Below are positions 1 to 64,000 of a DNA stretch of 64,000 nt, piece by piece (within the stretch, counting starts at the first letter, position 1; the number at the start of each line of letters is the position of its first letter). Position numbers and translations under genes: made by a program. The notes beneath the pieces were generated by a model. That model made no database searches and was not told the DNA's origin. It saw nothing but the letters and a program-made list of their open reading frames with translations. This DNA is from Chitinophagales bacterium (GTDB lineage: Bacteria > Bacteroidota > Bacteroidia > Chitinophagales > CAIOSU01), in NCBI GenBank assembly GCA_040877935.1, contig JBBDNB010000026.1, forward strand, positions 1 through 64,000. The letters are read 5' to 3'.

Positions 1-166
1 CCTATTGCGTTTTAGTGAATTTCTGAGCTCTTAAATAATTATCGAACTCAGGTTAAAAGCATTTAATCAATTGGTTTTGCGTAAATTTAAAATTGCTTAT
101 TACAATGTGCAATTTTGCTATAATTCATTCAAACAATTACAGAAAAAATAGCCAAGTCGGGTTAAG

Positions 167-751
167 ATGAGAGATATTTTCGATAAAATTAAATCACTGC
201 TCAAAAGTTCAAAGGAATCCGGAAAACCCTTTGTCCATGAAATGATTGAGCGCAGTAATAAGGAAACAGAGGCCCATATTGCCTGGGCTGAAAGTCCGCG
301 CAAAGAGCTTTTGTTCAGCAATATAAAAGCTTTTCTGGAAAACCCTGAAGCAGATTATTCCAATTTCCAGAGCTTTCAAAACGAGCGGAGCTATACTTTT
401 GTGTTCTATTTTGAAGGCAGCGGCATGGAAAAAACAGAAATGCAGTATTATTTTGACCACTTAAAAGAGCGGGTTTTAGAGTTAGAGTACAACTTGTACA
501 TGTCAGACAGGAAAATAAAAGCCGAACCCGGAAATGTGGTAAAAACCATTGAACGGCATTATCTGAAACCGCTAAGAAAACAAAAGCACCATAGCGATAA
601 GGCAGAGCAACAGTATGGAAATATTGCCATTGAACATCACCTGCGCGATGATGTCCCTGAATTTGTAAAACTGAATGCTAGCTATTACCAGGATCATTTG
701 TACAAGGATGTAAAAGCTTTTCCTGAGCTGCTGAAGCTTATTTTTAAATAA
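167..751 (+). CDS. Unrecognised soluble protein, 194 aa
   Basis: I do not recognise the family. The product is 194 residues, charged and lysine/glutamate-rich, with no signal peptide and no membrane segment, so it is probably cytoplasmic. The middle (about residues 65-110) alternates aromatic and charged residues like a small alpha/beta domain; a basic, histidine-containing stretch (about 125-150) follows. The ATG at 167 is the first in frame and gives a compact ORF. The gene lies 41 nt upstream of the Mpo1-like gene on the same strand and may be co-transcribed with it. Coding potential looks real because the frame is long, uninterrupted and has codon use like its neighbours; function is unknown. 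Confidence 0.75.
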   Translation: MRDIFDKIKSLLKSSKESGKPFVHEMIERSNKETEAHIAWAESPRKELLFSNIKAFLENPEADYSNFQSFQNERSYTFVFYFEGSGMEKTEMQYYFDHLKERVLELEYNLYMSDRKIKAEPGNVVKTIERHYLKPLRKQKHHSDKAEQQYGNIAIEHHLRDDVPEFVKLNASYYQDHLYKDVKAFPELLKLIFK

Positions 752-792
752 AACTGTTTTCCATTAACTTTAATAGTTCAAAACCAAGCAAT

Positions 793-1143
793 ATGTCAAC
801 TGAAAAAAAATACAAAAGCCTAAAGGAATTTTATCCCTATTACCTTACAGAACACCAGGACAAAACATGCCGCAGGCTGCATTTTACCGGCACATTTCTT
901 CTGCTTGCTGTGCTGGTTTTAACCATTGTATTGCAAAAATGGTGGTTGTTTGCCACCATTCCCGTTTTGGGCTACGGCTTTGCCTGGGCCGGCCATTTTT
1001 TCTTTGAAAAAAACAAACCCGCCACATTTCAATATCCATTCTACAGCCTAGCTTCGGACTTTATTATGTTTTACCACATCCTCACCGGACAGATTGACGA
1101 AAAACTGAAATACGCCAGAAAAACGATTTTGGGTGTGGAGTAA
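793..1143 (+). CDS. Mpo1-like (DUF962) small membrane protein
   Basis: A 116-residue protein with two or three hydrophobic helices (about residues 30-48, 51-69 and 84-98) and conserved histidines at 21, 30, 68 and 95. This pattern, with an N-terminal YxxxHxxxxCRxLHxxG-type motif, fits the DUF962/Mpo1 family. The yeast member Mpo1 is an Fe-dependent dioxygenase that shortens 2-hydroxy fatty acids in alpha-oxidation; bacterial members are mostly uncharacterised. Family membership comes from the histidine motif and topology; the enzymatic role here is inference. It follows the unknown gene at 167-751 by 41 nt. Confidence 0.8.
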   Translation: MSTEKKYKSLKEFYPYYLTEHQDKTCRRLHFTGTFLLLAVLVLTIVLQKWWLFATIPVLGYGFAWAGHFFFEKNKPATFQYPFYSLASDFIMFYHILTGQIDEKLKYARKTILGVE

Positions 1144-1331
1144 GGTTTTGATTTAAATAGATTTCCACTTGCGATATGCGAGCGGCAGCAAAGATTTAAT
1201 TTATAACAAATCCACTCCCACAGGAGGCTGACCAGGTTTCTGCTCGTGTCTCGCGAGCGATAGCACCCCCAAAAAAACACCCCCTTTCAAACCTTTTTAA
1301 AGAAACCGCTATCTTCGAAAAAAAAATAGAT

Positions 1332-3011
1332 ATGCGGTTTATCAATTTTTTACTCGTATTTTTTCTCGCTTTTCAATGCCTTGCATTGCCACAGGAGCAA
1401 GACACGCTTTCCAATGGAAGCCAGCCGCTCCTGGCTGATGAGCTGAAAGAAGATTATGAATTCAGTTTAAAGTCGCCCTATCATACGGTTTATTCCCATC
1501 TGTATTTTCTGCAGCAGGATAATTTCAAGCCTGAAGTAGCTGGAGGTGTTTTTAATATTGAAAACAAAAAATATGCGGCAGAACTTGCTAAAAAATTAAA
1601 ACAGATTTTAGATGGTGAAGGGCTTTATGTGGATATGAAATTATTACCACGCGACCCTGATTATACAGATAATGAATTAGGATTGCACCGCTATATTTTA
1701 TTTCCAGCCTTCCCTCAAATTTATGTAGAAAAACAAGGCGACAATTGGTATTATTCGCGAAGAACGGCTGCCAGTATAGAAAAAACGCACTCTAATATTT
1801 ACCCGCTCGGTGCTGATTTTTTAATGAATTTATTTCCTCAGTACAGTCAGAAAGAATTCATAGGGCTTCAGCTTTGGCAATATATTGGAATGTTTGGGCT
1901 GATTTTGTTCAGTTTTGTTTTTCACAAATTTCTCACACTTCTACTGGATTTACTGATTAAAAGAATTCTTAATAGATATACCAAAATTCGGGAAGATGCC
2001 ATTCAAGCCATTCATGAAATATCCAAGCCGCTGAGCTTGTTTTGGGTTTTTTCGCTGGCACATTTTTTAGAACCAGCACTTCAGATTCCGGTAGAAATCA
2101 ACAAGTATATTATGATGGTGCTAAGGGTATTACCACCTGTTTTTGCTATAGTTGCAGCTTATAAAGTGGTTGATTTAATAGATATATATCTTACTGAAAT
2201 AACCAAACGCACTGAAAACACGCTGGACGATCAACTGGTGCCGCTTGTGCGCAAATCACTGAAAGTGCTGGTAATTATTGTCGGTGTACTTATCGTTTTG
2301 CAAAACCTGAATTTTAATATTACAGCACTGCTTGCCGGTATTTCCATTGGTGGTCTGGCATTTGCCCTCGCTGCACAGGATACGATTAAAAACTTTTTTG
2401 GCTCCCTGATGATCTTTATTGACAAGCCATTCCAGGTAGGCGACTGGATTAATTTTACTGGGGTAGATGGCACAGTAGAAGAAGTGGGCTTTCGCTCTAC
2501 CCGTGTGCGCACTTTTGCCAATTCACTGGTATCGGTTCCCAATGGCCGTATTTCAGATATGACGGTAGATAATTTTGGTTTGAGGCGCTACAGAAGATTT
2601 AGCACAACAATTGCCATCACTTATGACACACCACCCGATATGATAGAAGCCTATGTAAAAGGACTGCGCGAAATTATAGCACAGCACCCCAAAACATGGA
2701 AAGGTTTTTATGAAGTACAGCTCAACGGTATGGGCTCACATTCGCTTGATATTTTATTTTATACATTTTTTGATGTGCTTACCTGGTCGGAAGAAATAAA
2801 AGCCCGGCATGAATTGCTGATCTCTATTATAAAACTGGCAGAAACATTGAGGATTCGCTTTGCATTCCCCACACAAACGCTGCATATGGAAGAATTTCCG
2901 GAAAAGAAAAGCCTGACACCCAAATACGAGGAAAGCCCCGATGAGATCAATAAACGTGTGGCCGCATTTTTAAAGGAAAATGAAAAGCTGCGGAAAGCAG
3001 ATGATAAATGA
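1332..3011 (+). CDS. MscS-family mechanosensitive ion channel
   Basis: A 559-residue inner-membrane channel that would gate in response to membrane tension. A signal-like hydrophobic segment (1-18) is followed by an extracytoplasmic domain (about 20-180). Membrane helices lie at about 182-205, 235-250, 258-285 and 305-325. The pore helix (about 325-352) is rich in Gly and Ala (GISIGGLAFALAAQDT), as in MscS TM3, and the beta domain (VGDWINF then VEEVGFRSTRVRTF) follows. The C-terminal tail from about 520 is charged. It is longer than E. coli MscS (286 aa) because of the N-terminal extension, common in Bacteroidota members. It stands alone, with about 190 nt free on either side. Confidence 0.93.
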   Translation: MRFINFLLVFFLAFQCLALPQEQDTLSNGSQPLLADELKEDYEFSLKSPYHTVYSHLYFLQQDNFKPEVAGGVFNIENKKYAAELAKKLKQILDGEGLYVDMKLLPRDPDYTDNELGLHRYILFPAFPQIYVEKQGDNWYYSRRTAASIEKTHSNIYPLGADFLMNLFPQYSQKEFIGLQLWQYIGMFGLILFSFVFHKFLTLLLDLLIKRILNRYTKIREDAIQAIHEISKPLSLFWVFSLAHFLEPALQIPVEINKYIMMVLRVLPPVFAIVAAYKVVDLIDIYLTEITKRTENTLDDQLVPLVRKSLKVLVIIVGVLIVLQNLNFNITALLAGISIGGLAFALAAQDTIKNFFGSLMIFIDKPFQVGDWINFTGVDGTVEEVGFRSTRVRTFANSLVSVPNGRISDMTVDNFGLRRYRRFSTTIAITYDTPPDMIEAYVKGLREIIAQHPKTWKGFYEVQLNGMGSHSLDILFYTFFDVLTWSEEIKARHELLISIIKLAETLRIRFAFPTQTLHMEEFPEKKSLTPKYEESPDEINKRVAAFLKENEKLRKADDK

Positions 3012-3206
3012 GGTGGGGGTTTTAAAGAAGATAAACATGTTGATTCTCGGGCAAATTAACCCTCTCAAACTTTCGCACAGCACAAGTTTGCATAAAATAC
3101 ATTTGTTTTGATCAAACAACAGAATAATAGATATCCCACCTTTATTTAGCTATTTCTGCATAAATCCTTTTATTTTCAGCCTTTATTTGCGCATTAAAAT
3201 ATAGCT

Positions 3207-4367
3207 ATGAAGCTCGTAGAAGTGACAAATGACCAGCAATCGAAAGAATTCCTGGATGTTTCTGAAAAAATATACAAAGATGATCCCAACTGGATTCGCC
3301 CATTGGACAATGATATCAATCAAATATTTAACCCTAAGAAAAATAAGTTTTTTAAACACGGATCGCTCAGCCGTTGGTTATTAAAAAATGACCAGGGAGA
3401 AAACATCGGTCGTGTAGCGGCATTTATCAATGAAAGCAATGCCAATAAATTTGACCAACCTACAGGGGGAATGGGCTTTTTCGAATGCATTAATGACAGG
3501 GAAGCGGCATTTATGCTTTTTGACAAATGTAAGGAATGGCTCGAAGAACACGGTATGGAAGCAATGGACGGCCCTGTAAATTTTGGCGAGCGACACCAAT
3601 GGTGGGGCTTGCTGATAGAAGGCTTTACAGAGCCCTGTTATGGCATGAACTACCATGCGGAATACTACAAATCTCTTTTCGAGGCTTATGGATTTCAAAT
3701 CTATTTCAAACAGTATTCCTACGGTATGAAGGTGAATGCTCCGCGCCCGAAAATATATTACGAACGTGCTAAAAAAGTGCTGGAAGACCCCAATTACAGC
3801 TTTAAACATGCCGATCTCAATGATCTGGAAAAATACACCGAAGATTTTAGGCACGTTTACAACAATGCTTTCGGTGGACGAGAAGGCGTGAAACCCATGA
3901 CTAAAAAACAGGCCAAAAACCTGATCAATACCCTAAAACCCGTTTTGGTGGACTACCTGCTTTGGTTGGGCTATTACAAAGACGATCCCATTGCCATGTT
4001 TTTTATGATGCCGGAATTGAACCAATATTTTAAGCATGTGAATGGTAAAATGAACTGGCTGGGCAAATTGAAATTTGTTTGGCACAGATGGCGCAAAACC
4101 AATAGAAAAATGTATGGCTTTTTGTTTGGCGTAGTTCCTGAGCATCAGAGAAAAGGCGTGGAAGGCGGAATCATTATTGCGGCTAATGAAGTGGTAGTGC
4201 CCAAAAAACGCTGGGATGATCTGGAGCTGATCTGGATTGGAGATTTCAATCCAAAAATGATGCGCATAGCAGAACACCTCGGTGCAGAAATTGTAAAAAC
4301 CCATGCTACATTCCGCAAACTCTTTGATCCAAACAAGCCCTTCAAGCGCAAGCCGATAGAGGATTAG
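3207..4367 (+). CDS. GNAT-fold N-acyltransferase-like protein (YghO-like)
   Basis: A 386-residue cytoplasmic protein. The N-terminal part (KEFLDVSEKIYKDDPNWIRP, about 12-31) and the C-terminal VVPEHQRKGVEGGIIIAA segment (about 311-328) resemble the acyl-CoA-binding fold of GNAT acyltransferases, as in the YghO-like family common in Bacteroidota. The GNAT-like R/QxxGxG/A signature is present as HQRKGVEGG. Substrate is unknown. It is monocistronic, with intergenic gaps of about 190 nt on both sides. The family assignment is from memory of the motif pattern; an alternative is simply a conserved protein of unknown function. Confidence 0.65.
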   Translation: MKLVEVTNDQQSKEFLDVSEKIYKDDPNWIRPLDNDINQIFNPKKNKFFKHGSLSRWLLKNDQGENIGRVAAFINESNANKFDQPTGGMGFFECINDREAAFMLFDKCKEWLEEHGMEAMDGPVNFGERHQWWGLLIEGFTEPCYGMNYHAEYYKSLFEAYGFQIYFKQYSYGMKVNAPRPKIYYERAKKVLEDPNYSFKHADLNDLEKYTEDFRHVYNNAFGGREGVKPMTKKQAKNLINTLKPVLVDYLLWLGYYKDDPIAMFFMMPELNQYFKHVNGKMNWLGKLKFVWHRWRKTNRKMYGFLFGVVPEHQRKGVEGGIIIAANEVVVPKKRWDDLELIWIGDFNPKMMRIAEHLGAEIVKTHATFRKLFDPNKPFKRKPIED

Positions 4368-4555
4368 GGTTTTGGTTGGTTAGTTGGATTTTTCACCATT
4401 TATCAGATGGTTCTATACCGTCTAGATTGTTTTAGACAAGAAGCTTTAAATCATTAGTATTTGTTTTAAGCTACTAGCAAACAAAACTTCGACAAGCAAG
4501 CAGTTCATTTCGTCCATTTCTAATCTATATCTTTACAAAAAATCATTATTCCCCA

Positions 4556-6997
4556 ATGAACTATGTAGAAGTGATTTTACCTTTTGCCCTTGATGGGACT
4601 TTTACATACGGTATCCCGCAGCATTTATTGGGTAAAGTAACACTTGGCCACCGGGTATTGGTGCAGTTCGGAAAAAAACGCATCTACACAGGCATAGTAG
4701 CTGAATTGCAGGCAGAGAAAAAAGGCGATTTTAAGGTCAAGCCGCTATTGGCAATTTTAGATGAGCAGGCAATCATTCCGGAAAAACTGCTCTATTTCTG
4801 GCATTGGATGCACAAATACTATATGTGCCCCATTGGTGATGTAATGCGCGCTGCATTGCCCTCTGCATTTAAGCTTAGCAGCGAAAGTGTGTTTTCGCTC
4901 ACCGATAAATTCGAAGTAGATAAATTCAAGCTCAGCAATACGGAGTTTCAAATCTGCGAAATGCTTTTGGAAAAAAAAGTGCTTGCTCTCAGTGAACTGG
5001 AAAGCAAAACCGGCATAAAAAACCTGTGGCAGCCCTTGCAAAATCTCCTAAAACGCGATTTGATTAAAACCGGGGAAAGTGTTCAGGAAAAATACAAACC
5101 CAAAATTGAAAAGCGTATAAAATTAGACGAAACCTATGATGAGGAAAGTCTCAGTGAACTCTTAAATCACCTGGAAAAAAGGGCACACAAACAGGCGGAA
5201 TTACTCAATCTTATACTTCATAAATCAGAAAAAGATTTTGCGCAGCAGGACTTGTTAAAAGAAGCTGATGCAACATTATCGTCTTTAAGAAGCCTTGAGA
5301 AAAAAGGGGTAATTGAGATTTTTGAAAAAAAAATTGATCGCCTGGCACTTTTTGAGGGTACGAGTTTTGAGCCCGAATCACATCCCTTCTCTGAGGCGCA
5401 ACAACTGGCTTTTGAACAAATAAACACAGCCTGGAAAAACCATCAAGTTTGTTTGTTGCACGGCATTACCGGTAGCGGCAAAACCCATATTTACATAGAG
5501 CTGATTGCAGAAATGCTGAAAGCCGACAAACAGGTTTTGTATCTATTGCCGGAAATTGCCCTGACAACCCAAATTATCAAAAAGCTGCAAAGTGTTTTTG
5601 GCAATAAGGTCGGTGTTTATCACTCGGGGTTCAATGATGCAGAAAGGGTAGAAATTTGGCAAAAAGTACAGAACAGCGAATACAAGGTAATATTGGCTGC
5701 ACGCTCCGGTCTTTTTCTGCCTTTCACCGAACTCGGACTCGTTATTGTTGATGAAGAACACGACAGTTCCTACAAACAGTTTGACCCTGCTCCGCGCTAT
5801 CAGGCCAGGGATGCTGCCATTTATCTTGCAGGGATACATCAGGCCAAGGTATTGCTCGGTACAGCAACACCTTCTCTTGAATCTTATGAAAATGCCCTGA
5901 ACGGGAAATTCGCTTATATAGAATTAAAAGTGCGTTTTGGTGAAGGGCAACTCCCCGAAATTAAAGTCCTGGATTTAAAACGCTTGTACAAGCGCAAAGA
6001 AATGACCTCCTATTTTTCCAACTATCTGCTGGAGCAAATTGAGCAAAGACTAGAACGCAAAGAACAGGTCATTTTATTTCAAAATAAAAGAGGCTACGCT
6101 CCCTATGTGCGCTTTAAGGAATCGAATGAAGTGCCGATGTGCCCCAATTGCGATGTCTCACTGACCTATCATCGCCTGAATGCCGATTTGCGCTGCCACT
6201 ATTGCGGATTTAAAGCTACAGTGGAACAAATTTGCAAACGCTATGACGCCAATGATATGCAGGTCGTGAATTTCGGGACAGAACAAGTAGAAGACGAAAT
6301 GCGCAAACGCTTTCCAACAGCCCGTGTTGAGCGCCTCGATCTGGACAATACAAGGCGCAAAAATGCGCATGCAGAGATCATCCGAAAATTTGAACAGGGA
6401 GAAACAGATATCCTGGTCGGGACACAGATGGTTACCAAAGGCCTGGATTTTGATGCAGTGGCCTTAGTTGCAGTTTTGCAGGCAGATCATTTGCTGAAAT
6501 TGCCGGATTTTCGTTCTGCCGAGAGAGCTTTCCAACTAATGGAACAGGTCAGCGGGCGTGCAGGTAGGAGAAACAAAGATGGCCGGGTGATTATTCAAAC
6601 CACTATGCCTGATCATTTTGTAATCCAAACATTGATAAGCCGGGGAACAAAGGCTTTTTACAAAACCGAATTGCAGCAGCGCAAAGTTTTTTACTATCCG
6701 CCTTATTACCGCCTGATTAAAATCGGTTTGAAACACAAGAAAAGCCCTGTATTGTGGCAGGCAGCCAATGCCTTAGATCAAATATTGCGCCCACGCTTAA
6801 AAGGCCATTTGTTAGGCCCCGCTCCACCGATGGTGGGACGGATCAAAAACCAATACCTCGCTGATTTTTTGCTGAAAGCACCAAAAGACCCCGCGACAAT
6901 GGCCGCCAACAAAAGGGTTTTGATTGCTGCTTCCAATCACCTGCAAAAACAGAAAAACTTCGCATCGCTGAATATCTATTTTGATGTGGATCCTTGA
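4556..6997 (+). CDS. priA: Primosomal replication restart helicase PriA
   Basis: An 813-residue 3'-5' DNA helicase that restarts stalled replication forks. An N-terminal DNA-binding domain is followed by a Walker A motif (HGITGSGKTHIY, about residues 303-314), a DEEH Walker B box (VDEEHDSSYK), the GTQMVTKGLDF motif and the SGRAGR motif VI. Of the zinc-binding cysteines, CPNC (529-532) and CHYC (547-550) are intact. The first pair is replaced by F520/S523 and the last pair reads C560-K-R-Y563 instead of CPxC. One of the two zinc sites therefore seems to be lost, although all helicase motifs remain. An imperfect -7 box (TATCTTTA) lies shortly upstream. It is a single gene. Confidence 0.96.
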   Translation: MNYVEVILPFALDGTFTYGIPQHLLGKVTLGHRVLVQFGKKRIYTGIVAELQAEKKGDFKVKPLLAILDEQAIIPEKLLYFWHWMHKYYMCPIGDVMRAALPSAFKLSSESVFSLTDKFEVDKFKLSNTEFQICEMLLEKKVLALSELESKTGIKNLWQPLQNLLKRDLIKTGESVQEKYKPKIEKRIKLDETYDEESLSELLNHLEKRAHKQAELLNLILHKSEKDFAQQDLLKEADATLSSLRSLEKKGVIEIFEKKIDRLALFEGTSFEPESHPFSEAQQLAFEQINTAWKNHQVCLLHGITGSGKTHIYIELIAEMLKADKQVLYLLPEIALTTQIIKKLQSVFGNKVGVYHSGFNDAERVEIWQKVQNSEYKVILAARSGLFLPFTELGLVIVDEEHDSSYKQFDPAPRYQARDAAIYLAGIHQAKVLLGTATPSLESYENALNGKFAYIELKVRFGEGQLPEIKVLDLKRLYKRKEMTSYFSNYLLEQIEQRLERKEQVILFQNKRGYAPYVRFKESNEVPMCPNCDVSLTYHRLNADLRCHYCGFKATVEQICKRYDANDMQVVNFGTEQVEDEMRKRFPTARVERLDLDNTRRKNAHAEIIRKFEQGETDILVGTQMVTKGLDFDAVALVAVLQADHLLKLPDFRSAERAFQLMEQVSGRAGRRNKDGRVIIQTTMPDHFVIQTLISRGTKAFYKTELQQRKVFYYPPYYRLIKIGLKHKKSPVLWQAANALDQILRPRLKGHLLGPAPPMVGRIKNQYLADFLLKAPKDPATMAANKRVLIAASNHLQKQKNFASLNIYFDVDP

Positions 6998-7182
6998 TGA
7001 TTGAACGACAAGTATTTTTTTGGAATTCCCAATTTTAAGGCCTTCGCATAACATGTTCATTATCAAGTGATAGAAAAACAGATAATATTAACCTAACGAA
7101 AATACCATGTTGAATAAACCTTCTTAACAATTTCTTAACAGTATGGTGTATTTAACTTAACCTATGCCTAACTATTTCATAA

Positions 7183-7190
7183 TACTTTTG
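7183..7190 (+). promoter_or_regulatory. -7 box of the porin gene
   Basis: TACTTTTG matches the Bacteroidota -7 consensus TAnnTTTG perfectly. It predicts a start near 7193 and a leader of about 20 nt. No clear -33 TTTG is visible at the expected distance. Confidence 0.55.
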
Positions 7191-7211
7191 CGCAAACCAT
7201 TTACGGAATAG

Positions 7212-8459
7212 ATGAACCTGTATAAAATTATTCCCTGTGTTTTCTGCCTGTTTCTCGTTTTCAATTCTAATCTAACAGGACAGCCAAATCAGGAAGCAGC
7301 CGAAGGCAAAGTAAAATCGGAAAAAGAAAAAAAGCCTTTTTTTAAAAAGGAATGGTTTCAGAGAATAAACATCCGGGGCTATGCGCAGGCGCGCTACAAT
7401 AGGCTGTTGGAAACCAATGACCAATTAAAATGTGACCAATGTGATAAATCCTGGGGCGAAGATGGCGGTTTTTTTATGCGCAGGATTCGGGTGATCTTTT
7501 TCGGTCAGATTTCAACGCGCGTTTATTTTTACATACAACCTGATTTTGCCAGCACAGACAATCCCAATGTTTTGAATTTTGTGCAACTCCGCGATGCTTA
7601 TTTTGATATTGGAATTGACAAACACAATCAATTCAGGTTTAGGATTGGACAGAGCAAGGTTCCCTTTGGATTTGAAAATATGCAATCGAGTCAAAACCGA
7701 TTGCCCTTGGATAGAAATGATGGCTTGAACAGTGCTCTGGCCAATGAGCGCGATATCGGGATATTCTTTTACTGGGCACCAAAAAAAATCCGTGAACTGT
7801 ATTCCACATTGAATCCTGCTGGGCTGAAAGGAAGTGGCGATTACGGGGTATTTGGCTTGGGTGTTTTCAATGGGCAAACGGCCAATAGGCCCGAACTCAA
7901 CAAAAACAAACACATCGTGGCCAGATTGTCTTATCCATTTGAAGTACGCAAACAAATAATTGAACCTGGAATACAAGCCTATACCGGTGAATATGAATTG
8001 CGCGAAGATCAATTGAGCGAAGGTGTGAAGGTAAAAGACGACAGAAACTATACTGATCAGAGAGTTGCTGCTACATTTGTACTTTACCCAAAACCATTTG
8101 GAATTCAGGCAGAGTACAATATCGGACGAGGCCCTGAATTTAACCCCGCTACAGATTCTATTGAGTTGAAAAGTTTAACTGGAGGATATATTACGCTCAA
8201 CTACAAAATAGGTATTAAGAAACAATTGCTCTATCCATTTATGCGCCTGCAATATTACGAAGGCGGCAAAAAACACGAAAGGGATGCGCGCAAGCACAAA
8301 GTAAATGAACTTGAAATTGGCGTGGAATGGCTGCCCATCAAGAATTTTGAATTGGTAGTAATGTACACCATTTCCTCCAGAAGATTTGAAGACTACCAAA
8401 ACCCGGATAATTTCCAGAAAGGCAGATTGCTGAGACTACAGGCGCAGGTTAATTTTTAA
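7212..8459 (+). CDS. OprO/OprP-type phosphate-selective porin
   Basis: A 415-residue outer-membrane beta-barrel with a signal peptide (about 1-24, ending NLTGQ). It shows the porin O/P pattern: an early RGYAQARY strand, FMRRIRVIFFGQISTRVYFYIQPDFA, RDAYFDIGIDKHNQFRFRIGQSKVPFGFENMQSSQNR, and a C-terminal strand ending in Phe (LRLQAQVNF). In characterised members the barrel conducts phosphate or polyphosphate; substrate specificity here is inferred only. The two cysteines near residues 75-78 are unusual for a porin. A perfect -7 box lies 21 nt upstream, and a palindromic element follows directly after the stop codon. Confidence 0.88.
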   Translation: MNLYKIIPCVFCLFLVFNSNLTGQPNQEAAEGKVKSEKEKKPFFKKEWFQRINIRGYAQARYNRLLETNDQLKCDQCDKSWGEDGGFFMRRIRVIFFGQISTRVYFYIQPDFASTDNPNVLNFVQLRDAYFDIGIDKHNQFRFRIGQSKVPFGFENMQSSQNRLPLDRNDGLNSALANERDIGIFFYWAPKKIRELYSTLNPAGLKGSGDYGVFGLGVFNGQTANRPELNKNKHIVARLSYPFEVRKQIIEPGIQAYTGEYELREDQLSEGVKVKDDRNYTDQRVAATFVLYPKPFGIQAEYNIGRGPEFNPATDSIELKSLTGGYITLNYKIGIKKQLLYPFMRLQYYEGGKKHERDARKHKVNELEIGVEWLPIKNFELVVMYTISSRRFEDYQNPDNFQKGRLLRLQAQVNF

Positions 8460-8460
8460 T

Positions 8461-8508
8461 ATTTTTAAATGTAGGGGCACACGGCCGTGCGCCCCTACAT
8501 TTAAAAAT
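8461..8508. repeat. REP-like extragenic palindrome, also a likely bidirectional terminator
   Basis: Two perfect 18-nt arms (8461-8478 and 8491-8508) flank a core CACGGCCGTG that is itself self-complementary, so the 48 nt fold into one hairpin of about 23 bp. The GTAGGGGC...GCCCCTAC core resembles the mobile extragenic palindromes (REP/RAYT-type) seen in many bacteria. It starts one base after the porin stop codon and lies before the convergent exporter gene, so it probably also ends both transcripts. No second copy was noticed in the window. Confidence 0.8.
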
Positions 8509-8537
8509 TCAAAGAGCTGAATTCATTTCAGCACACA

Positions 8538-10790
8538 TCATGCTTTCTCCTTATAAAAAAACCGAATCAAAACGGGGATTAAATAAAGATCGGCAATAAC
8601 AGCACTGGCCAGGGTTAAGCTGGTCAATAAGCCCACTTTAAAAGTACCGGAAAGTTTGGAGGTGCAAAGAATCAAAAATCCGGCAAAAAGCACAATGGTG
8701 GTGAGAATGATGGCTTTCCCCGAAATCAAAAGTGTGCGGTGGATACTGCTGTCAACACTCGAACCTTTTAGGCGCTCCAGTTTATAGCGGCTCAAAAAGT
8801 GAATGGTATCATCCACTGCAATGCCAAAGGAAATGGTGAAAATAATGGAACTGGTGGCATCCAAAGCAATGCCCGTAAAACCCAAAAATGCCCCGGTGGC
8901 CAATAAAGGAAGCATATTGGGAACGAGCGAAATAAAAACCATTTTCCAGCTTTTGAAAAGTATGGTCATGAGCAGACTCACCACTAAAAAGGCGAGGAAC
9001 AATCCCTTGAAAAGGCTTTCTACCAAGTATTTGTGATTGTTGTCAAAGAGCAGGGAACTTCCCGTAATCCTGAAATCCAGAATATTGGTATTGATGTTAG
9101 CATCCCTCCATTTTTGCAATTGCTCAATTAAATCTTCTGCATTTCCAGAGCCAATATCCGGCATTTTAGCGGTCAATCTTCCTCTTTTGAAATCATTGGT
9201 CAAAATGCGGTTGAAGGAATTTTCAGGTGCTTTTTCCAATTCGCGCAAGCTTATGTCCAGTGCTTTTTGATTTTCGGGAATTTCATAGGCTTCAATTTTA
9301 TTGCTTTTTCTTGCCCGCTGAATGCCCCTGAAAATATCATTGGGTGAAAAAATGGAATGAAAAGTCGTGTCCTTTCTCAGGTGTTCTTCCAATTTTTCCA
9401 CTTCATTTAGGACTTCAATATCCCTGAAAGAATAACCTTCCTTTGGCATCAGGGCTATTTCAAAAGGGCGAAAGCCACCAAATATTTCCTCGAAATATTC
9501 ATAGTCAAAAGTGATTTTTTGATCCTGTGGCAAATCGTTTTTCAGCTTGCCCTGCGGGTTGATATTGCTCGTTCCATAAATAAAAACCAGAATCAAAACC
9601 AGCGCGGCACCCATTATTTTTGTGCCTCCGTTTTTGCATTGCCTGTGAATGGCATTCAAAAGCGGATCCAATTTCCCCAAAATATTTTTATTGGAAATAA
9701 TGGCTTTGGAATCAAAGAGCATTAAAGCTGCCGGCAAGAGCAGGATAGAAACAATATAAGCCAGAAAAACGCCATAAGCGGCAGTTAATCCAAAATGCCT
9801 GATGGGTTCTATTTTAGAACTGAGCAGCGAAAGAAAACCAATGGAAGTGGTAACAGAGGTAAGAAAAGTAGCCATCCCGATTTCACTAATGGTCTTTTTC
9901 AATGCCAGCTCTTTTTGCATGCCGAGCTTCAATTCATCTATGTATTTTGATAAAATATGGATGACATCGCTCATGCCCACTATCAGCATTAGAATGGGAA
10001 AAAGTGCGCTGATGAAATCCATGCGAATGCCGAAATAGCCCAGCGAGCCGAGGAAAATAACCAAGGCCACTCCTACAATCAAAACGGAGATAATGACCGG
10101 AACCGGTTTGCGAAAAACCAGCCAAAGCACAATGAGCACAATGACCAAGGCAAGCGAGGTATAAAGCAGCATTTCACGCAATTGGAAACGCACAAATTCT
10201 GTCTGGATCGTTGCCCGGCCGATGGTGTGGTAATTTTCAAATGGACTTTTTTCCAGTGTTTCCACCACAAAATCATGCAGTATTTCGGCACTGTCCTGAC
10301 TGATGGGGTAAATGGTTTTCAAGATCATGAGAAAACTCTTGCCCTCCTGAGCCACCAAGCGTCCATTCAGCAAGGGATCCTGCATCATTTTAATGCTGTC
10401 CTGCTCATATCTTTGCGGTTCATCGATATGTATGCTGGGAACTGTTAAATAGCCAAAAGGAGATTTTACGGGCAACTTAATGCTGGTAGGCGATATGCCC
10501 TCAAGGATAAGTGGGTGCGCTATCAGGCTGTCTTGTAATTGCTGAAAAGCCTTTAGTTTTTCCTGTTTAAAAAAGCCGTTTTTTTCCTCAATACCAATAA
10601 TGTAATTATTGTCATCTGGTTCGAATTGGGTCTTAAAATCGTTGTAAAATTCCAGGTCCGGATCTCCCTGTGGGAAAAGGCTTTCAAAATCATAAATGAT
10701 TTGAATGTCCTTGCTAAAGTAGAGGCTGAAAAGAAACAGTGCTACAAAAAGAGCAATGACAAATTTATGCGCACGCAGAAAAAGATTCAT
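8538..10790 (-). CDS. RND/MMPL superfamily exporter (COG1033-like)
   Basis: A 750-residue inner-membrane transporter with the internal duplication of the RND superfamily. Each half has one N-terminal helix, a large periplasmic loop and a five-helix bundle. The helix-4 signatures are visible in both halves: GMSDVIHILSKYIDEL (first) and GIAVDDTIHFLSRYKLERL (second). Single-gene exporters of this type are usually linked to lipid, hopanoid or other hydrophobic cargo; cargo is unknown here. There is no adaptor or outer-membrane partner beside it. The gene is convergent with the porin and divergent from thyA. Confidence 0.88.
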   Translation of the reverse strand: MNLFLRAHKFVIALFVALFLFSLYFSKDIQIIYDFESLFPQGDPDLEFYNDFKTQFEPDDNNYIIGIEEKNGFFKQEKLKAFQQLQDSLIAHPLILEGISPTSIKLPVKSPFGYLTVPSIHIDEPQRYEQDSIKMMQDPLLNGRLVAQEGKSFLMILKTIYPISQDSAEILHDFVVETLEKSPFENYHTIGRATIQTEFVRFQLREMLLYTSLALVIVLIVLWLVFRKPVPVIISVLIVGVALVIFLGSLGYFGIRMDFISALFPILMLIVGMSDVIHILSKYIDELKLGMQKELALKKTISEIGMATFLTSVTTSIGFLSLLSSKIEPIRHFGLTAAYGVFLAYIVSILLLPAALMLFDSKAIISNKNILGKLDPLLNAIHRQCKNGGTKIMGAALVLILVFIYGTSNINPQGKLKNDLPQDQKITFDYEYFEEIFGGFRPFEIALMPKEGYSFRDIEVLNEVEKLEEHLRKDTTFHSIFSPNDIFRGIQRARKSNKIEAYEIPENQKALDISLRELEKAPENSFNRILTNDFKRGRLTAKMPDIGSGNAEDLIEQLQKWRDANINTNILDFRITGSSLLFDNNHKYLVESLFKGLFLAFLVVSLLMTILFKSWKMVFISLVPNMLPLLATGAFLGFTGIALDATSSIIFTISFGIAVDDTIHFLSRYKLERLKGSSVDSSIHRTLLISGKAIILTTIVLFAGFLILCTSKLSGTFKVGLLTSLTLASAVIADLYLIPVLIRFFYKEKA

Positions 10791-10965
10791 TTAAGGAATT
10801 TGATTGTAAAGGTCGGGTATTTCTTTTGTTCTTAATTTATGAACGTGAGGATAACGCTAATTAAACTTATCTTGTTTATTGGAATGCACATACTATATTT
10901 AATAATACATGTTGTTTCCATTTGACATTTTCCATCCCACATCCCAAAGCTTAATTGCTTTTAGC

Positions 10966-10973
10966 TATATTTG
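10966..10973 (+). promoter_or_regulatory. -7 box of thyA, 4 nt before the start codon
   Basis: TATATTTG is a perfect TAnnTTTG box. It ends only 4 nt before the ThyA ATG at 10978, so the expected transcription start falls at or just before the ATG and the mRNA would be leaderless. It also argues against the upstream in-frame start at 10909. Confidence 0.55.
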
Positions 10974-10977
10974 TAAA

Positions 10978-11772
10978 ATGCAGCAATATCTAGATCTTTT
11001 ACAGCATATTTTGGACAATGGAAATGTCAAGGAAGACCGAACCGGAACGGGAACCATCAGTTGTTTTGGTTATCAAATGCGTTTTGATCTTTCCGAGGGA
11101 TTTCCAGTTTTGACCACAAAAAAATTACACCTGAGGAGTATTATCCACGAGCTGCTGTGGTTTTTGCAGGGCGATACCAATATCAAATACCTCAAGGAAA
11201 ACAAGGTGCGTATTTGGGATGAATGGGCAGATGAAAATGGCGACTTGGGTCCCGTTTATGGGCATCAATGGCGCTCTTGGCCCACGCCAGATGGCGGTCA
11301 AATTGATCAGATCAGTCAGTTGATTGATGGCTTGAAAAACAATCCCGATTCGCGCAGGCATATTGTGAGTGCTTGGAATGTAGCAGATGTGGGCAATATG
11401 GCTTTGCCGCCTTGTCATTGCTTGTTTCAGTTTTATGTGGCAGATGGAAAATTATCTTGTCAACTGTACCAAAGAAGTGCCGATACTTTTCTGGGTGTAC
11501 CTTTTAATATTGCCTCCTATGCGCTGCTCACCACGATGGTGGCACAGGTCTGTGATTTGGAGCCAGGGGAGTTCATCCACAGTTTTGGCGATGTGCATTT
11601 GTACCGCAATCATTTGGAACAGGCGCAATTGCAACTGACAAGAGAACCGCGCCCTCTTCCACAAATGAAAATCAATCCGGAAGTGAAGGATATTTTTGCT
11701 TTTACCATAGATGATTTCCAATTGGAAAATTACGACCCGCATCCGCATATCAAAGCCCAAGTTTCCGTATGA
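10978..11772 (+). CDS. thyA: Thymidylate synthase
   Basis: This 264-residue enzyme methylates dUMP to dTMP using methylene-tetrahydrofolate, releasing dihydrofolate. The length equals E. coli ThyA and the catalytic cysteine is C146 in PPCHC. Other family blocks are [63 protein letters not shown] and HLYRNH. I chose the ATG at 10978 ([12 protein letters not shown]) over an earlier in-frame start at 10909 because family homology begins there and a promoter box lies just upstream. The stop codon overlaps the folA start by 4 nt (ATGA), so the two are translationally coupled, and folA recycles the dihydrofolate ThyA produces. Confidence 0.98.
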
Positions 11773-12275
11773 AAATATCAAGTATAGCGGCAGTATCGGA
11801 AAACAATGCCATTGGCAAGGACAATGACCTGATGTGGCATTTGCCCGATGACCTGAAATTCTTCAAAAAACACACGCTTGGTCACCCGGTGATAATGGGC
11901 AGGAAAACCTATGATTCCATGGGTAAACCATTGCCCAAAAGAAGCAATATTGTTTTGACCCGCAATGAAAATTTCAAAGCTGAAGGTATTGAGATTTTTC
12001 ACGATATCAAAGCAGCTATTGATTTTGCCAAAACCCTCGATCAGGAGGAGGTTTTCATTATTGGCGGAGCTAAAATCTACGAACAGGCCATGCCTTTTGT
12101 TGATAGGATTTATCTCACCCGTGTGCATGGCCATTTTGATGGAGAAGTGTTTTTTCCCGAATTAAATAAGGACGAATGGAAAATCAGCTCACAGGAGTAT
12201 CATCCTGCCGATGAAAAACATGCCCTGCCTTTCACTTTTTTTATTTTAGAGCGAGCAGGCAAACAGAACCTCTGA
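11769..12275 (+). CDS. folA: Dihydrofolate reductase
   Basis: A 168-residue NADPH-dependent enzyme reducing dihydrofolate to tetrahydrofolate. Typical blocks are present: [33 protein letters not shown] (substrate pocket with W and the acidic residue), [15 protein letters not shown] (NADPH binding), [13 protein letters not shown] and the C-terminal FTFFILER strand. It is translationally coupled to thyA through an ATGA overlap. It converges with the PAP2 gene, with only 3 nt between the two stop codons, so no separate terminator fits between them. Confidence 0.98.
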
Positions 12276-12278
12276 TTG

Positions 12279-13028
12279 CTATGGCTTCCTGTTCCCAATA
12301 TCTATTCTGTGCAAATGCGGTACCAGTACACCCACGGCAGCACCCACCAAATAGCCGGTAATGATATCGGTAAGGAAATGCTTGCCTGCCGTATAGCGCA
12401 ATACACCCGTAGCCAGGGGAACGGCTGCTGCCGAACTCCAGACAAGTGGTTTCCATTTTGAATTGGGGTAATAATCCGCATAGACTTTGGCCATAAAAAA
12501 TGCATTGCTTGCCGTAGAAGAAGTATGGCCGGAAAAGAAAGAACTGCGGGCGTCTTTTTTCTGCTTTTTGTGGAGCGGGGCATCTGAATTATAAGTAAAT
12601 GGGCGATTGCGTTTTACCAGCTCTTTTGTCAAAAAGGTAAGCCCTGCACTCAACATAGCCGTTTCAGCATAAATGGCAGTCAGTTTCCAACCATCCCTGC
12701 GCATATTGTTATCTGCCAAGAGTGTCAGTGGTGCAGCATAACTGGCAATCATCAATACATCACTGGCCAATGCCGAACCTGTGGACCAATTCCTGGTAGC
12801 ATGACGATCAATTCCCCAAATATCGCTTTTGTTGAGCTGGCGAATTTGGGCTTCTGTAAGCGTTTCTTTGTTTTTGGCCAGAAAAAAACCTGTGAGTGCT
12901 GTCCCCAACCCAACTGCCGGAATAGTGATTTCTGTTGAAAGCCGATACTTGTAGGGGCCTTGTGCTTGAAGGCTTTGAAAAGAAAAAAACAGGATTAATA
13001 AAGCAAGAAGGAATGAAAAATACCGCAT
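12279..13028 (-). CDS. PAP2-family membrane phosphatase
   Basis: A 249-residue protein with a signal peptide or first helix (1-22) and several further hydrophobic segments. The three PAP2 (type 2 phosphatidic acid phosphatase) motifs are visible: KELVKRNRP (motif 1), SFFSGHTSS with the catalytic His (motif 2) and LRYTAGKHFLTD (motif 3). Such enzymes dephosphorylate lipid phosphates such as undecaprenyl pyrophosphate or phosphatidic acid on the outer face of the inner membrane; the exact substrate cannot be read from the sequence. Motif 2 has FSGH where PSGH is more common. Confidence 0.9.
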   Translation of the reverse strand: MRYFSFLLALLILFFSFQSLQAQGPYKYRLSTEITIPAVGLGTALTGFFLAKNKETLTEAQIRQLNKSDIWGIDRHATRNWSTGSALASDVLMIASYAAPLTLLADNNMRRDGWKLTAIYAETAMLSAGLTFLTKELVKRNRPFTYNSDAPLHKKQKKDARSSFFSGHTSSTASNAFFMAKVYADYYPNSKWKPLVWSSAAAVPLATGVLRYTAGKHFLTDIITGYLVGAAVGVLVPHLHRIDIGNRKP

Positions 13029-13129
13029 TAGCTGAAGTTTTGATGTGCAATATCTGAATAAAATTAGAAAACCGAAGCCATGAAAATCAATTCAGCAATA
13101 ACAAATCCAAAACCTTATTTAATTATTTT

Positions 13130-13137
13130 TACTTTTG
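13130..13137 (+). promoter_or_regulatory. -7 box of the first outer-membrane barrel gene
   Basis: TACTTTTG is a perfect TAnnTTTG match 16 nt before the ATG at 13154. Confidence 0.5.
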
Positions 13138-13153
13138 TTCCTCAAACCCGAAT

Positions 13154-13882
13154 ATGAAAGCAAAAAATCTAAGGCTTTTCAATAAGCCCTTTTCAATATT
13201 AATTGGTGTCGTTATTCTTTTATTGACTCCCCAGATTTCATCTGCCCAATATACGTATATAGGGGCGGCCACTGGTTTTAAGAACAATATAATTGGTTCC
13301 TCATCAGATTTTGGGACTTTTGATGAAAGGATGATTAATTTAGGTCTTTTCATGAATGTAAAAGCCATTCACAGGCCATTGCGCTTTTTGGGTGTAGGAG
13401 CTGAGGTATCTTTCCCGCTGGTTCAAGGAACCATGAACAATACTTATGATTATCAATATTATGGAGCAAGCAAGCCAAAAGGCTTTAAATATTCAGCCAA
13501 GCAGGCATTTGGACTTACTGCAATTGCCAGTCTTTTTGCTGATACCGAAGCCAATTTCCATGTGGATTTTCGCTTTTCATATGTTTCATTCAAAGAGGAG
13601 TTTGAGTTTTTAAGCAATTACAACATCGTTTCCTATGAGGAAAAAATCAATTTGCCGGCTGCGGGATTTGCGCTGGGCTTTATGCCCCACTTAACAGACC
13701 ATCTTTTTTTCGATATCAATTTTGGATTTGATCTTTTGCTTATAGGCTCAGACCCCGGTTTTTCCTATACCGTGGATTACCAGCGGGTTCCGTTTGATCA
13801 GGATTATGTAATTCTCGAATCGCAGCTAACAGACTTAAAAACTTCTATTTTTATAAATATTGGCCTGGGCTATTATTTTTAA
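13154..13882 (+). CDS. Outer-membrane beta-barrel protein, paralogue 1
   Basis: A 242-residue secreted protein with a signal peptide (about 1-32, ending SSAQ) and alternating hydrophobic strands ending in the aromatic terminus NIGLGYYF, typical of outer-membrane barrels. It is clearly paralogous to the next gene: both share the signal region (LFNKPFSILIGV versus LFNKSISILFGI), the phrase GFxxGxMPHxTDHLFxDINxGFDL, and the C-terminal NxGxGYYF. Function is unknown. The pair looks like a tandem duplication. Confidence 0.8.
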   Translation: MKAKNLRLFNKPFSILIGVVILLLTPQISSAQYTYIGAATGFKNNIIGSSSDFGTFDERMINLGLFMNVKAIHRPLRFLGVGAEVSFPLVQGTMNNTYDYQYYGASKPKGFKYSAKQAFGLTAIASLFADTEANFHVDFRFSYVSFKEEFEFLSNYNIVSYEEKINLPAAGFALGFMPHLTDHLFFDINFGFDLLLIGSDPGFSYTVDYQRVPFDQDYVILESQLTDLKTSIFINIGLGYYF

Positions 13883-13990
13883 AAGCAATCGCTTAATTCA
13901 TTTGACAAACAATAACTGAAAAGAAATAGAAATTGACAATTTTGAAAAAAACCAAAACTATTTCAAGCAAAATGTAATGTGATTATTTTA

Positions 13991-13998
13991 TAATTTTG
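13991..13998 (+). promoter_or_regulatory. -7 box of the second outer-membrane barrel gene
   Basis: TAATTTTG is a perfect TAnnTTTG match 17 nt before the TTG start at 14016. Confidence 0.5.
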
Positions 13999-14015
13999 CT
14001 TCACAAATTTTAAGC

Positions 14016-14900
14016 TTGCTAACAAAAAAGAAAAACATATCATCCTTACTTTTCAATAAGTCCATCTCCATATTATTTGGAATCGCTTTTCTTTTATTGA
14101 TGCCTAAGGTTTCATTTGCACAGTTTACTTATGTAGAGGGTGGATTTGGAATAAATAATGCCACCATTGGCTCTGCAACAATTTCTGAAGATCGCACATC
14201 TGTATTCGCCTTTAATATAAATGCACAGGCAGTTTTCAGACCAATAAGAAATCTTGGAGTAGGGATTGGATTTGGCTATCCAATTTATCAGCGAAGTAAA
14301 TTTGGTTTCTCAAATGCGCCAACTACAGGAATCAGTAGTTTTTATGATGGTTTTAGGTATTCTGAATATTTTGAAGAGGAAAATCGTTATGTCCCGCAAG
14401 AATTTGATTATACATTTAAGCAAGGGATAAAAGCCTCAATTTTTGCCAGGGTTTTTTTTGAAACCTATGTTAATGTATATGCCGATGTAAGGCTTTCGTA
14501 TTCTCCGGTTAAAGAAAAATTTGTATTTAAAAGAGAGTATGCACCTCCTATTTATTTTCCAGAGGATGATATAGCACAATTTAGTGGAGGGGTTGAATAT
14601 GGTGAAGTTCCTGCCAGAGACATTGATTATAATAAAACACATCATTTATTAATACCGGGATTTAGCACAGGGATTATGCCTCATGTTACCGATCATTTAT
14701 TTTTGGATATAAATATTGGATTTGATCTTTGGATTTTTGGGCAGGATAAGAGCTTTGAATACCAAATTCCATTTCAGTGGAGTACTGATTACAGTTCTGA
14801 CCCCATAAATGGTAATCATGAGTATGTTACCCTTTCTTCACAAGCAAGAGGTGTAAGACCTTCATTTGTCTTAAACGTAGGCATTGGCTATTACTTTTAA
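14016..14900 (+). CDS. Outer-membrane beta-barrel protein, paralogue 2 (TTG start)
   Basis: A 294-residue paralogue of the preceding barrel, with a signal peptide (about 1-36, ending SFAQ) and a C-terminal NVGIGYYF. It carries extra loop sequence between the shared strands. The start is TTG at 14016: no in-frame ATG lies upstream of the signal peptide, and the next ATG falls inside its hydrophobic core. Aligning it with paralogue 1 (MKAKNLRLFNKP) supports this start, as does the promoter box at 13991. It is followed 11 nt later by the protease gene and may be co-transcribed with it. Confidence 0.78.
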   Translation: MLTKKKNISSLLFNKSISILFGIAFLLLMPKVSFAQFTYVEGGFGINNATIGSATISEDRTSVFAFNINAQAVFRPIRNLGVGIGFGYPIYQRSKFGFSNAPTTGISSFYDGFRYSEYFEEENRYVPQEFDYTFKQGIKASIFARVFFETYVNVYADVRLSYSPVKEKFVFKREYAPPIYFPEDDIAQFSGGVEYGEVPARDIDYNKTHHLLIPGFSTGIMPHVTDHLFLDINIGFDLWIFGQDKSFEYQIPFQWSTDYSSDPINGNHEYVTLSSQARGVRPSFVLNVGIGYYF

Positions 14901-14911
14901 AAATTATTTCA

Positions 14912-16393
14912 ATGAATAAATTATTTTTCTGCGCACTTCTATTTCTTAGTTATGAATTTGCATCTGCACAATTCCACTACGACCTTACTTCTATCCCCGA
15001 TTCCGCAAAGGTCACGTTAAATGGCGAAACTGAGTGTTACACACCATGCCGGGTAAAGTTCTATTGGAGAAAAGCTGAAAACGGAAAGTTGATTGTTGCC
15101 GTGCAAGCTCCCGGATTTGAACCTTGGGCAGATACGCTCAGGAAAAAACCATCAAAATTTAATTTTAAACATGATGCCGAACTCAAGAGAAAACTGCCCG
15201 TTTTTGATGACCTGGATTCCATAACGGCCCTGGTTGCTTTCGACAAATTGTTGGCGGATTTTAAGGACGGTACAACTGTTGGCAAGTACAAAAAATCAAA
15301 AGATGAAACGGAAACTATCAAATGGGAGGGCAATATTAAAATAGGGGAATCAGGCTTTGAAGAGACCTTTTACGAAATTGTAACCAATGCCGGATTTACT
15401 ACACCGCTTTCTGAATTTACTTCCCTTTTTTCCGATGATTCAGATAAGCGCAAACCCTTACCAAGATTTATAGTGGGCGCAAACCTGGCAGGATATGATG
15501 TGTATTTTGAAAACACCAAGAAAGAATCATATGGTGCCGGAAAAAAAATCGGGATTACCAAAATGACAATAGAATGGCAAGTATTGGATAAAAAAAGTGG
15601 TGATGTGGTTTTGAAAAAACAGACCGAGGGCAAAATCAGGTACAGAACTGGTCGATATTACAGCACGCCAAATAATTTAATGGCCTTTGAGGATGCTTTG
15701 ATTGATTTCCTGAATGAAGGAAGCTTTCGTGACTTGCTAAAAAATGCAGACAGCAGCCCAATAGTTAATTCAGTTAGTGTAAAAAGCGGTGAAGAAGTAA
15801 ATATTGAAAAGAAGGAATTACCTGAATTTGCCACTTCTGGTGAAATGATCAACTATGCCAGTAAATCTTGCGTAACGATTATTACGGATGGTGGTCATGG
15901 CAGCGGGGTAATCGTTGGAAAAGATGGCTATGTACTGAGCGCTTATCACGTGGTGGATGGCGTAAACAAAATACAGGTGCAATTTTCAGAAGGTCTGCAA
16001 TTGAATGCCGAGGTCTTGGCCTATGACCAGGAGCATGATATTGTATTGTTGAAAATAGTGGGGTCTGGTTTTCAGGCCTTACCACTTGGTGTAGATCGGG
16101 AGTTTGCACTGGGCGAAGATGTAGTGACTATCGGTACACCCGCAAATGTTGATTTGGGACAGAGTGTTGCCAAAGGTATCCTGAGTGGAAAAAGGCTGGT
16201 CGAGGAAAATGTTTACTACCAGATAGATATCTCTGTAAGTCCTGGTAATAGCGGTGGGCCTTTGCTCAACAAAAAAGGAGAAGTGATTGGCATCGTTCAG
16301 CGCAAAATTATCAGCGAAGGTGTGGAAGGCATCGGCTTTGCCGTACCTGTTAAAACTGCTGTAGAAATATTGAATATTCAGGTGGATAAATAG
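14912..16393 (+). CDS. Secreted trypsin-like (HtrA-type) serine protease
   Basis: A 493-residue protein with a signal peptide (1-19, ending ASAQ), then a PEGA-like domain (about 20-85: SIPDSAKVTLNGETECYTPC), a middle domain (about 95-290), and a C-terminal trypsin-like domain (about 315-490). The catalytic triad is visible: H346 (SAYHVVDG), D376 (EHDIVLLK) and S447 (SPGNSGGPL). There is no PDZ domain, so it differs from canonical DegP/HtrA. It is probably periplasmic. Spacing of 11 nt after the second barrel gene suggests co-transcription, but whether it acts on these barrels is speculation. Confidence 0.88.
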   Translation: MNKLFFCALLFLSYEFASAQFHYDLTSIPDSAKVTLNGETECYTPCRVKFYWRKAENGKLIVAVQAPGFEPWADTLRKKPSKFNFKHDAELKRKLPVFDDLDSITALVAFDKLLADFKDGTTVGKYKKSKDETETIKWEGNIKIGESGFEETFYEIVTNAGFTTPLSEFTSLFSDDSDKRKPLPRFIVGANLAGYDVYFENTKKESYGAGKKIGITKMTIEWQVLDKKSGDVVLKKQTEGKIRYRTGRYYSTPNNLMAFEDALIDFLNEGSFRDLLKNADSSPIVNSVSVKSGEEVNIEKKELPEFATSGEMINYASKSCVTIITDGGHGSGVIVGKDGYVLSAYHVVDGVNKIQVQFSEGLQLNAEVLAYDQEHDIVLLKIVGSGFQALPLGVDREFALGEDVVTIGTPANVDLGQSVAKGILSGKRLVEENVYYQIDISVSPGNSGGPLLNKKGEVIGIVQRKIISEGVEGIGFAVPVKTAVEILNIQVDK

Positions 16394-16404
16394 TGGGTTT
16401 TTCC

Positions 16405-16433
16405 TTTTGACTATTAATAATCAATAGTCAAAA
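16405..16433. terminator. Hairpin after the protease gene
   Basis: Perfect 11-bp arms (16405-16415 and 16423-16433) around a 7-nt loop begin 11 nt after the stop codon. The arms are flanked by T runs, so this is a likely factor-independent terminator. Confidence 0.65.
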
Positions 16434-16503
16434 CTTTTACAAGTTACTTGATTATTGTCGCTGTTTTATGAATCGAGTACAACCGGGATTGCTTTAGATT
16501 CCC

Positions 16504-16538
16504 AAGACTTCCAAAGTCTCAAAGACTTGGGAAGTCTT
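16504..16538. repeat. Imperfect palindrome built from AAGACTT/AAGTCTT units
   Basis: The left arm AAGACTTCCAAAGTCT and a right arm running to 16538 form a hairpin of about 16 bp with one mismatch. Each arm is itself a smaller near-palindrome. It is not followed by a T run and lies between two separate terminators, so it looks like a small extragenic repeat element rather than a terminator. Confidence 0.5.
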
Positions 16539-16561
16539 ACCTAGATTGAAGGCAATAGGGT

Positions 16562-16598
16562 AAAAAAATACCCGCGCAACTTTAATTACGCAGGTATT
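16562..16598 (-). terminator. Terminator of clpS
   Basis: On the minus strand, arms at 16598-16589 and 16576-16567 (AATACC/GGTATT plus CGC/GCG) form a hairpin followed by a run of seven T (16568-16562), about 20 nt after the clpS stop. Confidence 0.7.
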
Positions 16599-16616
16599 AT
16601 TTCTTAGAAAAAACAT

Positions 16617-16904
16617 CTATTCAATCGTAGCACTCAATCCTCTATCGGTCAATCCATCTTTAAGGGGCTTGAGTTCCTCCAGTTCGCCTTCCTTTACGCT
16701 GGCTTTTCCTTTATAGTGGATCAATAGGCTGCACTGTTCTGCTTGTAAGGGATTGTGGTTGCATATTTCCACCAGGGATTGAATTACCCAATCAAAAGTA
16801 TTGACCTCGTCATTGTGCACCACAAGGTGCTTTTGATCTACGAGTTTTTCAATGGTGTCGGTTAATTCATCCGTAAGTACATCCGTTTCGTGAAAAACAG
16901 CCAT
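16617..16904 (-). CDS. clpS: ATP-dependent Clp protease adaptor ClpS
   Basis: A 95-residue cytoplasmic adaptor that recognises N-degron substrates and delivers them to ClpA/ClpC-ClpP. The binding-pocket signature LVVHNDEVNTFDWVIQSL (the usual form is LxNDDxxTxxxV) and the following helices (CNHNPLQAEQCSLLIHYKGKASVKEG) are clear. Length is typical. It stands alone with its own terminator; there is no clpA or clpC neighbour in the window. Confidence 0.92.
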   Translation of the reverse strand: MAVFHETDVLTDELTDTIEKLVDQKHLVVHNDEVNTFDWVIQSLVEICNHNPLQAEQCSLLIHYKGKASVKEGELEELKPLKDGLTDRGLSATIE

Positions 16905-17007
16905 GATTATTTATTTTTTAATTGATGATTGCAGGTTTTTAAATTTCATTTGCTTGAAAAAACCCACTTGTTATTGCATACAGCAAAAGGTACAAAAAAA
17001 GTTTCGC

Positions 17008-19113
17008 TTAAGCATCTGCATTTATCAAATTTAAGAAATCGGCCTCAGAAATAATTTCCACCGTGCCCAATTGTTCGGCCTTGGTTTTTTTGGAGCCCGC
17101 ATTTTCGCCCACTACCAAGTAATCGAGTTTTTTACTTACCGAACTGATGGTTTTTCCTCCGTTTTTTTCCACCAGCTCTTTTGCTTCATCACGCGTAAAT
17201 TTGCTCAGCGATCCGGTAAACAAAAAACTTTTACCCTCCAGCACATCCGATTTGGCTTCGTCTTGTTCCGTATTTTCAATAGAAACCCCGGCAGCAGCCA
17301 ATTGTTTGATCAATTGGATGTTGGCCTCATTGTGGAAGAAATCGTAAATGCTTTCGGCAACTATGGGTCCAACATCCTGCAATTCGGATAAAGTCTCAAT
17401 TTCAAATTCTTGCAATTCCAATATCGACTTGACCTGCTTGGCCAGCGTTTTTGCAGTCGCAGAGCCTACGTGCCGGATTCCCAGCGCAACGATCAATCGC
17501 CAGGTGGGATTTTGCTTGGAATTTTCTATGCCATTTTTCAGGTTTTCAACTGATTTTTCCTTCCAGCCTTCCAGTGCCAAAATATGATCGTAATCCAAAT
17601 TGTAAATATCGTGAATGGCTGAAATCAGTCCCTCGCGAATAAATCGCTTGACAATATCCTTGCCCAGCCCATCAATGTCCATGGCTGCTTTTGAAACGAA
17701 ATGGATGAGTTTTTCCTCGGTCTGAGCCGGACATTCTGCATTCACACAGCGCCAGGCAGCTTCTCCTTCCAGGCGAACCGGTTTGCTGCCGCAAGAAGGG
17801 CATTGCTCGGGAAATTGAACCAATTCCCTTTCTTCTTTTCTTTCGGATTCTACCACGCCCACCACATAGGGAATCACATCTCCAGCTCTTTCCACCAGGA
17901 GCAGATCGCTCATGCGAATGTCTTTTTCCTTTATAAAATCTTCATTGTGCAGGGAAATGGAGGAAATGGTAACGCCTGCTAATCGCACCGGCTCTATTTT
18001 GGCTACGGGAGTAATCGCTCCAGTTCTGCCCACCTGGAATTCTACATTTACCAATCGGCTTTTGGCTTGCTTGGCCTTGAATTTATAGGCAATGGCCCAG
18101 CGCGGGTGATGTGCCGTACTGCCTATTTCATCCTGTATTTGCAGGTCGTTGACTTTCACCACCATGCCATCTATTTCATAGGTATAAGCGTCTCTTTTTT
18201 CTTCCCAATCCTTGCAAAAATCTATGGCACTTTTGATATTGCCCAGGGTTTTTTCAATTCCGGGTGTTTTAAAACCAAGATCATAGAGCATTTGAATGTT
18301 TGCATCGTGTTCCCTGAGTTGATTGCCCAAAAGATTGTTCCCATCTTTATTTACTGCATAGCCCACTTGATACACAAAGGCTTCCATGCCCCTTTTGGCC
18401 ACTTCCGAGGGGTCTTTCATGCGCAGTCCTCCGGCAGCGGTATTTCTTGAATTCTGAAAAGTGGACAAACCTTCTGCTTCTCGCTTTTCATTGATTTTTT
18501 CAAAAACATCATGGGCAATGACTACTTCCCCACGCAATTCGGCTTTGTAAATCCCGTATTTAGAAAATTCTGCCCTCAGCGGCACGGATTTTATTACGCG
18601 CGCATTATTGGTAATTTCCTCACCCATCACACCATTGCCACGGGTTGCGGCCCTTACCAGTTTGTCATTTTCATAAAGTAGGGCAATGCCCGATCCGTCA
18701 AACTTTGGCTCTGCCACATATTGGATGTTTTCTTTTCCGCTCAAACTGCGCACCCTGCGATCGAATTCGAGCAGGTCTTCTTCATTGTAGGAATTGTCCA
18801 GCGAAAGCATGGGTACGGAATGGGCAACGGTTTCAAAGCTATCGGTCAAGCCTTGCGCTACCCTTTGTGTAGGTGAATCATTGCTCAATAATTCGGGATG
18901 TTCTGCTTCTAATTTTTGAAGTTTCTTGAACAATTGATCATACTCGAAATCACTTATCTTGGGATCTGCCAAAACATAATAACGCCAGTCGTGGTAGCGT
19001 AAAATAGCGCTGAGTTCATTTATCGCTTTTTCAGGATTGTTGACTGTTTCAGCTTCCGATTTCCACTTTTCCGTAAGTTGAAGCAATTCTTTCTGGGCTT
19101 TTTCTGAATACAC
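17008..19113 (-). CDS. ligA: NAD-dependent DNA ligase LigA
   Basis: A 701-residue ligase that seals nicks during replication and repair using NAD. The catalytic lysine is K137 in KFDG; the Ia domain has HDWRYYVLADPKISDFEYDQL; the OB fold, a four-cysteine zinc finger (CPSCG...CVNAECPAQ), the helix-hairpin-helix region (ALGIRHVGSATAKTLA) and a C-terminal BRCT domain (about residues 625-700) all follow in order. It is full length and intact. Its product start is the ATG at 19113, just after a short tandem repeat. Confidence 0.98.
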   Translation of the reverse strand: MYSEKAQKELLQLTEKWKSEAETVNNPEKAINELSAILRYHDWRYYVLADPKISDFEYDQLFKKLQKLEAEHPELLSNDSPTQRVAQGLTDSFETVAHSVPMLSLDNSYNEEDLLEFDRRVRSLSGKENIQYVAEPKFDGSGIALLYENDKLVRAATRGNGVMGEEITNNARVIKSVPLRAEFSKYGIYKAELRGEVVIAHDVFEKINEKREAEGLSTFQNSRNTAAGGLRMKDPSEVAKRGMEAFVYQVGYAVNKDGNNLLGNQLREHDANIQMLYDLGFKTPGIEKTLGNIKSAIDFCKDWEEKRDAYTYEIDGMVVKVNDLQIQDEIGSTAHHPRWAIAYKFKAKQAKSRLVNVEFQVGRTGAITPVAKIEPVRLAGVTISSISLHNEDFIKEKDIRMSDLLLVERAGDVIPYVVGVVESERKEERELVQFPEQCPSCGSKPVRLEGEAAWRCVNAECPAQTEEKLIHFVSKAAMDIDGLGKDIVKRFIREGLISAIHDIYNLDYDHILALEGWKEKSVENLKNGIENSKQNPTWRLIVALGIRHVGSATAKTLAKQVKSILELQEFEIETLSELQDVGPIVAESIYDFFHNEANIQLIKQLAAAGVSIENTEQDEAKSDVLEGKSFLFTGSLSKFTRDEAKELVEKNGGKTISSVSKKLDYLVVGENAGSKKTKAEQLGTVEIISEADFLNLINADA

Positions 19114-19120
19114 TTATTTT

Positions 19121-19147
19121 AATTAGGAGTTATAAATTAGGAGTTAT
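19121..19147. repeat. Two tandem copies of a 13-14 nt unit
   Basis: AATTAGGAGTTAT occurs at 19121-19133 and again at 19135-19147, immediately upstream of the ligA start codon. The purine-rich AGGAG is in the antisense direction relative to ligA, so it is not a ribosome binding site for it. Confidence 0.6.
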
Positions 19148-19180
19148 GAGTGCATTCTTCACTTATAACCCACCACTCAA

Positions 19181-19417
19181 TTAAACCATCAACTGATCAA
19201 TGGCTGCAGCCATTTGCCGATCTTTTTCCGTGACTTTGTTTCCTTCATCATGTGTGGTCAATATGATTTCCACTTTATTGTAGGTATTGCTCCATGTAGG
19301 ATGATGCTGATGTTGCTCAGCTAATATGGCCACACGAGTCATAAAAGCAAATGCTTCCGAGAAATCGTCAAATTCAAAAAGTCTTTTCAGTTTGCTGTTT
19401 TCTTCTTTCCAGTTCAT
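19181..19417 (-). CDS. 4a-hydroxytetrahydrobiopterin dehydratase (PCD/DCoH)
   Basis: A 78-residue protein matching pterin-4a-carbinolamine dehydratase, which recycles pterin cofactor after aromatic amino-acid hydroxylation. Seen: LFEFDDFSEAFAFMTRVA, then the active-site motif EQHQHHPTWSNTYNKVEI, then LTTHDEGNKVTEKDRQMA. It is shorter than the usual 95-110 residues because the N-terminal 20 or so residues are missing, as in several Bacteroidota members. No hydroxylase lies nearby. Confidence 0.88.
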   Translation of the reverse strand: MNWKEENSKLKRLFEFDDFSEAFAFMTRVAILAEQHQHHPTWSNTYNKVEIILTTHDEGNKVTEKDRQMAAAIDQLMV

Positions 19418-19719
19418 GTTGTGTTTTTTAGTTGAAACTATAATATGACAAACCTTGATTGTTAATCAAAACCCAGCGGATTAATTTAAGTTAATTTCAG
19501 TCCTCGATGATTTAAACTGTATATTAGCATTAGCAGTCCCGGTAATTCCTCTCCCAGACATTTAGTGCTGGTGATGAATCCGGGTTTTTTATTTCCAGCC
19601 ATTAAATTAGGAAATAAAATATAGAAAAAAGGATTGGGAAATTAGAATGCAAAAATTAAAACACCATATTTTCATTCTACATTCTAAAATTCTAACTTCT
19701 ATTTTCCTGCATCTAATTA
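19418..19719. other. 302-nt gap holding an orphan hairpin-terminator
   Basis: No convincing ORF. It contains a plus-strand structured hairpin with a T6 run (19538-19590, listed separately) and an AT-rich inverted repeat TTAGAATG/CATTCTAA (19642-19649 and 19680-19687), a weak terminator candidate for the minus-strand pyk-M42 operon. Confidence 0.5.
19538..19590 (+). terminator. Structured hairpin with T6 run, possible 3' end of a small RNA
   Basis: CCCGG (19538-19542) pairs with CCGGG (19580-19584) and ATTC (19545-19548) with GAAT (19576-19579), leaving a 2-nt bulge. CCAG/CTGG (19554-19557, 19568-19571) pair in the loop, and TTTTTT follows at 19585-19590. No plus-strand gene ends here, so it is an orphan terminator. 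I found no perfect -7 box upstream. Confidence 0.5.
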
Positions 19720-20769
19720 CTATTTAAAACTCCAATCAAACTGATCCAAATCTTCCAGGCAGTGTTGTAGCAATTCTATGCTTTGGTGAATATCGCCCTT
19801 GTGTGCCATTTCTATTACTTGGTGAATGTGGCGCGTTGGGATGGAAATAGCTCCTGCAATAGCACCATTCGTAGCCATGCGCTGAATACCCGCTGTGTCG
19901 GTGCCGCCACCGGTTAGCAGTTCAGTTTGCCATTTTAACTTATGCTTAGTAGCAGTTTCTTTCATGAATTTCACCATGCGGTAATCTGCAATAGAGGAAG
20001 TGTCCATTAGTTTAATGGCTGTTCCGTCACCGAGCTTTGTCACCATTTCCTCGGGTTTGGCACCGGGCAGATCGTAAGCAATGGTAGTGTCCAGCCCAAA
20101 ACCAAAATGCGGATCTATTGCGTGTGTGGCTACCATTGCACCACGGATTCCCACTTCTTCCTGAACGGTAAATACACCATAAACATCATAAGGCGTTTCT
20201 GCCAGTTTCCTTAGGGTTTCGATGAGTATAAACACAGATACACGATTGTCAATGGATTTGCAATTGACACAATCTCCCATTTCAATCAATTCCCTTTCGC
20301 GGGTAACCACATTGCCTTTCTCAATATATTTATCCACCTCTTCTTTGGGCATACCCATATCTATATAGAAATCGTCAATTTTTGGTGGTTTGTTGCGCTC
20401 TTCCTGAGTCATTACGTGAATGGGTTTGGAGCCCATTACACCAATCAGGTCTTTTTTGCCATGCACGATTACGCGCTGAGCTGTGAGTGTTTTGGGGTCA
20501 AATCCGCCCAAGGGGAAAAAACGCAGGAAGCCGTTTTCGTCCACATGTTTGACCATAAAGCCAATTTCATCCATGTGGGCAGCTACCATTACCCGCTTGT
20601 CTTCACGGCCCTTTTTCAATACAATGACATTGCCCATATTGTCTATGCGCAATTCATCTACCAGTGATTCAATTTCACGGATGACTATTTCCCTGATTCT
20701 TTGTTCATGCCCCGGAGCACCGGCTGCTTCACAAATTTCTTTCAATAGAGGAGTGTTTATATCTGTCAT
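19720..20769 (-). CDS. M42-family zinc aminopeptidase
   Basis: A 349-residue cytosolic metallopeptidase of the M42 (FrvX/PepA/tetrahedral aminopeptidase) family, which trims N-terminal residues from peptides. Metal and catalytic blocks are present: AHMDEIGFMVKH (His/Asp), KSIDNRVSVFILIETL (bridging Asp), TVQEEVGIRGA (catalytic Glu-Glu), GLDTTIAYD, and GGGTDTAGI and RHIHQVIEM near the C-terminus. It starts 2 nt after the pyk stop codon, so it is the third gene of the IPExxxVDY-pyk-M42 operon. Confidence 0.95.
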   Translation of the reverse strand: MTDINTPLLKEICEAAGAPGHEQRIREIVIREIESLVDELRIDNMGNVIVLKKGREDKRVMVAAHMDEIGFMVKHVDENGFLRFFPLGGFDPKTLTAQRVIVHGKKDLIGVMGSKPIHVMTQEERNKPPKIDDFYIDMGMPKEEVDKYIEKGNVVTRERELIEMGDCVNCKSIDNRVSVFILIETLRKLAETPYDVYGVFTVQEEVGIRGAMVATHAIDPHFGFGLDTTIAYDLPGAKPEEMVTKLGDGTAIKLMDTSSIADYRMVKFMKETATKHKLKWQTELLTGGGTDTAGIQRMATNGAIAGAISIPTRHIHQVIEMAHKGDIHQSIELLQHCLEDLDQFDWSFK

Positions 20770-20771
20770 GT

Positions 20772-22205
20772 TTATTCTACTTTGGTTACTTTAAGCATAT
20801 TGGTTTTGCCTTGTTTGTGCATGGGCATTGATGCCGTATTGACCAGCACATCTCCGGTTTTCAACATTTTGATTTTTTTAAGAAATTCTACGACATCAAA
20901 TATTGTCTCGTCAGTGCTTACAAACCTGTCGTAATAAAATCCTTTGACACCCCATACCAGGCTTAAAATATTGAGCAGCGCACGATTATCCGTAAAGATA
21001 AAAATATTACTATTGGGGCGGAAGCTGGAAACCATAAAAGCAGTGTATCCGGAACGCGTCATACCAACAATAGCCTGGGCACCAATTTCCGCAGCAATTC
21101 TACTGGCATTATAGCATATTGCATCGGAAAGGTAACTTTTAGAAGTGAGCTGTGGCACCAGGTTTTTATTGTAAATTTCTGCATTGGCTTCAATATAATC
21201 TGTGATTTTTTTCAGGGTTTGAATGGCTTTTACAGGATGCTTGCCCACAGAAGTTTCCCCACTCAACATTAATGCGTCTGCACCGTCCATAATATCATTG
21301 GCCACATCATTGGTTTCTGCTCTTGTTGGTGTTGGCATTTCAATCATAGAATCCAATATCTGTGTAGCTACAATTACCGGTTTTGCTTTGTCAATACACT
21401 TTTTTATAATTTGCTTTTGAAAAAGGGGCATTTTCTCCAACGGAACCTCAATTCCCAAATCACCACGCGCTATCATAATTGCATCGGCCTCTACAATTAT
21501 ATCATCAATATTGGCTACACCTTCTGGCTTTTCAATTTTAGCAATGACTTTAAATTCATTTGTATCTGGTATCATTGATTTGAGCTCACGAATATCTTTT
21601 GCTTTTCTCACAAAAGAAAGGGCTATCCAATTGGCCTCTTGCTCTATTGCAAATTTTAAATCTGCTTTGTCTTTATCGGTTATGGATGCAACACTCAGGT
21701 CGCTATCAGGTAAATTTACACCTTTGCGAGAAAAGAGTTCACCTCCATACAATACCTTGGCTTCAATGCTGTTTTTATCAATTTTTTCACCGGCAAGCAA
21801 TTCCAGCTTTCCATCGTCAATCAAAATTCTTTCTCCTGCCCTAATATCTCTTGCCAGGAAATCATAGCTGACATAAACTTTCTCTGCATTTGATTTTTGC
21901 GGGCTACATGTGAGTATGATTTTTGAACCACTTATTAAATGTACTCCCCCATTTTCCACCTCTCCAATTCTGATCTTCGGACCCTGTAGATCAGCCAGAA
22001 TCCCAATATTGTATTTCAGGTTCTCATTGATTTTTTTTACGTAATTGAAAAATTTCAAATGCCCGCTGTGATCTCCATGTGAAAAATTAAATCGAAAAAC
22101 ATTTACCCCTGCTTCTACCAGTTCCAGCATTTTTTCATAGCTGTCAGTAGCCGGACCGCAGGTAGCAATTATTTTTGTTCTGTGAAGATGGTTTTTAGAG
22201 ATCAT
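20772..22205 (-). CDS. pyk: Pyruvate kinase
   Basis: A 477-residue glycolytic enzyme transferring phosphate from phosphoenolpyruvate to ADP. The signature blocks are RTKIIATCGPAT, NVFRFNFSHGDH, ADLQGPKIRIGE, the active-site IAKIEKPEGV, MIARGDLGIEVP, QKQIIKKC, VIVATQILDSMIEMPTPTRAE and DVANDIMDGADALMLSGETSVGKHP. The C-terminal domain is full length. It overlaps the upstream IPExxxVDY gene by 4 nt (ATGA), and M42 peptidase follows after 2 nt. Confidence 0.98.
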   Translation of the reverse strand: MISKNHLHRTKIIATCGPATDSYEKMLELVEAGVNVFRFNFSHGDHSGHLKFFNYVKKINENLKYNIGILADLQGPKIRIGEVENGGVHLISGSKIILTCSPQKSNAEKVYVSYDFLARDIRAGERILIDDGKLELLAGEKIDKNSIEAKVLYGGELFSRKGVNLPDSDLSVASITDKDKADLKFAIEQEANWIALSFVRKAKDIRELKSMIPDTNEFKVIAKIEKPEGVANIDDIIVEADAIMIARGDLGIEVPLEKMPLFQKQIIKKCIDKAKPVIVATQILDSMIEMPTPTRAETNDVANDIMDGADALMLSGETSVGKHPVKAIQTLKKITDYIEANAEIYNKNLVPQLTSKSYLSDAICYNASRIAAEIGAQAIVGMTRSGYTAFMVSSFRPNSNIFIFTDNRALLNILSLVWGVKGFYYDRFVSTDETIFDVVEFLKKIKMLKTGDVLVNTASMPMHKQGKTNMLKVTKVE

Positions 22206-22639
22206 TCAATTAAAAGGTTTTCCTGGTTTTTTAGTTTATGTGGGTCAATTTCAAGTGCAAAGTTAATGGATTGTATTTCTTTCAGCTTTGAAAGAATTTC
22301 CCCAGCATCAATTTGTTCATTGTGGTCTTCAATTTTCAAAAGATAATCTATTGTATTAAGCTCTGGGAGCAAAGATTGTTTTCCGTCCTTATTTACAAAC
22401 ATGCAGAAACTCACCATGCTCGTTTCATTATAGAAATAAAAATAAGGGTGTTCTGACCTCGAAGCTTTTTTGGTATTATCGAGCTGAATACTTCCTTTTA
22501 ACTTAAAGTCAATATCGAGCAATTGATTGATTTTCCATGCTAAAGCTATCGCTTTAAGGTTACCAACCAGCCCAAAAAGCGTAAAATCCGGCACTTCTAA
22601 CTCTAAACCTAAGGACAGTTGGTGTTTTTTTTGAGGCAT
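22202..22639 (-). CDS. IPExxxVDY family protein
   Basis: A 145-residue protein of unknown function, restricted as far as I know to Bacteroidota. The name-giving motif is visible as LPELNTIDYLLKIE (about residues 103-116); the N-terminal part has VPDFTLFGLVGNLKAIALAWKINQLL. The family characteristically lies next to pyk and acpP/fabF, as here. It is the first gene of a tightly packed operon with pyk (4-nt overlap), and it is divergent from acpP across a 145-nt region. Confidence 0.88.
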   Translation of the reverse strand: MPQKKHQLSLGLELEVPDFTLFGLVGNLKAIALAWKINQLLDIDFKLKGSIQLDNTKKASRSEHPYFYFYNETSMVSFCMFVNKDGKQSLLPELNTIDYLLKIEDHNEQIDAGEILSKLKEIQSINFALEIDPHKLKNQENLLIE

Positions 22640-22717
22640 ATTTTTGGCTGTAGCTTGCTAAGGTGCTGAATTTACGAGTAAATTAAATCTTGTGCAAACC
22701 CAGCTCCATTCATTTTT

Positions 22718-22749
22718 TTTGTTTGGAAAAATATAAATGGCTTATTTTG
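22718..22749 (+). promoter_or_regulatory. Promoter of acpP-fabF
   Basis: TTTG at 22718-22721, 21 nt, then TATTTTG at 22743-22749, close to the Bacteroidota consensus TTTG-N19-21-TAnnTTTG (one base shorter in the -7 box). It covers the alternative upstream start at 22737 and so supports translation from 22785. Confidence 0.5.
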
Positions 22750-22784
22750 CATCGACTTTATACCGATTTAAAAAAAACATAAGC

Positions 22785-23021
22785 ATGTCAGATATAGCAT
22801 CAAGAGTTCAAAAGATCATCGTTGATAAATTAGGCGTTGATGAGAACGAAGTTACTCCCGAAGCAAGTTTCACTAATGATTTAGGCGCTGATTCACTTGA
22901 CACCGTTGAGTTGATCATGGAATTTGAAAAGGAGTTTAATCTTTCTATTCCTGATGAGCAGGCTGAGACCATTACAACTGTAGGACAGGCTGTAGCTTAT
23001 TTGGAAGAAAATGTAAAATAA
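22785..23021 (+). CDS. acpP: Acyl carrier protein
   Basis: A 78-residue acidic carrier that holds growing fatty-acyl chains on a phosphopantetheine arm attached to S37 in [10 protein letters not shown]. The helix pattern ([18 protein letters not shown], then [11 protein letters not shown], then [22 protein letters not shown]) is canonical. I chose the ATG at 22785 because the family starts MSDIASRV here; an in-frame ATG at 22737 would lie inside the promoter. fabF follows after 13 nt. Confidence 0.98.
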
Positions 23022-23034
23022 TTCTTTGAGCAAT

Positions 23035-24291
23035 ATGCCTTTAAAAAGAGTTGTTGTCACCGGTTTGGGTGCAATTACTCCTGTGGGTAATACTGTACCG
23101 GATTTCTGGAAAGCACTGTGCTCTGGAAAGAGTGGGGCTGCCCCAATCAGTCTGTTTGATGCTTCAAAATTCAAAACACATTTTGCCTGCGAAGTAAAAG
23201 GATTCGATCCGCTAGACTATCTCGATCGCAAGGAAGCCAGAAAAATGGATCGCTTTACGCAATTCGCAATGGTTACCGCAGCAGAAGCAGTAAAAGATGC
23301 TGAACTGGCAGAGGATGATTCTGTTGACAAAAACAGGATTGGCGTAATTTGGGGCTCGGGAATCGGAGGCATTACTACTTTCGACAGCGAGTTGATCAAT
23401 TATGTTCAGCAAGATTTTACCCCGCGCTTCAACCCTTTCTTTATTCCTAAAATGATCGTGGACATTGCGCCCGGTCATATTTCCATTCAATATGGATTTA
23501 AAGGCATGAATTACGCCACCGTATCCGCCTGTGCATCATCGGCCAATGCCATTATTGATGCATACAATTATATTCGGCTTGGAAAAGTAGATGCAGTGGT
23601 TACCGGTGGTTCAGAGGCAGCAGTAACGCATTCCGGAATTGGTGGCTTTAATGCCATGAAAGCACTCTCAACCAGAAATGACGATCCTAAAACAGCCTCC
23701 CGCCCATTTGATAAAGACCGCGAAGGTTTTGTGCTGGGAGAAGGCTCAGCAGCAATTGTTTTGGAAGAATATGAATCTGCAAAGCGCAGAGGGGCAAAAA
23801 TTTATGCTGAACTCATAGGTGCCGGACTTACAGCAGATGCACATCACATTACAGCTCCACATCCAGAAGGAGAAGGTGCTGCAAGAGTAATGCGCGATGC
23901 GCTTGATGACGCGCAGATAAATGCCGGTGAAGTAGATTATATCAATGTACATGGTACTTCTACTCCTTTAGGAGATTTGAGCGAGACAAAGGCCATAAAG
24001 GCAGTTTTTGGCGAACATGCCTATAAACTCAATATCAGTTCTACAAAATCCATGACAGGACATTTACTGGGGGCTGCCGGAGCAGTAGAAGCATTGGCAA
24101 GTGTGCTTTCCATCAAAAACAAAACGGTTCCACCCACCATCAATCACTTTACGGATGATCCGGAAATTGACACTAAACTGAACCTCACCTTTAACAAAGC
24201 CCAGGAACGCAAAGTAAAAGTAGCATTGAGCAATACTTTTGGCTTTGGCGGGCATAATGCTTCGGTGATTTTTAAGGCACTTGAAGGGTAG
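23035..24291 (+). CDS. fabF: Beta-ketoacyl-ACP synthase II
   Basis: A 418-residue condensing enzyme elongating fatty acids with malonyl-ACP. The catalytic cysteine is C166 in VSACASSANAI; the two histidines are in NVHGTSTPLGD and KSMTGHLLGAAGA, and the C-terminal NTFGFGGHNASVIF is present. I chose the ATG at 23035 (MPLKRVVVTGLGA) over the TTG at 23026. It is the second gene of acpP-fabF. In many Bacteroidota rnc (RNase III) follows; here a UPF0060 gene follows instead. Confidence 0.98.
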   Translation: MPLKRVVVTGLGAITPVGNTVPDFWKALCSGKSGAAPISLFDASKFKTHFACEVKGFDPLDYLDRKEARKMDRFTQFAMVTAAEAVKDAELAEDDSVDKNRIGVIWGSGIGGITTFDSELINYVQQDFTPRFNPFFIPKMIVDIAPGHISIQYGFKGMNYATVSACASSANAIIDAYNYIRLGKVDAVVTGGSEAAVTHSGIGGFNAMKALSTRNDDPKTASRPFDKDREGFVLGEGSAAIVLEEYESAKRRGAKIYAELIGAGLTADAHHITAPHPEGEGAARVMRDALDDAQINAGEVDYINVHGTSTPLGDLSETKAIKAVFGEHAYKLNISSTKSMTGHLLGAAGAVEALASVLSIKNKTVPPTINHFTDDPEIDTKLNLTFNKAQERKVKVALSNTFGFGGHNASVIFKALEG

Positions 24292-24363
24292 GTTTTTATC
24301 CAAGTTTCCAATCCCTTTTAGAATTCTCTATTTTGCAAGTTTATATCCATAAATTTCAAAAGC

Positions 24364-24693
24364 ATGATTTTACTGAAATCCATTCCACTTTTCATTCTTG
24401 CCGGTTTTTGTGAAATTGGTGGTGGTTATCTTATCTGGCTTTGGCTCAGAGAAGATAAACCAATATGGTACGGTCTATTAGGTGGTTTTATTTTAGCATT
24501 GTACGGAGTTGTTGCAAGTTTTCAACCGCAAGATTTTGGCAGAGTGTATGCCACTTATGGAGGCGTGTTTATTGTTATGTCGCTTTTATGGTCAATGAAG
24601 TTCGATGGTTTTAATCCTGATAAGTACGATATTGTAGGCGCATTGATAGCACTATTCGGGGTTTGTATAATCTATTACGCACCAAGAGGTTAA
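24364..24693 (+). CDS. UPF0060/YnfA-family membrane protein
   Basis: A 109-residue protein with four transmembrane helices and the UPF0060 signature: FILAGFCEIGGGYLIWLWLRE, then GVVASFQPQDFGRVYATYGGVFIVMSLLWSMKFDG and YDIVGALIALFGVCIIYYAPR. The family resembles small multidrug-resistance transporters in size and topology, but its substrate is unknown. A TATTTTGC box at 24329 may be its promoter. It leads a group of three membrane-protein genes (TauE-like, then DoxX-like) spaced 11 and 3 nt apart. Confidence 0.93.
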   Translation: MILLKSIPLFILAGFCEIGGGYLIWLWLREDKPIWYGLLGGFILALYGVVASFQPQDFGRVYATYGGVFIVMSLLWSMKFDGFNPDKYDIVGALIALFGVCIIYYAPRG

Positions 24694-24704
24694 ATACAAT
24701 TAAA

Positions 24705-25475
24705 ATGCCTGAGTCTATTGTAAGCCTATTTAATGAATTAAACTATTGGCTGATTGTCCTATTATTTCTGGCAGGAATACTTGCCTTTGTGTTATCTACA
24801 ATTTCAGGTGGAGGTGGGGCATTGGTGCTGATCCCAATACTCAATCGCGCAATAGGTGTAGAAAACACTGCCCCGGTGCTCAACCTGGGAACATTTATTG
24901 GCCGACCGGCAAGGCTCTTTATTTTTTGGAATGACATCAACTGGAGAGTTTGTATGTACTATGCACCATCGGCCATTATTGGCGCCTATATCGGTGCCTT
25001 TGTATTCAGCAGTTTTAAACTGGAATTCCTTCAGATTTTCATTGGAATATTTCTGATCAGCACCATATTCCAATATCGCTTTGGCAAAAAGTCCAGGACT
25101 TTCACTATGCACTTGTGGTACTTTATTCCACTGGGGTTGATTGTCTCCATTTTAGGAACAATTACAGGAGCTTTGGGGCCAATTCTCAATCCCTTTTATT
25201 TAAACCTGGGTTTAGATAAAGAAAAATTAATTGCTACAAAAACCGCCAATTCTTTCCTGATGGGAATAGCGCAAATCGGCAGTTATTCTTTTTTTGGATT
25301 GCTGAGTGAAAGCAATTGGATCTATGGTATTTCCCTGGGGCTTGGAGCTACTGCCGGAAATATCATCGGCAAAAAATTTCTTTCCAATATTTCAAGCATT
25401 ACTTTTAGAAGACTACTTATTGCTTTTATGGTAATCAGTGGCACGATACTTATTTACAATCAAATTTTTAAATAA
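24705..25475 (+). CDS. TauE/SafE-family sulfite-type exporter
   Basis: A 256-residue protein with about eight hydrophobic helices in two related halves (ISGGGGALVLIPILNRAIG in the first; TITGALGPILNPFYLNLGLDKEKLIATKTA in the second). This is the pattern of the TauE/SafE family, which exports sulfite, sulfoacetate or other small organic anions. I chose the ATG at 24705 because it follows the UPF0060 stop codon by 11 nt; an upstream in-frame start at 24663 would overlap that gene. It lies 3 nt before the DoxX gene. Confidence 0.85.
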   Translation: MPESIVSLFNELNYWLIVLLFLAGILAFVLSTISGGGGALVLIPILNRAIGVENTAPVLNLGTFIGRPARLFIFWNDINWRVCMYYAPSAIIGAYIGAFVFSSFKLEFLQIFIGIFLISTIFQYRFGKKSRTFTMHLWYFIPLGLIVSILGTITGALGPILNPFYLNLGLDKEKLIATKTANSFLMGIAQIGSYSFFGLLSESNWIYGISLGLGATAGNIIGKKFLSNISSITFRRLLIAFMVISGTILIYNQIFK

Positions 25476-25478
25476 AAC

Positions 25479-25916
25479 ATGAATTTTCTACATAAAATAT
25501 TACAAACCAAAAACGAAGCAGCAACTACTATCATCAGGCTAATGGTAGGAGCGGTTTTTTTATCCGAAGGCATTCAGAAATTTCTTTTTCCAGCCCTTCG
25601 CGGTGCAGGCAGGTTCGAAAAAATCGGATTGCCAAACCCTGAATTTCTCGGCAGTTTTGTTGGCACATTTGAAATAGCTTGTGGAAGTCTGCTTTTGATT
25701 GGGCTCTTTACAAGACTATCAAGTATACCAACTCTTGTAATTATGCTGGTAGCTATAGCCACTACAAAATCACAGGTGCTGGCAGATGAAGGTTTTTGGA
25801 GTATGCTGCACGGCAGCAGAACAGACTGGTCCATGTTATTGGGCAGCATTTTCTTAATTATTAAAGGTGGCGGAAAATGGTCATTGGACAGGGTTTTGAG
25901 TGCATTTAGTAATTAA
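25479..25916 (+). CDS. DoxX-family membrane protein
   Basis: A 145-residue protein with four transmembrane helices and the DoxX pattern: RLMVGAVFLSEGIQKFLFP (helix 1 with the G-x-x-K/H), GTFEIACGSLLLIGLFTRLSSIPTLVIM (helices 2-3) and LGSIFLIIKGGGKWSLD (helix 4). DoxX-like proteins are linked to quinone redox or membrane sulfur chemistry in some organisms; function here is unknown. The 3-nt spacing from the TauE gene suggests one operon. Confidence 0.9.
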   Translation: MNFLHKILQTKNEAATTIIRLMVGAVFLSEGIQKFLFPALRGAGRFEKIGLPNPEFLGSFVGTFEIACGSLLLIGLFTRLSSIPTLVIMLVAIATTKSQVLADEGFWSMLHGSRTDWSMLLGSIFLIIKGGGKWSLDRVLSAFSN

Positions 25917-25948
25917 AATGATATTAAACCACAATCCAGAAAGAGATT

Positions 25949-27220
25949 TTACTCTTTGCCTTTTTGCTCCATTTCCTCTACTGCTTCTCCGCCTTTGAGT
26001 TTTCGGGTAAGGGTTTGGTAAGGGCCGGTAATGATTTTCATGCCGGTTTCCAGTCCTGATTTTATATGAATATTGCGGTTGTCCTGAATGCCGGTTTTAA
26101 CTTCTACAACCTTGCTTTTTCCGTTTTCCACTACATACACAATCTCACTGATTCTTCCGTCTTCTTCCTCCTGAATGGTGACGGATTGAATAGGGACAGC
26201 CATAGCATCTGCTATTTTATTGGTTTCAATATTCACTGTTGCCGACATGCCCGGTTTAAAGGGAAAGGGCTTTCCCGGCTGCATCAAATCAGAATAGGAG
26301 TTTTTCAGCAATTTTACTTTTACCTCGAAATTGGTCACCTGCTCATTGCTCATTGCCTGGTCTGTTTTGGCAGAACTAGCAATGTGGCTGACTACTCCTT
26401 TAAATTTCCTATCAATATATGCATCCAAGTCAATGCGTGCAGTATCCCCTTTCGTTACCCGTAAAATATCGTTTTCTGTGACATCCACGCGCACTTCAAG
26501 ATTTGAAAAATCCGCTATGCGCAACATCTCCGTTCCTGCCATTTGAGTGGTCCCTACTACACGTTCACCCTTTTCAACTGCAAGCATGGATATAATCCCA
26601 TCCATAGGTGCAAAAATACTGGTACGGGTAAGGTTGTCTCGGGCTTCTTTTAAAGTAGCTTCAGCACTTTTGATATTGTAGCGGGCAGCTTCCAGGCTTT
26701 GCTCGGCAGCAGTCATTTCGCCCTGTGCATTTCTCCAGGAGAGTTCTGCTTTTTGAAATTCAGATTCAGAAATCACCTTTTCCTCAAAGAGTTTTTTATT
26801 CCTTTCATATTCTGCCTTGCTGTTTTCAAGTGCTGCCTCGGCCTGTGCCAGCCGAGCTTTGCTATTGGCCATATTGGCTTTGCTCTGGTTCAATGCCGCT
26901 TCTGTTCTGTTGACAGCCGCCTGGTATATATCAGGATTGATCTGCAAAAGCAAATCGCCTTCTTGAACCGAATCACCTTCTTCATAATTCAGCAAAATGA
27001 TCTCACCTGAAACATCCGGGCTGATTTTCACTTCCTTTTCAGGATATACTTTTCCGCTTGCGGTCACTGTTTCTACAATAGTGGTTTTAGTCACTTCTCC
27101 AAATGTAACCTGTTCGGCAGCAGCCTGGCCAATCCAGCCATATTGCTTGCCAACATAGGCTACCACAAGTAAAACTATTACCAGCAATATTCCTCCGTAA
27201 ATTATTTTTTTTCTATTCAT
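25949..27220 (-). CDS. Efflux periplasmic adaptor (HlyD/MacA-like)
   Basis: A 423-residue membrane-fusion protein: one N-terminal membrane helix (about 5-25), a beta/lipoyl half-motif (VKISPDVSGEIILLNYEEGDSVQEGDLLLQI), a long coiled-coil hairpin (about 100-190, repeated Ala/Glu/Lys with NKKLFEEKVISESEF), the returning lipoyl part and a C-terminal barrel. It would join an inner-membrane pump to TolC. Its start overlaps the end of the upstream TolC gene by 8 nt. No RND or ABC permease is adjacent, so the pump must be encoded elsewhere. Confidence 0.92.
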   Translation of the reverse strand: MNRKKIIYGGILLVIVLLVVAYVGKQYGWIGQAAAEQVTFGEVTKTTIVETVTASGKVYPEKEVKISPDVSGEIILLNYEEGDSVQEGDLLLQINPDIYQAAVNRTEAALNQSKANMANSKARLAQAEAALENSKAEYERNKKLFEEKVISESEFQKAELSWRNAQGEMTAAEQSLEAARYNIKSAEATLKEARDNLTRTSIFAPMDGIISMLAVEKGERVVGTTQMAGTEMLRIADFSNLEVRVDVTENDILRVTKGDTARIDLDAYIDRKFKGVVSHIASSAKTDQAMSNEQVTNFEVKVKLLKNSYSDLMQPGKPFPFKPGMSATVNIETNKIADAMAVPIQSVTIQEEEDGRISEIVYVVENGKSKVVEVKTGIQDNRNIHIKSGLETGMKIITGPYQTLTRKLKGGEAVEEMEQKGKE

Positions 27221-28643
27221 CTAAACTGATCGGTTTTCCGAGATAAAAATCAAGGACTTTGGTTTTTAAAATATAATCGTATTTCGCGCTTGTAAGATTG
27301 ACAGCAGCATTGGCATAATTGGTTTTGGCAGTAGTGTATTCCAATAAATTAGCCGCACCAATATTAAACCTTTTTTCTACATATTCAAAAGAGCGCTGTG
27401 TGGCATCTAATGCTCTTTGCCTTGCCTTATAGGTTTGAAATGCCAGACGGGCATCGTTGTGCGCAACATAGACATCGTTTTTCAGTTGATTGCGTGTGCT
27501 TGCATTTTCCAGTTTTTGCTGTTCCAGTTGCAGTTGAGCATTTTTAACATTGTAGCGTGTTTGCAATCCGTTCAATATTGGCACCGACATTGAAATGCCA
27601 ACAGTTTGATTGAAATTATTATCGTACTGTGTATAAAATGGAGCGTCTTCTAAAATCGGAATTTCTGCATTCTGAAAAGAGCGCACAGTCTCATTGCTGC
27701 CGGCCACATATCCAATCGGTGGGTTATTAATCACTTCAGTACCACTTTGTTGTTTTCCCAGGCTGGAATGATTGGTTCTTAAATTGGCAATTAACCTGAT
27801 GCTGGGATAGTATAATCCTTTAGCGGCTTTTACTGCTCTTTCTGCACTCATTTCTGCATAGGTATTGCTTTCAATTATGGGCTGATTGCCCAGTGCAATC
27901 TGGTAAACTTCCTCAGGATCATTTGAAACAATATAATTTAGATCACTGACTTCAATATCGGGGGAGTAAATGTCAAATTCTTCACTGAGATCGATCTGAA
28001 GCAATTGTTGCAGGGAGAGCAGGCTGATGATCAACGAATTCTGTGCCTGTATCATATTGACAGTATCATTGGTCATTTGTGCCTCTACTTCCAATAAATT
28101 TCCCTCTGGAACTGCCCCGTTTTCATACATCTTAGTGGTTTGGCGATATTGCTCTAAACTAATATCAAGCTGATGTTCCAGGGTTTTTAAATTTTCACGA
28201 GCCAGTAAAATTTGCAGATAAGCCGAAGTCACCTGAAGTGCAATATTGTTCTGTACATTTTTATTAAGCAGCCTATTGGCTTTTAAATTCAATTGATTTT
28301 GCTTGATGCGGTTGATCTTATTTCCTCCGGTGAAAATATCCAGGCCACTGCTCATTGAAAGGTTCGAGTTTTTGATCTGCTGTGTTTCAAAATCGTAGGT
28401 AGTGGGATCCAGTGAACGGCCATAATTTAAATTGTAGCCTGCATCAGCATTGATACCGGGAAGTAGATTTGCTTTGGCACTTTTTAAATTGATTTCAGAC
28501 ATTTCTACATTCAGGTCACTTTGCTGTATTTCAATATTATTTTCCAGCGCATGAACTATACAGCGATCGAGTGTCCAGGTATTTTGTGCAGACAATATTG
28601 TTGTAATAAAGTATAATACTGAAAATAGGAATAGGCTGCGCAT
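27213..28643 (-). CDS. TolC-family outer-membrane efflux protein
   Basis: A 476-residue outer-membrane channel with a signal peptide (MRSLFLFSVLYFITTILSAQ) and the two repeated coiled-coil halves of TolC-like proteins (LNVEMSEINLKSAKANLLPGINADAGYNLNYGRSLD in the first; LQLEQQKLENASTRNQLKNDVY in the second; KRFNIGAANLLEYTTAKTNYANA near the end). I chose the ATG at 28643 because it starts the signal peptide and a -7 box lies 14 nt upstream; an in-frame start at 28721 would add 26 non-signal-like residues. It is translationally coupled to the adaptor gene. Confidence 0.92.
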   Translation of the reverse strand: MRSLFLFSVLYFITTILSAQNTWTLDRCIVHALENNIEIQQSDLNVEMSEINLKSAKANLLPGINADAGYNLNYGRSLDPTTYDFETQQIKNSNLSMSSGLDIFTGGNKINRIKQNQLNLKANRLLNKNVQNNIALQVTSAYLQILLARENLKTLEHQLDISLEQYRQTTKMYENGAVPEGNLLEVEAQMTNDTVNMIQAQNSLIISLLSLQQLLQIDLSEEFDIYSPDIEVSDLNYIVSNDPEEVYQIALGNQPIIESNTYAEMSAERAVKAAKGLYYPSIRLIANLRTNHSSLGKQQSGTEVINNPPIGYVAGSNETVRSFQNAEIPILEDAPFYTQYDNNFNQTVGISMSVPILNGLQTRYNVKNAQLQLEQQKLENASTRNQLKNDVYVAHNDARLAFQTYKARQRALDATQRSFEYVEKRFNIGAANLLEYTTAKTNYANAAVNLTSAKYDYILKTKVLDFYLGKPISLDE

Positions 28644-28657
28644 ATCAAAATTTTTCT

Positions 28658-28665
28658 CAAAATTA
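28658..28665 (-). promoter_or_regulatory. -7 box of the tolC-adaptor operon
   Basis: TAATTTTG on the minus strand is a perfect TAnnTTTG box ending 14 nt before the chosen ATG. Confidence 0.45.
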
Positions 28666-28746
28666 AGGGAAAAATACAGGCAATTGTTTTTACAAAGAAA
28701 AATAAAGGGGATGTTTGTCAATTAATAAACCAGATAAGTATATAAA

Positions 28747-29187
28747 ATGACTGATAAAGATGTCTTTTGGATGGAAAAAGCAATGGAGCAGGCGCAAATT
28801 GCTTATGAAAAGGAAGAAATTCCTGTAGGATGCATAATTACTTATGGCGATAGTATTATTGCCAAGGCGCACAATCAAACCCAAATGCTGAGTGACCCAA
28901 CTGCACATGCAGAAATGATTGCCATTACTGCTGCCTGTGATTATATCGGTGGAAAGTATTTGAAAGATTGCACCTTGTATGTTACCTTGGAACCCTGCCC
29001 GATGTGCGCTGCTGCCATTCATTGGAGCCAGCTCGGCAAACTTGTATATGCGGCTTCTGATCCAAAAATGGGGTTTAGCAATTACGAACCTTCACTGCTG
29101 CCCAATTGCAAAACAAGCGGAGGAATTATAGCTGACCCTGCTCAAAAGCTGCTTCAAAAGTTTTTTAAAGAGAGAAGAGAACAGTGA
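28747..29187 (+). CDS. tadA: tRNA-specific adenosine deaminase
   Basis: A 146-residue zinc deaminase converting adenosine 34 to inosine in tRNA-Arg(ACG). Zinc ligands and the catalytic glutamate are H54-A-E56 and the PCPMC motif with C84 and C87. The N-terminal WMEKAMEQAQIAYEKEEIPVGCII and the C-terminal FSNYEPSLLP region fit TadA better than free-nucleoside deaminases. Closely related guanine deaminases cannot be fully excluded. It is divergent from the tolC operon. Confidence 0.9.
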   Translation: MTDKDVFWMEKAMEQAQIAYEKEEIPVGCIITYGDSIIAKAHNQTQMLSDPTAHAEMIAITAACDYIGGKYLKDCTLYVTLEPCPMCAAAIHWSQLGKLVYAASDPKMGFSNYEPSLLPNCKTSGGIIADPAQKLLQKFFKERREQ

Positions 29188-29332
29188 ATGTTTTGATAAA
29201 TTATCAGCCCTTTTTATTCCAATATCAATTTTTCCTATAAAAAGCGGGCATATCTTAAAGAAATTTAACCCGCGAACCAATTAAATATTTGTATATTTCA
29301 AGCAATTGTTTAACCAAAAAAATATAATAGTT

Positions 29333-29941
29333 ATGGCTTTTAAATTACCGGATTTACCTTATGCATACGATGCATTAGAACCGCATTTCGATGCGCGCAC
29401 AATGGAAATTCACCACACAAAACACCACAACGGATATGCTACTAAACTCAATGCAGCAGTAGAAGGGAGCGACCATGAAGGTACTTCTTTAGAAAAACTA
29501 CTTGCTGAAGTTTCAAAACTTTCTACCGGTGTGAGAAACAATGGTGGAGGACATTACAACCACAGTTTGTTTTGGACAGTGCTTTCGCCCAATGGTGGCG
29601 GAAAACCAGGAGGTGCCCTGGGAAGTGCAATTGAAAGCACCTTTGGATCATTTGATGAATTCAAAGAAAAGTTTTCAAGTGCCGCAGCTACACGTTTTGG
29701 TTCAGGCTGGGCTTGGTTGATCGTGAAATCAGACGGCTCGCTGGCTGTTACATCTACACCCAATCAGGACAATCCCCTGATGGATCTGGCAGATGAAAAA
29801 GGCACCCCAATTTTGGGACTGGATGTTTGGGAACATGCGTATTACCTGAAGTACCAAAACAAACGCCCTGATTACATCTCAGCTTTTTGGAATATTGTTA
29901 ACTGGGATGAAGTCAGTAAAAGATATGAGGCTGCTAAATAG
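29333..29941 (+). CDS. Superoxide dismutase, Fe/Mn family
   Basis: A 202-residue enzyme dismutating superoxide to hydrogen peroxide and oxygen. Metal ligands are H27 (EIHHTKHH), H77 (GHYNHSLFW) and the Asp and His of [19 protein letters not shown]. The outer-sphere TPNQDNPL places the glutamine where Mn-type enzymes have it, so Mn or cambialistic use is more likely than Fe. I chose the ATG at 29333 ([17 protein letters not shown]); an upstream in-frame ATG at 29306 adds a non-family extension. A strong terminator follows. Confidence 0.95.
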
Positions 29942-29962
29942 AAATTAGCAATTGCAGCATTA

Positions 29963-29996
29963 AAAAAGCCCGATTGAATATTCAATCGGGCTTTTT
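29963..29996. terminator. Perfect 34-nt palindromic terminator after sod
   Basis: A 34-nt perfect palindrome: a 12-bp stem begun by GCCCGATTGAAT, with A5 before and T5 after. It is symmetric, so it can end both the plus-strand sod transcript and the minus-strand ExbD operon whose last gene stops at 30015. Confidence 0.92.
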
Positions 29997-30014
29997 ATTA
30001 ATATATAATCACGC

Positions 30015-30488
30015 TTAAAGATCCTTTTCTCGTGGTAGCGAAGAATAATTGATTTTCAAGGCATCAGCTTTTCTCAGCTTAAGTTTGATATCTGATACTA
30101 TGCCCATTTTGGTTTCTTTATCTATGCGCAGGGCGAAAGTCATCGCAGGCTGCAATTTCTCATCTACCGACTGACGCTCGTTTTCCACATAATTGGGAAT
30201 ATCATCCAATGTAGCAAACTGATCGTTGAGCTGAATACGCGGAGCTGTTCCCAATTGTTCGGCATATTTACCAATGGGCGACCCCACGTAAATATAACTT
30301 ACCAATGATTTTCGTTCCAGCTTTGTAAGCTCTGTTGCCTTGGGCAAAGCATTTTTAACTTTAATTTCTACTTCTCTCATCACAGTCACAACCATAAAGA
30401 AAAACAGGAGAATAAAGATAATATCGGGCAATGAGGCCGTTGATATTCCAGGGGTTTTTCTCCCTTCGTCTTTTTTAAACTTTGACAT
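30015..30488 (-). CDS. ExbD/TolR-family protein, second copy
   Basis: A 157-residue inner-membrane protein: one N-terminal helix (about 20-40, SLPDIIFILLFFFMVVTVM), with the Asp (D22) expected to carry protons, and a periplasmic domain. With the TolQ-like channel it would use proton-motive force to drive outer-membrane work. It is the last gene of the MotA/TolQ-(106 aa)-ExbD-ExbD operon, 2 nt after the first ExbD. Confidence 0.92.
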   Translation of the reverse strand: MSKFKKDEGRKTPGISTASLPDIIFILLFFFMVVTVMREVEIKVKNALPKATELTKLERKSLVSYIYVGSPIGKYAEQLGTAPRIQLNDQFATLDDIPNYVENERQSVDEKLQPAMTFALRIDKETKMGIVSDIKLKLRKADALKINYSSLPREKDL

Positions 30489-30490
30489 AA

Positions 30491-31036
30491 TTAACCTCCT
30501 ATTTCTTTAGGTTCTGCTTCAGAAATTTTCATTGGGTAAATGTCCTTTCGAATCATTTTTTGCTTCTCTAAATCCAAATCCTTGTACAATTTCCCAAAAT
30601 TTCTCATACTGTACTCGTCTCTCAATTCCCTGTAGGCAGCTTTCAGTTCGTTTTGAACCTGAATATAGATATCATACGAAGTTCCCCTGTCATTCTGCAA
30701 AGAGACTATTGCCTTGTCAGGCGATTCTGCTAAATCAGGTCTGCTGGCAGGATTCTCTATAAATTCCTTGGTTGTTTCTTTGAGGTTCTTCACCTGCATT
30801 TCATCTCCATCTACCAAAAGCATATCCAATGAATTGAGCAATACAACGAGTGTGTTCCTGTCATTACTTTCAGCTTCAGGCGGCTCTTCTTCAGTCCAAG
30901 GGGGAAGTTTATGAAGAATCCCTTTATCCACATCAATAGTAGTTGTTACCAAAAAGAATATCAGCAACAAGAAAGCAATGTCAGCCATTGAACTGGCATT
31001 GATCTCATTGGACATCCTGCTTTTACCTCTTGCCAT
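30491..31036 (-). CDS. ExbD/TolR-family protein, first copy
   Basis: A 181-residue ExbD homologue. The N-terminus has NEINASSMADIAFLLLIFFLVTTT, including the conserved Asp in the helix (about residue 19), followed by a periplasmic domain. It is longer than the second copy and only distantly similar, so the two probably form a heteromeric pair. It lies 9 nt after the 106-aa membrane gene. Confidence 0.92.
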   Translation of the reverse strand: MARGKSRMSNEINASSMADIAFLLLIFFLVTTTIDVDKGILHKLPPWTEEEPPEAESNDRNTLVVLLNSLDMLLVDGDEMQVKNLKETTKEFIENPASRPDLAESPDKAIVSLQNDRGTSYDIYIQVQNELKAAYRELRDEYSMRNFGKLYKDLDLEKQKMIRKDIYPMKISEAEPKEIGG

Positions 31037-31045
31037 AATCAGCGC

Positions 31046-31366
31046 TTATTTAAAAATACTTGATACTTCTGAATAAATTACTGCAACTATAGCAATCACC
31101 ACAAGTACATAAAAGGAGTTTAAACCGGCACTTACTCTTTTGATACCACTTTCTGTCATATCAAATTTTTCTATCCCCTTGAAATAAAATTCACCGGAAG
31201 AGAACGCATATGTAAGTCCCAAAACGAGAAGCAGCACACCAACGCCTAAGAGAGACTTTTTGGCATCTCCTATATTTCGCGCTACATAAACCAAGGGAAA
31301 TATAAAAGAAGCAAGTGCTGCAATTCCGATTAGGGCATAAGCTAAATATAATCCTGCATCAACCAT
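31046..31366 (-). CDS. Small three-helix membrane protein of the TolQ/ExbD operon
   Basis: A 106-residue protein with three hydrophobic helices (about 5-26, 37-55 and 82-102). I do not recognise a named family, but a gene of this size sits at this position between MotA/TolQ and ExbD in related Bacteroidota loci. It is probably an accessory part of the same proton-driven complex; that is inferred from position alone. Confidence 0.8.
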   Translation of the reverse strand: MVDAGLYLAYALIGIAALASFIFPLVYVARNIGDAKKSLLGVGVLLLVLGLTYAFSSGEFYFKGIEKFDMTESGIKRVSAGLNSFYVLVVIAIVAVIYSEVSSIFK

Positions 31367-31398
31367 TTTAAATTGTTTTCTGTGAGAAAAATGCCCGC

Positions 31399-32250
31399 CT
31401 ATTTCTTGCTAACGGCATTGTTTTTTACCAAAATATCTACAAAGCTTATAGATGCATCTTCCATATCATTAACGATACCATCAACTTTAGATACGATGTA
31501 GTTGTAAAAAATCTGAAGAATAATAGCTACGATCAAACCAAATACTGTTGTTAAAAGTGCTACTTTAATACCACCGGCTACCAGTGAAGGTGAAATATCT
31601 CCGGCTGCTTCAATAGAATCGAAGGCTTCGATCATACCGATTACCGTACCCATGAATCCTAACATAGGCGCCAAGGCGATAAACAATGCAATCCATACCA
31701 ATCCTCTTTCTAATAAGCCCATTTGAACAGAACCATAGGAAACAATTGATTTTTCAACAATGTCGATTCCTTCATCTACTCGATCCAATCCCTGGTAGAA
31801 TATACTTGCAATTGGACTTCTATTGGATTTGCAAATCTCTTTGGCACCATCGATGTTGCCTGCTTTCACTTCATTTTCTACACTGGCCAGTAGTTTTTTG
31901 GTATTGGTAGTTGCCAGGTTCAGTGAAATAATACGCTCAATACAGAAGGCAAGTCCCAGGATCAAACAGACCAAAACGATACCCATAAATTCAGGACCAC
32001 CCTGAATAAAGTATTTCTTGATCAATTGATGTCCTCTGACTTGTTCTTCAACGGGTTTTTCTGGTTCTGCCACAGGAGCAGCGGCAGCTTCTTCTTCCTC
32101 TTCTTCCATTACTTCTTCCTCAGCATTTGCGGAGGTATCAGTAACTTCTTCACTTGTCGCAGCAGTATCGCTTTCGCCCTGTGCAAAAATTTGTTGAGCT
32201 AAGGCGAGTTGGATGCCTAAGATAGCTAAGATGATAAACAGCTTTTTCAT
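31399..32250 (-). CDS. MotA/TolQ/ExbB proton-channel protein
   Basis: A 283-residue inner-membrane channel subunit. It has a signal-like N-terminus (MKKLFIILAILGIQLALAQQIFAQ) and then an unusual acidic/alanine stretch (about 40-65: EEVMEEEEEEAAAAP), before the membrane helix at about 90-110. The TolQ/ExbB core is LLERGLVWIALFIALAPMLGFMGTVIGMIEAFD and the SLVAGGIKVALLTTVFGLIVAIILQIFYNYI helix with the conserved Thr. It heads a four-gene operon with two ExbD genes; together they would form an energy-transducing motor. Confidence 0.93.
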   Translation of the reverse strand: MKKLFIILAILGIQLALAQQIFAQGESDTAATSEEVTDTSANAEEEVMEEEEEEAAAAPVAEPEKPVEEQVRGHQLIKKYFIQGGPEFMGIVLVCLILGLAFCIERIISLNLATTNTKKLLASVENEVKAGNIDGAKEICKSNRSPIASIFYQGLDRVDEGIDIVEKSIVSYGSVQMGLLERGLVWIALFIALAPMLGFMGTVIGMIEAFDSIEAAGDISPSLVAGGIKVALLTTVFGLIVAIILQIFYNYIVSKVDGIVNDMEDASISFVDILVKNNAVSKK

Positions 32251-32312
32251 TGGTGATTAAGATTTGTTTGAGAATGAATTCAATTAATTTGGTGAAAATA
32301 ATAAAAATTTTG

Positions 32313-32400
32313 CGGAGAGAAAGGGATTCGAACCCTTGGTACCCTTTTGGGGCACACACGCTTTCCAAGCGTGCACCTTCGACCGCTCGGTCACCTCTCC
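32313..32400 (-). tRNA. tRNA-Ser(GGA)
   Basis: Read on the minus strand from 32400: acceptor GGAGAGG pairs with TCTCTCC before a G discriminator at 32313. The anticodon loop is TTGGAAA between CACGC and GCGTG, giving anticodon GGA, which reads UCC/UCU. A long variable arm of the class II type (about 19 nt) and the T arm AAGGG-TTCGAAT-CCCTT are clear. CCA is not encoded. Length 88 nt. It lies just upstream of the TolQ operon. Confidence 0.96.
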
Positions 32401-32471
32401 GGTATCACAAAGGCTACAAAAATTCAAATTTTAATGCAATAATCAAAAAATAATCTGCATCCATCGTGTCA

Positions 32472-33257
32472 TTATTTGTTAAACAGATGTTTGGAATTGC
32501 GATTTGTAAACTCTGCAATTGTCGCAATATCAAGCTCCTTAACTTCCGCAAGCTTTTCTGCCACTAATGCAACATAGGCACTTTCATTTCTTTTCCCCCT
32601 GTGCGGACTTGGCGCAAGATAAGGAGAATCTGTTTCTAAAACGATATGTTCCAGGCTGATGTCTTTTATTTCTTCCCGGAGCTTGCTGTTTTTAAAAGTA
32701 AGTACTCCTCCCAGTCCAATATAAAAGCCTTCCAATGCGATAATGCGTTCGGCTTCGGCTTTAGTGCCACTAAAACAATGAAATACCCCGCTTAAATTTT
32801 CGTCATTTATCGCTTCAACTATTTCTATGGCATCGTCAAAGGAATCGCGTACATGAATGACTATGGGCAGTTTTAATTGCTTTGCCCATTTAATTTGTTC
32901 TCGAAAAGCTTCTTTCTGAATTGCTTTAAAAGAAGTATCCCAATAATAATCCAGGCCAATTTCTCCTACTGCACAAAAGTCAATGTCTTTTTGGTCAAAT
33001 AAATATTTGCGGGCTATTTCCAATTCTTCTTTCCAGTTTTCTGTAACCGAACAGGGATGAACACCCATCATAGGAAAACAGTTGTCGGGAAATTTTTTGG
33101 CTACAGCCAACATGGCTTCTATGCTACCAGAATCAATATTAGGCATAAACAATCTATCAATACCCTGATCTATCGCGCTTTGAATAACTGTATCGCGATC
33201 TTCATCAAATTGTTCTGCGTAAATATGTGTATGTGTGTCTGTCAATTGAGTTTTCAT
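32472..33257 (-). CDS. TatD-family metal-dependent hydrolase
   Basis: A 261-residue deoxyribonuclease-type TIM-barrel hydrolase. Metal and active-site blocks are DTHTHIYAEQFDED, GEIGLDYYWDTSFKAIQKEAFREQ, IVIHVRDSFDDAIEI, FHCFSGTKAEAERI and LETDSPYLAPSPHRGKRN. I chose the ATG at 33257 (MKTQLTDTHTHIY), because longer in-frame starts overlap the upstream gene. Family members act as 3'-5' DNA exonucleases or D-aminoacyl-tRNA deacylases. It follows the polysaccharide deacetylase by 2 nt. Confidence 0.94.
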   Translation of the reverse strand: MKTQLTDTHTHIYAEQFDEDRDTVIQSAIDQGIDRLFMPNIDSGSIEAMLAVAKKFPDNCFPMMGVHPCSVTENWKEELEIARKYLFDQKDIDFCAVGEIGLDYYWDTSFKAIQKEAFREQIKWAKQLKLPIVIHVRDSFDDAIEIVEAINDENLSGVFHCFSGTKAEAERIIALEGFYIGLGGVLTFKNSKLREEIKDISLEHIVLETDSPYLAPSPHRGKRNESAYVALVAEKLAEVKELDIATIAEFTNRNSKHLFNK

Positions 33258-33259
33258 TC

Positions 33260-33874
33260 TTATCCTGCTTTGAGTGCTGCAAAGGTATAGGCTTTGCTCC
33301 AATCCTCTAAAAGTTGGGGCAGCATTCTTTTGAGCTGTGGGAATGCTTTTTTGCTATCGTGAAAAACAATGATGGAGCCTTTTTCTACTTTCTTTCTTAA
33401 TTGATTGGCACTTTGGGTTATATCAACTTGTAGATCAAAGTCATAGGACAATAAATCCCACATTACAATTTTATACTGTTTTTTTAATTTTCTGTACTGA
33501 CTGATTTTCAAACTACCATAAGGTGGTCGGAACAATTTACTTTTTACCAAATCTGCAGCTTTTTCAATGTTTTCAAAGTAAATTTTATTGTCACAATCTT
33601 TACCTCTTGGATGATCGTAGCTGTGATTGCCAATGCTGTGCCCTTCGGCTAATATGCGGTCAAATATTTGAGGATATCTTTCTACATTTTTTCCCAAACA
33701 AAAAAAGGTGGCTTTTGCATTGTGTTTTTTTAGTAAATCCAAAACCCAGGTTGTGACTTCAGGCGTGGGGCCATCGTCAAAAGTCAAAAACAGTTCATTT
33801 GACTCACTCGGAACCCGCCATAAAACAGAGGGGAATGCTTTTTGTAAAATACCGGGGGTGCTATACCATTTCAA
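33260..33874 (-). CDS. Polysaccharide deacetylase (NodB-like)
   Basis: A 204-residue enzyme of carbohydrate-esterase family 4. Motif 1 is LTFDDGPTP (catalytic and metal Asp), motif 2 is GNHSYDHP (metal-binding His pair), motif 3 is FRPPYGSLK and motif 5 includes IVFHDSKKA. It has no signal peptide in the chosen ORF, so it may act in the cytoplasm or be exported in another way. Substrate (peptidoglycan, chitin or other) is unknown. It is in one operon with the TatD gene and divergent from gltX. Confidence 0.93.
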   Translation of the reverse strand: MKWYSTPGILQKAFPSVLWRVPSESNELFLTFDDGPTPEVTTWVLDLLKKHNAKATFFCLGKNVERYPQIFDRILAEGHSIGNHSYDHPRGKDCDNKIYFENIEKAADLVKSKLFRPPYGSLKISQYRKLKKQYKIVMWDLLSYDFDLQVDITQSANQLRKKVEKGSIIVFHDSKKAFPQLKRMLPQLLEDWSKAYTFAALKAG

Positions 33875-34029
33875 AACCTGCTAATGAATTTCTGTAAAAT
33901 TAAGGGTTTAGAATTATCAAAATTTGATGTGAAAGGCACAACAACATAAAATAATTCATGCCAACCAACATAAACATAACCTGAAAATAGACTTTTCCGG
34001 GAATGATAGCAAAGGCGTATATACTTTCT

Positions 34030-34037
34030 TATTTTTG
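34030..34037 (+). promoter_or_regulatory. -7 box of gltX
   Basis: TATTTTTG is a perfect TAnnTTTG match 24 nt before the gltX ATG. Confidence 0.5.
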
Positions 34038-34061
34038 CCACTCAATTAAACCCAATAAGAA

Positions 34062-35600
34062 ATGTCTTCTAATGTAAGAGTAAGATTTGCGCCAAGCCCA
34101 ACCGGGCCATTGCACATTGGTGGTGTACGTACCGCTTTGTATAATTACCTGTTTGCCAAAAAAAACAAAGGAACCTTCATTCTGCGCATTGAAGATACCG
34201 ACCAAACCCGTTATGTGGAGAAGGCAGAAGAATACATTGCCGAATCGCTCAAATGGTGTGGCATAGAAGCCGATGAATCTCCGGAAAAAGGCGGTGAGTT
34301 TAATCCATACCGGCAATCGGAACGCAAAGACCAATACCGGCAATATGCAGAGCAATTGCTTGAATCAGGGCATGCCTATTATGCCTTTGATACTGCCGAG
34401 GAACTGGAAGAAATGCGCGAACGCATGCGCAAGCAAAATGTGCCCTCACCGCAGTACAATGCCGTTTCAAGGCAATACATGAAAAACTCACTCGCCCTTT
34501 CTGCCGATGAGGTTAAGAAAAGACTGGACAATGGCGAACCCTATGTGATTCGTGCCAAACTGCCCAGAAATGAGGAATTGCGTTTTGAAGATGAAATTCG
34601 TGGTTGGGTAGTGTTCAATACCGGCCAACTGGACGATAAGGTATTGTTCAAATCTGACGGTATGCCAACCTATCACCTGGCAAATGTGGTAGATGATCAT
34701 TTAATGAAAATTACACATGTTATAAGAGGTGAAGAATGGTTACCTTCTGCTCCATTACATGTTTTGCTATACAGGTTTTTTGGCTGGGAACAACCCATTT
34801 TTGCCCATTTACCGCTTATCTTAAAACCTGATGGGCATGGAAAACTAAGTAAAAGAGATGGCGACCGACTCGGCTTTCCCGTTTTTCCACTCAACTGGAA
34901 AGACCCTGAAACAGGAGAGCAATCCAATGGATTCAAGGAACGCGGTTTTTTCCCCGATGCCTTCAACAATATGCTGGCCTTTTTGGGCTGGAATCCGGGA
35001 ACAAATCAAGAGGTATTTAACAAAGAAGAACTGATTGAGACATTCTCACTGGAAAGGGTTGGTAAATCAGGTGCTAAATTTGATTTTGAGAAAGGCAAAT
35101 GGTTCAACCAACAATATCTCAAAATGCAAAAACCTGAAACATTGGTAGAACTTGCAAGGCCCGTGCTGGAAAAAAATGGTGTTAAAAAAGACGATGCTTT
35201 TCTCCGGCAATTTGTAATGCAAATGGTAGAACGTGTTGTATTCATCAACGATTTTTGGTCAGAGGGCAAGTTTTATTTCCAGGCTCCTGATGCTTATGAG
35301 GAAAAAATGATCCGCAAAAAATTCAAGCCGGGCAAAAAAGAGAAATTTCCTGAGCTGGTCAAAGCACTCAAAGAAACCGACCCCTTTAATGCAGAAAGTA
35401 TTGAACAAACCGTGAAGACTTTTATGCACGACAATGAGCTTGGGTTTGGCGATGTGCTTCCCATTATCCGCATAGCAGTATCAGGCATTATGCAGGGGCC
35501 TCCTATTTTTGAAATGGCAGCTTTGATCGGTAAAGAAGAAACCGTCAACAGGTTAGAAAAAGGCCTGGAAGCTTTTGAGGGAATTGCTGGCAAAGATTGA
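34062..35600 (+). CDS. gltX: Glutamate-tRNA ligase
   Basis: A 512-residue class I aminoacyl-tRNA synthetase charging tRNA-Glu. The HIGH motif is PTGPLHIGGVRTALYNYLFA (about residues 12-31) and the KMSKS-like loop is GHGKLSKRDGDRLG. The C-terminal alpha-helical anticodon-binding region is complete. Whether it also charges tRNA-Gln cannot be told from the sequence. The start ATG at 34062 gives the family N-terminus SNVRVRFAPSPTG. Confidence 0.98.
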   Translation: MSSNVRVRFAPSPTGPLHIGGVRTALYNYLFAKKNKGTFILRIEDTDQTRYVEKAEEYIAESLKWCGIEADESPEKGGEFNPYRQSERKDQYRQYAEQLLESGHAYYAFDTAEELEEMRERMRKQNVPSPQYNAVSRQYMKNSLALSADEVKKRLDNGEPYVIRAKLPRNEELRFEDEIRGWVVFNTGQLDDKVLFKSDGMPTYHLANVVDDHLMKITHVIRGEEWLPSAPLHVLLYRFFGWEQPIFAHLPLILKPDGHGKLSKRDGDRLGFPVFPLNWKDPETGEQSNGFKERGFFPDAFNNMLAFLGWNPGTNQEVFNKEELIETFSLERVGKSGAKFDFEKGKWFNQQYLKMQKPETLVELARPVLEKNGVKKDDAFLRQFVMQMVERVVFINDFWSEGKFYFQAPDAYEEKMIRKKFKPGKKEKFPELVKALKETDPFNAESIEQTVKTFMHDNELGFGDVLPIIRIAVSGIMQGPPIFEMAALIGKEETVNRLEKGLEAFEGIAGKD

Positions 35601-35665
35601 CCTTTCAACTATACGTGATTTTTTAAGTGTTTTTGCATTTGAATTTTTTAAAGTATTTTTAGTGC

Positions 35666-35893
35666 ATGGCTAAATTGAAGGAAAAATTAATCGAAGAAAT
35701 CAGAAATTCCAATGACACAGAATTGTTAAGGGAAATCTATAAGGTCTTAAAAGAATCAGACAAAAATGAAGTGATTCAACTTAGAAATAGTCAGATCAAA
35801 TCCATTCAAAAAGCTGAAGAGGAAGTGAATAGAGGTGATTTTATCACTCAGGAACAAATGAACAAAGATATTGATGAATGGCTAAAAGATTAA
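35666..35893 (+). CDS. Antitoxin-like protein of a type II toxin-antitoxin pair
   Basis: A 75-residue helical, highly charged protein (LKEKLIEEIRNSNDTELLREIYKVLKES; EEVNRGDFITQEQMNKDIDEWLKD). The final segment matches the tail of small antitoxins that precede ParE-family toxins in Bacteroidota. It overlaps the toxin start by 16 nt. Neutralising the downstream toxin by binding through its C-terminus is inferred from the gene pair. Confidence 0.8.
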   Translation: MAKLKEKLIEEIRNSNDTELLREIYKVLKESDKNEVIQLRNSQIKSIQKAEEEVNRGDFITQEQMNKDIDEWLKD

Positions 35894-36189
35894 TTTGGGC
35901 ACCTGTTGCAAGATTACAGCTCAGAGAAATTATTTATTATTGGAATAGCCATAATCAATCAACAACATATACTAAAAAGTTGCGCAAACACTTGCGAAGT
36001 GTGCTAAAGCTGGTTTCTTATTATCCAGAAATTGGGAAAAGAACAATTTACCCAAATAATAAAGTTAGGGCTAAATCATTTATGGATAATTTTTTGATCA
36101 TCTATAGAGTTGATCCTAAAAATATAATAATCCTCAACTTTTGGGACAATCGACAAGATCCTGAAACCAATATATACTTGAAAAAGTAA
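35878..36189 (+). CDS. RelE/ParE-family toxin
   Basis: A 103-residue basic protein with the ParE/RelE plasmid-stabilisation pattern: WAPVARLQLREIIYYWNSHNQSTTYTKKL (N-terminal helix pair), YYPEIGKRT, VRAKSFMDNFLIIYRVDPKNIIILNFWDNRQDP (C-terminal strands and the conserved Arg region). ParE members poison DNA gyrase, RelE members cleave mRNA; which applies is unknown. It overlaps the antitoxin gene by 16 nt. Confidence 0.88.
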   Translation: MAKRLIWAPVARLQLREIIYYWNSHNQSTTYTKKLRKHLRSVLKLVSYYPEIGKRTIYPNNKVRAKSFMDNFLIIYRVDPKNIIILNFWDNRQDPETNIYLKK

Positions 36190-36456
36190 AAACTTAATTT
36201 TGGCATTAAGTGCACTAAATAATTTCCGAACTCAGTTCACCTATGAGCGATGCTCCTATTATCTATTTTGATAACAAGATTTTATCTGATTATCAGGAAG
36301 AAAGCAGTTTAGTTATATGATAGGCTTATGCTTTAAAAGAAAGCAAAAACAATAATTAGTTTATTTCTGACGTATTGCTTACATTTAGTTTAGACTAAAA
36401 TCACTAAACATGATGCAAGAATTTGTGTTTTTAATAAGCAACTAAAAAAACAAGCT
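36190..36456. other. 267-nt gap after the toxin-antitoxin pair
   Basis: No convincing gene. A 25-codon ORF (36243-36320) exists but I see no support for it. It contains AT-rich sequence and a short inverted repeat (TTTAG-A-CTAAA near 36390). No terminator with a T run was found. Confidence 0.35.
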
Positions 36457-36687
36457 ATGCCTAAGAAAAAGAAAATGAAGGGAGATCCACAGGTTCACGA
36501 AGACCTAAAAGGGTTTAAAGTTGATATCAATGAATTTGGCGAAATTGTGAGCAATATGTCGCCCGAAAAACTCAATGAATTTTTAAACAAAAATGTTTCT
36601 GATAAAAAATTCAAAGAGCGCGATGATGAAGATGAAATCCGCAAGGAAGGAAAATTCAAAAAAGGGAAAGGCAAGAAAAAAGAATAG
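36457..36687 (+). CDS. Small lysine-rich protein of unknown function
   Basis: A 76-residue, highly charged protein with a basic N-terminus (MPKKKKMKGDPQ), a central GFKVDINEFGEIVSNMSPEKLNEFLNKNV segment that looks folded, and a Lys/Glu-rich tail. No family is recognised. It lies 20 nt upstream of the 3-hydroxyacyl-CoA dehydrogenase gene in the same direction, so co-transcription is likely. Confidence 0.7.
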   Translation: MPKKKKMKGDPQVHEDLKGFKVDINEFGEIVSNMSPEKLNEFLNKNVSDKKFKERDDEDEIRKEGKFKKGKGKKKE

Positions 36688-36707
36688 AAATCCAGAATAG
36701 AAAATCC

Positions 36708-37571
36708 ATGTCATTAGATTCAATCAAAACCATTGCAGTGGCCGGTGCAGGTACTATGGGAAGTGGTATTGCCCAATTGGCAGCACAGGCGGGCTACAAA
36801 GTCGTTTTATTCGACATCAAAAACAAAGCACTGCAAAATGCTGAACAGAGCATCAACAAAAACACAGATAAGGGTATTGAAAAAGGCAAACTCAGTGCCG
36901 GGGACAAGGAGAGAATTTTCAAAAACCTTGTTTTTACGAGCAATTTAAACCACCTCAATGCAGAACTGGTCATTGAGGCCATCTTGGAAAAACTGGATCC
37001 TAAAGTTGATTTTTTCAAAACCATGCACGAATTAAATGGTGAGCACTGCATCTTTGCCAGCAATACCTCTTCCATTCCGATTACTAAAATTGCAGCGCAA
37101 ATCCCAAATCCCGAACGGGTTGTGGGAATGCACTTTTTCAACCCGGCACACATCATGAAGCTGGTGGAAGTAATTTCCGGGGCAAGTACCGACACAGAAG
37201 TAGCTGAAACTGTATTTCAACTGGCAGAAAAAATGGGCAAAAAACCCGTCCATGCAAAGGATGCTCCAGGATTTATTGTGAATAGGGTTGCGCGGCATTT
37301 TTATGTGGAAAGCCTTAAAATATTAGAAGAACAGGTAACTGACCACCAGGGAATAGATAAACTCCTAAAAGCAAGTGGTTTTAAAATGGGACCATTTGAA
37401 TTGATGGACTTGATCGGGGTGGATACCAATTTCTCCGTAACCACTTCCATGTATGAATCCTTTCATTACGATGACAAATTCCGACCCAGCAGAATTCAAG
37501 AGCAGAAAGTACATGCCGGCCACCACGGAAGAAAAAGTGGTAGGGGCTTTTATGATTATTCTGGGAAATAA
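36708..37571 (+). CDS. 3-hydroxyacyl-CoA (3-hydroxybutyryl-CoA) dehydrogenase
   Basis: A 287-residue NAD(P)-dependent enzyme of fatty-acid/butyrate metabolism. The Rossmann fingerprint IAVAGAGTMGSGIAQLAAQAGYKVVLFD (residues 8-35) and the catalytic region FNPAHIMKLVEVI with His/Glu are clear, then GFIVNRVARHFYVES and the C-terminal GPFELMDLIGVDTNFSVTTSM. The enzyme oxidises 3-hydroxyacyl-CoA to 3-ketoacyl-CoA; direction and chain length are unknown. It converges with pheS, with 9 nt between stop codons. Confidence 0.94.
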   Translation: MSLDSIKTIAVAGAGTMGSGIAQLAAQAGYKVVLFDIKNKALQNAEQSINKNTDKGIEKGKLSAGDKERIFKNLVFTSNLNHLNAELVIEAILEKLDPKVDFFKTMHELNGEHCIFASNTSSIPITKIAAQIPNPERVVGMHFFNPAHIMKLVEVISGASTDTEVAETVFQLAEKMGKKPVHAKDAPGFIVNRVARHFYVESLKILEEQVTDHQGIDKLLKASGFKMGPFELMDLIGVDTNFSVTTSMYESFHYDDKFRPSRIQEQKVHAGHHGRKSGRGFYDYSGK

Positions 37572-37580
37572 AAGAGCACT

Positions 37581-38621
37581 TTAAAAAGCCTGCCTAAACT
37601 GCTGTAAAAAGCGCAGGTCATTTTCAGCCAGCAGGCGAATGTCCTTGATCTGGTACTTGAGCATGGTGATGCGCTCTACACCCATTCCGAAAGCATAGCC
37701 CGTATATTTTTTGCTGTCGATGCCACAGTTTTCCAACACATTGGGATCTACCATTCCACAGCCGAGAATTTCTACCCAACCTGTGTGCTTACAAACCGAA
37801 CAGCCATCACCGCCACAAATAAAACAGCTCACATCCATCTCTGCACTGGGTTCTGTAAAGGGAAAATAAGAGGGTCTCAGCCTTATTTTGGTGTCAGCGC
37901 CAAAAAACTCACGGGCAAAATACAATAGGGTTTGTTTTAAATCTGCCAGGGAAACTTTTTCATCAATATACAGCCCCTCAACCTGGTGGAAAAAACAATG
38001 CGAGCGCGCACTGATGGTTTCATTTCTGTAAACCCTACCGGGTGAAATAGTGCGAATGGGCGGTTCGCTGTTTTCCATTACACGCACCTGCACCGAGCTG
38101 GTATGTGTGCGCAAAACAATATCCGGATTTTCATTGATAAAATAGGTGTCCTGCATATCACGGGCGGGATGGTCCTCTGGGAAATTCAATGCCGTAAAAT
38201 TGTGGAAGTCGTCTTCAATTTCCGATCCTTCTGAAATGGTAAATCCAATGCGCTTGAATATATCAACGATCTGGTTTCTGACCAGTGTGACCGGATGCAG
38301 ACTGCCAAAATTATGCGGGTATCCGGGCAAGCTCAAATCAACAGTAGCATTCGCTGATTTGTCTTTTTTCAATTCTTTTTGAAGCTTTTCAAATTTGGCT
38401 TCAATGCCTTGTTTTAATGCATTGCAAGCCAGTCCAAATTCTTTTTTCTTTTCTCCCGGCACAACCTTCATGTTGGAAAAAATGGATTTCAACTTGCCTT
38501 TACTGCCCAAGTATTCAATGCGGAACTTTTCCAATTCTTCGGGGCTGGAAATTGTTTTATCCTCAGCTTCCTTGGCCAGATTTTTAATTTCTTCAAACAA
38601 TTGGTCAACCACTTCAGGCAT
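37581..38621 (-). CDS. pheS: Phenylalanine-tRNA ligase alpha subunit
   Basis: A 346-residue class II synthetase subunit with an N-terminal coiled coil (about 1-85). Motif 2 is HTSSVQVRVMENSEPPIRTISPGRVYRNE, followed by SHCFFHQVEGLYID; motif 3 is YAFGMGVERITMLKYQIKDIRL. A cysteine-rich insertion (CFICGGDGCSVCKHTGW) is typical of many PheS proteins. No pheT (beta subunit) is nearby. The gene follows guaB by 13 nt, an apparent guaB-pheS operon. Confidence 0.97.
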   Translation of the reverse strand: MPEVVDQLFEEIKNLAKEAEDKTISSPEELEKFRIEYLGSKGKLKSIFSNMKVVPGEKKKEFGLACNALKQGIEAKFEKLQKELKKDKSANATVDLSLPGYPHNFGSLHPVTLVRNQIVDIFKRIGFTISEGSEIEDDFHNFTALNFPEDHPARDMQDTYFINENPDIVLRTHTSSVQVRVMENSEPPIRTISPGRVYRNETISARSHCFFHQVEGLYIDEKVSLADLKQTLLYFAREFFGADTKIRLRPSYFPFTEPSAEMDVSCFICGGDGCSVCKHTGWVEILGCGMVDPNVLENCGIDSKKYTGYAFGMGVERITMLKYQIKDIRLLAENDLRFLQQFRQAF

Positions 38622-38634
38622 AATTCATTATTAT

Positions 38635-40107
<1,473 letters not shown>

Positions 40108-40121
40108 CTAGAAACTTTTGG

Positions 40122-40129
40122 CAAAGATA
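40122..40129 (-). promoter_or_regulatory. -7 box of guaB-pheS
   Basis: On the minus strand TATCTTTG is a perfect TAnnTTTG box ending 17 nt before the guaB start codon at 40104. Confidence 0.5.
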
Positions 40130-40311
40130 CTAAAATAATGCCCTAAGCGTGAAAACAGTGGACGCTAAATATTCAGCATCAAAAGCTAAACCTCTATTAA
40201 ATAAGGTCAAAAATTATTATGTGCTCAGAATGTCAGAAAACACTGAGATAAGACTGGAAATACAGCTTTACCCAGGACAAGTATTGTAAATTTTTACTCT
40301 ACATTGCAATT

Positions 40312-42297
40312 TTACCTCACCACCATCTTCTTGGTTACAATCCCTTCCTCAGCATAAATCTGCACCAAATAAATCCCGGCTGGCAGATCCAGGTTTAGGC
40401 GATGCCTGTTTTCGTTGATGTTTTCTTTGTAATACAGTTCCTTGCCATTGATATCCGTTACAGCTACTCGCTGTATAATGGTATTTCCGGCATCTATGAT
40501 GGTTTGGTTTTTGGTTGGGTTGGGATAGAGCTTTATTGAATTAGCCAATTCTAAACCTAAAGCACTCAAGTAGGGATCAATCACAACTGCGGTATCAGGT
40601 GTACCAATTACATCAATGATATTCTCCTTATTGTCTATTGCCCGAACATTTGTAGTCTGAATGATGAATTCCATTCGGGTGGTCTTGTTGTACAAATCCG
40701 GATCCAATACTACCATTATGGTTCCTATCTGCCCATACAATTGACCAACACTATTCTGCAAATCGGTTCGTGTAATGGCTATATCAGTCTGGGTCATAGA
40801 TGGCAGGTTTTTTGAAAAACCCAACAGATTCTGCGCCAAATTGCCCATCCAGCTGGTATCCAATTGTAAATAAAGTGGGTTGCTTAAAAAGGAGGAATCA
40901 TATAAAAGAGAAAAAGCTATACCATAGAGGCTGTCCAAAAATATTGTAGGATTGCCCAACATAATTGCTGCATAGACCGTGTCGTCAACATACATGGTAT
41001 CGGGAAGATTGACATATAGTGGGATAAAGTTCTGCTGTGCACTATTTTGGGAGTTCTTATTGTGTGTTAGGTTGTAGTTTTGACTGATCGCTGTCGTGTC
41101 ATTGAAATCAACCAATCCATCACCATTGCAATCGGCATGTTTAAAGTTTACAGCATTGTAAAAAATGCTGTCCCAACTACTCGACTTCTGTCCTTCCCAG
41201 TTGATGCTTGCATTTTGCCGGACAGGTCCATTAGTTCCATAAGCTATTCCCAGACTCAGTACATCAAAATTATTGGCAATGCCATCATTGTTGATGTCTC
41301 CTGGCCATACACAGGAACAGTCTGTGCCTGTTGGAGCGGTCATATTACAGTAATCATAATTTTTAGAATAGAAATACACCCCTTGCGTTGAATCTGCTTG
41401 ATTGCCCGCTGGGTCTGAAAAGCTTGCGGAGATAAAATATTGGGCACTGTCGGAAGGAGGATAATTTTCATCCAAAACCAACTGAACTGTATTTGCGGAA
41501 TTGCAGGAACAAGGACCTGAAATTAGCTCAGAAACTACAATTGAATCTGGACCACTGATATTGAAATCCTCTTTTGACAATGAACCACAAGGAATGCCTT
41601 CACTGAATTCAACCATAATAGTGTCCCTTCTCTGGCAATTGGAGTCCAAAGTAAGGCTTGTAAAAGCATTTGCGATTTCAGGAGCGATGGTATCTGGATT
41701 GTTTGGATTGAAATAGCTCAGTGAGTCAAGGAAAGTTGCTGTGCTTGGAGTAAAATCTATTGTAAAACTATCTGAAGCAGAATAATACCTGTTAGTGAAC
41801 AAAACATATTTTTCACCTGCGAAAACCTGTAATGGAGCATTAAATGATGGTTGAGTATGATCTGAACTTACCGTTGTATATCCATGACGAAGCCCAGTAG
41901 TATCATTACTAGATTGAAATACTGCAGCATAATTACACCTTATATTGCTTAACAATCCAGAAGCAATATCTTCACAACAATAAGAATATAATGTATCCCT
42001 TAATTTAAAAAGTGCAAAATCATAATCAGACCCAAAAGCTCGGGGGAATATATCAAAAAGCAAATATCCATCGCTATCTATTTCAAATATAATCCATGTA
42101 GAGTAAAGTTCACCATCATCTATACACCCATTGTAATTTGCAAGATCATTAACATTTCCAGTATCCAAGCTTGCGGGAAAAACATTGACTCCACCAGCAA
42201 CAAATTTTGAAGTGGCACAATCTCCCCATTGGGCAAAAGAAAAAAGTGGTAAGAATATAATTAAAAAAGTCAATAGGGCTTTGTGGCCGATTTTCAT
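40312..42297 (-). CDS. Secreted protein with dockerin-like repeat and T9SS sorting domain
   Basis: A 661-residue extracellular protein with a signal peptide (about 1-23), an N-terminal domain with cysteines and a YNGCIDDGELYSTW motif, an Ig-like middle part and a dockerin-like calcium region (about 330-410: PGDINNDGIANNFDVL and DCNGDGLVDFNDT). The C-terminus has the type IX secretion sorting signature IKLYPNPTKNQTIIDAG then NLDLPAGIYLVQIYAEEG then KKMVV. It is probably anchored or released at the cell surface. The CTD is almost identical to that of the next gene upstream (42343-44841). Confidence 0.85.
   Translation of the reverse strand: MKIGHKALLTFLIIFLPLFSFAQWGDCATSKFVAGGVNVFPASLDTGNVNDLANYNGCIDDGELYSTWIIFEIDSDGYLLFDIFPRAFGSDYDFALFKLRDTLYSYCCEDIASGLLSNIRCNYAAVFQSSNDTTGLRHGYTTVSSDHTQPSFNAPLQVFAGEKYVLFTNRYYSASDSFTIDFTPSTATFLDSLSYFNPNNPDTIAPEIANAFTSLTLDSNCQRRDTIMVEFSEGIPCGSLSKEDFNISGPDSIVVSELISGPCSCNSANTVQLVLDENYPPSDSAQYFISASFSDPAGNQADSTQGVYFYSKNYDYCNMTAPTGTDCSCVWPGDINNDGIANNFDVLSLGIAYGTNGPVRQNASINWEGQKSSSWDSIFYNAVNFKHADCNGDGLVDFNDTTAISQNYNLTHNKNSQNSAQQNFIPLYVNLPDTMYVDDTVYAAIMLGNPTIFLDSLYGIAFSLLYDSSFLSNPLYLQLDTSWMGNLAQNLLGFSKNLPSMTQTDIAITRTDLQNSVGQLYGQIGTIMVVLDPDLYNKTTRMEFIIQTTNVRAIDNKENIIDVIGTPDTAVVIDPYLSALGLELANSIKLYPNPTKNQTIIDAGNTIIQRVAVTDINGKELYYKENINENRHRLNLDLPAGIYLVQIYAEEGIVTKKMVVR
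40320..40535 (-). repeat. 216-nt direct repeat encoding the T9SS sorting domain, copy A
   Basis: This 216-nt segment, which encodes the sorting-domain end of the 40312-42297 gene, is nearly identical at the DNA level to 42351-42566 in the neighbouring gene, with the same length. Long blocks match exactly. The rest of the two genes is unrelated at this level. Confidence 0.85.
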
Positions 42298-42342
42298 AGT
42301 TGATTTTTTGCTAACAAGTTCAGTTCGTAAAAATAGTTATAT

Positions 42343-44841
42343 TTATTTAACCACCATCTTCTTAGTAAGCATCCCTTCCTCAGCATAAATCTGTACCAAA
42401 TAAATCCCGGCTGGCACATCAAGGTTTAATCGGTGGCGGTTTTCGTTGATGTTTTCTTTGTAATACAGTTCCTTGCCATTGATATCCGTTACCGCTACAC
42501 GCTGAATAACGGTATTTCCAGCATCTATGATCGTGTGGTTTTCGGTGGGGTTGGGGTAGAGATTTATAATATCCCCCTGCGCCCAATCTTCAATGCCGAC
42601 ACCCTGTTCAAGGGTTACCTGGGTTTCGTTTGTTTTTAGCGAAGCGGAATGGTTGAAAATAATCGCAGCACTATTCTCAATAACAGTACCGTCCGGCAAG
42701 CCTGGCTTCATGATGATATTGTATTGGACAAAGCCATAGCTTTGCAATAAGTTTGTCGTGCTGTCAGGAAGCATAATGCCATCAAACTCCCAGACCAGGA
42801 TATTCGGCTGCGGCATGTGGAACTCCATAAGGTCGGGCCTACTGGCGAAAGGCAGCGAAACGCTTTCTATATCGAGATGCGGGGAAATAGTGTCGACAAT
42901 GGTCAAATGATACACCGTGTCATCGGTGATGTTTTGAAAGTTGATCACATATGAGAATACCGAGTCTGCCCTGCTTATTGTTTCTTGCTGAGCATCCCCG
43001 GTGTGGAACACTTCCATAAAGTTGAAACCATTGTCAGCAGCTCTTCTTAGCGGGCCTGACTGCACATATACGGTATTGGTCCGTTCATCATTTCCGGGAC
43101 AAGCATCTGGTGTTCCGCAGGTATAAAGCCCGCGCCAATCCAAAGCCGTCCCGGCAGTAGCCGATGAATCCAGCTCAAAATACATGCTCATGCAACCCAT
43201 GCCATTGGCCTGAGGCGGGAATATCCATTCCACATATGTGTTGGTGACAACATCAGGCGTAATAGCGGCACTGACAAAATTGACCAGGGGATCAAATTCC
43301 AGCCGCAGCGTACAGTTACCTGTCACACCATGCCACTTATAATCCATCCAGGCACGAAACTGCTGCCCGGCATGGATGCCGGAGAAAGAGCGGATCGTAT
43401 AAACCCCCACATCGAAAAACGGCTGTACCTCCACGCCAAAGTCGTTACCCGATGATACCGGACTGGAGGTGGACACACTGACCGTATAGGTGGGCGGGGA
43501 AACGGGAAAGGTCTGTACATAAGTGGGATTGCTGCTTCCGCAAAAATACGAAGGGCTTCCAGGAACAAATTCCAGCACAATGGTAGAGTCAAAAGGCACT
43601 TCAACCGAGTAGTCGCCATTGGCATCTGTCTGCGTCTGCTGACCGTTGCTCAGGATGATGTTCATACCTGCCAAGCCCGGCTCGCCTGCATCCTGCACTC
43701 CATTGCCGTTCAGGTCATCGAACACATGCCCGCTGATGGTGCCACAGGGCGATTGCGGTCGTATCAGGCCGAAATCCAGGCCGCTGCTGTCAGGGTTAGC
43801 TACTGAAATGTCCACGCTATGGTTATTGCCCACTGGGAAAGAGATAGAATCCGGTAGCAAAACGCTGCCGGAACAGTAGTACCGTGTAGGGGCGTTGATC
43901 TCCACATTAAAATTGCCGAAAGTGCCCACGCCTATGGAATAGTCGCCATTCTGATCGCTATAGGTAAACAAGCCCCCCGGAGCCAGGCTAACCCTTACGC
44001 CTGCCAGTCCTGCTTCTCCGGCATCTTTTATACCATTGCCATTTAAATCTTCAAATACATGTCCGTTGATGCTACCGCAAGTGCCCGCCAATAAAAAGGT
44101 GTCGGTAGCCTGGCAACCCGTTGCATCACTTATGGTAACATCATAGAAGCCCGGGCATAGATTGATCACTTCCGATGTGGTATCACCTGTTGACCAGGTA
44201 TATTGATAGGGCGGTGTCCCTCCTTGAGGTATTACAGAGGCATATCCATCACAGGATCCACATGATGCATCGCGGGTGGAATCGATTGCTGCTATACTTG
44301 AGTCAATAATTGTGGCTACAGCAGCAGCATCACAACCATTTGAATCAAAAACTGTAACGCTATACGTTCCCGCACACATACCAAGTATCGGTGAGCCAAT
44401 CATACCATTCGACCATTGATATTGGTATGGAGGTGCCCCGTTATTTACAGTAACTGAAATAGATCCATTGCAATTAAAAACCGTATCACACATCGTATTA
44501 TTGGTAGTACTGACAGTTATATCCAATGGCGTAACATTTGTAATGTTGATTTGTGCCGTAACTATGTCCTGTGAATTGGTATCGCTAACGGTAAGCGTAA
44601 CATTATAGGTCCCGTTTATATTATATACATGCGTAGGGTTTGGAATAGTCCCTATTGTCCCATCTCCAAAGTCCCATAACCATGAAGTAATATTTCCGCT
44701 GGAAGTGTCTGTAAAAGTAACTTCCGCAGCACATCCGCTAGGGTTGTTTATGCTAAATGTAAAACCTGCATTGATCTGTGCTTTTGCTTGTGAAAAAACA
44801 ATCAGGCACAGCAAACTGAAAATAAGACGACAACTTTTCAT
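42343..44841 (-). CDS. Secreted PKD/SdrD-type multidomain protein with T9SS sorting domain
   Basis: An 832-residue surface protein with a signal peptide (about 1-21), a PKD domain (about 22-105; WLWDFGDGTIGTIPNPTHVY), SprB-like repeats (PYQYQWSNGMIGSPILGMCAGTYSVTV and PYQYTWSTGDTTSEVINLCPGFYDVTI), two SdrD-B-like domains (GHVFEDLNGNGIKDAGEAGLAG and GHVFDDLNGNGVQDAGEPGLAG), a DUF11-like region (about 640-740) and a T9SS sorting tail (INLYPNPTENHTIIDAG). Such repeats are typical of Bacteroidota adhesins, but a specific role is not known. Confidence 0.85.
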   Translation of the reverse strand: MKSCRLIFSLLCLIVFSQAKAQINAGFTFSINNPSGCAAEVTFTDTSSGNITSWLWDFGDGTIGTIPNPTHVYNINGTYNVTLTVSDTNSQDIVTAQINITNVTPLDITVSTTNNTMCDTVFNCNGSISVTVNNGAPPYQYQWSNGMIGSPILGMCAGTYSVTVFDSNGCDAAAVATIIDSSIAAIDSTRDASCGSCDGYASVIPQGGTPPYQYTWSTGDTTSEVINLCPGFYDVTISDATGCQATDTFLLAGTCGSINGHVFEDLNGNGIKDAGEAGLAGVRVSLAPGGLFTYSDQNGDYSIGVGTFGNFNVEINAPTRYYCSGSVLLPDSISFPVGNNHSVDISVANPDSSGLDFGLIRPQSPCGTISGHVFDDLNGNGVQDAGEPGLAGMNIILSNGQQTQTDANGDYSVEVPFDSTIVLEFVPGSPSYFCGSSNPTYVQTFPVSPPTYTVSVSTSSPVSSGNDFGVEVQPFFDVGVYTIRSFSGIHAGQQFRAWMDYKWHGVTGNCTLRLEFDPLVNFVSAAITPDVVTNTYVEWIFPPQANGMGCMSMYFELDSSATAGTALDWRGLYTCGTPDACPGNDERTNTVYVQSGPLRRAADNGFNFMEVFHTGDAQQETISRADSVFSYVINFQNITDDTVYHLTIVDTISPHLDIESVSLPFASRPDLMEFHMPQPNILVWEFDGIMLPDSTTNLLQSYGFVQYNIIMKPGLPDGTVIENSAAIIFNHSASLKTNETQVTLEQGVGIEDWAQGDIINLYPNPTENHTIIDAGNTVIQRVAVTDINGKELYYKENINENRHRLNLDVPAGIYLVQIYAEEGMLTKKMVVK
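42351..42566 (-). repeat. 216-nt direct repeat encoding the T9SS sorting domain, copy B
   Basis: Partner of 40320-40535. The conserved block includes long exact runs and encodes VAVTDINGKELYYKENINEN. Confidence 0.85.
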
Positions 44842-45032
44842 GGTATTTATTTTTTTGGATGAATCTAATTTAAAACAATTTTTTCAATTATTAAAAAATA
44901 CAATTTCAGAACTTTGAAAAAGAAATTGAATTATAATATCAATCTCTGTTTTTCACAATCAACTGATTTTCAAATTTCAAAAACTGGGTGATATTTTATT
45001 ATTCCCCTTTTTGGAAAATTTCTTTTTGCCAA

Positions 45033-46964
45033 TTAATACACCAACACCTTAAAATACCCTGAAGCCTCACTATTGCTGACCCTAATTAAATAGGTGCCGG
45101 CAGCCAGGCCTTCCGTATCAATGCGATGGGTATTTTCATTCACGATTTTGCGACTGATCACTTTTCCGTAAATATCCAGTAAAGCCACTTCCTCCATCAT
45201 TTCTTCAGAGCGGATATTGATCTGCCCATGTGCGGGATTCGGATAAATTTTGATTTTGTTTCTGTCAAAAGCTTCCTCAATGCCCACGCCCTTTTGCAGC
45301 ACCACGACACTACTGCTTTCACCGCTCAGTTCAACGATCGTTTCATCTGCTGTTATGGCCAGGATATTGTCAATATTAATATTCAGGGTAATGGCTCCAT
45401 TTCCTTTGCCCGAAACATCATCCTTGATCACGATGTGTGCGGTACCGATTTGTCCTTGTTGCTGTTGCACGTTCATTTGATCGATGCGGGCAAGGGCAAT
45501 ATCCGTTTTGCCGTTAGCGTGCAAATTTTTGCTAAAAGTGAGCAAATCGCTGCCGGGTGTACCGAGCCAAGAATTGTCAAATGAAAATGAGCTGCTGCTA
45601 TCGACCAGGGCATTATCGTAGTTTACAGAAAATGCCAAGCCATAAAGCGAGGCGATCGGCATGGCCTGTGAGCCACAGATCAACGCTGCGTTGACGGTTT
45701 CCCCGGCCCTGATAGTATCGGGCAAATCCAGGTAAAGCGGAGGATCGGCAACAGCACCCCCGCTGCTGGATTTGTTATGGGACAATCCATAATTCAGGGA
45801 AACCGCCAGGGTATCGGAATAATCGATCAATCCGTCCCCATCGCAGTCTGCATGTTTATAGTTAACATCATTATAAAAAGTATCTATCCAATTTTCCGAT
45901 TCTTGGGCTTCCCAATTTAATGATGCACTTGCTCTAATTTGCCCGGTTGAACCAAAAGCAATACCCAAGCCCAGAACATCAAAATTATTAGCGACACCAT
46001 CATAATTTATATCACCAGGCCAAACACAAGAACATTCACCACCACTAGGGTCTGGAATAGAACATGAACTAGAATCTGATACAGTAATTGTTAAAGTACT
46101 GGCATTAGAATCTATCCGATTTCCACATAAATCAAATATATTTCTTGGTATAATCTGGTAGGTATTATTGGAAGTCAAAGGTGGGTTAAAAACCAGCATT
46201 ACTTGAGATATCAAATCATCAGATTGACAATTTTGAGGAATAGCATCTTCAATTGAAACTGTTGTTCCTCCAACAATCCTGAAATTATAAACTTCTACCA
46301 AATCACAATCGATACGTTCATTGAATGAAACAAGAATACTATCATTTATCTGGCAACCCACTCCTTGAGAAACAGCAACCATTTCTGGTCTTGAGGTATC
46401 TGAAATACTTGCTGTACTCGAAGAAAAATCTAATGTATACCCAACTGTACCGCTTGAAAATTTATCAATAACTAAAAAAAATGTTTCTCCTGCCAATGCA
46501 TTAATTGGAGCTGAAAATGGTGCGGCAGATGGACTTGATGAAAAATTCGAATACCCTGCACGCAGACCCGTAGTATCTTGTGAAACAGCCGAAAAATTAC
46601 ATCTTAAATCTTGTATGACTCCAGAAGCAATCCCATTACAAATAATACCATCATTAGGAGATTGAAAAACAGCAAAATCATAATCAGCTGGGCTATCTGG
46701 TATAATATCAAATAAAAGTTGGCCACTACTTTGAATATCTATTCTAAACCACATAGAATTTGTCTCCCCATTGTCTAAGCATCCTGAATAATTTATTGTA
46801 AGATCATTGACAAAACCTTGCCCAATATTAGGGCTTGAAACATAATATATATCTGAGCAAATAGTTATCGCTCCCTCACAATCTGAGGTGCTTGATTGAG
46901 AATATACCCAATATGGCATTAGGCTTAGGATCGTAATTAACATCAATTTTGAATTCTTTTTCAT
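45033..46964 (-). CDS. Secreted protein with dockerin-like repeat and T9SS sorting domain, paralogue of 40312-42297
   Basis: A 643-residue extracellular protein, paralogous to the 661-residue product at 40312-42297: both have a signal peptide, the YSGCLDNGETNSMW region, an LLFDIIPDSPADYDFAVF strand, the cysteine-rich middle, CVWPGDINYDGVANNFDVLGLGIAFG, then DCDGDGLIDYSD, and a sorting tail (IKIYPNPAHGQINIRS). The tail is clearly different from that of the two downstream genes, so the near-identical CTD repeat is not shared here. Confidence 0.85.
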   Translation of the reverse strand: MKKNSKLMLITILSLMPYWVYSQSSTSDCEGAITICSDIYYVSSPNIGQGFVNDLTINYSGCLDNGETNSMWFRIDIQSSGQLLFDIIPDSPADYDFAVFQSPNDGIICNGIASGVIQDLRCNFSAVSQDTTGLRAGYSNFSSSPSAAPFSAPINALAGETFFLVIDKFSSGTVGYTLDFSSSTASISDTSRPEMVAVSQGVGCQINDSILVSFNERIDCDLVEVYNFRIVGGTTVSIEDAIPQNCQSDDLISQVMLVFNPPLTSNNTYQIIPRNIFDLCGNRIDSNASTLTITVSDSSSCSIPDPSGGECSCVWPGDINYDGVANNFDVLGLGIAFGSTGQIRASASLNWEAQESENWIDTFYNDVNYKHADCDGDGLIDYSDTLAVSLNYGLSHNKSSSGGAVADPPLYLDLPDTIRAGETVNAALICGSQAMPIASLYGLAFSVNYDNALVDSSSSFSFDNSWLGTPGSDLLTFSKNLHANGKTDIALARIDQMNVQQQQGQIGTAHIVIKDDVSGKGNGAITLNINIDNILAITADETIVELSGESSSVVVLQKGVGIEEAFDRNKIKIYPNPAHGQINIRSEEMMEEVALLDIYGKVISRKIVNENTHRIDTEGLAAGTYLIRVSNSEASGYFKVLVY

Positions 46965-47256
46965 AGCACAGTAATTTTATCTATTCGCTTAAAGACTTTT
47001 TCACAGCTATGAAAGTAAATGCTTATTTGCTTAGAAAAAAGCACGTTTTTTGGTACTTTTCGGGTAATAAAATTGAGTTAAATTAGTATTAAATAGTTTA
47101 AATTACTGTAAATCAATGAATTAATAAATTTTTAGAAAACATTTTTTACTTGAAATGAAATTTTTAATGGAACGCAGGTGGAGCAGATGAAAAATGATAT
47201 AAACAAAAATATCTGCGAAAATCCGCTTTATTAGCATCATCAGCGTTCAAACCACC
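46965..47256. other. 292-nt divergent gap before the frameshifted gene
   Basis: AT-rich, no clear gene and no perfect TAnnTTTG box. It separates the minus-strand secreted protein at 45033-46964 from the plus-strand regulator-like pseudogene. Confidence 0.35.
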
Positions 47257-48183
47257 ATGCAGCAAAGCAAACTCATAGTCCACCTCAAAGCATTGTCCCG
47301 GCCGGAACTCAACCGGCTGCGGGATTTTGTGCATTCGCCCTATTACAACAAGCACCCCAAAGTCAGGGCACTGATGGATTTGCTTTTTGAACTTCACCCT
47401 GATTTTAAAGCAGAGCCGCTCGACAGGAAAAAGGTGTTTAAAAAGCTTTTTCCAAAACAGAAGTTTGAGGAACAAAAACTCTCCCACCTGATGAATTACC
47501 TGCTAAAACTGATGGAGCAATTTTTGGCCACAGAAGCTTTTGAAGCAGATGATTTTCTAAGGGAGTACCTCGCTGTGCAGGAATTGAAAACAAAAGTGCC
47601 GGGTAAAATATACGAGCGCAAATTGCAGCAAATGCTTAAAAACCTAGACAAAAATGACCAACACAGTGCCGATTATTTTCTTTATAAAGGCAAGGCCGAA
47701 GCCGAGCTGGATGAGTTTTATATCAACCGGAAAAAGCGAACAAAAGCCAATTTCCTTCAGAAAAAATCCGACAGCTTGGATCATTTCTTTTTGGCCACCA
47801 AGCTACAATACTACTGCGATATGCTCAACCGCAGCAATGTGCTGAATATTGAATACGACTATCCGCTGCTCGATGCACTGTTGCAACTCATAGCTTCCAA
47901 TCAGGAAAAATACCTCGGCATACCGCTTATCAGTATTTATTACCGCATACTCAAAACCCTTTACGAGCCGGATGCAGAGCAGCATTTCAGTGCCTTGAAA
48001 AATAACCTGCTGCAGTTTAGCAGCGAATTTCCCCATCAGGAAGCCAAGGCCATGTACGATTATGCGCAAAATTATTGCATCAAGCGCATCAATCAGGGGG
48101 ATTCCAAATATCTAAGGGAATTGCTTGACCTCTATCAACTGATGCTGGAAAAAGAACTGAAAGGGGCTGTTTCCACCTTCTGA
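47257..48183 (+). pseudogene. N-terminal part of a frameshifted helical-repeat protein
   Basis: Residues 1-308 of an originally about 485-residue protein. The sequence (LSRPELNRLRDFVHSPYYNKHPKVRALMDLLFELHPDF) matches a family of helical proteins common in Saprospira-like Bacteroidota, of unknown function, often beside surface-protein genes. The frame ends at TGA 48181-48183 (AVSTF*). The continuation is read in the next frame from about 48164: the two frames overlap only between a stop at 48158-48160 and 48183, and the GGGG run at 48163-48166 lies inside. One extra G would explain the break. Confidence 0.75.
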
Positions 48184-48196
48184 TTTTAAAAACATT

Positions 48197-48715
48197 GTGA
48201 CCATTGCCTGCCGCCTGAACGAATTTGAATGGACGGAAAGTTTCATTCACCGCTACAAAAACAAGTTGGATGAAAAAATCAGGGAAGATGTGTTCCAATA
48301 TAACCTGGCCGCATTTTATTACGAAAAAAATGATTTCGAGAAAGCCCTGCAATTGCTACACACTGTACAATTTACCGATACCTATTTCGCCCTGGGTGCC
48401 CGCTCTATGCTGATGAAAATCTATTTTGAAATGGAAGAGGACGATGCCCTGGATGCGCATTTTCACGCATTTAAGATTTACCTGCTGCGGAATAAAGTGA
48501 TTTCTGCTTATCAGCGCAAGGTACATTTGAATTTCATTCGCTTTACAAAGCGCTGCTATCAGCTTAGGAATTTGAGCTACACCGATAGAAAAACACAAAT
48601 CCAACAAAAAACCCGAAAGCTTTTAAAGCAAATTCAAAAAACAAAAAATATCACCAATAGAGATTGGTTGGTGAAACAATTAGTTGAGCCAACAAACTTA
48701 GTTAGGGCTTTTTGA
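48197..48715 (+). pseudogene. C-terminal part of the same frameshifted protein
   Basis: Continuation in another frame: after deleting one G from the run at 48163-48166, translation gives KGLFPPSDFKNIVTIACRLN and continues through EWTESFIHRYKNKLDEK to the stop at 48715. The GTG at 48197 is an internal codon of that frame, not a convincing start. Together with 47257-48183 it forms one gene broken by a one-base frameshift, by sequencing error, or possibly by a programmed or phase-variable shift. Confidence 0.75.
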
Positions 48716-48722
48716 GGAAGCC

Positions 48723-50501
48723 CTAGTTAATGATTAACTTATTAATTGAGATGCCGGCAATCGTGTAAACCTCAATCAGATAAATTCCGGCTTTAATATC
48801 CAGGTTTAACTGGTATTTTGAAGTATTAAGTCCTTGAACATTCATTAGCTGCTTTCCACTTATACTGGTTATGCTTACCCTTTGAATGTTTTCTCTACCA
48901 GCATCTATTATGATCTGGTTTTCAGCAGGATTAGGGTAAATGAGCATATTGGCATTCACGCCCTTAGCTTCATTGATATTGACAAAATTAATGTTTGTAC
49001 AGTTAGAAATATTAAAACAAGCATTTTCCTCAACTTCTACCGCATAACTTCCATTTTCCGTAGCAGTGTAGAATTGACCTGTAGCCCCTGCTATAGGGCT
49101 ATTCCCATTATCACAATCAATCCACTGATAGTTTAATCCGGCCGGAGTTGCAGTTAAAGTTGTATTTGAAACACTTACAGATACGGAAGGGGCAACACAA
49201 ACTTTTCTGCATGCAGAAGTATCAGCGCACTGGTCAGACACAATAACTGCATAATTGCCAGTTGCTGAGGGAGTATATGAAGAACTATTGGCTCCAGGAA
49301 TAGGTGAGTTACCGTTATTGCAATCAAGCCATTGATAACTCACATTAGAAGCGTTACTGCTAAGAGTTCCGCTATTAACAGTGACTGAGGTGTCCAAATT
49401 ACATTCAGTATAAAACATTGCTATTCTATTTGCTGGAGTACCATTTGCCTCAGTAAATTCACCCCCAACAATTAGTCGGTCACAATCATCTACAACAAGA
49501 GCTTGAACCGAAGCATTCACCCCCATACCTACAGCCGACCAGGATGAACCATCCCATTTGGCCAAATTGTTCACGAATATACCTCCTGCCATACTAAAAT
49601 CTCCGCCAGCATATAGATTTCCCTGGGAGTCAAAGGCCAGGGCAAAACAATCACCATTCAAACCAGAACCCAAAGCTGACCATGTTGTGCCATTCCATAT
49701 AGCCACATGGTTTGCAGAGACGCTTCCCGCTGTTGTGAAATAGCCTCCTGCATATAAATCACCATTTGAAGAGAAAACAAGTGTTTCAGCACCGCCAGGT
49801 AATCCTCCACCAACAGCCGACCAGGATGAACCATTCCATTTAGCAAAATTATTAACAGCTATTCCATCTGCTTCATCAAAACCTCCACTGGCATATAAAT
49901 CACCATTAGAATCAGTTACTAATGCTGTTATAATCCCTACAGCTCCTCCACCTTGTGAATTACTTCTCGTTAAGCCATCTCCTAATGCAGAAATAGTTTG
50001 AGAATTTGTATTCCATTCAAATACCCCTTCATAAGAAATTATGCCATTGTTAAAAAAAGAATTAGTTGTATGACCAACATAGACACTGGAATTGTGTATT
50101 GCAATTGAATAGGAAGTTATATTTGATCCAATAAGCTTAGACCATATATTTCCATCCCATTTTTGTAATAAATCTGCGCTACTATTATTACCTACGGCAA
50201 ATAAATCTCCTCCTATAGATTTCAAACCGAATATTCTACCTCCTGTACTACCTGCACCAAAAGGCGTTCCAACCTGGATCCAGGTATTACCATTCCATTG
50301 AACAACTTTCTCAGTTAACTGCCCACCAGCAAATAAATCTCCTTGCGCATTTATATGTAAAGAGTAACTGCCATCGTTAAATCCATTCCCAATTTGTTCT
50401 GCTGTCCAATTATTATTTTGCGGAATAGGACACTGAGCTTGTATGGACTTTTTCAAAAATACTCCAGCTAAAGGAAGGAGAATAAAAATTAAATACCTCA
50501 T
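48723..50501 (-). CDS. Secreted repeat protein (delta-60/WNG repeats) with Ig-like domains and T9SS sorting tail
   Basis: A 592-residue surface protein with a signal peptide (about 1-23). Residues about 40-370 are propeller-like repeats of the form AKWNGSSWSAVGGGLPGG, each followed by LYAGGYF. Two Ig-like domains follow (YQWLDCNNGNSPIPGANSSS and YQWIDCDNGNSPIAGATGQF), then the T9SS tail (MLIYPNPAENQIIIDAG). I chose the ATG at 50501 (MRYLIFILLP) over 50513. It converges with the frameshifted gene, with 7 nt between stops. Confidence 0.85.
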   Translation of the reverse strand: MRYLIFILLPLAGVFLKKSIQAQCPIPQNNNWTAEQIGNGFNDGSYSLHINAQGDLFAGGQLTEKVVQWNGNTWIQVGTPFGAGSTGGRIFGLKSIGGDLFAVGNNSSADLLQKWDGNIWSKLIGSNITSYSIAIHNSSVYVGHTTNSFFNNGIISYEGVFEWNTNSQTISALGDGLTRSNSQGGGAVGIITALVTDSNGDLYASGGFDEADGIAVNNFAKWNGSSWSAVGGGLPGGAETLVFSSNGDLYAGGYFTTAGSVSANHVAIWNGTTWSALGSGLNGDCFALAFDSQGNLYAGGDFSMAGGIFVNNLAKWDGSSWSAVGMGVNASVQALVVDDCDRLIVGGEFTEANGTPANRIAMFYTECNLDTSVTVNSGTLSSNASNVSYQWLDCNNGNSPIPGANSSSYTPSATGNYAVIVSDQCADTSACRKVCVAPSVSVSVSNTTLTATPAGLNYQWIDCDNGNSPIAGATGQFYTATENGSYAVEVEENACFNISNCTNINFVNINEAKGVNANMLIYPNPAENQIIIDAGRENIQRVSITSISGKQLMNVQGLNTSKYQLNLDIKAGIYLIEVYTIAGISINKLIIN

Positions 50502-50526
50502 AATTAAATACATTTTAAATTAAACA

Positions 50527-51963
50527 TCACTCTTTAATACACCTACAGGAAGTGCCTTTTTTCTTGTTATGGGTCTGGCTATTTAAAAAATCTCCATTGG
50601 ACCAAAGGTTGTAAGTCTTTGCTTCAGTAGCACTTTCCTCAAAATTGGTAAAAAACATATTGGCATGTCCTTTTCCTGTAAAATGTCCGTCATCTTCCCT
50701 GATTCCGGAAGGCACTGCATTAAAACCGGTGCTGTTCGTTGCACCATCGTTTGGCGCATCCCATAAGCTTCTGCTTTTTAAGGGACCTCCTGTGGGTTCG
50801 TCTATCGATTGCAAATGAGTTTTCAAAGTTTGCCAGTCATCTGGTACTGGAACTCGCCATCCATCCGGGCAAATTCCTTTTAAATGGGTAATGGCAAACC
50901 AATTGTAAAGATTGCCGTAAGTCTGTTGGTTAGATATATCATTTCGATAATAGGCATAAGCTCCGCTATTGGTGCTGATCCACGCCAGAGAATCTGAAAC
51001 ATGATCAATGGGAGAGCCATCTTTATATTTCGTGGTTCTTAAGTTTTCAGCAATCCAGCATTGATTACCAATTCTAACTACCGGATAGGAATTACCATCG
51101 GCATCTGTTATGGTTGAAGGACAAGTGATGCTCTCATCCTCATATGGTATTACTTCATTACGTTGAATACAACCGGGAACATCAAAGCTACTGTTGAAGC
51201 GGGACGCGATAATATTATAGATCGTAGGATCATAATTTTGCAACTGTGCCCGTGTAATTATATCATTGCTATTTCCATCCCCTCCCGGAGGGCCAAAAGG
51301 AAAATGCACCTCATAATAAATCATAACACATTCTGCCAGATATTCCTCTTTATTTGTCATTGCATAGGTATTGTTCCAAAGCCCCTGTGACCTGGCATTA
51401 TTGTAGGCACTGCTTAATTCGCTTTCAAAATCACTATCAAGCAAACGCAATCCTGAAATATCAACCATGTGGACCATTTCATGTACCATGATATTGTGGT
51501 TTGGAGAAGGGTTATCTTCTGCAAAACAAAGCAAGCCAGCAGCAGTTGACGCTCCTGCTCCTGGCATATCCCAATAGACACCTATTTCGGAAACTGTAGT
51601 ATTTATAAATTCCGGTAATTCCTGCGCTGTCTTACCAGGTCCAAAAAGGATATAATACTCCCCTCTTTCGATCAATTTGTTTTTTACTTCATCTAAACCC
51701 GTCAACATAAACTCAATGGTTTCATCGCCCACCCTTAATGCTTGTTCAGGCACGCCATCAGGAGCAATCACCGGTATTCCAGTACAATTGATATATTGCG
51801 TATATAAACTGGCATAATTAGCAGAGGCCGGCATGCTTCTCACAGAACAGCTCATTACTTCATTGTTGTCATTGGTTTGTGGTGCATCGGGGTCTTCAGG
51901 ATCTTTTTCGCAAGCCGATAGAATAATCGAGATGGCGATAATTAAATAATGTAAATGCTTCAT
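50527..51963 (-). CDS. Lipoprotein with HExxH motif and C-terminal FISUMP-type domain
   Basis: A 478-residue protein with a lipoprotein signal (IIAISIILSACEKDP, lipobox Cys at about residue 18), predicted to be anchored in the outer membrane. A zinc-protease-like HExxH is visible at MVHEMVHMVD (about residue 156), followed further on by the glutamate-rich NKEEYLAECVMIYYEV, a plausible third ligand. The C-terminal part (about 295-478) matches the FISUMP/major paralogous domain (VRIGNQCWIAENLRT, YGNLYNWFAI, GICPDGWRVPVPDDW). Protease activity is inferred only. Confidence 0.78.
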   Translation of the reverse strand: MKHLHYLIIAISIILSACEKDPEDPDAPQTNDNNEVMSCSVRSMPASANYASLYTQYINCTGIPVIAPDGVPEQALRVGDETIEFMLTGLDEVKNKLIERGEYYILFGPGKTAQELPEFINTTVSEIGVYWDMPGAGASTAAGLLCFAEDNPSPNHNIMVHEMVHMVDISGLRLLDSDFESELSSAYNNARSQGLWNNTYAMTNKEEYLAECVMIYYEVHFPFGPPGGDGNSNDIITRAQLQNYDPTIYNIIASRFNSSFDVPGCIQRNEVIPYEDESITCPSTITDADGNSYPVVRIGNQCWIAENLRTTKYKDGSPIDHVSDSLAWISTNSGAYAYYRNDISNQQTYGNLYNWFAITHLKGICPDGWRVPVPDDWQTLKTHLQSIDEPTGGPLKSRSLWDAPNDGATNSTGFNAVPSGIREDDGHFTGKGHANMFFTNFEESATEAKTYNLWSNGDFLNSQTHNKKKGTSCRCIKE

Positions 51964-52005
51964 ATTAGATCAGTTTAGTTTTTCAAAACTAATATCCTGG
52001 TGGGG

Positions 52006-53358
52006 TTACTGTGGCGTACCGTAAACCACAAAACTGAAACCCTGGTTGGTATCCGTTCCGCTGCCATTTCTGGTTCTTATCGTTATAGTTGTGCTGTTGG
52101 TTGGGTAGTAATTGATAAAACCATACACATTGGTATCCCACATGGTAGCGTTAAACACAATTGCTCCACTGGCAGGGTTATCAAGCACTAAGGTGTATCT
52201 GCCTGTAGCTGTTCGGGTCATGCTTGCTACACCATAAGAATTACTACCTAGATTCCCAAGGTAATCAGCAAAGCCATAAGCAATTGGAGTAGAGTTTCCA
52301 TAGACTGTTCTTGGTTGTGGGTTAGTGGTGTTTTGCTGAATTTTCACCGCTCCATTTACATCTAGTTTTTCCTGAGGATTACTTATACTAAGGCCAACAT
52401 TTCCACTTTTTAAAATAGTGATTGCATCCTGTCTGCTATTTGAGTTTGCCCCTACTCCTACAGCAAATATTCTATCTGTATTATTTCCCTGTGGAGAATA
52501 TTCAGTGGCATACTGACCAATTACAACCTCATTATTTGAAACTGCGCTGTTGCCTATACCAGCTACAAAAGACTGGGTCCCAGAAGCAACATTATCTCTA
52601 CCCGCAGCAAAAGATTGATTCCCTGAAGCAGTATTCCCTCTATTAATTGAAAAGGATTGGCCTCCGGTAGCATTATTTTGAAAGCCCATAGAAATGGAGT
52701 GGTTGGCCGTGGCATTACAGAATCTTCCAGCAGCAAATGAACCATAGCCAGAAACTGTATCATCTAATCCTACCGCTACTGAAGATCCTCCTGTAACAAC
52801 ATTAGAGCTTGAGCCTAAACTTGATTGTCCATTGACTTCAAACTTATGAAAAGGAGCAGCTGTGCCTATGCCCACATTTCCAGCATTCGTATTGTAAATA
52901 TCATTCCCAAAAAGCGTCCAGGGCGAATTACTTCCCAAAACTACTTTGGCAGTATCAGAATACTTTGCATGCATGGCATAAGGCACACTCATAAATTTGG
53001 TGGTGCCCATATCCTGAAAACCATTACCGGTATTCACTTCTACCTGTAAATAATATTCGTGATTGCTCCAGTCGATAGTCGAAAATAATCCACTCAGAGC
53101 AGTTCCTTCGCCAATTACTACATTTACTAATCCGTAATCATTGGTGGTTTTGCTAAAGCTTTCCTGGTAAACAGTAATTCCTGTAGGCAGATCTTCTATG
53201 ACAGTAAAGCGCAAATCTGCTGTAGCATTTTGCAAGATTTCACCACTTGCATTTCGAACCACTGCCTGGTAGTTCATTCCTTCAGGGCTTTGTGAAAAAA
53301 GGGTATTGCTCAAGATTAATAGAGCGATGAGTAGGATAGACGACAAGAAGTTTTTCAT
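52006..53358 (-). CDS. Tail-fibre-like secreted protein with YadA-head-type repeats
   Basis: A 450-residue protein with a signal peptide (about 1-22). The N-terminal domain (SPEGMNYQAVVRNASGEILQ...FMSVPYAMHAKYSDTA) is shared with the gene at 53983-55323. A central region (about 190-290) repeats the YadA-head-like pattern GxxSxAxGxxNxA (SFAAGRDNVASGTQSFVAGI). There is no T9SS sorting tail and no S74 domain, so anchoring or export differ from its neighbours; it may depend on another export route. Confidence 0.78.
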   Translation of the reverse strand: MKNFLSSILLIALLILSNTLFSQSPEGMNYQAVVRNASGEILQNATADLRFTVIEDLPTGITVYQESFSKTTNDYGLVNVVIGEGTALSGLFSTIDWSNHEYYLQVEVNTGNGFQDMGTTKFMSVPYAMHAKYSDTAKVVLGSNSPWTLFGNDIYNTNAGNVGIGTAAPFHKFEVNGQSSLGSSSNVVTGGSSVAVGLDDTVSGYGSFAAGRFCNATANHSISMGFQNNATGGQSFSINRGNTASGNQSFAAGRDNVASGTQSFVAGIGNSAVSNNEVVIGQYATEYSPQGNNTDRIFAVGVGANSNSRQDAITILKSGNVGLSISNPQEKLDVNGAVKIQQNTTNPQPRTVYGNSTPIAYGFADYLGNLGSNSYGVASMTRTATGRYTLVLDNPASGAIVFNATMWDTNVYGFINYYPTNSTTITIRTRNGSGTDTNQGFSFVVYGTPQ

Positions 53359-53408
53359 GATATTTTTATTTGGTTTTTAAAACATTGTATGATTGCTAAA
53401 TAAATTTA

Positions 53409-53909
53409 TTAGTCGATTTTCTGAATCTTAATCGTTTTTGAAAACTGTCCCTTTTCATCGTCTATGCGAATGAAGTAGTTGCCTGCCGCATAAGCCGAAA
53501 GGTCAATCTGCTGGCGACTATTGCCCAAAACAGTGATGTTTGATTTTGCTACTGGGTATTGTTTTCCCATTACATCAATTAAGCTGATTTGTAGTTCCAA
53601 CTCTTTGTCCGCATTGAAATCCAGAATCACCATATTGGCCGTTGGGTTGGGATAGGCCTGCATGGAGAAACCAAACTCAGGTTCTTCAATGCCAACCGTA
53701 TTGTCAGAAGCGGGTTGTTGAAAACCTTGCGTAAGAATAACTGAAGCTGATGTGCCTGTTGCAATAACTGTTTCCCCAATAGTGGAAGAAACTTGCAAAT
53801 TGGCTGTTTCAGAATAGCTTCCACTGGATGCGATTACCTGTCTTTCCAGGCTTTGGGCAAATAATGCTACTGGTAAAAGAGCAATGAGTATTACTGTTAT
53901 GTTTTTCAT
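53409..53909 (-). CDS. Small secreted protein with T9SS sorting domain
   Basis: A 166-residue protein: signal peptide (MKNITVILIALLPVALFAQ), a short N-terminal module (RQVIASSGSYSETANLQVSSTIGETVIATG) and a T9SS sorting tail (MQAYPNPTANMVILDFN...DLSAYAAGNYFIRIDDEKGQ). The chosen ATG is 53909, because the longer in-frame start at 54029 lies inside the next gene upstream and lacks a signal. It is sandwiched between the two tail-fibre-like genes. Confidence 0.8.
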   Translation of the reverse strand: MKNITVILIALLPVALFAQSLERQVIASSGSYSETANLQVSSTIGETVIATGTSASVILTQGFQQPASDNTVGIEEPEFGFSMQAYPNPTANMVILDFNADKELELQISLIDVMGKQYPVAKSNITVLGNSRQQIDLSAYAAGNYFIRIDDEKGQFSKTIKIQKID

Positions 53910-53982
53910 GTTTGGTTTTTTTAAAGTAAGAAAGGCAGAACAAGCTGCATCATTACCGCTTGTTTTGCCTATTGTGAAAAGC

Positions 53983-55323
53983 TTATTTTTTTCCTTGAAT
54001 ATCCATTCCCAATTGGGCTTTGATGGCATTTAAATCAGTCAGGAATTGCTGATTTGCTGCTTTTAATTTTTGGTTTTCTGCTTTTAAGGCTTCAATCTGT
54101 TCTTGTTGTTCCTGAACCGCTTTTACCAGAGGCACTGTGAATTCTGCATATCTCAGGCCTAAAATTTCTCCAGACTTATCTATCCCGCTAAAATTATATT
54201 TGGCTTCTTTAGCAGCAGCTTCAACTTCCTGTGCAATAAACCCGCTAAATTGAATTTTTTCAATGTCATATTTACCTTCCCATTGACCTGTCTCTTTAAG
54301 TCCCATTAACTGCTCTTGTTTGTTTACATCGTAATTATAAGTTACAGGACGAAGTGCTTTGATGAAATCTAAGCCAATTACGGTTTCCTGAATATTGTCC
54401 TTCACCCTGCCATCACTAAAAGCGGTCCAGTTTACTTGCCCCCCTATGCTATTGTAGCTTCCTCCACCAATTCTTGCTTTGTTGCTGGCATCTACAGCTG
54501 TGAAATTTCCTATTACAATAGAGTTACTTAAATTATTACTGGTTACACCTGCCAAATGGCCAATTGCAGTTATTCCATCTCCGGTTGTGTTGGTTTCCAT
54601 AGCTCTTGTTCCAATTGCCGTATTTTGAGCACCTGTAGTATTTGATGCGTTAGCTCCTACTCCAAATGCTACATTATCATAACCGGTAGTATTAGCAGCC
54701 ATTCCCCCATCCCCAACTACTGTATTTGTATTTCCTGTTTGTATGGCATTATTTCCAAAAACCAAACTATTGCCACCACTTCCTAAAGTTCTTCCGTTTA
54801 TGGTAATATTTCCAGAAGTAATCTCCCCTGCGACATGTAGTTTATTGTTTGGGCTTGTTGTGCCAATACCCACATTACCACTATTATTGCTGTAAATATT
54901 ATTCCCTGATTTTTCCCAATATGTATTCCCTGCATGAATGGCGTAAGGCACGCTTAGTAATTGCTGTGCGCCTAAATCTTCAAAACCGTTTCCGGTATTA
55001 GCCTCTACCTGTAAAAACTTATCGCCCGAAGTCCAGTCAACACTAGCCATAGAGCCAGATACTACTGTACCAGCACCTATCACATGATTCACTAAGCCAA
55101 ATTGGTTGGGTGTAGCATTTGTAGTCTCCTGATATTCCACCGTACCTGTTGCAGAACCTGTACGGATGGTAAATTGCATTTCAACACTACCTGATGTAAT
55201 CAAATCACCAGATCCATTGCGAACTACAGCCTGATAATTAAAGCCCTCTGGTGCTTGAGCATAAATAAAAGTTGCAGCAAAAATCAATGCCACAGCGAAC
55301 AATAATTTCATTAGATTTTTCAT
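53983..55323 (-). CDS. Tail-fibre-like protein ending in an S74 (endosialidase-type) autochaperone domain
   Basis: A 446-residue protein with a signal peptide (about 1-22), the same N-terminal domain as 52006-53358 (APEGFNYQAVVRNGSGDLI), YadA-head-like repeats (GANASNTTGAQNTAIGTRAMETNTTG), and a C-terminal peptidase S74 intramolecular chaperone: SDGRVKDNIQETVIGLDFIKALRPVTYNYD, ending in a coiled coil (EQIEALKAENQKLKAANQ). In phage tail spikes this domain helps trimerisation and then is cleaved. It is predicted to be trimeric. No T9SS tail. Its promoter region is shared with the two-component system. Confidence 0.82.
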   Translation of the reverse strand: MKNLMKLLFAVALIFAATFIYAQAPEGFNYQAVVRNGSGDLITSGSVEMQFTIRTGSATGTVEYQETTNATPNQFGLVNHVIGAGTVVSGSMASVDWTSGDKFLQVEANTGNGFEDLGAQQLLSVPYAIHAGNTYWEKSGNNIYSNNSGNVGIGTTSPNNKLHVAGEITSGNITINGRTLGSGGNSLVFGNNAIQTGNTNTVVGDGGMAANTTGYDNVAFGVGANASNTTGAQNTAIGTRAMETNTTGDGITAIGHLAGVTSNNLSNSIVIGNFTAVDASNKARIGGGSYNSIGGQVNWTAFSDGRVKDNIQETVIGLDFIKALRPVTYNYDVNKQEQLMGLKETGQWEGKYDIEKIQFSGFIAQEVEAAAKEAKYNFSGIDKSGEILGLRYAEFTVPLVKAVQEQQEQIEALKAENQKLKAANQQFLTDLNAIKAQLGMDIQGKK

Positions 55324-55381
55324 GATAATTTTTTTAATGAATGAATGATGTAAAAATCAAAACATATTAGATGCAATACAA

Positions 55382-55397
55382 TAGTTGGATTCAATGA
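55382..55397. promoter_or_regulatory. Operator candidate 1 (half-degenerate TCATTG-N4-CAATGA)
   Basis: TAGTTGGATTCAATGA: the right half matches the palindrome CAATGA exactly, the left half differs. It lies 16 nt upstream of a near-consensus minus-strand -7 box (TATGTTTTG, 55366-55358) that would serve the S74 gene. Confidence 0.5.
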
Positions 55398-55500
55398 TTT
55401 TCAAATCCGTAAATCTGACAAGCAAATTCAAAAAGTAACTCCTGCCTCCTGCTAACAGTGTGTTTTCAGATTTAATCAGTATTTTGAACACTTTATAGTA

Positions 55501-55516
55501 TCATTGGAATCAATGA
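55501..55516. promoter_or_regulatory. Operator candidate 2 (perfect TCATTG-N4-CAATGA)
   Basis: TCATTGGAATCAATGA is a perfect inverted repeat ending 27 nt upstream of the histidine kinase -7 box (55544-55551), where an activator or repressor would contact the -33 region. Confidence 0.6.
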
Positions 55517-55543
55517 CAACTGCATTAATATTATTCAATGCTT

Positions 55544-55551
55544 TACATTTG
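55544..55551 (+). promoter_or_regulatory. -7 box of the histidine kinase gene
   Basis: TACATTTG is a perfect TAnnTTTG box. It supports the ATG at 55578 as the start of the kinase rather than the TTG at 55560. Confidence 0.5.
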
Positions 55552-55577
55552 CTTCCTGTTTGAACCCAAATAGATTA

Positions 55578-58500
55578 ATGACACTGTATCGTTTCACCCT
55601 TGTACTGATTTTTATACCATTTATAATCAGTGGACAGGTTCTATTGGACACTACTGAGCAGCGCGAAATATACCTGGATCATCTGGGTATTGAGGATGGT
55701 ATGTCACAGGGCATGATCAATGATCTTGTGATTGACCAGGATGGCTATATGTGGATAGCCACTAAAGAAGGGCTCAATCGATACGATGGAAAAAAGTTTA
55801 AGGTTTTTAGGCACAATCCAAAAGACCCATTATCTATATCTGACAATCTTATCACTAGTCTTTTTGTTGATTCCAAAAACAACTTATGGGTAGGTACAGA
55901 TCTCAATGGGCTCAATTTTTTTGATCGCAAAACTGAAAGCTTCAATCATTTCAACACAGATTCTAAACCCAAACAAAAGTTGAGCTCTAGTTCCATTGGA
56001 AAAATTTTTGAAGACCCCAAAGGAAATATCATCATTCAAACCAAGTCAGGGAATGGCTATGACATTTTAGTACCGGATTCTACAAACACTCCAAATAACT
56101 TTAGGATTTACCCCATTCAGAATATTTATCCCGGTCTGAGAAAAGTAACAGGAAAAGACTGTTGTACCAAGCACCTTTATTTTAAATCAAATGGTGAGGC
56201 CTGGTATTATGGTTTGGATTCAGTTTACAGCATACAAAACCCTGAATTGGAAAATGCTTCATATCATTCCTATCCAAATAATATCTCTTCTTCTGAAATC
56301 TATTTTGAAAACCAATTTATATTTGACCCGAAAACAGAAGATTTTTATCTCCTTTCAAACTCCATTATTGAAAAATATGACACAATCTCCAGGCAATTTC
56401 TCCCCTATTTAAAACTGCCCTTAAGACTCACCAATATCCACGACCTTTTTATAGACAACAAGAGCCGCTTGTGGATTGCTTTTAGAAATAACAAATACTT
56501 GAATATCAATTTGCAAGAAAAAAAGCTTGTTTCTTTCATTGCCAATTCAGAAGGATTTAATGAGCAAGGTTTTTGCTGTACTTTTTTTAAGCACCACGAT
56601 CAAAATGATAACCTTTGGATTGGCACAGGAGGTTTTGGAGCATTAAAGTGGTCTTCCGTTTCACAAAAATTTGAAACAATAACTATTAAAAACAATTCTG
56701 CCAATCTTGTTTGGGATTACAGGGTTTCAAAACCTGGATCGAAGGCCGTATTTTCCAAAGATATAAAGGAAAAGTGGGGCAAAATAAAAGATAGCGTTTC
56801 CCTAAAAGCAGGACATCAATTCGCCAGTAGGCAATCAAATATTACAATTGACAATAATGGTTTTATTTATGTCAACTTAATAAACACCAAAAGTGACAGC
56901 AATTTTTTGCTGCAAATTGATACCAATACTTATGGGGTCAATGTGCTCGAAATGCGAACTACGCCTATTGACAAATGGTATTTCACACCTATATTTATTG
57001 ACAAAAAAAACAATATTTGGTACAGCGAGAGAAGCAAGGGGGATTCCTTACAATTATTCAATCATTTGATAGAATCCGATTCAATAATAGAATACACTGT
57101 TCCCGTTAAGCCTCAGGAAAGTGTTTATCGTTTTGTACATGATTGGTACGAAAATAAAAATGGCAGTTTTTGGCTGGGCACCACGCAGGGTCTGTTTCTT
57201 TTCAATCCTGAAAAAAACAAGTGGAAACACTACCAGTATGATCCTTCCAATGACAGCAGCCTTTCGCTCGACATGGTATTAAGCGTATGTCCCGATCCTG
57301 CTAATCCGGAAAAATATATTTGGGCGGGAACCAATGGGAGCGGGTTGAACAGGCTCAATATCAAAACCGGAAATTTTACAATATTCAATGAAGCACAAGG
57401 TTTGCCCAATAATGTGGTCTATGCCATTCAAACTGATCATAAAAACAATCTGTGGTTGAGCACCAACAAGGGATTGAGCCATTTTAATATTGCAGAAAAC
57501 AAGTTTGTAAATTACAATACCAATCATGGTTTAGCTGGGAATGAATTCAATCGCTATGAATTTAGCAAAGCCAGTGATGGCACGCTCTATTTCGGTGGTG
57601 TAAATGGCGTGGTCGCCTTTCATCCCAAATATTTTTATACGGATTCCACCTATTCTAACGCCATCATCAATCAGTTTAAAATCCTGAATACTAGTGTTAA
57701 TTATAAAGACACTTTGATTTTTGAAAATGAACGCTTTTATCTAAAAAAGCCAATAGAGCAGCTCGAAAAACTGGAGCTCAATTACAATCACAGAATGTTT
57801 TCATTTGGATTTTCGGTATTGGATTTTACGGCTCAAAAGTCCAATAAGATCAAATACAAATTAGAAGGGTTTCACAAAGACTGGATCGAGGCCGATATCA
57901 ATCACGAAGCTACTTTTACCAATTTAGATCCTGGATATTATACCCTGAAAGTATTGGGCTATAATAGCAGTCATCAATGGAGTGAAAAGCCCAGAACCCT
58001 TCAACTGACCATACTCCCGCCCTGGTGGGGCACCTGGTGGTTTCGGGGTTTTATGGTTTTCCTGTTCGCAGGAATTTTGTACTCCATATACCGATACAGG
58101 CTGGGCTATGTTTTAAGGATGGAAAGGATGCGCAACCAAATCGCCCAGGATCTGCACGATGATATTGGCTCCACGCTCAGCAGTATTTCCGTTTACAGCA
58201 CGGCCATTCAAAAGTCTGCAAACCAACTCCCCGAAAAAGTAAATCATATTTTGGGGAAAATAATAGAAGGCACTACAGAAACCATGGAGCGCATGAACGA
58301 TATGGTCTGGGCCATTAAAGCCGATAATGATACTTTCAAGCAAGTGATTTTGAGAATGTATGCGCTAGCCGTGGATATTACAGAAGTACAGGGTATTCAA
58401 CTGCAATTCAATGCAGATGAAGCATCTGAGAATATTGAGATGAATATGCTGGAACGCAAAAATATTTACCTGATTTACAAAGAAGCGCTGAACAATACCA

Positions 58501-58727
58501 TCAAATATGCCCAATGCGATATCATTGAAATCAATGTGCAGAGCATTGACCAAAAATTGCACATAGAAATTAAAGACAACGGCATTGGTTTCGAGACCGG
58601 AAAAAACACCTACAATATGGGTGGCAACGGAATTGCGGGGATGCAAAAAAGGGCTCAGGAAATAGGAGCAAAGCTCAATATTCAATCAAAAATCAATAAC
58701 GGGACCACCATTCAGATCATTTTTTGA
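55578..58727 (+). CDS. Two-component-regulator propeller sensor histidine kinase
   Basis: A 1049-residue membrane sensor. After a signal/first helix, the periplasmic part (about 25-720) consists of two-component-propeller repeats (DQDGYMWIATKEGLNRYDG, DSKNNLWVGTDLNGLNFFD, HKNNLWLSTNKGLSHFN) and a Y_Y_Y domain (about 725-820). One membrane helix (about 830-848) leads to a HisKA_3 domain with the phospho-acceptor H860 in QDLHDDIGSTLSS and a HATPase_c (NNTIKYAQ, DNGIGF, GGNGIAGMQKRAQ). The response regulator follows 61 nt downstream. Confidence 0.92.
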   Translation: MTLYRFTLVLIFIPFIISGQVLLDTTEQREIYLDHLGIEDGMSQGMINDLVIDQDGYMWIATKEGLNRYDGKKFKVFRHNPKDPLSISDNLITSLFVDSKNNLWVGTDLNGLNFFDRKTESFNHFNTDSKPKQKLSSSSIGKIFEDPKGNIIIQTKSGNGYDILVPDSTNTPNNFRIYPIQNIYPGLRKVTGKDCCTKHLYFKSNGEAWYYGLDSVYSIQNPELENASYHSYPNNISSSEIYFENQFIFDPKTEDFYLLSNSIIEKYDTISRQFLPYLKLPLRLTNIHDLFIDNKSRLWIAFRNNKYLNINLQEKKLVSFIANSEGFNEQGFCCTFFKHHDQNDNLWIGTGGFGALKWSSVSQKFETITIKNNSANLVWDYRVSKPGSKAVFSKDIKEKWGKIKDSVSLKAGHQFASRQSNITIDNNGFIYVNLINTKSDSNFLLQIDTNTYGVNVLEMRTTPIDKWYFTPIFIDKKNNIWYSERSKGDSLQLFNHLIESDSIIEYTVPVKPQESVYRFVHDWYENKNGSFWLGTTQGLFLFNPEKNKWKHYQYDPSNDSSLSLDMVLSVCPDPANPEKYIWAGTNGSGLNRLNIKTGNFTIFNEAQGLPNNVVYAIQTDHKNNLWLSTNKGLSHFNIAENKFVNYNTNHGLAGNEFNRYEFSKASDGTLYFGGVNGVVAFHPKYFYTDSTYSNAIINQFKILNTSVNYKDTLIFENERFYLKKPIEQLEKLELNYNHRMFSFGFSVLDFTAQKSNKIKYKLEGFHKDWIEADINHEATFTNLDPGYYTLKVLGYNSSHQWSEKPRTLQLTILPPWWGTWWFRGFMVFLFAGILYSIYRYRLGYVLRMERMRNQIAQDLHDDIGSTLSSISVYSTAIQKSANQLPEKVNHILGKIIEGTTETMERMNDMVWAIKADNDTFKQVILRMYALAVDITEVQGIQLQFNADEASENIEMNMLERKNIYLIYKEALNNTIKYAQCDIIEINVQSIDQKLHIEIKDNGIGFETGKNTYNMGGNGIAGMQKRAQEIGAKLNIQSKINNGTTIQIIF

Positions 58728-58736
58728 ATGATATTT

Positions 58737-58752
58737 TCATTGGATTCAATGA
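58737..58752. promoter_or_regulatory. Operator candidate 3 (perfect TCATTG-N4-CAATGA)
   Basis: TCATTGGATTCAATGA, a perfect inverted repeat, 24 nt upstream of the -7 box of the response regulator gene. It repeats the spacing seen for the kinase gene (27 nt). Confidence 0.6.
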
Positions 58753-58776
58753 TATGAAATCCGATATTTTGTTCTT

Positions 58777-58784
58777 TATATTTG
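58777..58784 (+). promoter_or_regulatory. -7 box of the response-regulator gene, 4 nt before the start codon
   Basis: TATATTTG, a perfect TAnnTTTG box ending 4 nt before the ATG at 58789. As for thyA, this predicts a leaderless mRNA. Confidence 0.5.
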
Positions 58785-58788
58785 GCTT

Positions 58789-59427
58789 ATGGATATCAAA
58801 GTGATTTTATTCGATGACAATGAAAAGCGCAGGGAAAGCTTGCAAATGCTTATTGAGCTAATGGACAATATGGAATTTGCAGGTGCTTTTCCAGATTGCA
58901 GACATGTGCTGAAAAATATGGAAGATACCCAGCCCGATGTGGTTTTGATGGATATTGACATGCCCTTTGTAAATGGCATTGAAGGGGTAAAACTCATTCG
59001 GCAGCAGTATCAGGATGTAAAAATACTGATGCAAACGGTTTTTGAAGAGGATGATAAAGTGTTTGCCGCCATTTGTGCCGGGGCAGATGGGTATATCCTA
59101 AAGCAAACCAATCCCCTGAAATTAATGGATGCCATAAAAGAAGTGCACGAAGGCGGTGCGCCCATGACGCCCAATATTGCCCGAAAAGTATTGCAATATT
59201 TCAATAAGTCCAATGCCTGTAAAGAGCAAACTTTTGAATTGACCAATAGAGAACTGGAAATCCTGGAGCACCTTGTAAAAGGCAACAGCTATAATATGAT
59301 TGCTACCGCTTGTGGCATCTCTTATGCTACGGTCAATTCGCATATTTCAAAGATTTACAAAAAACTCAAGGTAAAATCTTCGGCAGGTGCTGTTTCGATT
59401 GCAGTTAGAGAAGGCTTGGTGGGGTAA
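58789..59427 (+). CDS. NarL/FixJ-type response regulator
   Basis: A 212-residue regulator. The receiver domain (about 4-120) has the acidic pocket D9/D10, the phospho-acceptor D55 (VVLMD), a Thr in QTVF and the Lys in GYILKQ. The C-terminal LuxR-type HTH (about 145-208) is LTNRELEILEHLVKGNSYNMIATACGISYATVNSHISKIYKKL. It is the cognate partner of the upstream propeller kinase. LuxR-type domains bind short inverted repeats, and it could bind the 16-bp palindromes listed above; this is inference. Confidence 0.95.
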   Translation: MDIKVILFDDNEKRRESLQMLIELMDNMEFAGAFPDCRHVLKNMEDTQPDVVLMDIDMPFVNGIEGVKLIRQQYQDVKILMQTVFEEDDKVFAAICAGADGYILKQTNPLKLMDAIKEVHEGGAPMTPNIARKVLQYFNKSNACKEQTFELTNRELEILEHLVKGNSYNMIATACGISYATVNSHISKIYKKLKVKSSAGAVSIAVREGLVG

Positions 59428-59718
59428 TAATACCGATTGTGGTTTTACCAGCCTGCCCGGATGACAGGAATGTCGCCCAGGACGATAAATGCAAAGACGA
59501 CAAGTGTCTTAACAAGCAATAAAATGCTCCTTCCCCCCCCACCCGACCTATATGGTCGGGGGTACTTCAGCATAATACTTTAAGGAAATGCCTTTGCGGC
59601 ATTAAATAATTAAATTGGTATAACACCCCTTGCGGCTATGCAACTGCCCATGTGGGTCGCTGGTGTTGATGGGGCCTTGGTTAAGTTTCTATCCTTGAGA
59701 TATATGATTTGAATGTTT
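59428..59718. other. 291-nt gap with two small hairpins
   Basis: No gene. A CCCGACC-TATAT-GGTCGGG hairpin (59542-59560) follows a run of C, and an AATGCC-N5-GGCATT hairpin lies at 59587-59603; one of them may end the response-regulator transcript, but neither is followed by a long T run. Confidence 0.45.
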
Positions 59719-60198
59719 TTAATTTACAGGAACCAGTTTTTCTATATATACATGATATCCATTCCCGTGAAGTTCCAATCCAAAACCATAAAGAACAATT
59801 TCATTTTCTGAAAATTGTTTTATAATAGAACTACTTGAGTGAGTTAATGAAGAAGCATAGAGTTTCAAATTTTTATCCTCTTTATTATATTCCCATCTGT
59901 CAACCGCGCTACTACCAGAATATTCGATGCATTCAGAGCTATAGTATTTTTGATAAACACCATCTTTTTGAAATGACATAATAATCATTGAATCACATGG
60001 TTTCAATAAGTATTCAATAGTTGCAGTTGTATCATCAGGATCAGTTGTCTCTAATTTTCTTACGTTACTGTTTTTAACCCACATCTTGGAAGTAATAATT
60101 TCTTCAAATGAGGGTTCAGCAATAATATTATCTTTCTTATTACATGATGAAACAATGATTATTAAAACAAGAATTAAAAATAGGCTTGCATACCTCAT
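59719..60198 (-). CDS. Lipoprotein of unknown function
   Basis: A 159-residue protein with a lipoprotein signal (LVLIIIVSSCNKKD, lipobox Cys at about residue 19). The rest has short beta-strand-like segments ending in HVYIEKLVPVN, like the small lipocalin-type lipoproteins frequent in Bacteroidota. Function unknown. It lies outside the mnmE-tail repeats that bound the mobile mystery pair. Confidence 0.75.
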   Translation of the reverse strand: MRYASLFLILVLIIIVSSCNKKDNIIAEPSFEEIITSKMWVKNSNVRKLETTDPDDTTATIEYLLKPCDSMIIMSFQKDGVYQKYYSSECIEYSGSSAVDRWEYNKEDKNLKLYASSLTHSSSSIIKQFSENEIVLYGFGLELHGNGYHVYIEKLVPVN

Positions 60199-60247
60199 AA
60201 TTTGAATTTAAGTAATTAATATCATACTTCCTGCTTTTTTGAATTAA

Positions 60248-60283
60248 TTTATTTCCCAATGCAAAACTTCTCGAAAATCATCC
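60248..60283. repeat. Distal copy of the mnmE 3' end (attachment-site-like)
   Basis: 36 nt that match 61516-61551 at 32 of 36 positions. On the minus strand it reads as the end of an mnmE gene: after a stopless stretch, IFEKFCIGK and a stop. It lies 21 nt downstream of the mobile mystery B stop codon, on the far side of the mmpA/mmpB pair from mnmE. The reading of this repeat as an attachment site is inference. Confidence 0.85.
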
Positions 60284-60304
60284 AGTAATATTGAACTCAA
60301 AGGT

Positions 60305-60901
60305 TCATGATCTTGCGAATTTTAGCAAGGCTTGAAAATTACCATTATCTGCTGTTTTTACTGCGTGGAGATAGGCTTGTCGAGCTTCATTTGTTTTGGA
60401 GAACTCAACAGCTCCCCAAGAAAAGATTTCTTGTCCAAAGATTTTCTCAATGATAATATCCCCCATCAATCGGCTATGCCGACCATTGCCATTTGGGAAA
60501 CAGTGAATGCTCACAATTCTATGCTTAAAACGAATGGCCATTTCATCCGGGAGATAAGTTTTGTTTTCAATCCAAAATAGTCCGTCATTACAAAGCGTAT
60601 GCAGTTGTGTGGGAATAAGATGCTTGTCAACACCAAGATTTTTATTTGTTTTTCTAAAGTTCCCCGCCCATTGCCAGACTTCTCCAAACATTCTTTTGTG
60701 AAGATTACAAATGAATTTTTCTGACAAAATCCTTTCTTTTTTCAATGATATAGAAAATGCCCATTGCATGGCATCTTCAATATTTTGCTGCTCAAACTCG
60801 TCCAGTTCACCTTGTGTTGAAATACTGGGAATCAATAAGCCTTCTTTTTCATCTTCATCCAAAGGCGTTTGTCCGTGAATTTCATTGAAATTTAATCCCA
60901 T
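60305..60901 (-). CDS. Mobile mystery protein B (Fic-domain protein)
   Basis: A 198-residue protein with a Fic domain, which in this family transfers AMP or a related group to target proteins. The catalytic loop is H133-C-F-P-N-G-N-G-R-H-S-R144 (canonical HPFxxGNGRxxR); the Asp/Glu usually found before GNGR is Asn here and the Pro is Cys. Activity is therefore uncertain. It forms a conserved pair with the upstream HTH gene (10-nt overlap), as in known mobile mystery A/B pairs, thought to behave like addiction modules. Confidence 0.92.
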   Translation of the reverse strand: MGLNFNEIHGQTPLDEDEKEGLLIPSISTQGELDEFEQQNIEDAMQWAFSISLKKERILSEKFICNLHKRMFGEVWQWAGNFRKTNKNLGVDKHLIPTQLHTLCNDGLFWIENKTYLPDEMAIRFKHRIVSIHCFPNGNGRHSRLMGDIIIEKIFGQEIFSWGAVEFSKTNEARQAYLHAVKTADNGNFQALLKFARS

Positions 60902-61350
60902 AGTGCTTTTGGTATTTCCCTTTTCAATTCGGCAGTTCTTTCTTCTATAGCATTTTTAATGCGCTTTTCGGTGTTTTCCTGATCTTCCAATTTCATTGTA
61001 TTAGAAGTTCTGGAAACAATTTTGGTAGCCAGCACGCGTGCTCTTTTCTCGATTAAAGCATCCAAAGAACCATCCTTTGGCACAAGTCCATAGACCAGTT
61101 CCATCTCTAATACTTTAGCAGTATCGCGAAGGCTTTTAAGGGTGATGTTTCCTTCTCTCTCACGTTGTTCAATCTCTCTCGCACTCTGTTTGGTTATGGA
61201 GAGTTTGTCCGCAAGTTGTTGTAACGAAATACCTAAGGATACACGTACAGCTTTTAGCCAACCCGTATCTGGTACTGCGACTTTTTTAGCTGCTGTAAAC
61301 CCTTTGAGCTTTAGCTCTAATTGTTCAATTTGTAGCTTCTTTCTGTTCAT
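60892..61350 (-). CDS. Mobile mystery protein A (XRE-family HTH regulator)
   Basis: A 152-residue DNA-binding protein with a Cro/C1-type helix-turn-helix at about 32-85 (WLKAVRVSLGISLQQLADKLSITKQSAREIEQRE). The characteristic continuation ITLKSLRDTAKVLEMELVYGLVPKDGSLDAL supports mobile mystery A specifically. A charged C-terminal helix follows. It probably represses its own operon through the three operators at 61354-61438 and may act as antitoxin to the Fic protein; both are inference. Its last codons overlap the mmpB start by 10 nt. Confidence 0.92.
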   Translation of the reverse strand: MNRKKLQIEQLELKLKGFTAAKKVAVPDTGWLKAVRVSLGISLQQLADKLSITKQSAREIEQREREGNITLKSLRDTAKVLEMELVYGLVPKDGSLDALIEKRARVLATKIVSRTSNTMKLEDQENTEKRIKNAIEERTAELKREIPKALWD

Positions 61351-61353
61351 TTC

Positions 61354-61438
61354 GTAAGGTTATAACCTGACATAATATTTTCAAATGTAAGGTTATAGCC
61401 TGACAAAAACAAATTAAAAGTCAGGTTATAGCCTGACA
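61354..61438 (-). promoter_or_regulatory. Three 19-bp operators at exact 33-bp spacing upstream of mobile mystery A
   Basis: On the plus strand the units are GTAAGGTTATAACCTGACA (61354-61372), GTAAGGTTATAGCCTGACA (61387-61405) and GTCAGGTTATAGCCTGACA (61420-61438), each built on the palindrome GGTTATANCC with wider TCAGG/CCTGA symmetry. The period is exactly 33 bp, about three helix turns, so three bound dimers would sit on the same face. The promoter runs through the array. Confidence 0.85.
61382..61413 (-). promoter_or_regulatory. Promoter of the mobile mystery A/B operon
   Basis: On the minus strand TTTG (61413-61410), a spacer of exactly 20 nt and TACATTTG (61389-61382) match the full Bacteroidota consensus TTTG-N19-21-TAnnTTTG. 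The spacer overlaps operator unit 2; unit 3 lies just upstream of the -33 element and unit 1 downstream of the expected start. Confidence 0.8.
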
Positions 61439-61515
61439 AAATGTAGGTTTCCTTGTTCAAAAAAGTAAAGTTATTGGTTTACTTTTTGGTGATTTGGTTA
61501 AACATATTTGTTTAC

Positions 61516-61551
61516 TTTACTTCCCAATACAAAACTTCCCGAAAATCGTCC
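61516..61551. repeat. mnmE 3' end, proximal copy of the attachment-like repeat
   Basis: The last codons of mnmE, including the CIGK motif and stop (minus strand, ending TTTTGTATTGGGAAGTAA). Partner of 60248-60283. The 3' end of mnmE/trmE is the known integration site of SGI1-type genomic islands. Confidence 0.85.
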
Positions 61552-62896
61552 CGAGGATATCTTCGTCCACATCAATGGCTCCAGTGATTTGGCCCAGGGC
61601 GTTGAGTGCCGTGCGAATGTCCAAAGCCAACAATTCGCCAGATACTCCGAATCCAATGGCATTCATAACTTCCTGTAGAGCTTTTTGGGATTTCTTTAGG
61701 GCTTCGTAATGGCGGGCATTATTGACCAGCACATCGTGTTCTTCGGTTTGCTTTGCGGCCATTAAATCGTAGAGCGCAGCTTTCACTTTTTCGGTATCGG
61801 TCTCTTTTTTATTGCTGATAAAAAGTACTTCGGGAATGCTTTTGAATTTATCCCGGGCTTTTTCCAAACCCAAAAGATCGGTTTTGGTGCCGATCAAAAG
61901 ATAGGGCAAAGGGCCAATCTCCAATTTTTCCAAATCGGCTTTTACGGTGTCCGCATCCATTTCCACGGTATCAAACAAATAGAGCAAAACAGCAGAGCTT
62001 TTGATTTTTTCCATAGTGCGCTCCACCCCGATTTTCTCAATGGCATCCGATGCCTCGCGAATCCCTGCAGTATCGATCAGGCGGAAAAGTACGCCCTCAA
62101 TATTCAGCACTTCCTCTATGCTGTCGCGCGTTGTTCCGGCAATATCGGAAACAATGGCGCGCTCCTCGTCCAGCAGATTGTTCATCAAGGTGGACTTGCC
62201 CGCATTGGGGCGTCCGGCAATTACGGTATTGACACCGTTTTTCAGCACATTACCCAATTGAAAGGATCGAATCAGTTTTTGGGTCAGGCTTTGTATTTCC
62301 TCCACCAATTTCACCAACTCATCCCGATTGGCAAATTCCACATCTTCTTCTGAAAAATCCAGTTCCAATTCTATCATGGAAGCAAAGTGGATCAACTGCT
62401 CGCGTAGGTTTTTGATTTTCCCGGAAAAGCCACCCCGCATTTGATTCAAGGCCATTTGTTGGGAAGCTGCTGAATTGGATTCTATCAAATCGGCCACCGC
62501 TTCTGCCTGTGATAAATCGATGCGGCCATTCAGGAAAGCGCGCATGGTAAATTCGCCAGGGCCTGCCATTTTCGCTCCCTGATCCAGCAAAACCTGCACC
62601 ACTCGGCTCACGATATAGGGCGAACCGTGGGTAGAGATTTCAATGGAATCTTCCGTGGTATAGGATTTGGGCGCGCGAAAAACTGCCAGCATCACTTCAT
62701 CAATGATTTCCTCGCCTTCTTTGATAAAGCCATAATGCAAAGTATGCGAGGCCACTTTGCTCAAATCTGCTCCCTTGAAAACCGACTGCACGATTTTGAA
62801 AGTATCCGGTCCGCTTACACGCACCATACTCACCGCGCCTACTCCAGAGGGGGTGGCCTGTGCTACTATGGTCGATTCCAGATCAGGTTGCATCAT
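61517..62896 (-). CDS. mnmE: tRNA modification GTPase MnmE
   Basis: A 459-residue GTPase that, with MnmG, modifies U34 of tRNAs. The N-terminal formyl-THF domain (IVAQATPSGVGAVSMVRVSG), the helical domain with the inserted G domain (GRPNAGKSTLMN, DIAGTTRDS, DTAGIR, TKTDL in place of NKxD) and the C-terminal FCIGK, whose cysteine is catalytic, are all present. Its 3' end overlaps the attachment-like repeat, and the CIGK motif is retained in both copies. Two consecutive ATG codons are possible starts (62896, 62893). Confidence 0.97.
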   Translation of the reverse strand: MMQPDLESTIVAQATPSGVGAVSMVRVSGPDTFKIVQSVFKGADLSKVASHTLHYGFIKEGEEIIDEVMLAVFRAPKSYTTEDSIEISTHGSPYIVSRVVQVLLDQGAKMAGPGEFTMRAFLNGRIDLSQAEAVADLIESNSAASQQMALNQMRGGFSGKIKNLREQLIHFASMIELELDFSEEDVEFANRDELVKLVEEIQSLTQKLIRSFQLGNVLKNGVNTVIAGRPNAGKSTLMNNLLDEERAIVSDIAGTTRDSIEEVLNIEGVLFRLIDTAGIREASDAIEKIGVERTMEKIKSSAVLLYLFDTVEMDADTVKADLEKLEIGPLPYLLIGTKTDLLGLEKARDKFKSIPEVLFISNKKETDTEKVKAALYDLMAAKQTEEHDVLVNNARHYEALKKSQKALQEVMNAIGFGVSGELLALDIRTALNALGQITGAIDVDEDILGTIFGKFCIGK

Positions 62897-62900
62897 AATG

Positions 62901-62908
62901 CAAAGTTA
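62901..62908 (-). promoter_or_regulatory. -7 box of mnmE, 4 nt before the start codon
   Basis: On the minus strand TAACTTTG is a perfect TAnnTTTG box ending 4 nt before the first ATG of mnmE, the same spacing as for thyA and the response regulator. Confidence 0.5.
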
Positions 62909-63031
62909 GCTTGAAATAAGTGAAATTGTTGAAAAAGGCGTAAGTGAGTGCACAAGTTCAGTCAAAAGCTACCCAATTCTTTAGTGCACTTAAAACTTTA
63001 GCACACTTTAGGCACTGATTACTGAAAACAT

Positions 63032-63039
63032 TAGCTTTG
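63032..63039 (+). promoter_or_regulatory. -7 box of glpD
   Basis: TAGCTTTG, a perfect TAnnTTTG box, 36 nt before the ATG at 63076. Confidence 0.5.
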
Positions 63040-63075
63040 CAGCAAAATTCAAGTGCTGCCACTTACACACATCCT

Positions 63076-64000
63076 ATGAGTACATTTTCTGCCAATAAAA
63101 GAGCACAATATCTATCAAAATTACAATCCCAAACCTTTGATTTGCTGGTGATTGGCGGAGGCATTACCGGTGCCGGTGTTGCACTCGATGCCATCAGCAG
63201 GGGACTGTCGGTAGCACTGATTGAAAAAGATGATTTTGCAGCCGGTACCAGCAGCAAATCCACCAAGCTGATTCACGGTGGACTGCGCTACCTCAAGCAA
63301 CTGGAATTTTCACTGGTTAGGGAAGTAGGTAGGGAACGTGCAATTATTCACCGCAACGCCCCGCATATCGTAATTCCAGAAAACATGCTGTTGCCCATTG
63401 TAAAAGACGGGGCACTGGGAAAGAAAACCACATCACTTGGCCTGTATGTGTATGATCGGCTGGCAGGAGTGCGCAAGGAAGAGCGCAGGAAAATGCTTTC
63501 GGCCAAAAAAACAGCTAAGAAAGAACCACTACTTAGAACGGATATTCTCAAAGGCGGAGGCATCTATAAAGAATACCGCACTGATGATGCCCGCCTGGTT
63601 GTGGAGGTGTTGAAATCTGCTGTTGAGCGGGGCACTTTGGCTTTAAACTACACAAAGGCCAATGCTTTTATTTATGAAAATAAAAAAGCGGTAGGTATTG
63701 AAGCCACTGATACTTTGAGCGGAGAAAAAATGGAAATCCGCGCAGCAAAGATCATCAATGCTGCCGGGCCCTGGGTGGATGAGTTGCGCAGGATTGACAA
63801 ATCCATGAACAAAAAGCGCCTGCACCTGACCAAGGGCGTACACCTTGTGGTTCCTTTTGAAAAACTGCCACTCAAGCAAAGCATCTATTTTGACATTGAA
63901 GACGGACGAATGATGTTTGCCATTCCACGGGGAAAAGTAACCTACCTGGGAACTACCGATACCAATTACAATGCAGATATTGACAGCCCCGACACCAGCA
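63076..64000 (+). CDS. glpD: Glycerol-3-phosphate dehydrogenase (FAD), partial at window end
   Basis: The first 308 residues of an aerobic, FAD-dependent glycerol-3-phosphate dehydrogenase, which oxidises glycerol-3-phosphate to dihydroxyacetone phosphate and passes electrons to quinone. The FAD fingerprint is VIGGGITGAGVALDAISRGLSVALIEKDDF (about residues 25-54), followed by GTSSKSTKLIHGGLRYLKQ, IINAAGPWVDELRR and LTKGVHLVVPF. I chose the ATG at 63076 (MSTFSANKRAQYLSK). The gene runs off the end of the window and is incomplete here, not truncated by mutation. It is divergent from mnmE. Confidence 0.94.
   Translation, partial: MSTFSANKRAQYLSKLQSQTFDLLVIGGGITGAGVALDAISRGLSVALIEKDDFAAGTSSKSTKLIHGGLRYLKQLEFSLVREVGRERAIIHRNAPHIVIPENMLLPIVKDGALGKKTTSLGLYVYDRLAGVRKEERRKMLSAKKTAKKEPLLRTDILKGGGIYKEYRTDDARLVVEVLKSAVERGTLALNYTKANAFIYENKKAVGIEATDTLSGEKMEIRAAKIINAAGPWVDELRRIDKSMNKKRLHLTKGVHLVVPFEKLPLKQSIYFDIEDGRMMFAIPRGKVTYLGTTDTNYNADIDSPDTS

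Follow-up and report, generated by a model that had tools for sequence, protein, structure and literature searches.

Around the genes of a two-component system, in a stretch of 64 kb that we refer to as the window, the palindrome TCATTG-N4-CAATGA recurs upstream of the kinase gene, of the regulator gene, and of a divergently transcribed surface-protein gene. We asked whether this palindrome is the operator of the regulator, through which the system would control its own genes and the neighboring surface operon, as had been proposed in an earlier reading made from the sequence alone (the sequence-only reading).

The palindromes and the genes beside them

The sequence-only reading had placed perfect copies at 55501–55516 and 58737–58752 and a half-degenerate copy at 55382–55397. 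Both perfect copies were exact on checking, and the half-degenerate one matched at 10 of 12 positions. O1 (55501–55516, TCATTGGAATCAATGA) lies 5′ of the kinase gene; O2 (58737–58752, TCATTGGATTCAATGA) lies 5′ of the regulator gene, and this site with its spacing is repeated at 13 other regulators. O3 (55379–55397 on the minus strand, TCATTGAATCCAACTATTG) agreed at 14 of 15 positions with TCATTG-N4-CAACGATTG, the consensus of the site nearest the surface gene in relatives, where it reads toward that gene. As O3 is the variant that relatives use for the surface gene, it is not merely a degenerate copy; the palindrome observation was confirmed and had, in fact, been understated. The half-sites of the palindrome are 10 bp apart, which is one helical turn. 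O3 was the sole match of at least 13 of 15 positions to the surface-side consensus in the window. Matches to the palindrome with two or fewer mismatches numbered 19 in the window relative to 6.7 expected, a figure which, as most lie in coding sequence, is no evidence on its own; an extra near-palindrome was seen at 58522, within the kinase gene. A similarity (ATGAT followed by AAATCCG) that had been noted after the sites lying first and third in order of position was real in the window but was not seen in relatives. AAATCCG follows the palindrome at both O3 (55382–55407, TTGGATTCAATGATtttcAAATCCG) and O2 (58738–58762, TTGGATTCAATGATatgAAATCCG), and may stem from a local duplication or form an additional half-site (GGATT...AATCC).

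The sensor histidine kinase (55578–58727, plus strand, 1049 aa) has, in order, an N-terminal hydrophobic stretch, a Reg_prop propeller, Y_Y_Y, one membrane helix, HisKA_3 (2e-10; LHDDIG, His860) and HATPase_c (8.3e-09), an order that predicts a periplasmic sensor. The proposal that the propeller senses an extracellular cue is an inference from this domain order; with a periplasmic propeller, a glycan in the periplasm or an envelope signal could be the cue, which need not be strictly extracellular. The nearest solved structures were those of HTCS sensors for the sensor half (4a2l, E 1e-80) and DesK and VraS for the kinase half. The kinase gene adjoins that of a NarL/VraR-type response regulator (58789–59427, plus strand, 212 aa), an adjacency also kept in relatives. 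The regulator consists of a receiver (Pfam Response_reg, 7.8e-22) and a GerE helix-turn-helix (ISYATVNSHISKIY; 5.8e-17), with VraR (5hev) and NarL (1a04) as its closest solved structures.

On the other side of O1 and O3, all on the minus strand, the first divergent gene (53983–55323) encodes a secreted fibre-like protein with an FNYQAVVRN N-terminal domain and a C-terminal S74 chaperone (Peptidase_S74, 1.7e-10, with the motif SDxxxK present as SDGRVK); the N-terminal domain matched MAT_N NF053851 with an E value of 2.2e-07 and 30.8 bits, below the curated cut-off of 60. It is followed by genes for a T9SS type A sorting-tail protein (53409–54029, the start being probably at 53909, residue 41 of the ORF), a second FNYQAVVRN protein with a weak MAT_N match (52006–53358), a putative lipoprotein with a Fib_succ_major/FISUMP domain (50527–51963) and, last in the same-strand series, another T9SS type A sorting-tail protein (48723–50513). 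The final four genes are separated by only 13 to 50 bp, which suggests a single operon.

Occurrence in the genome and in relatives

The sequence-only reading had allowed that the palindrome might prove common and random, and this was not borne out. In the 4.03-Mb genome (63 contigs) there were four exact copies, namely O1, O2 and two within ORFs, relative to a chance expectation under a first-order Markov model of about 1.05 for the whole genome and, for the pair of short gaps that hold O1 and O2, about 8e-5; O1 and O2 were the only exact intergenic copies. About half of the 52 one-mismatch sites in the genome were placed against ORFs, together with 15-mer matches having two or fewer mismatches; among those placed away from the locus one was intergenic and the others were within ORFs. 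When the surface-side consensus was searched in the genome with as many as two mismatches allowed, the 30 best matches included four intergenic ones, these being O1, O2, O3 and one unrelated site, and O3 was the only intergenic match with a single mismatch among these 30. The pattern TTGRWTCAATGA, whose spacer is one base too short, carries no information on the sites. A search for enrichment before surface-protein genes, suggested with the original proposal, yielded none beyond the locus in the window's genome. We rejected a genome-wide regulon in this genome, the other near matches that were placed lying within ORFs except for two, which occupy gaps that lack the promoter pattern; as judged from its sites, the circuit here is local, not genome-wide.

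Conservation before orthologues, which had been put forward as a check, was strong. Full-length relatives of the kinase, about 29–37% identical, turned up among GTDB genomes in Flavobacteriales MAGs and elsewhere; the orthologous kinases were about 30–37% identical to that of the window, and the regulators adjoining them about 56–64% identical to the window's regulator. The palindrome was present before the orthologous regulator in 14 cases from 13 genomes and two orders, 13 of them exact and one matching at 11 of 12 positions. These genomes range from 38 to 68% GC, the palindrome being kept even at 58–68% GC, and three belong to the window's own order. In each of two genomes of the same order (5.2 and 5.5 Mb) exact copies numbered just two, the kinase and the regulator being preceded by one apiece. 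In 12 genomes of relatives the palindrome occurred 28 times and a reversed control pattern not once. Before the kinase it was exact in 10 of 13 listed instances, the window included, the other three matching at 11 of 12 positions. The palindrome was not present upstream of regulators below about 56% identity, and in the window's GTDB family the system was found in the window's genome only; kinase homologues of that family (G001 and G003–G005; 23–27% identity overall) had no regulator match and were not counted as orthologues. An order-wide 19-mer search found system sites only in the three genomes with an orthologous regulator, the remaining matches being without TTTG at the fixed offset and mostly within ORFs. 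In a looser degenerate-site search of nine GC-rich relatives, the extra matches away from system and surface genes were likewise mostly within ORFs.

The gap between kinase and surface gene contained paired sites in relatives, 32–34 bp or about three helical turns apart in five loci (L060, L064, L070, L071, and L072) and 41–42 bp or about four turns apart in four (L065, L180, L181, and L182, the spacing in L182 having been read off the printed sequence). The distance from the surface-side site to the TTTG of the surface gene's −7 box was one and the same in 12 of 17 distinct loci (13 of 18 rows, L249 and L064 being overlapping contig ends), and no second offset was common to two of these loci. 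O1 is predicted to serve the divergent surface operon as well, as its distal site. The same arrangement of surface-side site and TTTG was also found in one genome (G064, L177) before a separate secreted-protein gene and, in a looser form, in another (G066, L171) before an FNYQAVIRN gene. The latter MAG has at least three paralogous systems of this kinase and regulator family (L071, L066, and L171), and additional exact operators stand before other secreted-protein genes there (L168, L170, and L171). In G064 the end of L249 and the start of L064 (contigs C186 and C238) have the same operator and the same start of a divergent gene, which makes it probable that the system there adjoins a cluster of surface-protein genes bearing another pair of operators.

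Wherever the divergent gene could be read, it encoded a predicted secreted surface protein, the family of which varied: S74/FNYQAVVRN in the window, FNYQ with LVIVD-like repeats read by eye (L060), FNYQ with a sub-threshold Lcl_C match (L068), GEVED (L070 and, by resemblance, L249 of G064), RCC1 with a sub-threshold SprB match (L065), DUF5122 (L062), a T9SS tail (L061), and S74-like repeats without a Pfam match (L180 and L181). From these genes the switch appears to be retained while the displayed protein swaps.

Carriers of the palindrome clustered on the regulator tree, where its distribution required 3 changes relative to a mean of 12.3 in shuffles, none of 500 shuffles being as low, and the carriers did not form one perfect clade. 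The recognition helix region of carriers was mostly Y-[A/P]-T-V-N, with S187 in 12 of 14 and H188 in 13 of 14, the window having Lys188; in non-carriers residues 187 and 188, which lie in or beside the recognition helix, were mostly K, R, or N. Four sister paralogues (L062, L063, L066, and L067) have helices with SYSTVN or SSSTVN and R or S at 188, and at the same promoter position they have an altered, weaker palindrome of CCATTGG..CCAAyGG-like form (e.g., CCATTGGTTCCAACGG), which makes coevolution of operator and helix possible in this group.

Promoter geometry and the probable role of the palindrome

The predicted −7 boxes of the kinase promoter (55544–55551, plus strand, TACATTTG) and of the regulator promoter (58777–58784, plus strand, TATATTTG) lie 27 nt past O1 and 24 nt past O2, distances which the sequence-only reading had given correctly. 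With the Bacteroidota −7 consensus TAnnTTTG, numbered from T at −12 to G at −5 (PMC6847099), +1 would fall on the A of the regulator's ATG at 58789, so that a leaderless mRNA is predicted. In 11 of the 14 carriers, read by eye, the regulator promoter consisted of the palindrome, 22–24 nt, a TAnnTTTG-like box, 4 nt, and ATG, the last distance being exactly that expected of a leaderless mRNA. The regulator mRNA is apparently leaderless; in Flavobacterium psychrophilum 5.5% of mRNAs are (PMC9723704). Two relatives (L059 and L060), which may have lost the leaderless start, have ACG, not ATG, at +1 after a conserved −7 box and a regulator start about 40 nt downstream. On the kinase side the distance from palindrome to −7 box varied among loci (21, 22, 27, or 29 nt), and in several loci no −7 box was found there. 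For the surface operon a possible −7 box (55358–55365, minus strand, ATGTTTTG) was a weak assignment. O3 lies 16 nt from the nearest TTTG in the window versus 23 nt in relatives, and O1 and O3 are 119 bp apart versus 32 or 42 bp; with this atypical spacing, control of the S74 operon by the regulator is no more than probable, and the operon's promoter may be built differently.

The reading that we favor, and consider highly likely from the arrangement and conservation of the sites, is that the palindrome would be the operator of the regulator encoded at 58789–59427, an autoregulated activator which would also drive the adjacent surface operon. One operator stands before the system's own genes and before the presumed target, if O3 is counted as the conserved variant, and with a common palindrome at nearly fixed positions in relatives from two orders, it is very probable that the sensor governs its own expression as well as surface display. 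The wiring proposed in the sequence-only reading is supported by these conserved sites, except that no genome-wide surface regulon was found in the window's genome. We propose that the periplasmic propeller-type kinase would phosphorylate the regulator, a dimer of which would bind TCATTG-N4-CAATGA. At the regulator promoter the operator is centered near −44/−45, where a −33 element would otherwise start; the dimer bound there, just 5′ of and replacing that element, would recruit RNA polymerase. The regulator would in this way raise its own synthesis from its own, apparently leaderless, promoter, the kinase would be raised from O1, and the O1/O3 pair would turn on the divergent surface operon.

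The regulator might instead bind the palindrome and repress the three promoters, phosphorylated or not (negative autoregulation), since a dimer bound at the site, right beside the core promoter, could hinder polymerase, and AT-rich relatives have a TTG directly past the site that could be a −33 element. We consider this unlikely, as the site lies 5′ of the −7 box, not over it, at a nearly constant position of about −44, and as the promoters of GC-rich relatives, with no −33-like element behind the regulator site, would need help. Operators near −44 are typical of class II activation. A somewhat different question is whether activation reaches the surface genes at all. O3 deviates at one position from the relatives' consensus and its promoter spacing is 7 nt off, as if O1 and O2 served autoregulation only and O3 were a relic, leaving the S74 operon uncontrolled in the window's organism; to this we give a small, appreciable chance, as O3, the sole intergenic one-mismatch match among the best 30 placed in the genome, stands at the expected position and orientation with its strong half intact.

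As binding of the palindrome by the encoded regulator is a prediction, another, unlinked DNA-binding protein might recognize it and co-regulate the locus. Such a protein is very improbable, given that in two orders the palindrome goes with the regulator orthologue, more distant regulators having none before them, that two genomes have palindromes, two each, at the system locus only, that carriers and non-carriers have different recognition helices, and that the sister paralogues have an altered site at the same position. Nor is the element likely to act as RNA: although O2 lies between co-oriented genes, so that its arms could pair in a read-through transcript as a hairpin between kinase and regulator genes, the arms are conserved as letters and not just as pairing, the extended form (TCATTGGnnCCAATGA) has a loop of 2 nt only, and the same element occurs in divergent promoter regions, 5′ of the predicted starts. 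We rejected this reading, whose chance appears negligible, on the letter conservation of the arms. The preferred reading remains that of a DNA operator bound by the linked regulator as an activator.

Relation to known systems

Like NarL/VraR/LiaR-type systems, that of the window would combine a receiver-GerE regulator with a dyad operator and autoregulation, and its HisKA_3/HATPase kinase resembles DesK, VraS, and NarX; whereas its sensor is the Bacteroidota propeller/Y_Y_Y domain. For systems of that type we found no description of this operator sequence or of the divergent surface cargo. With Bacteroides HTCS such as BT4663 it shares the periplasmic Reg_prop/Y_Y_Y sensor (the match to 4a2l above); in contrast to HTCS, kinase and regulator are separate and not one polypeptide, the regulator is of the GerE type, and a surface-fibre operon takes the place of a polysaccharide utilisation locus as neighbor. 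The first divergent protein resembles the Bdellovibrio MAT fibre proteins (PMC10769870) in its signal peptide, its C-terminal S74 with SDxxxK, and the weak, below-cut-off NF053851 similarity of its N-terminal domain, and differs in being from Bacteroidota, with T9SS-type neighbors; it is a putative trimer fibre. The −7 boxes of the kinase and regulator promoters resemble those of Bacteroidota sigma-A promoters (TTTG/TAnnTTTG; PMC6847099, PMC9723704), from which these promoters differ in that the operator fills the −33 region and the regulator mRNA is predicted to be leaderless.

The open-access literature on the palindrome, on Reg_prop/NarL systems, and on autoregulated inverted repeats in Flavobacterium contained no account of the system. 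Tentatively, and with a little less than even confidence, we suggest that it represents a widespread, undescribed Bacteroidota module in which a split HTCS-like sensor and a self-feeding NarL regulator, with a leaderless, operator-driven promoter, are joined to an interchangeable surface-protein neighbor (S74/MAT-like fibre, GEVED, RCC1/SprB-like, or DUF5122). To our knowledge, few Bacteroidota two-component operators are known outside polysaccharide utilisation. Here the regulator, the exact operator, the promoter geometry, and the likely target (surface fibres or adhesins) could be read by conservation alone, from 38 to 68% GC, offering a direct handle on how these bacteria might choose the surface proteins that they display. 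The system also offers, among organisms in which leaderless mRNAs are uncommon, a predicted leaderless promoter that is open to test.

Beyond the regulator gene, small adjoining genes on the minus strand (60305–61350) encode an HTH protein and a Fic-like protein (HCFPNGNGRHSR), a pair resembling, in its predicted products, a 'mobile mystery protein' or toxin-antitoxin-type pair.
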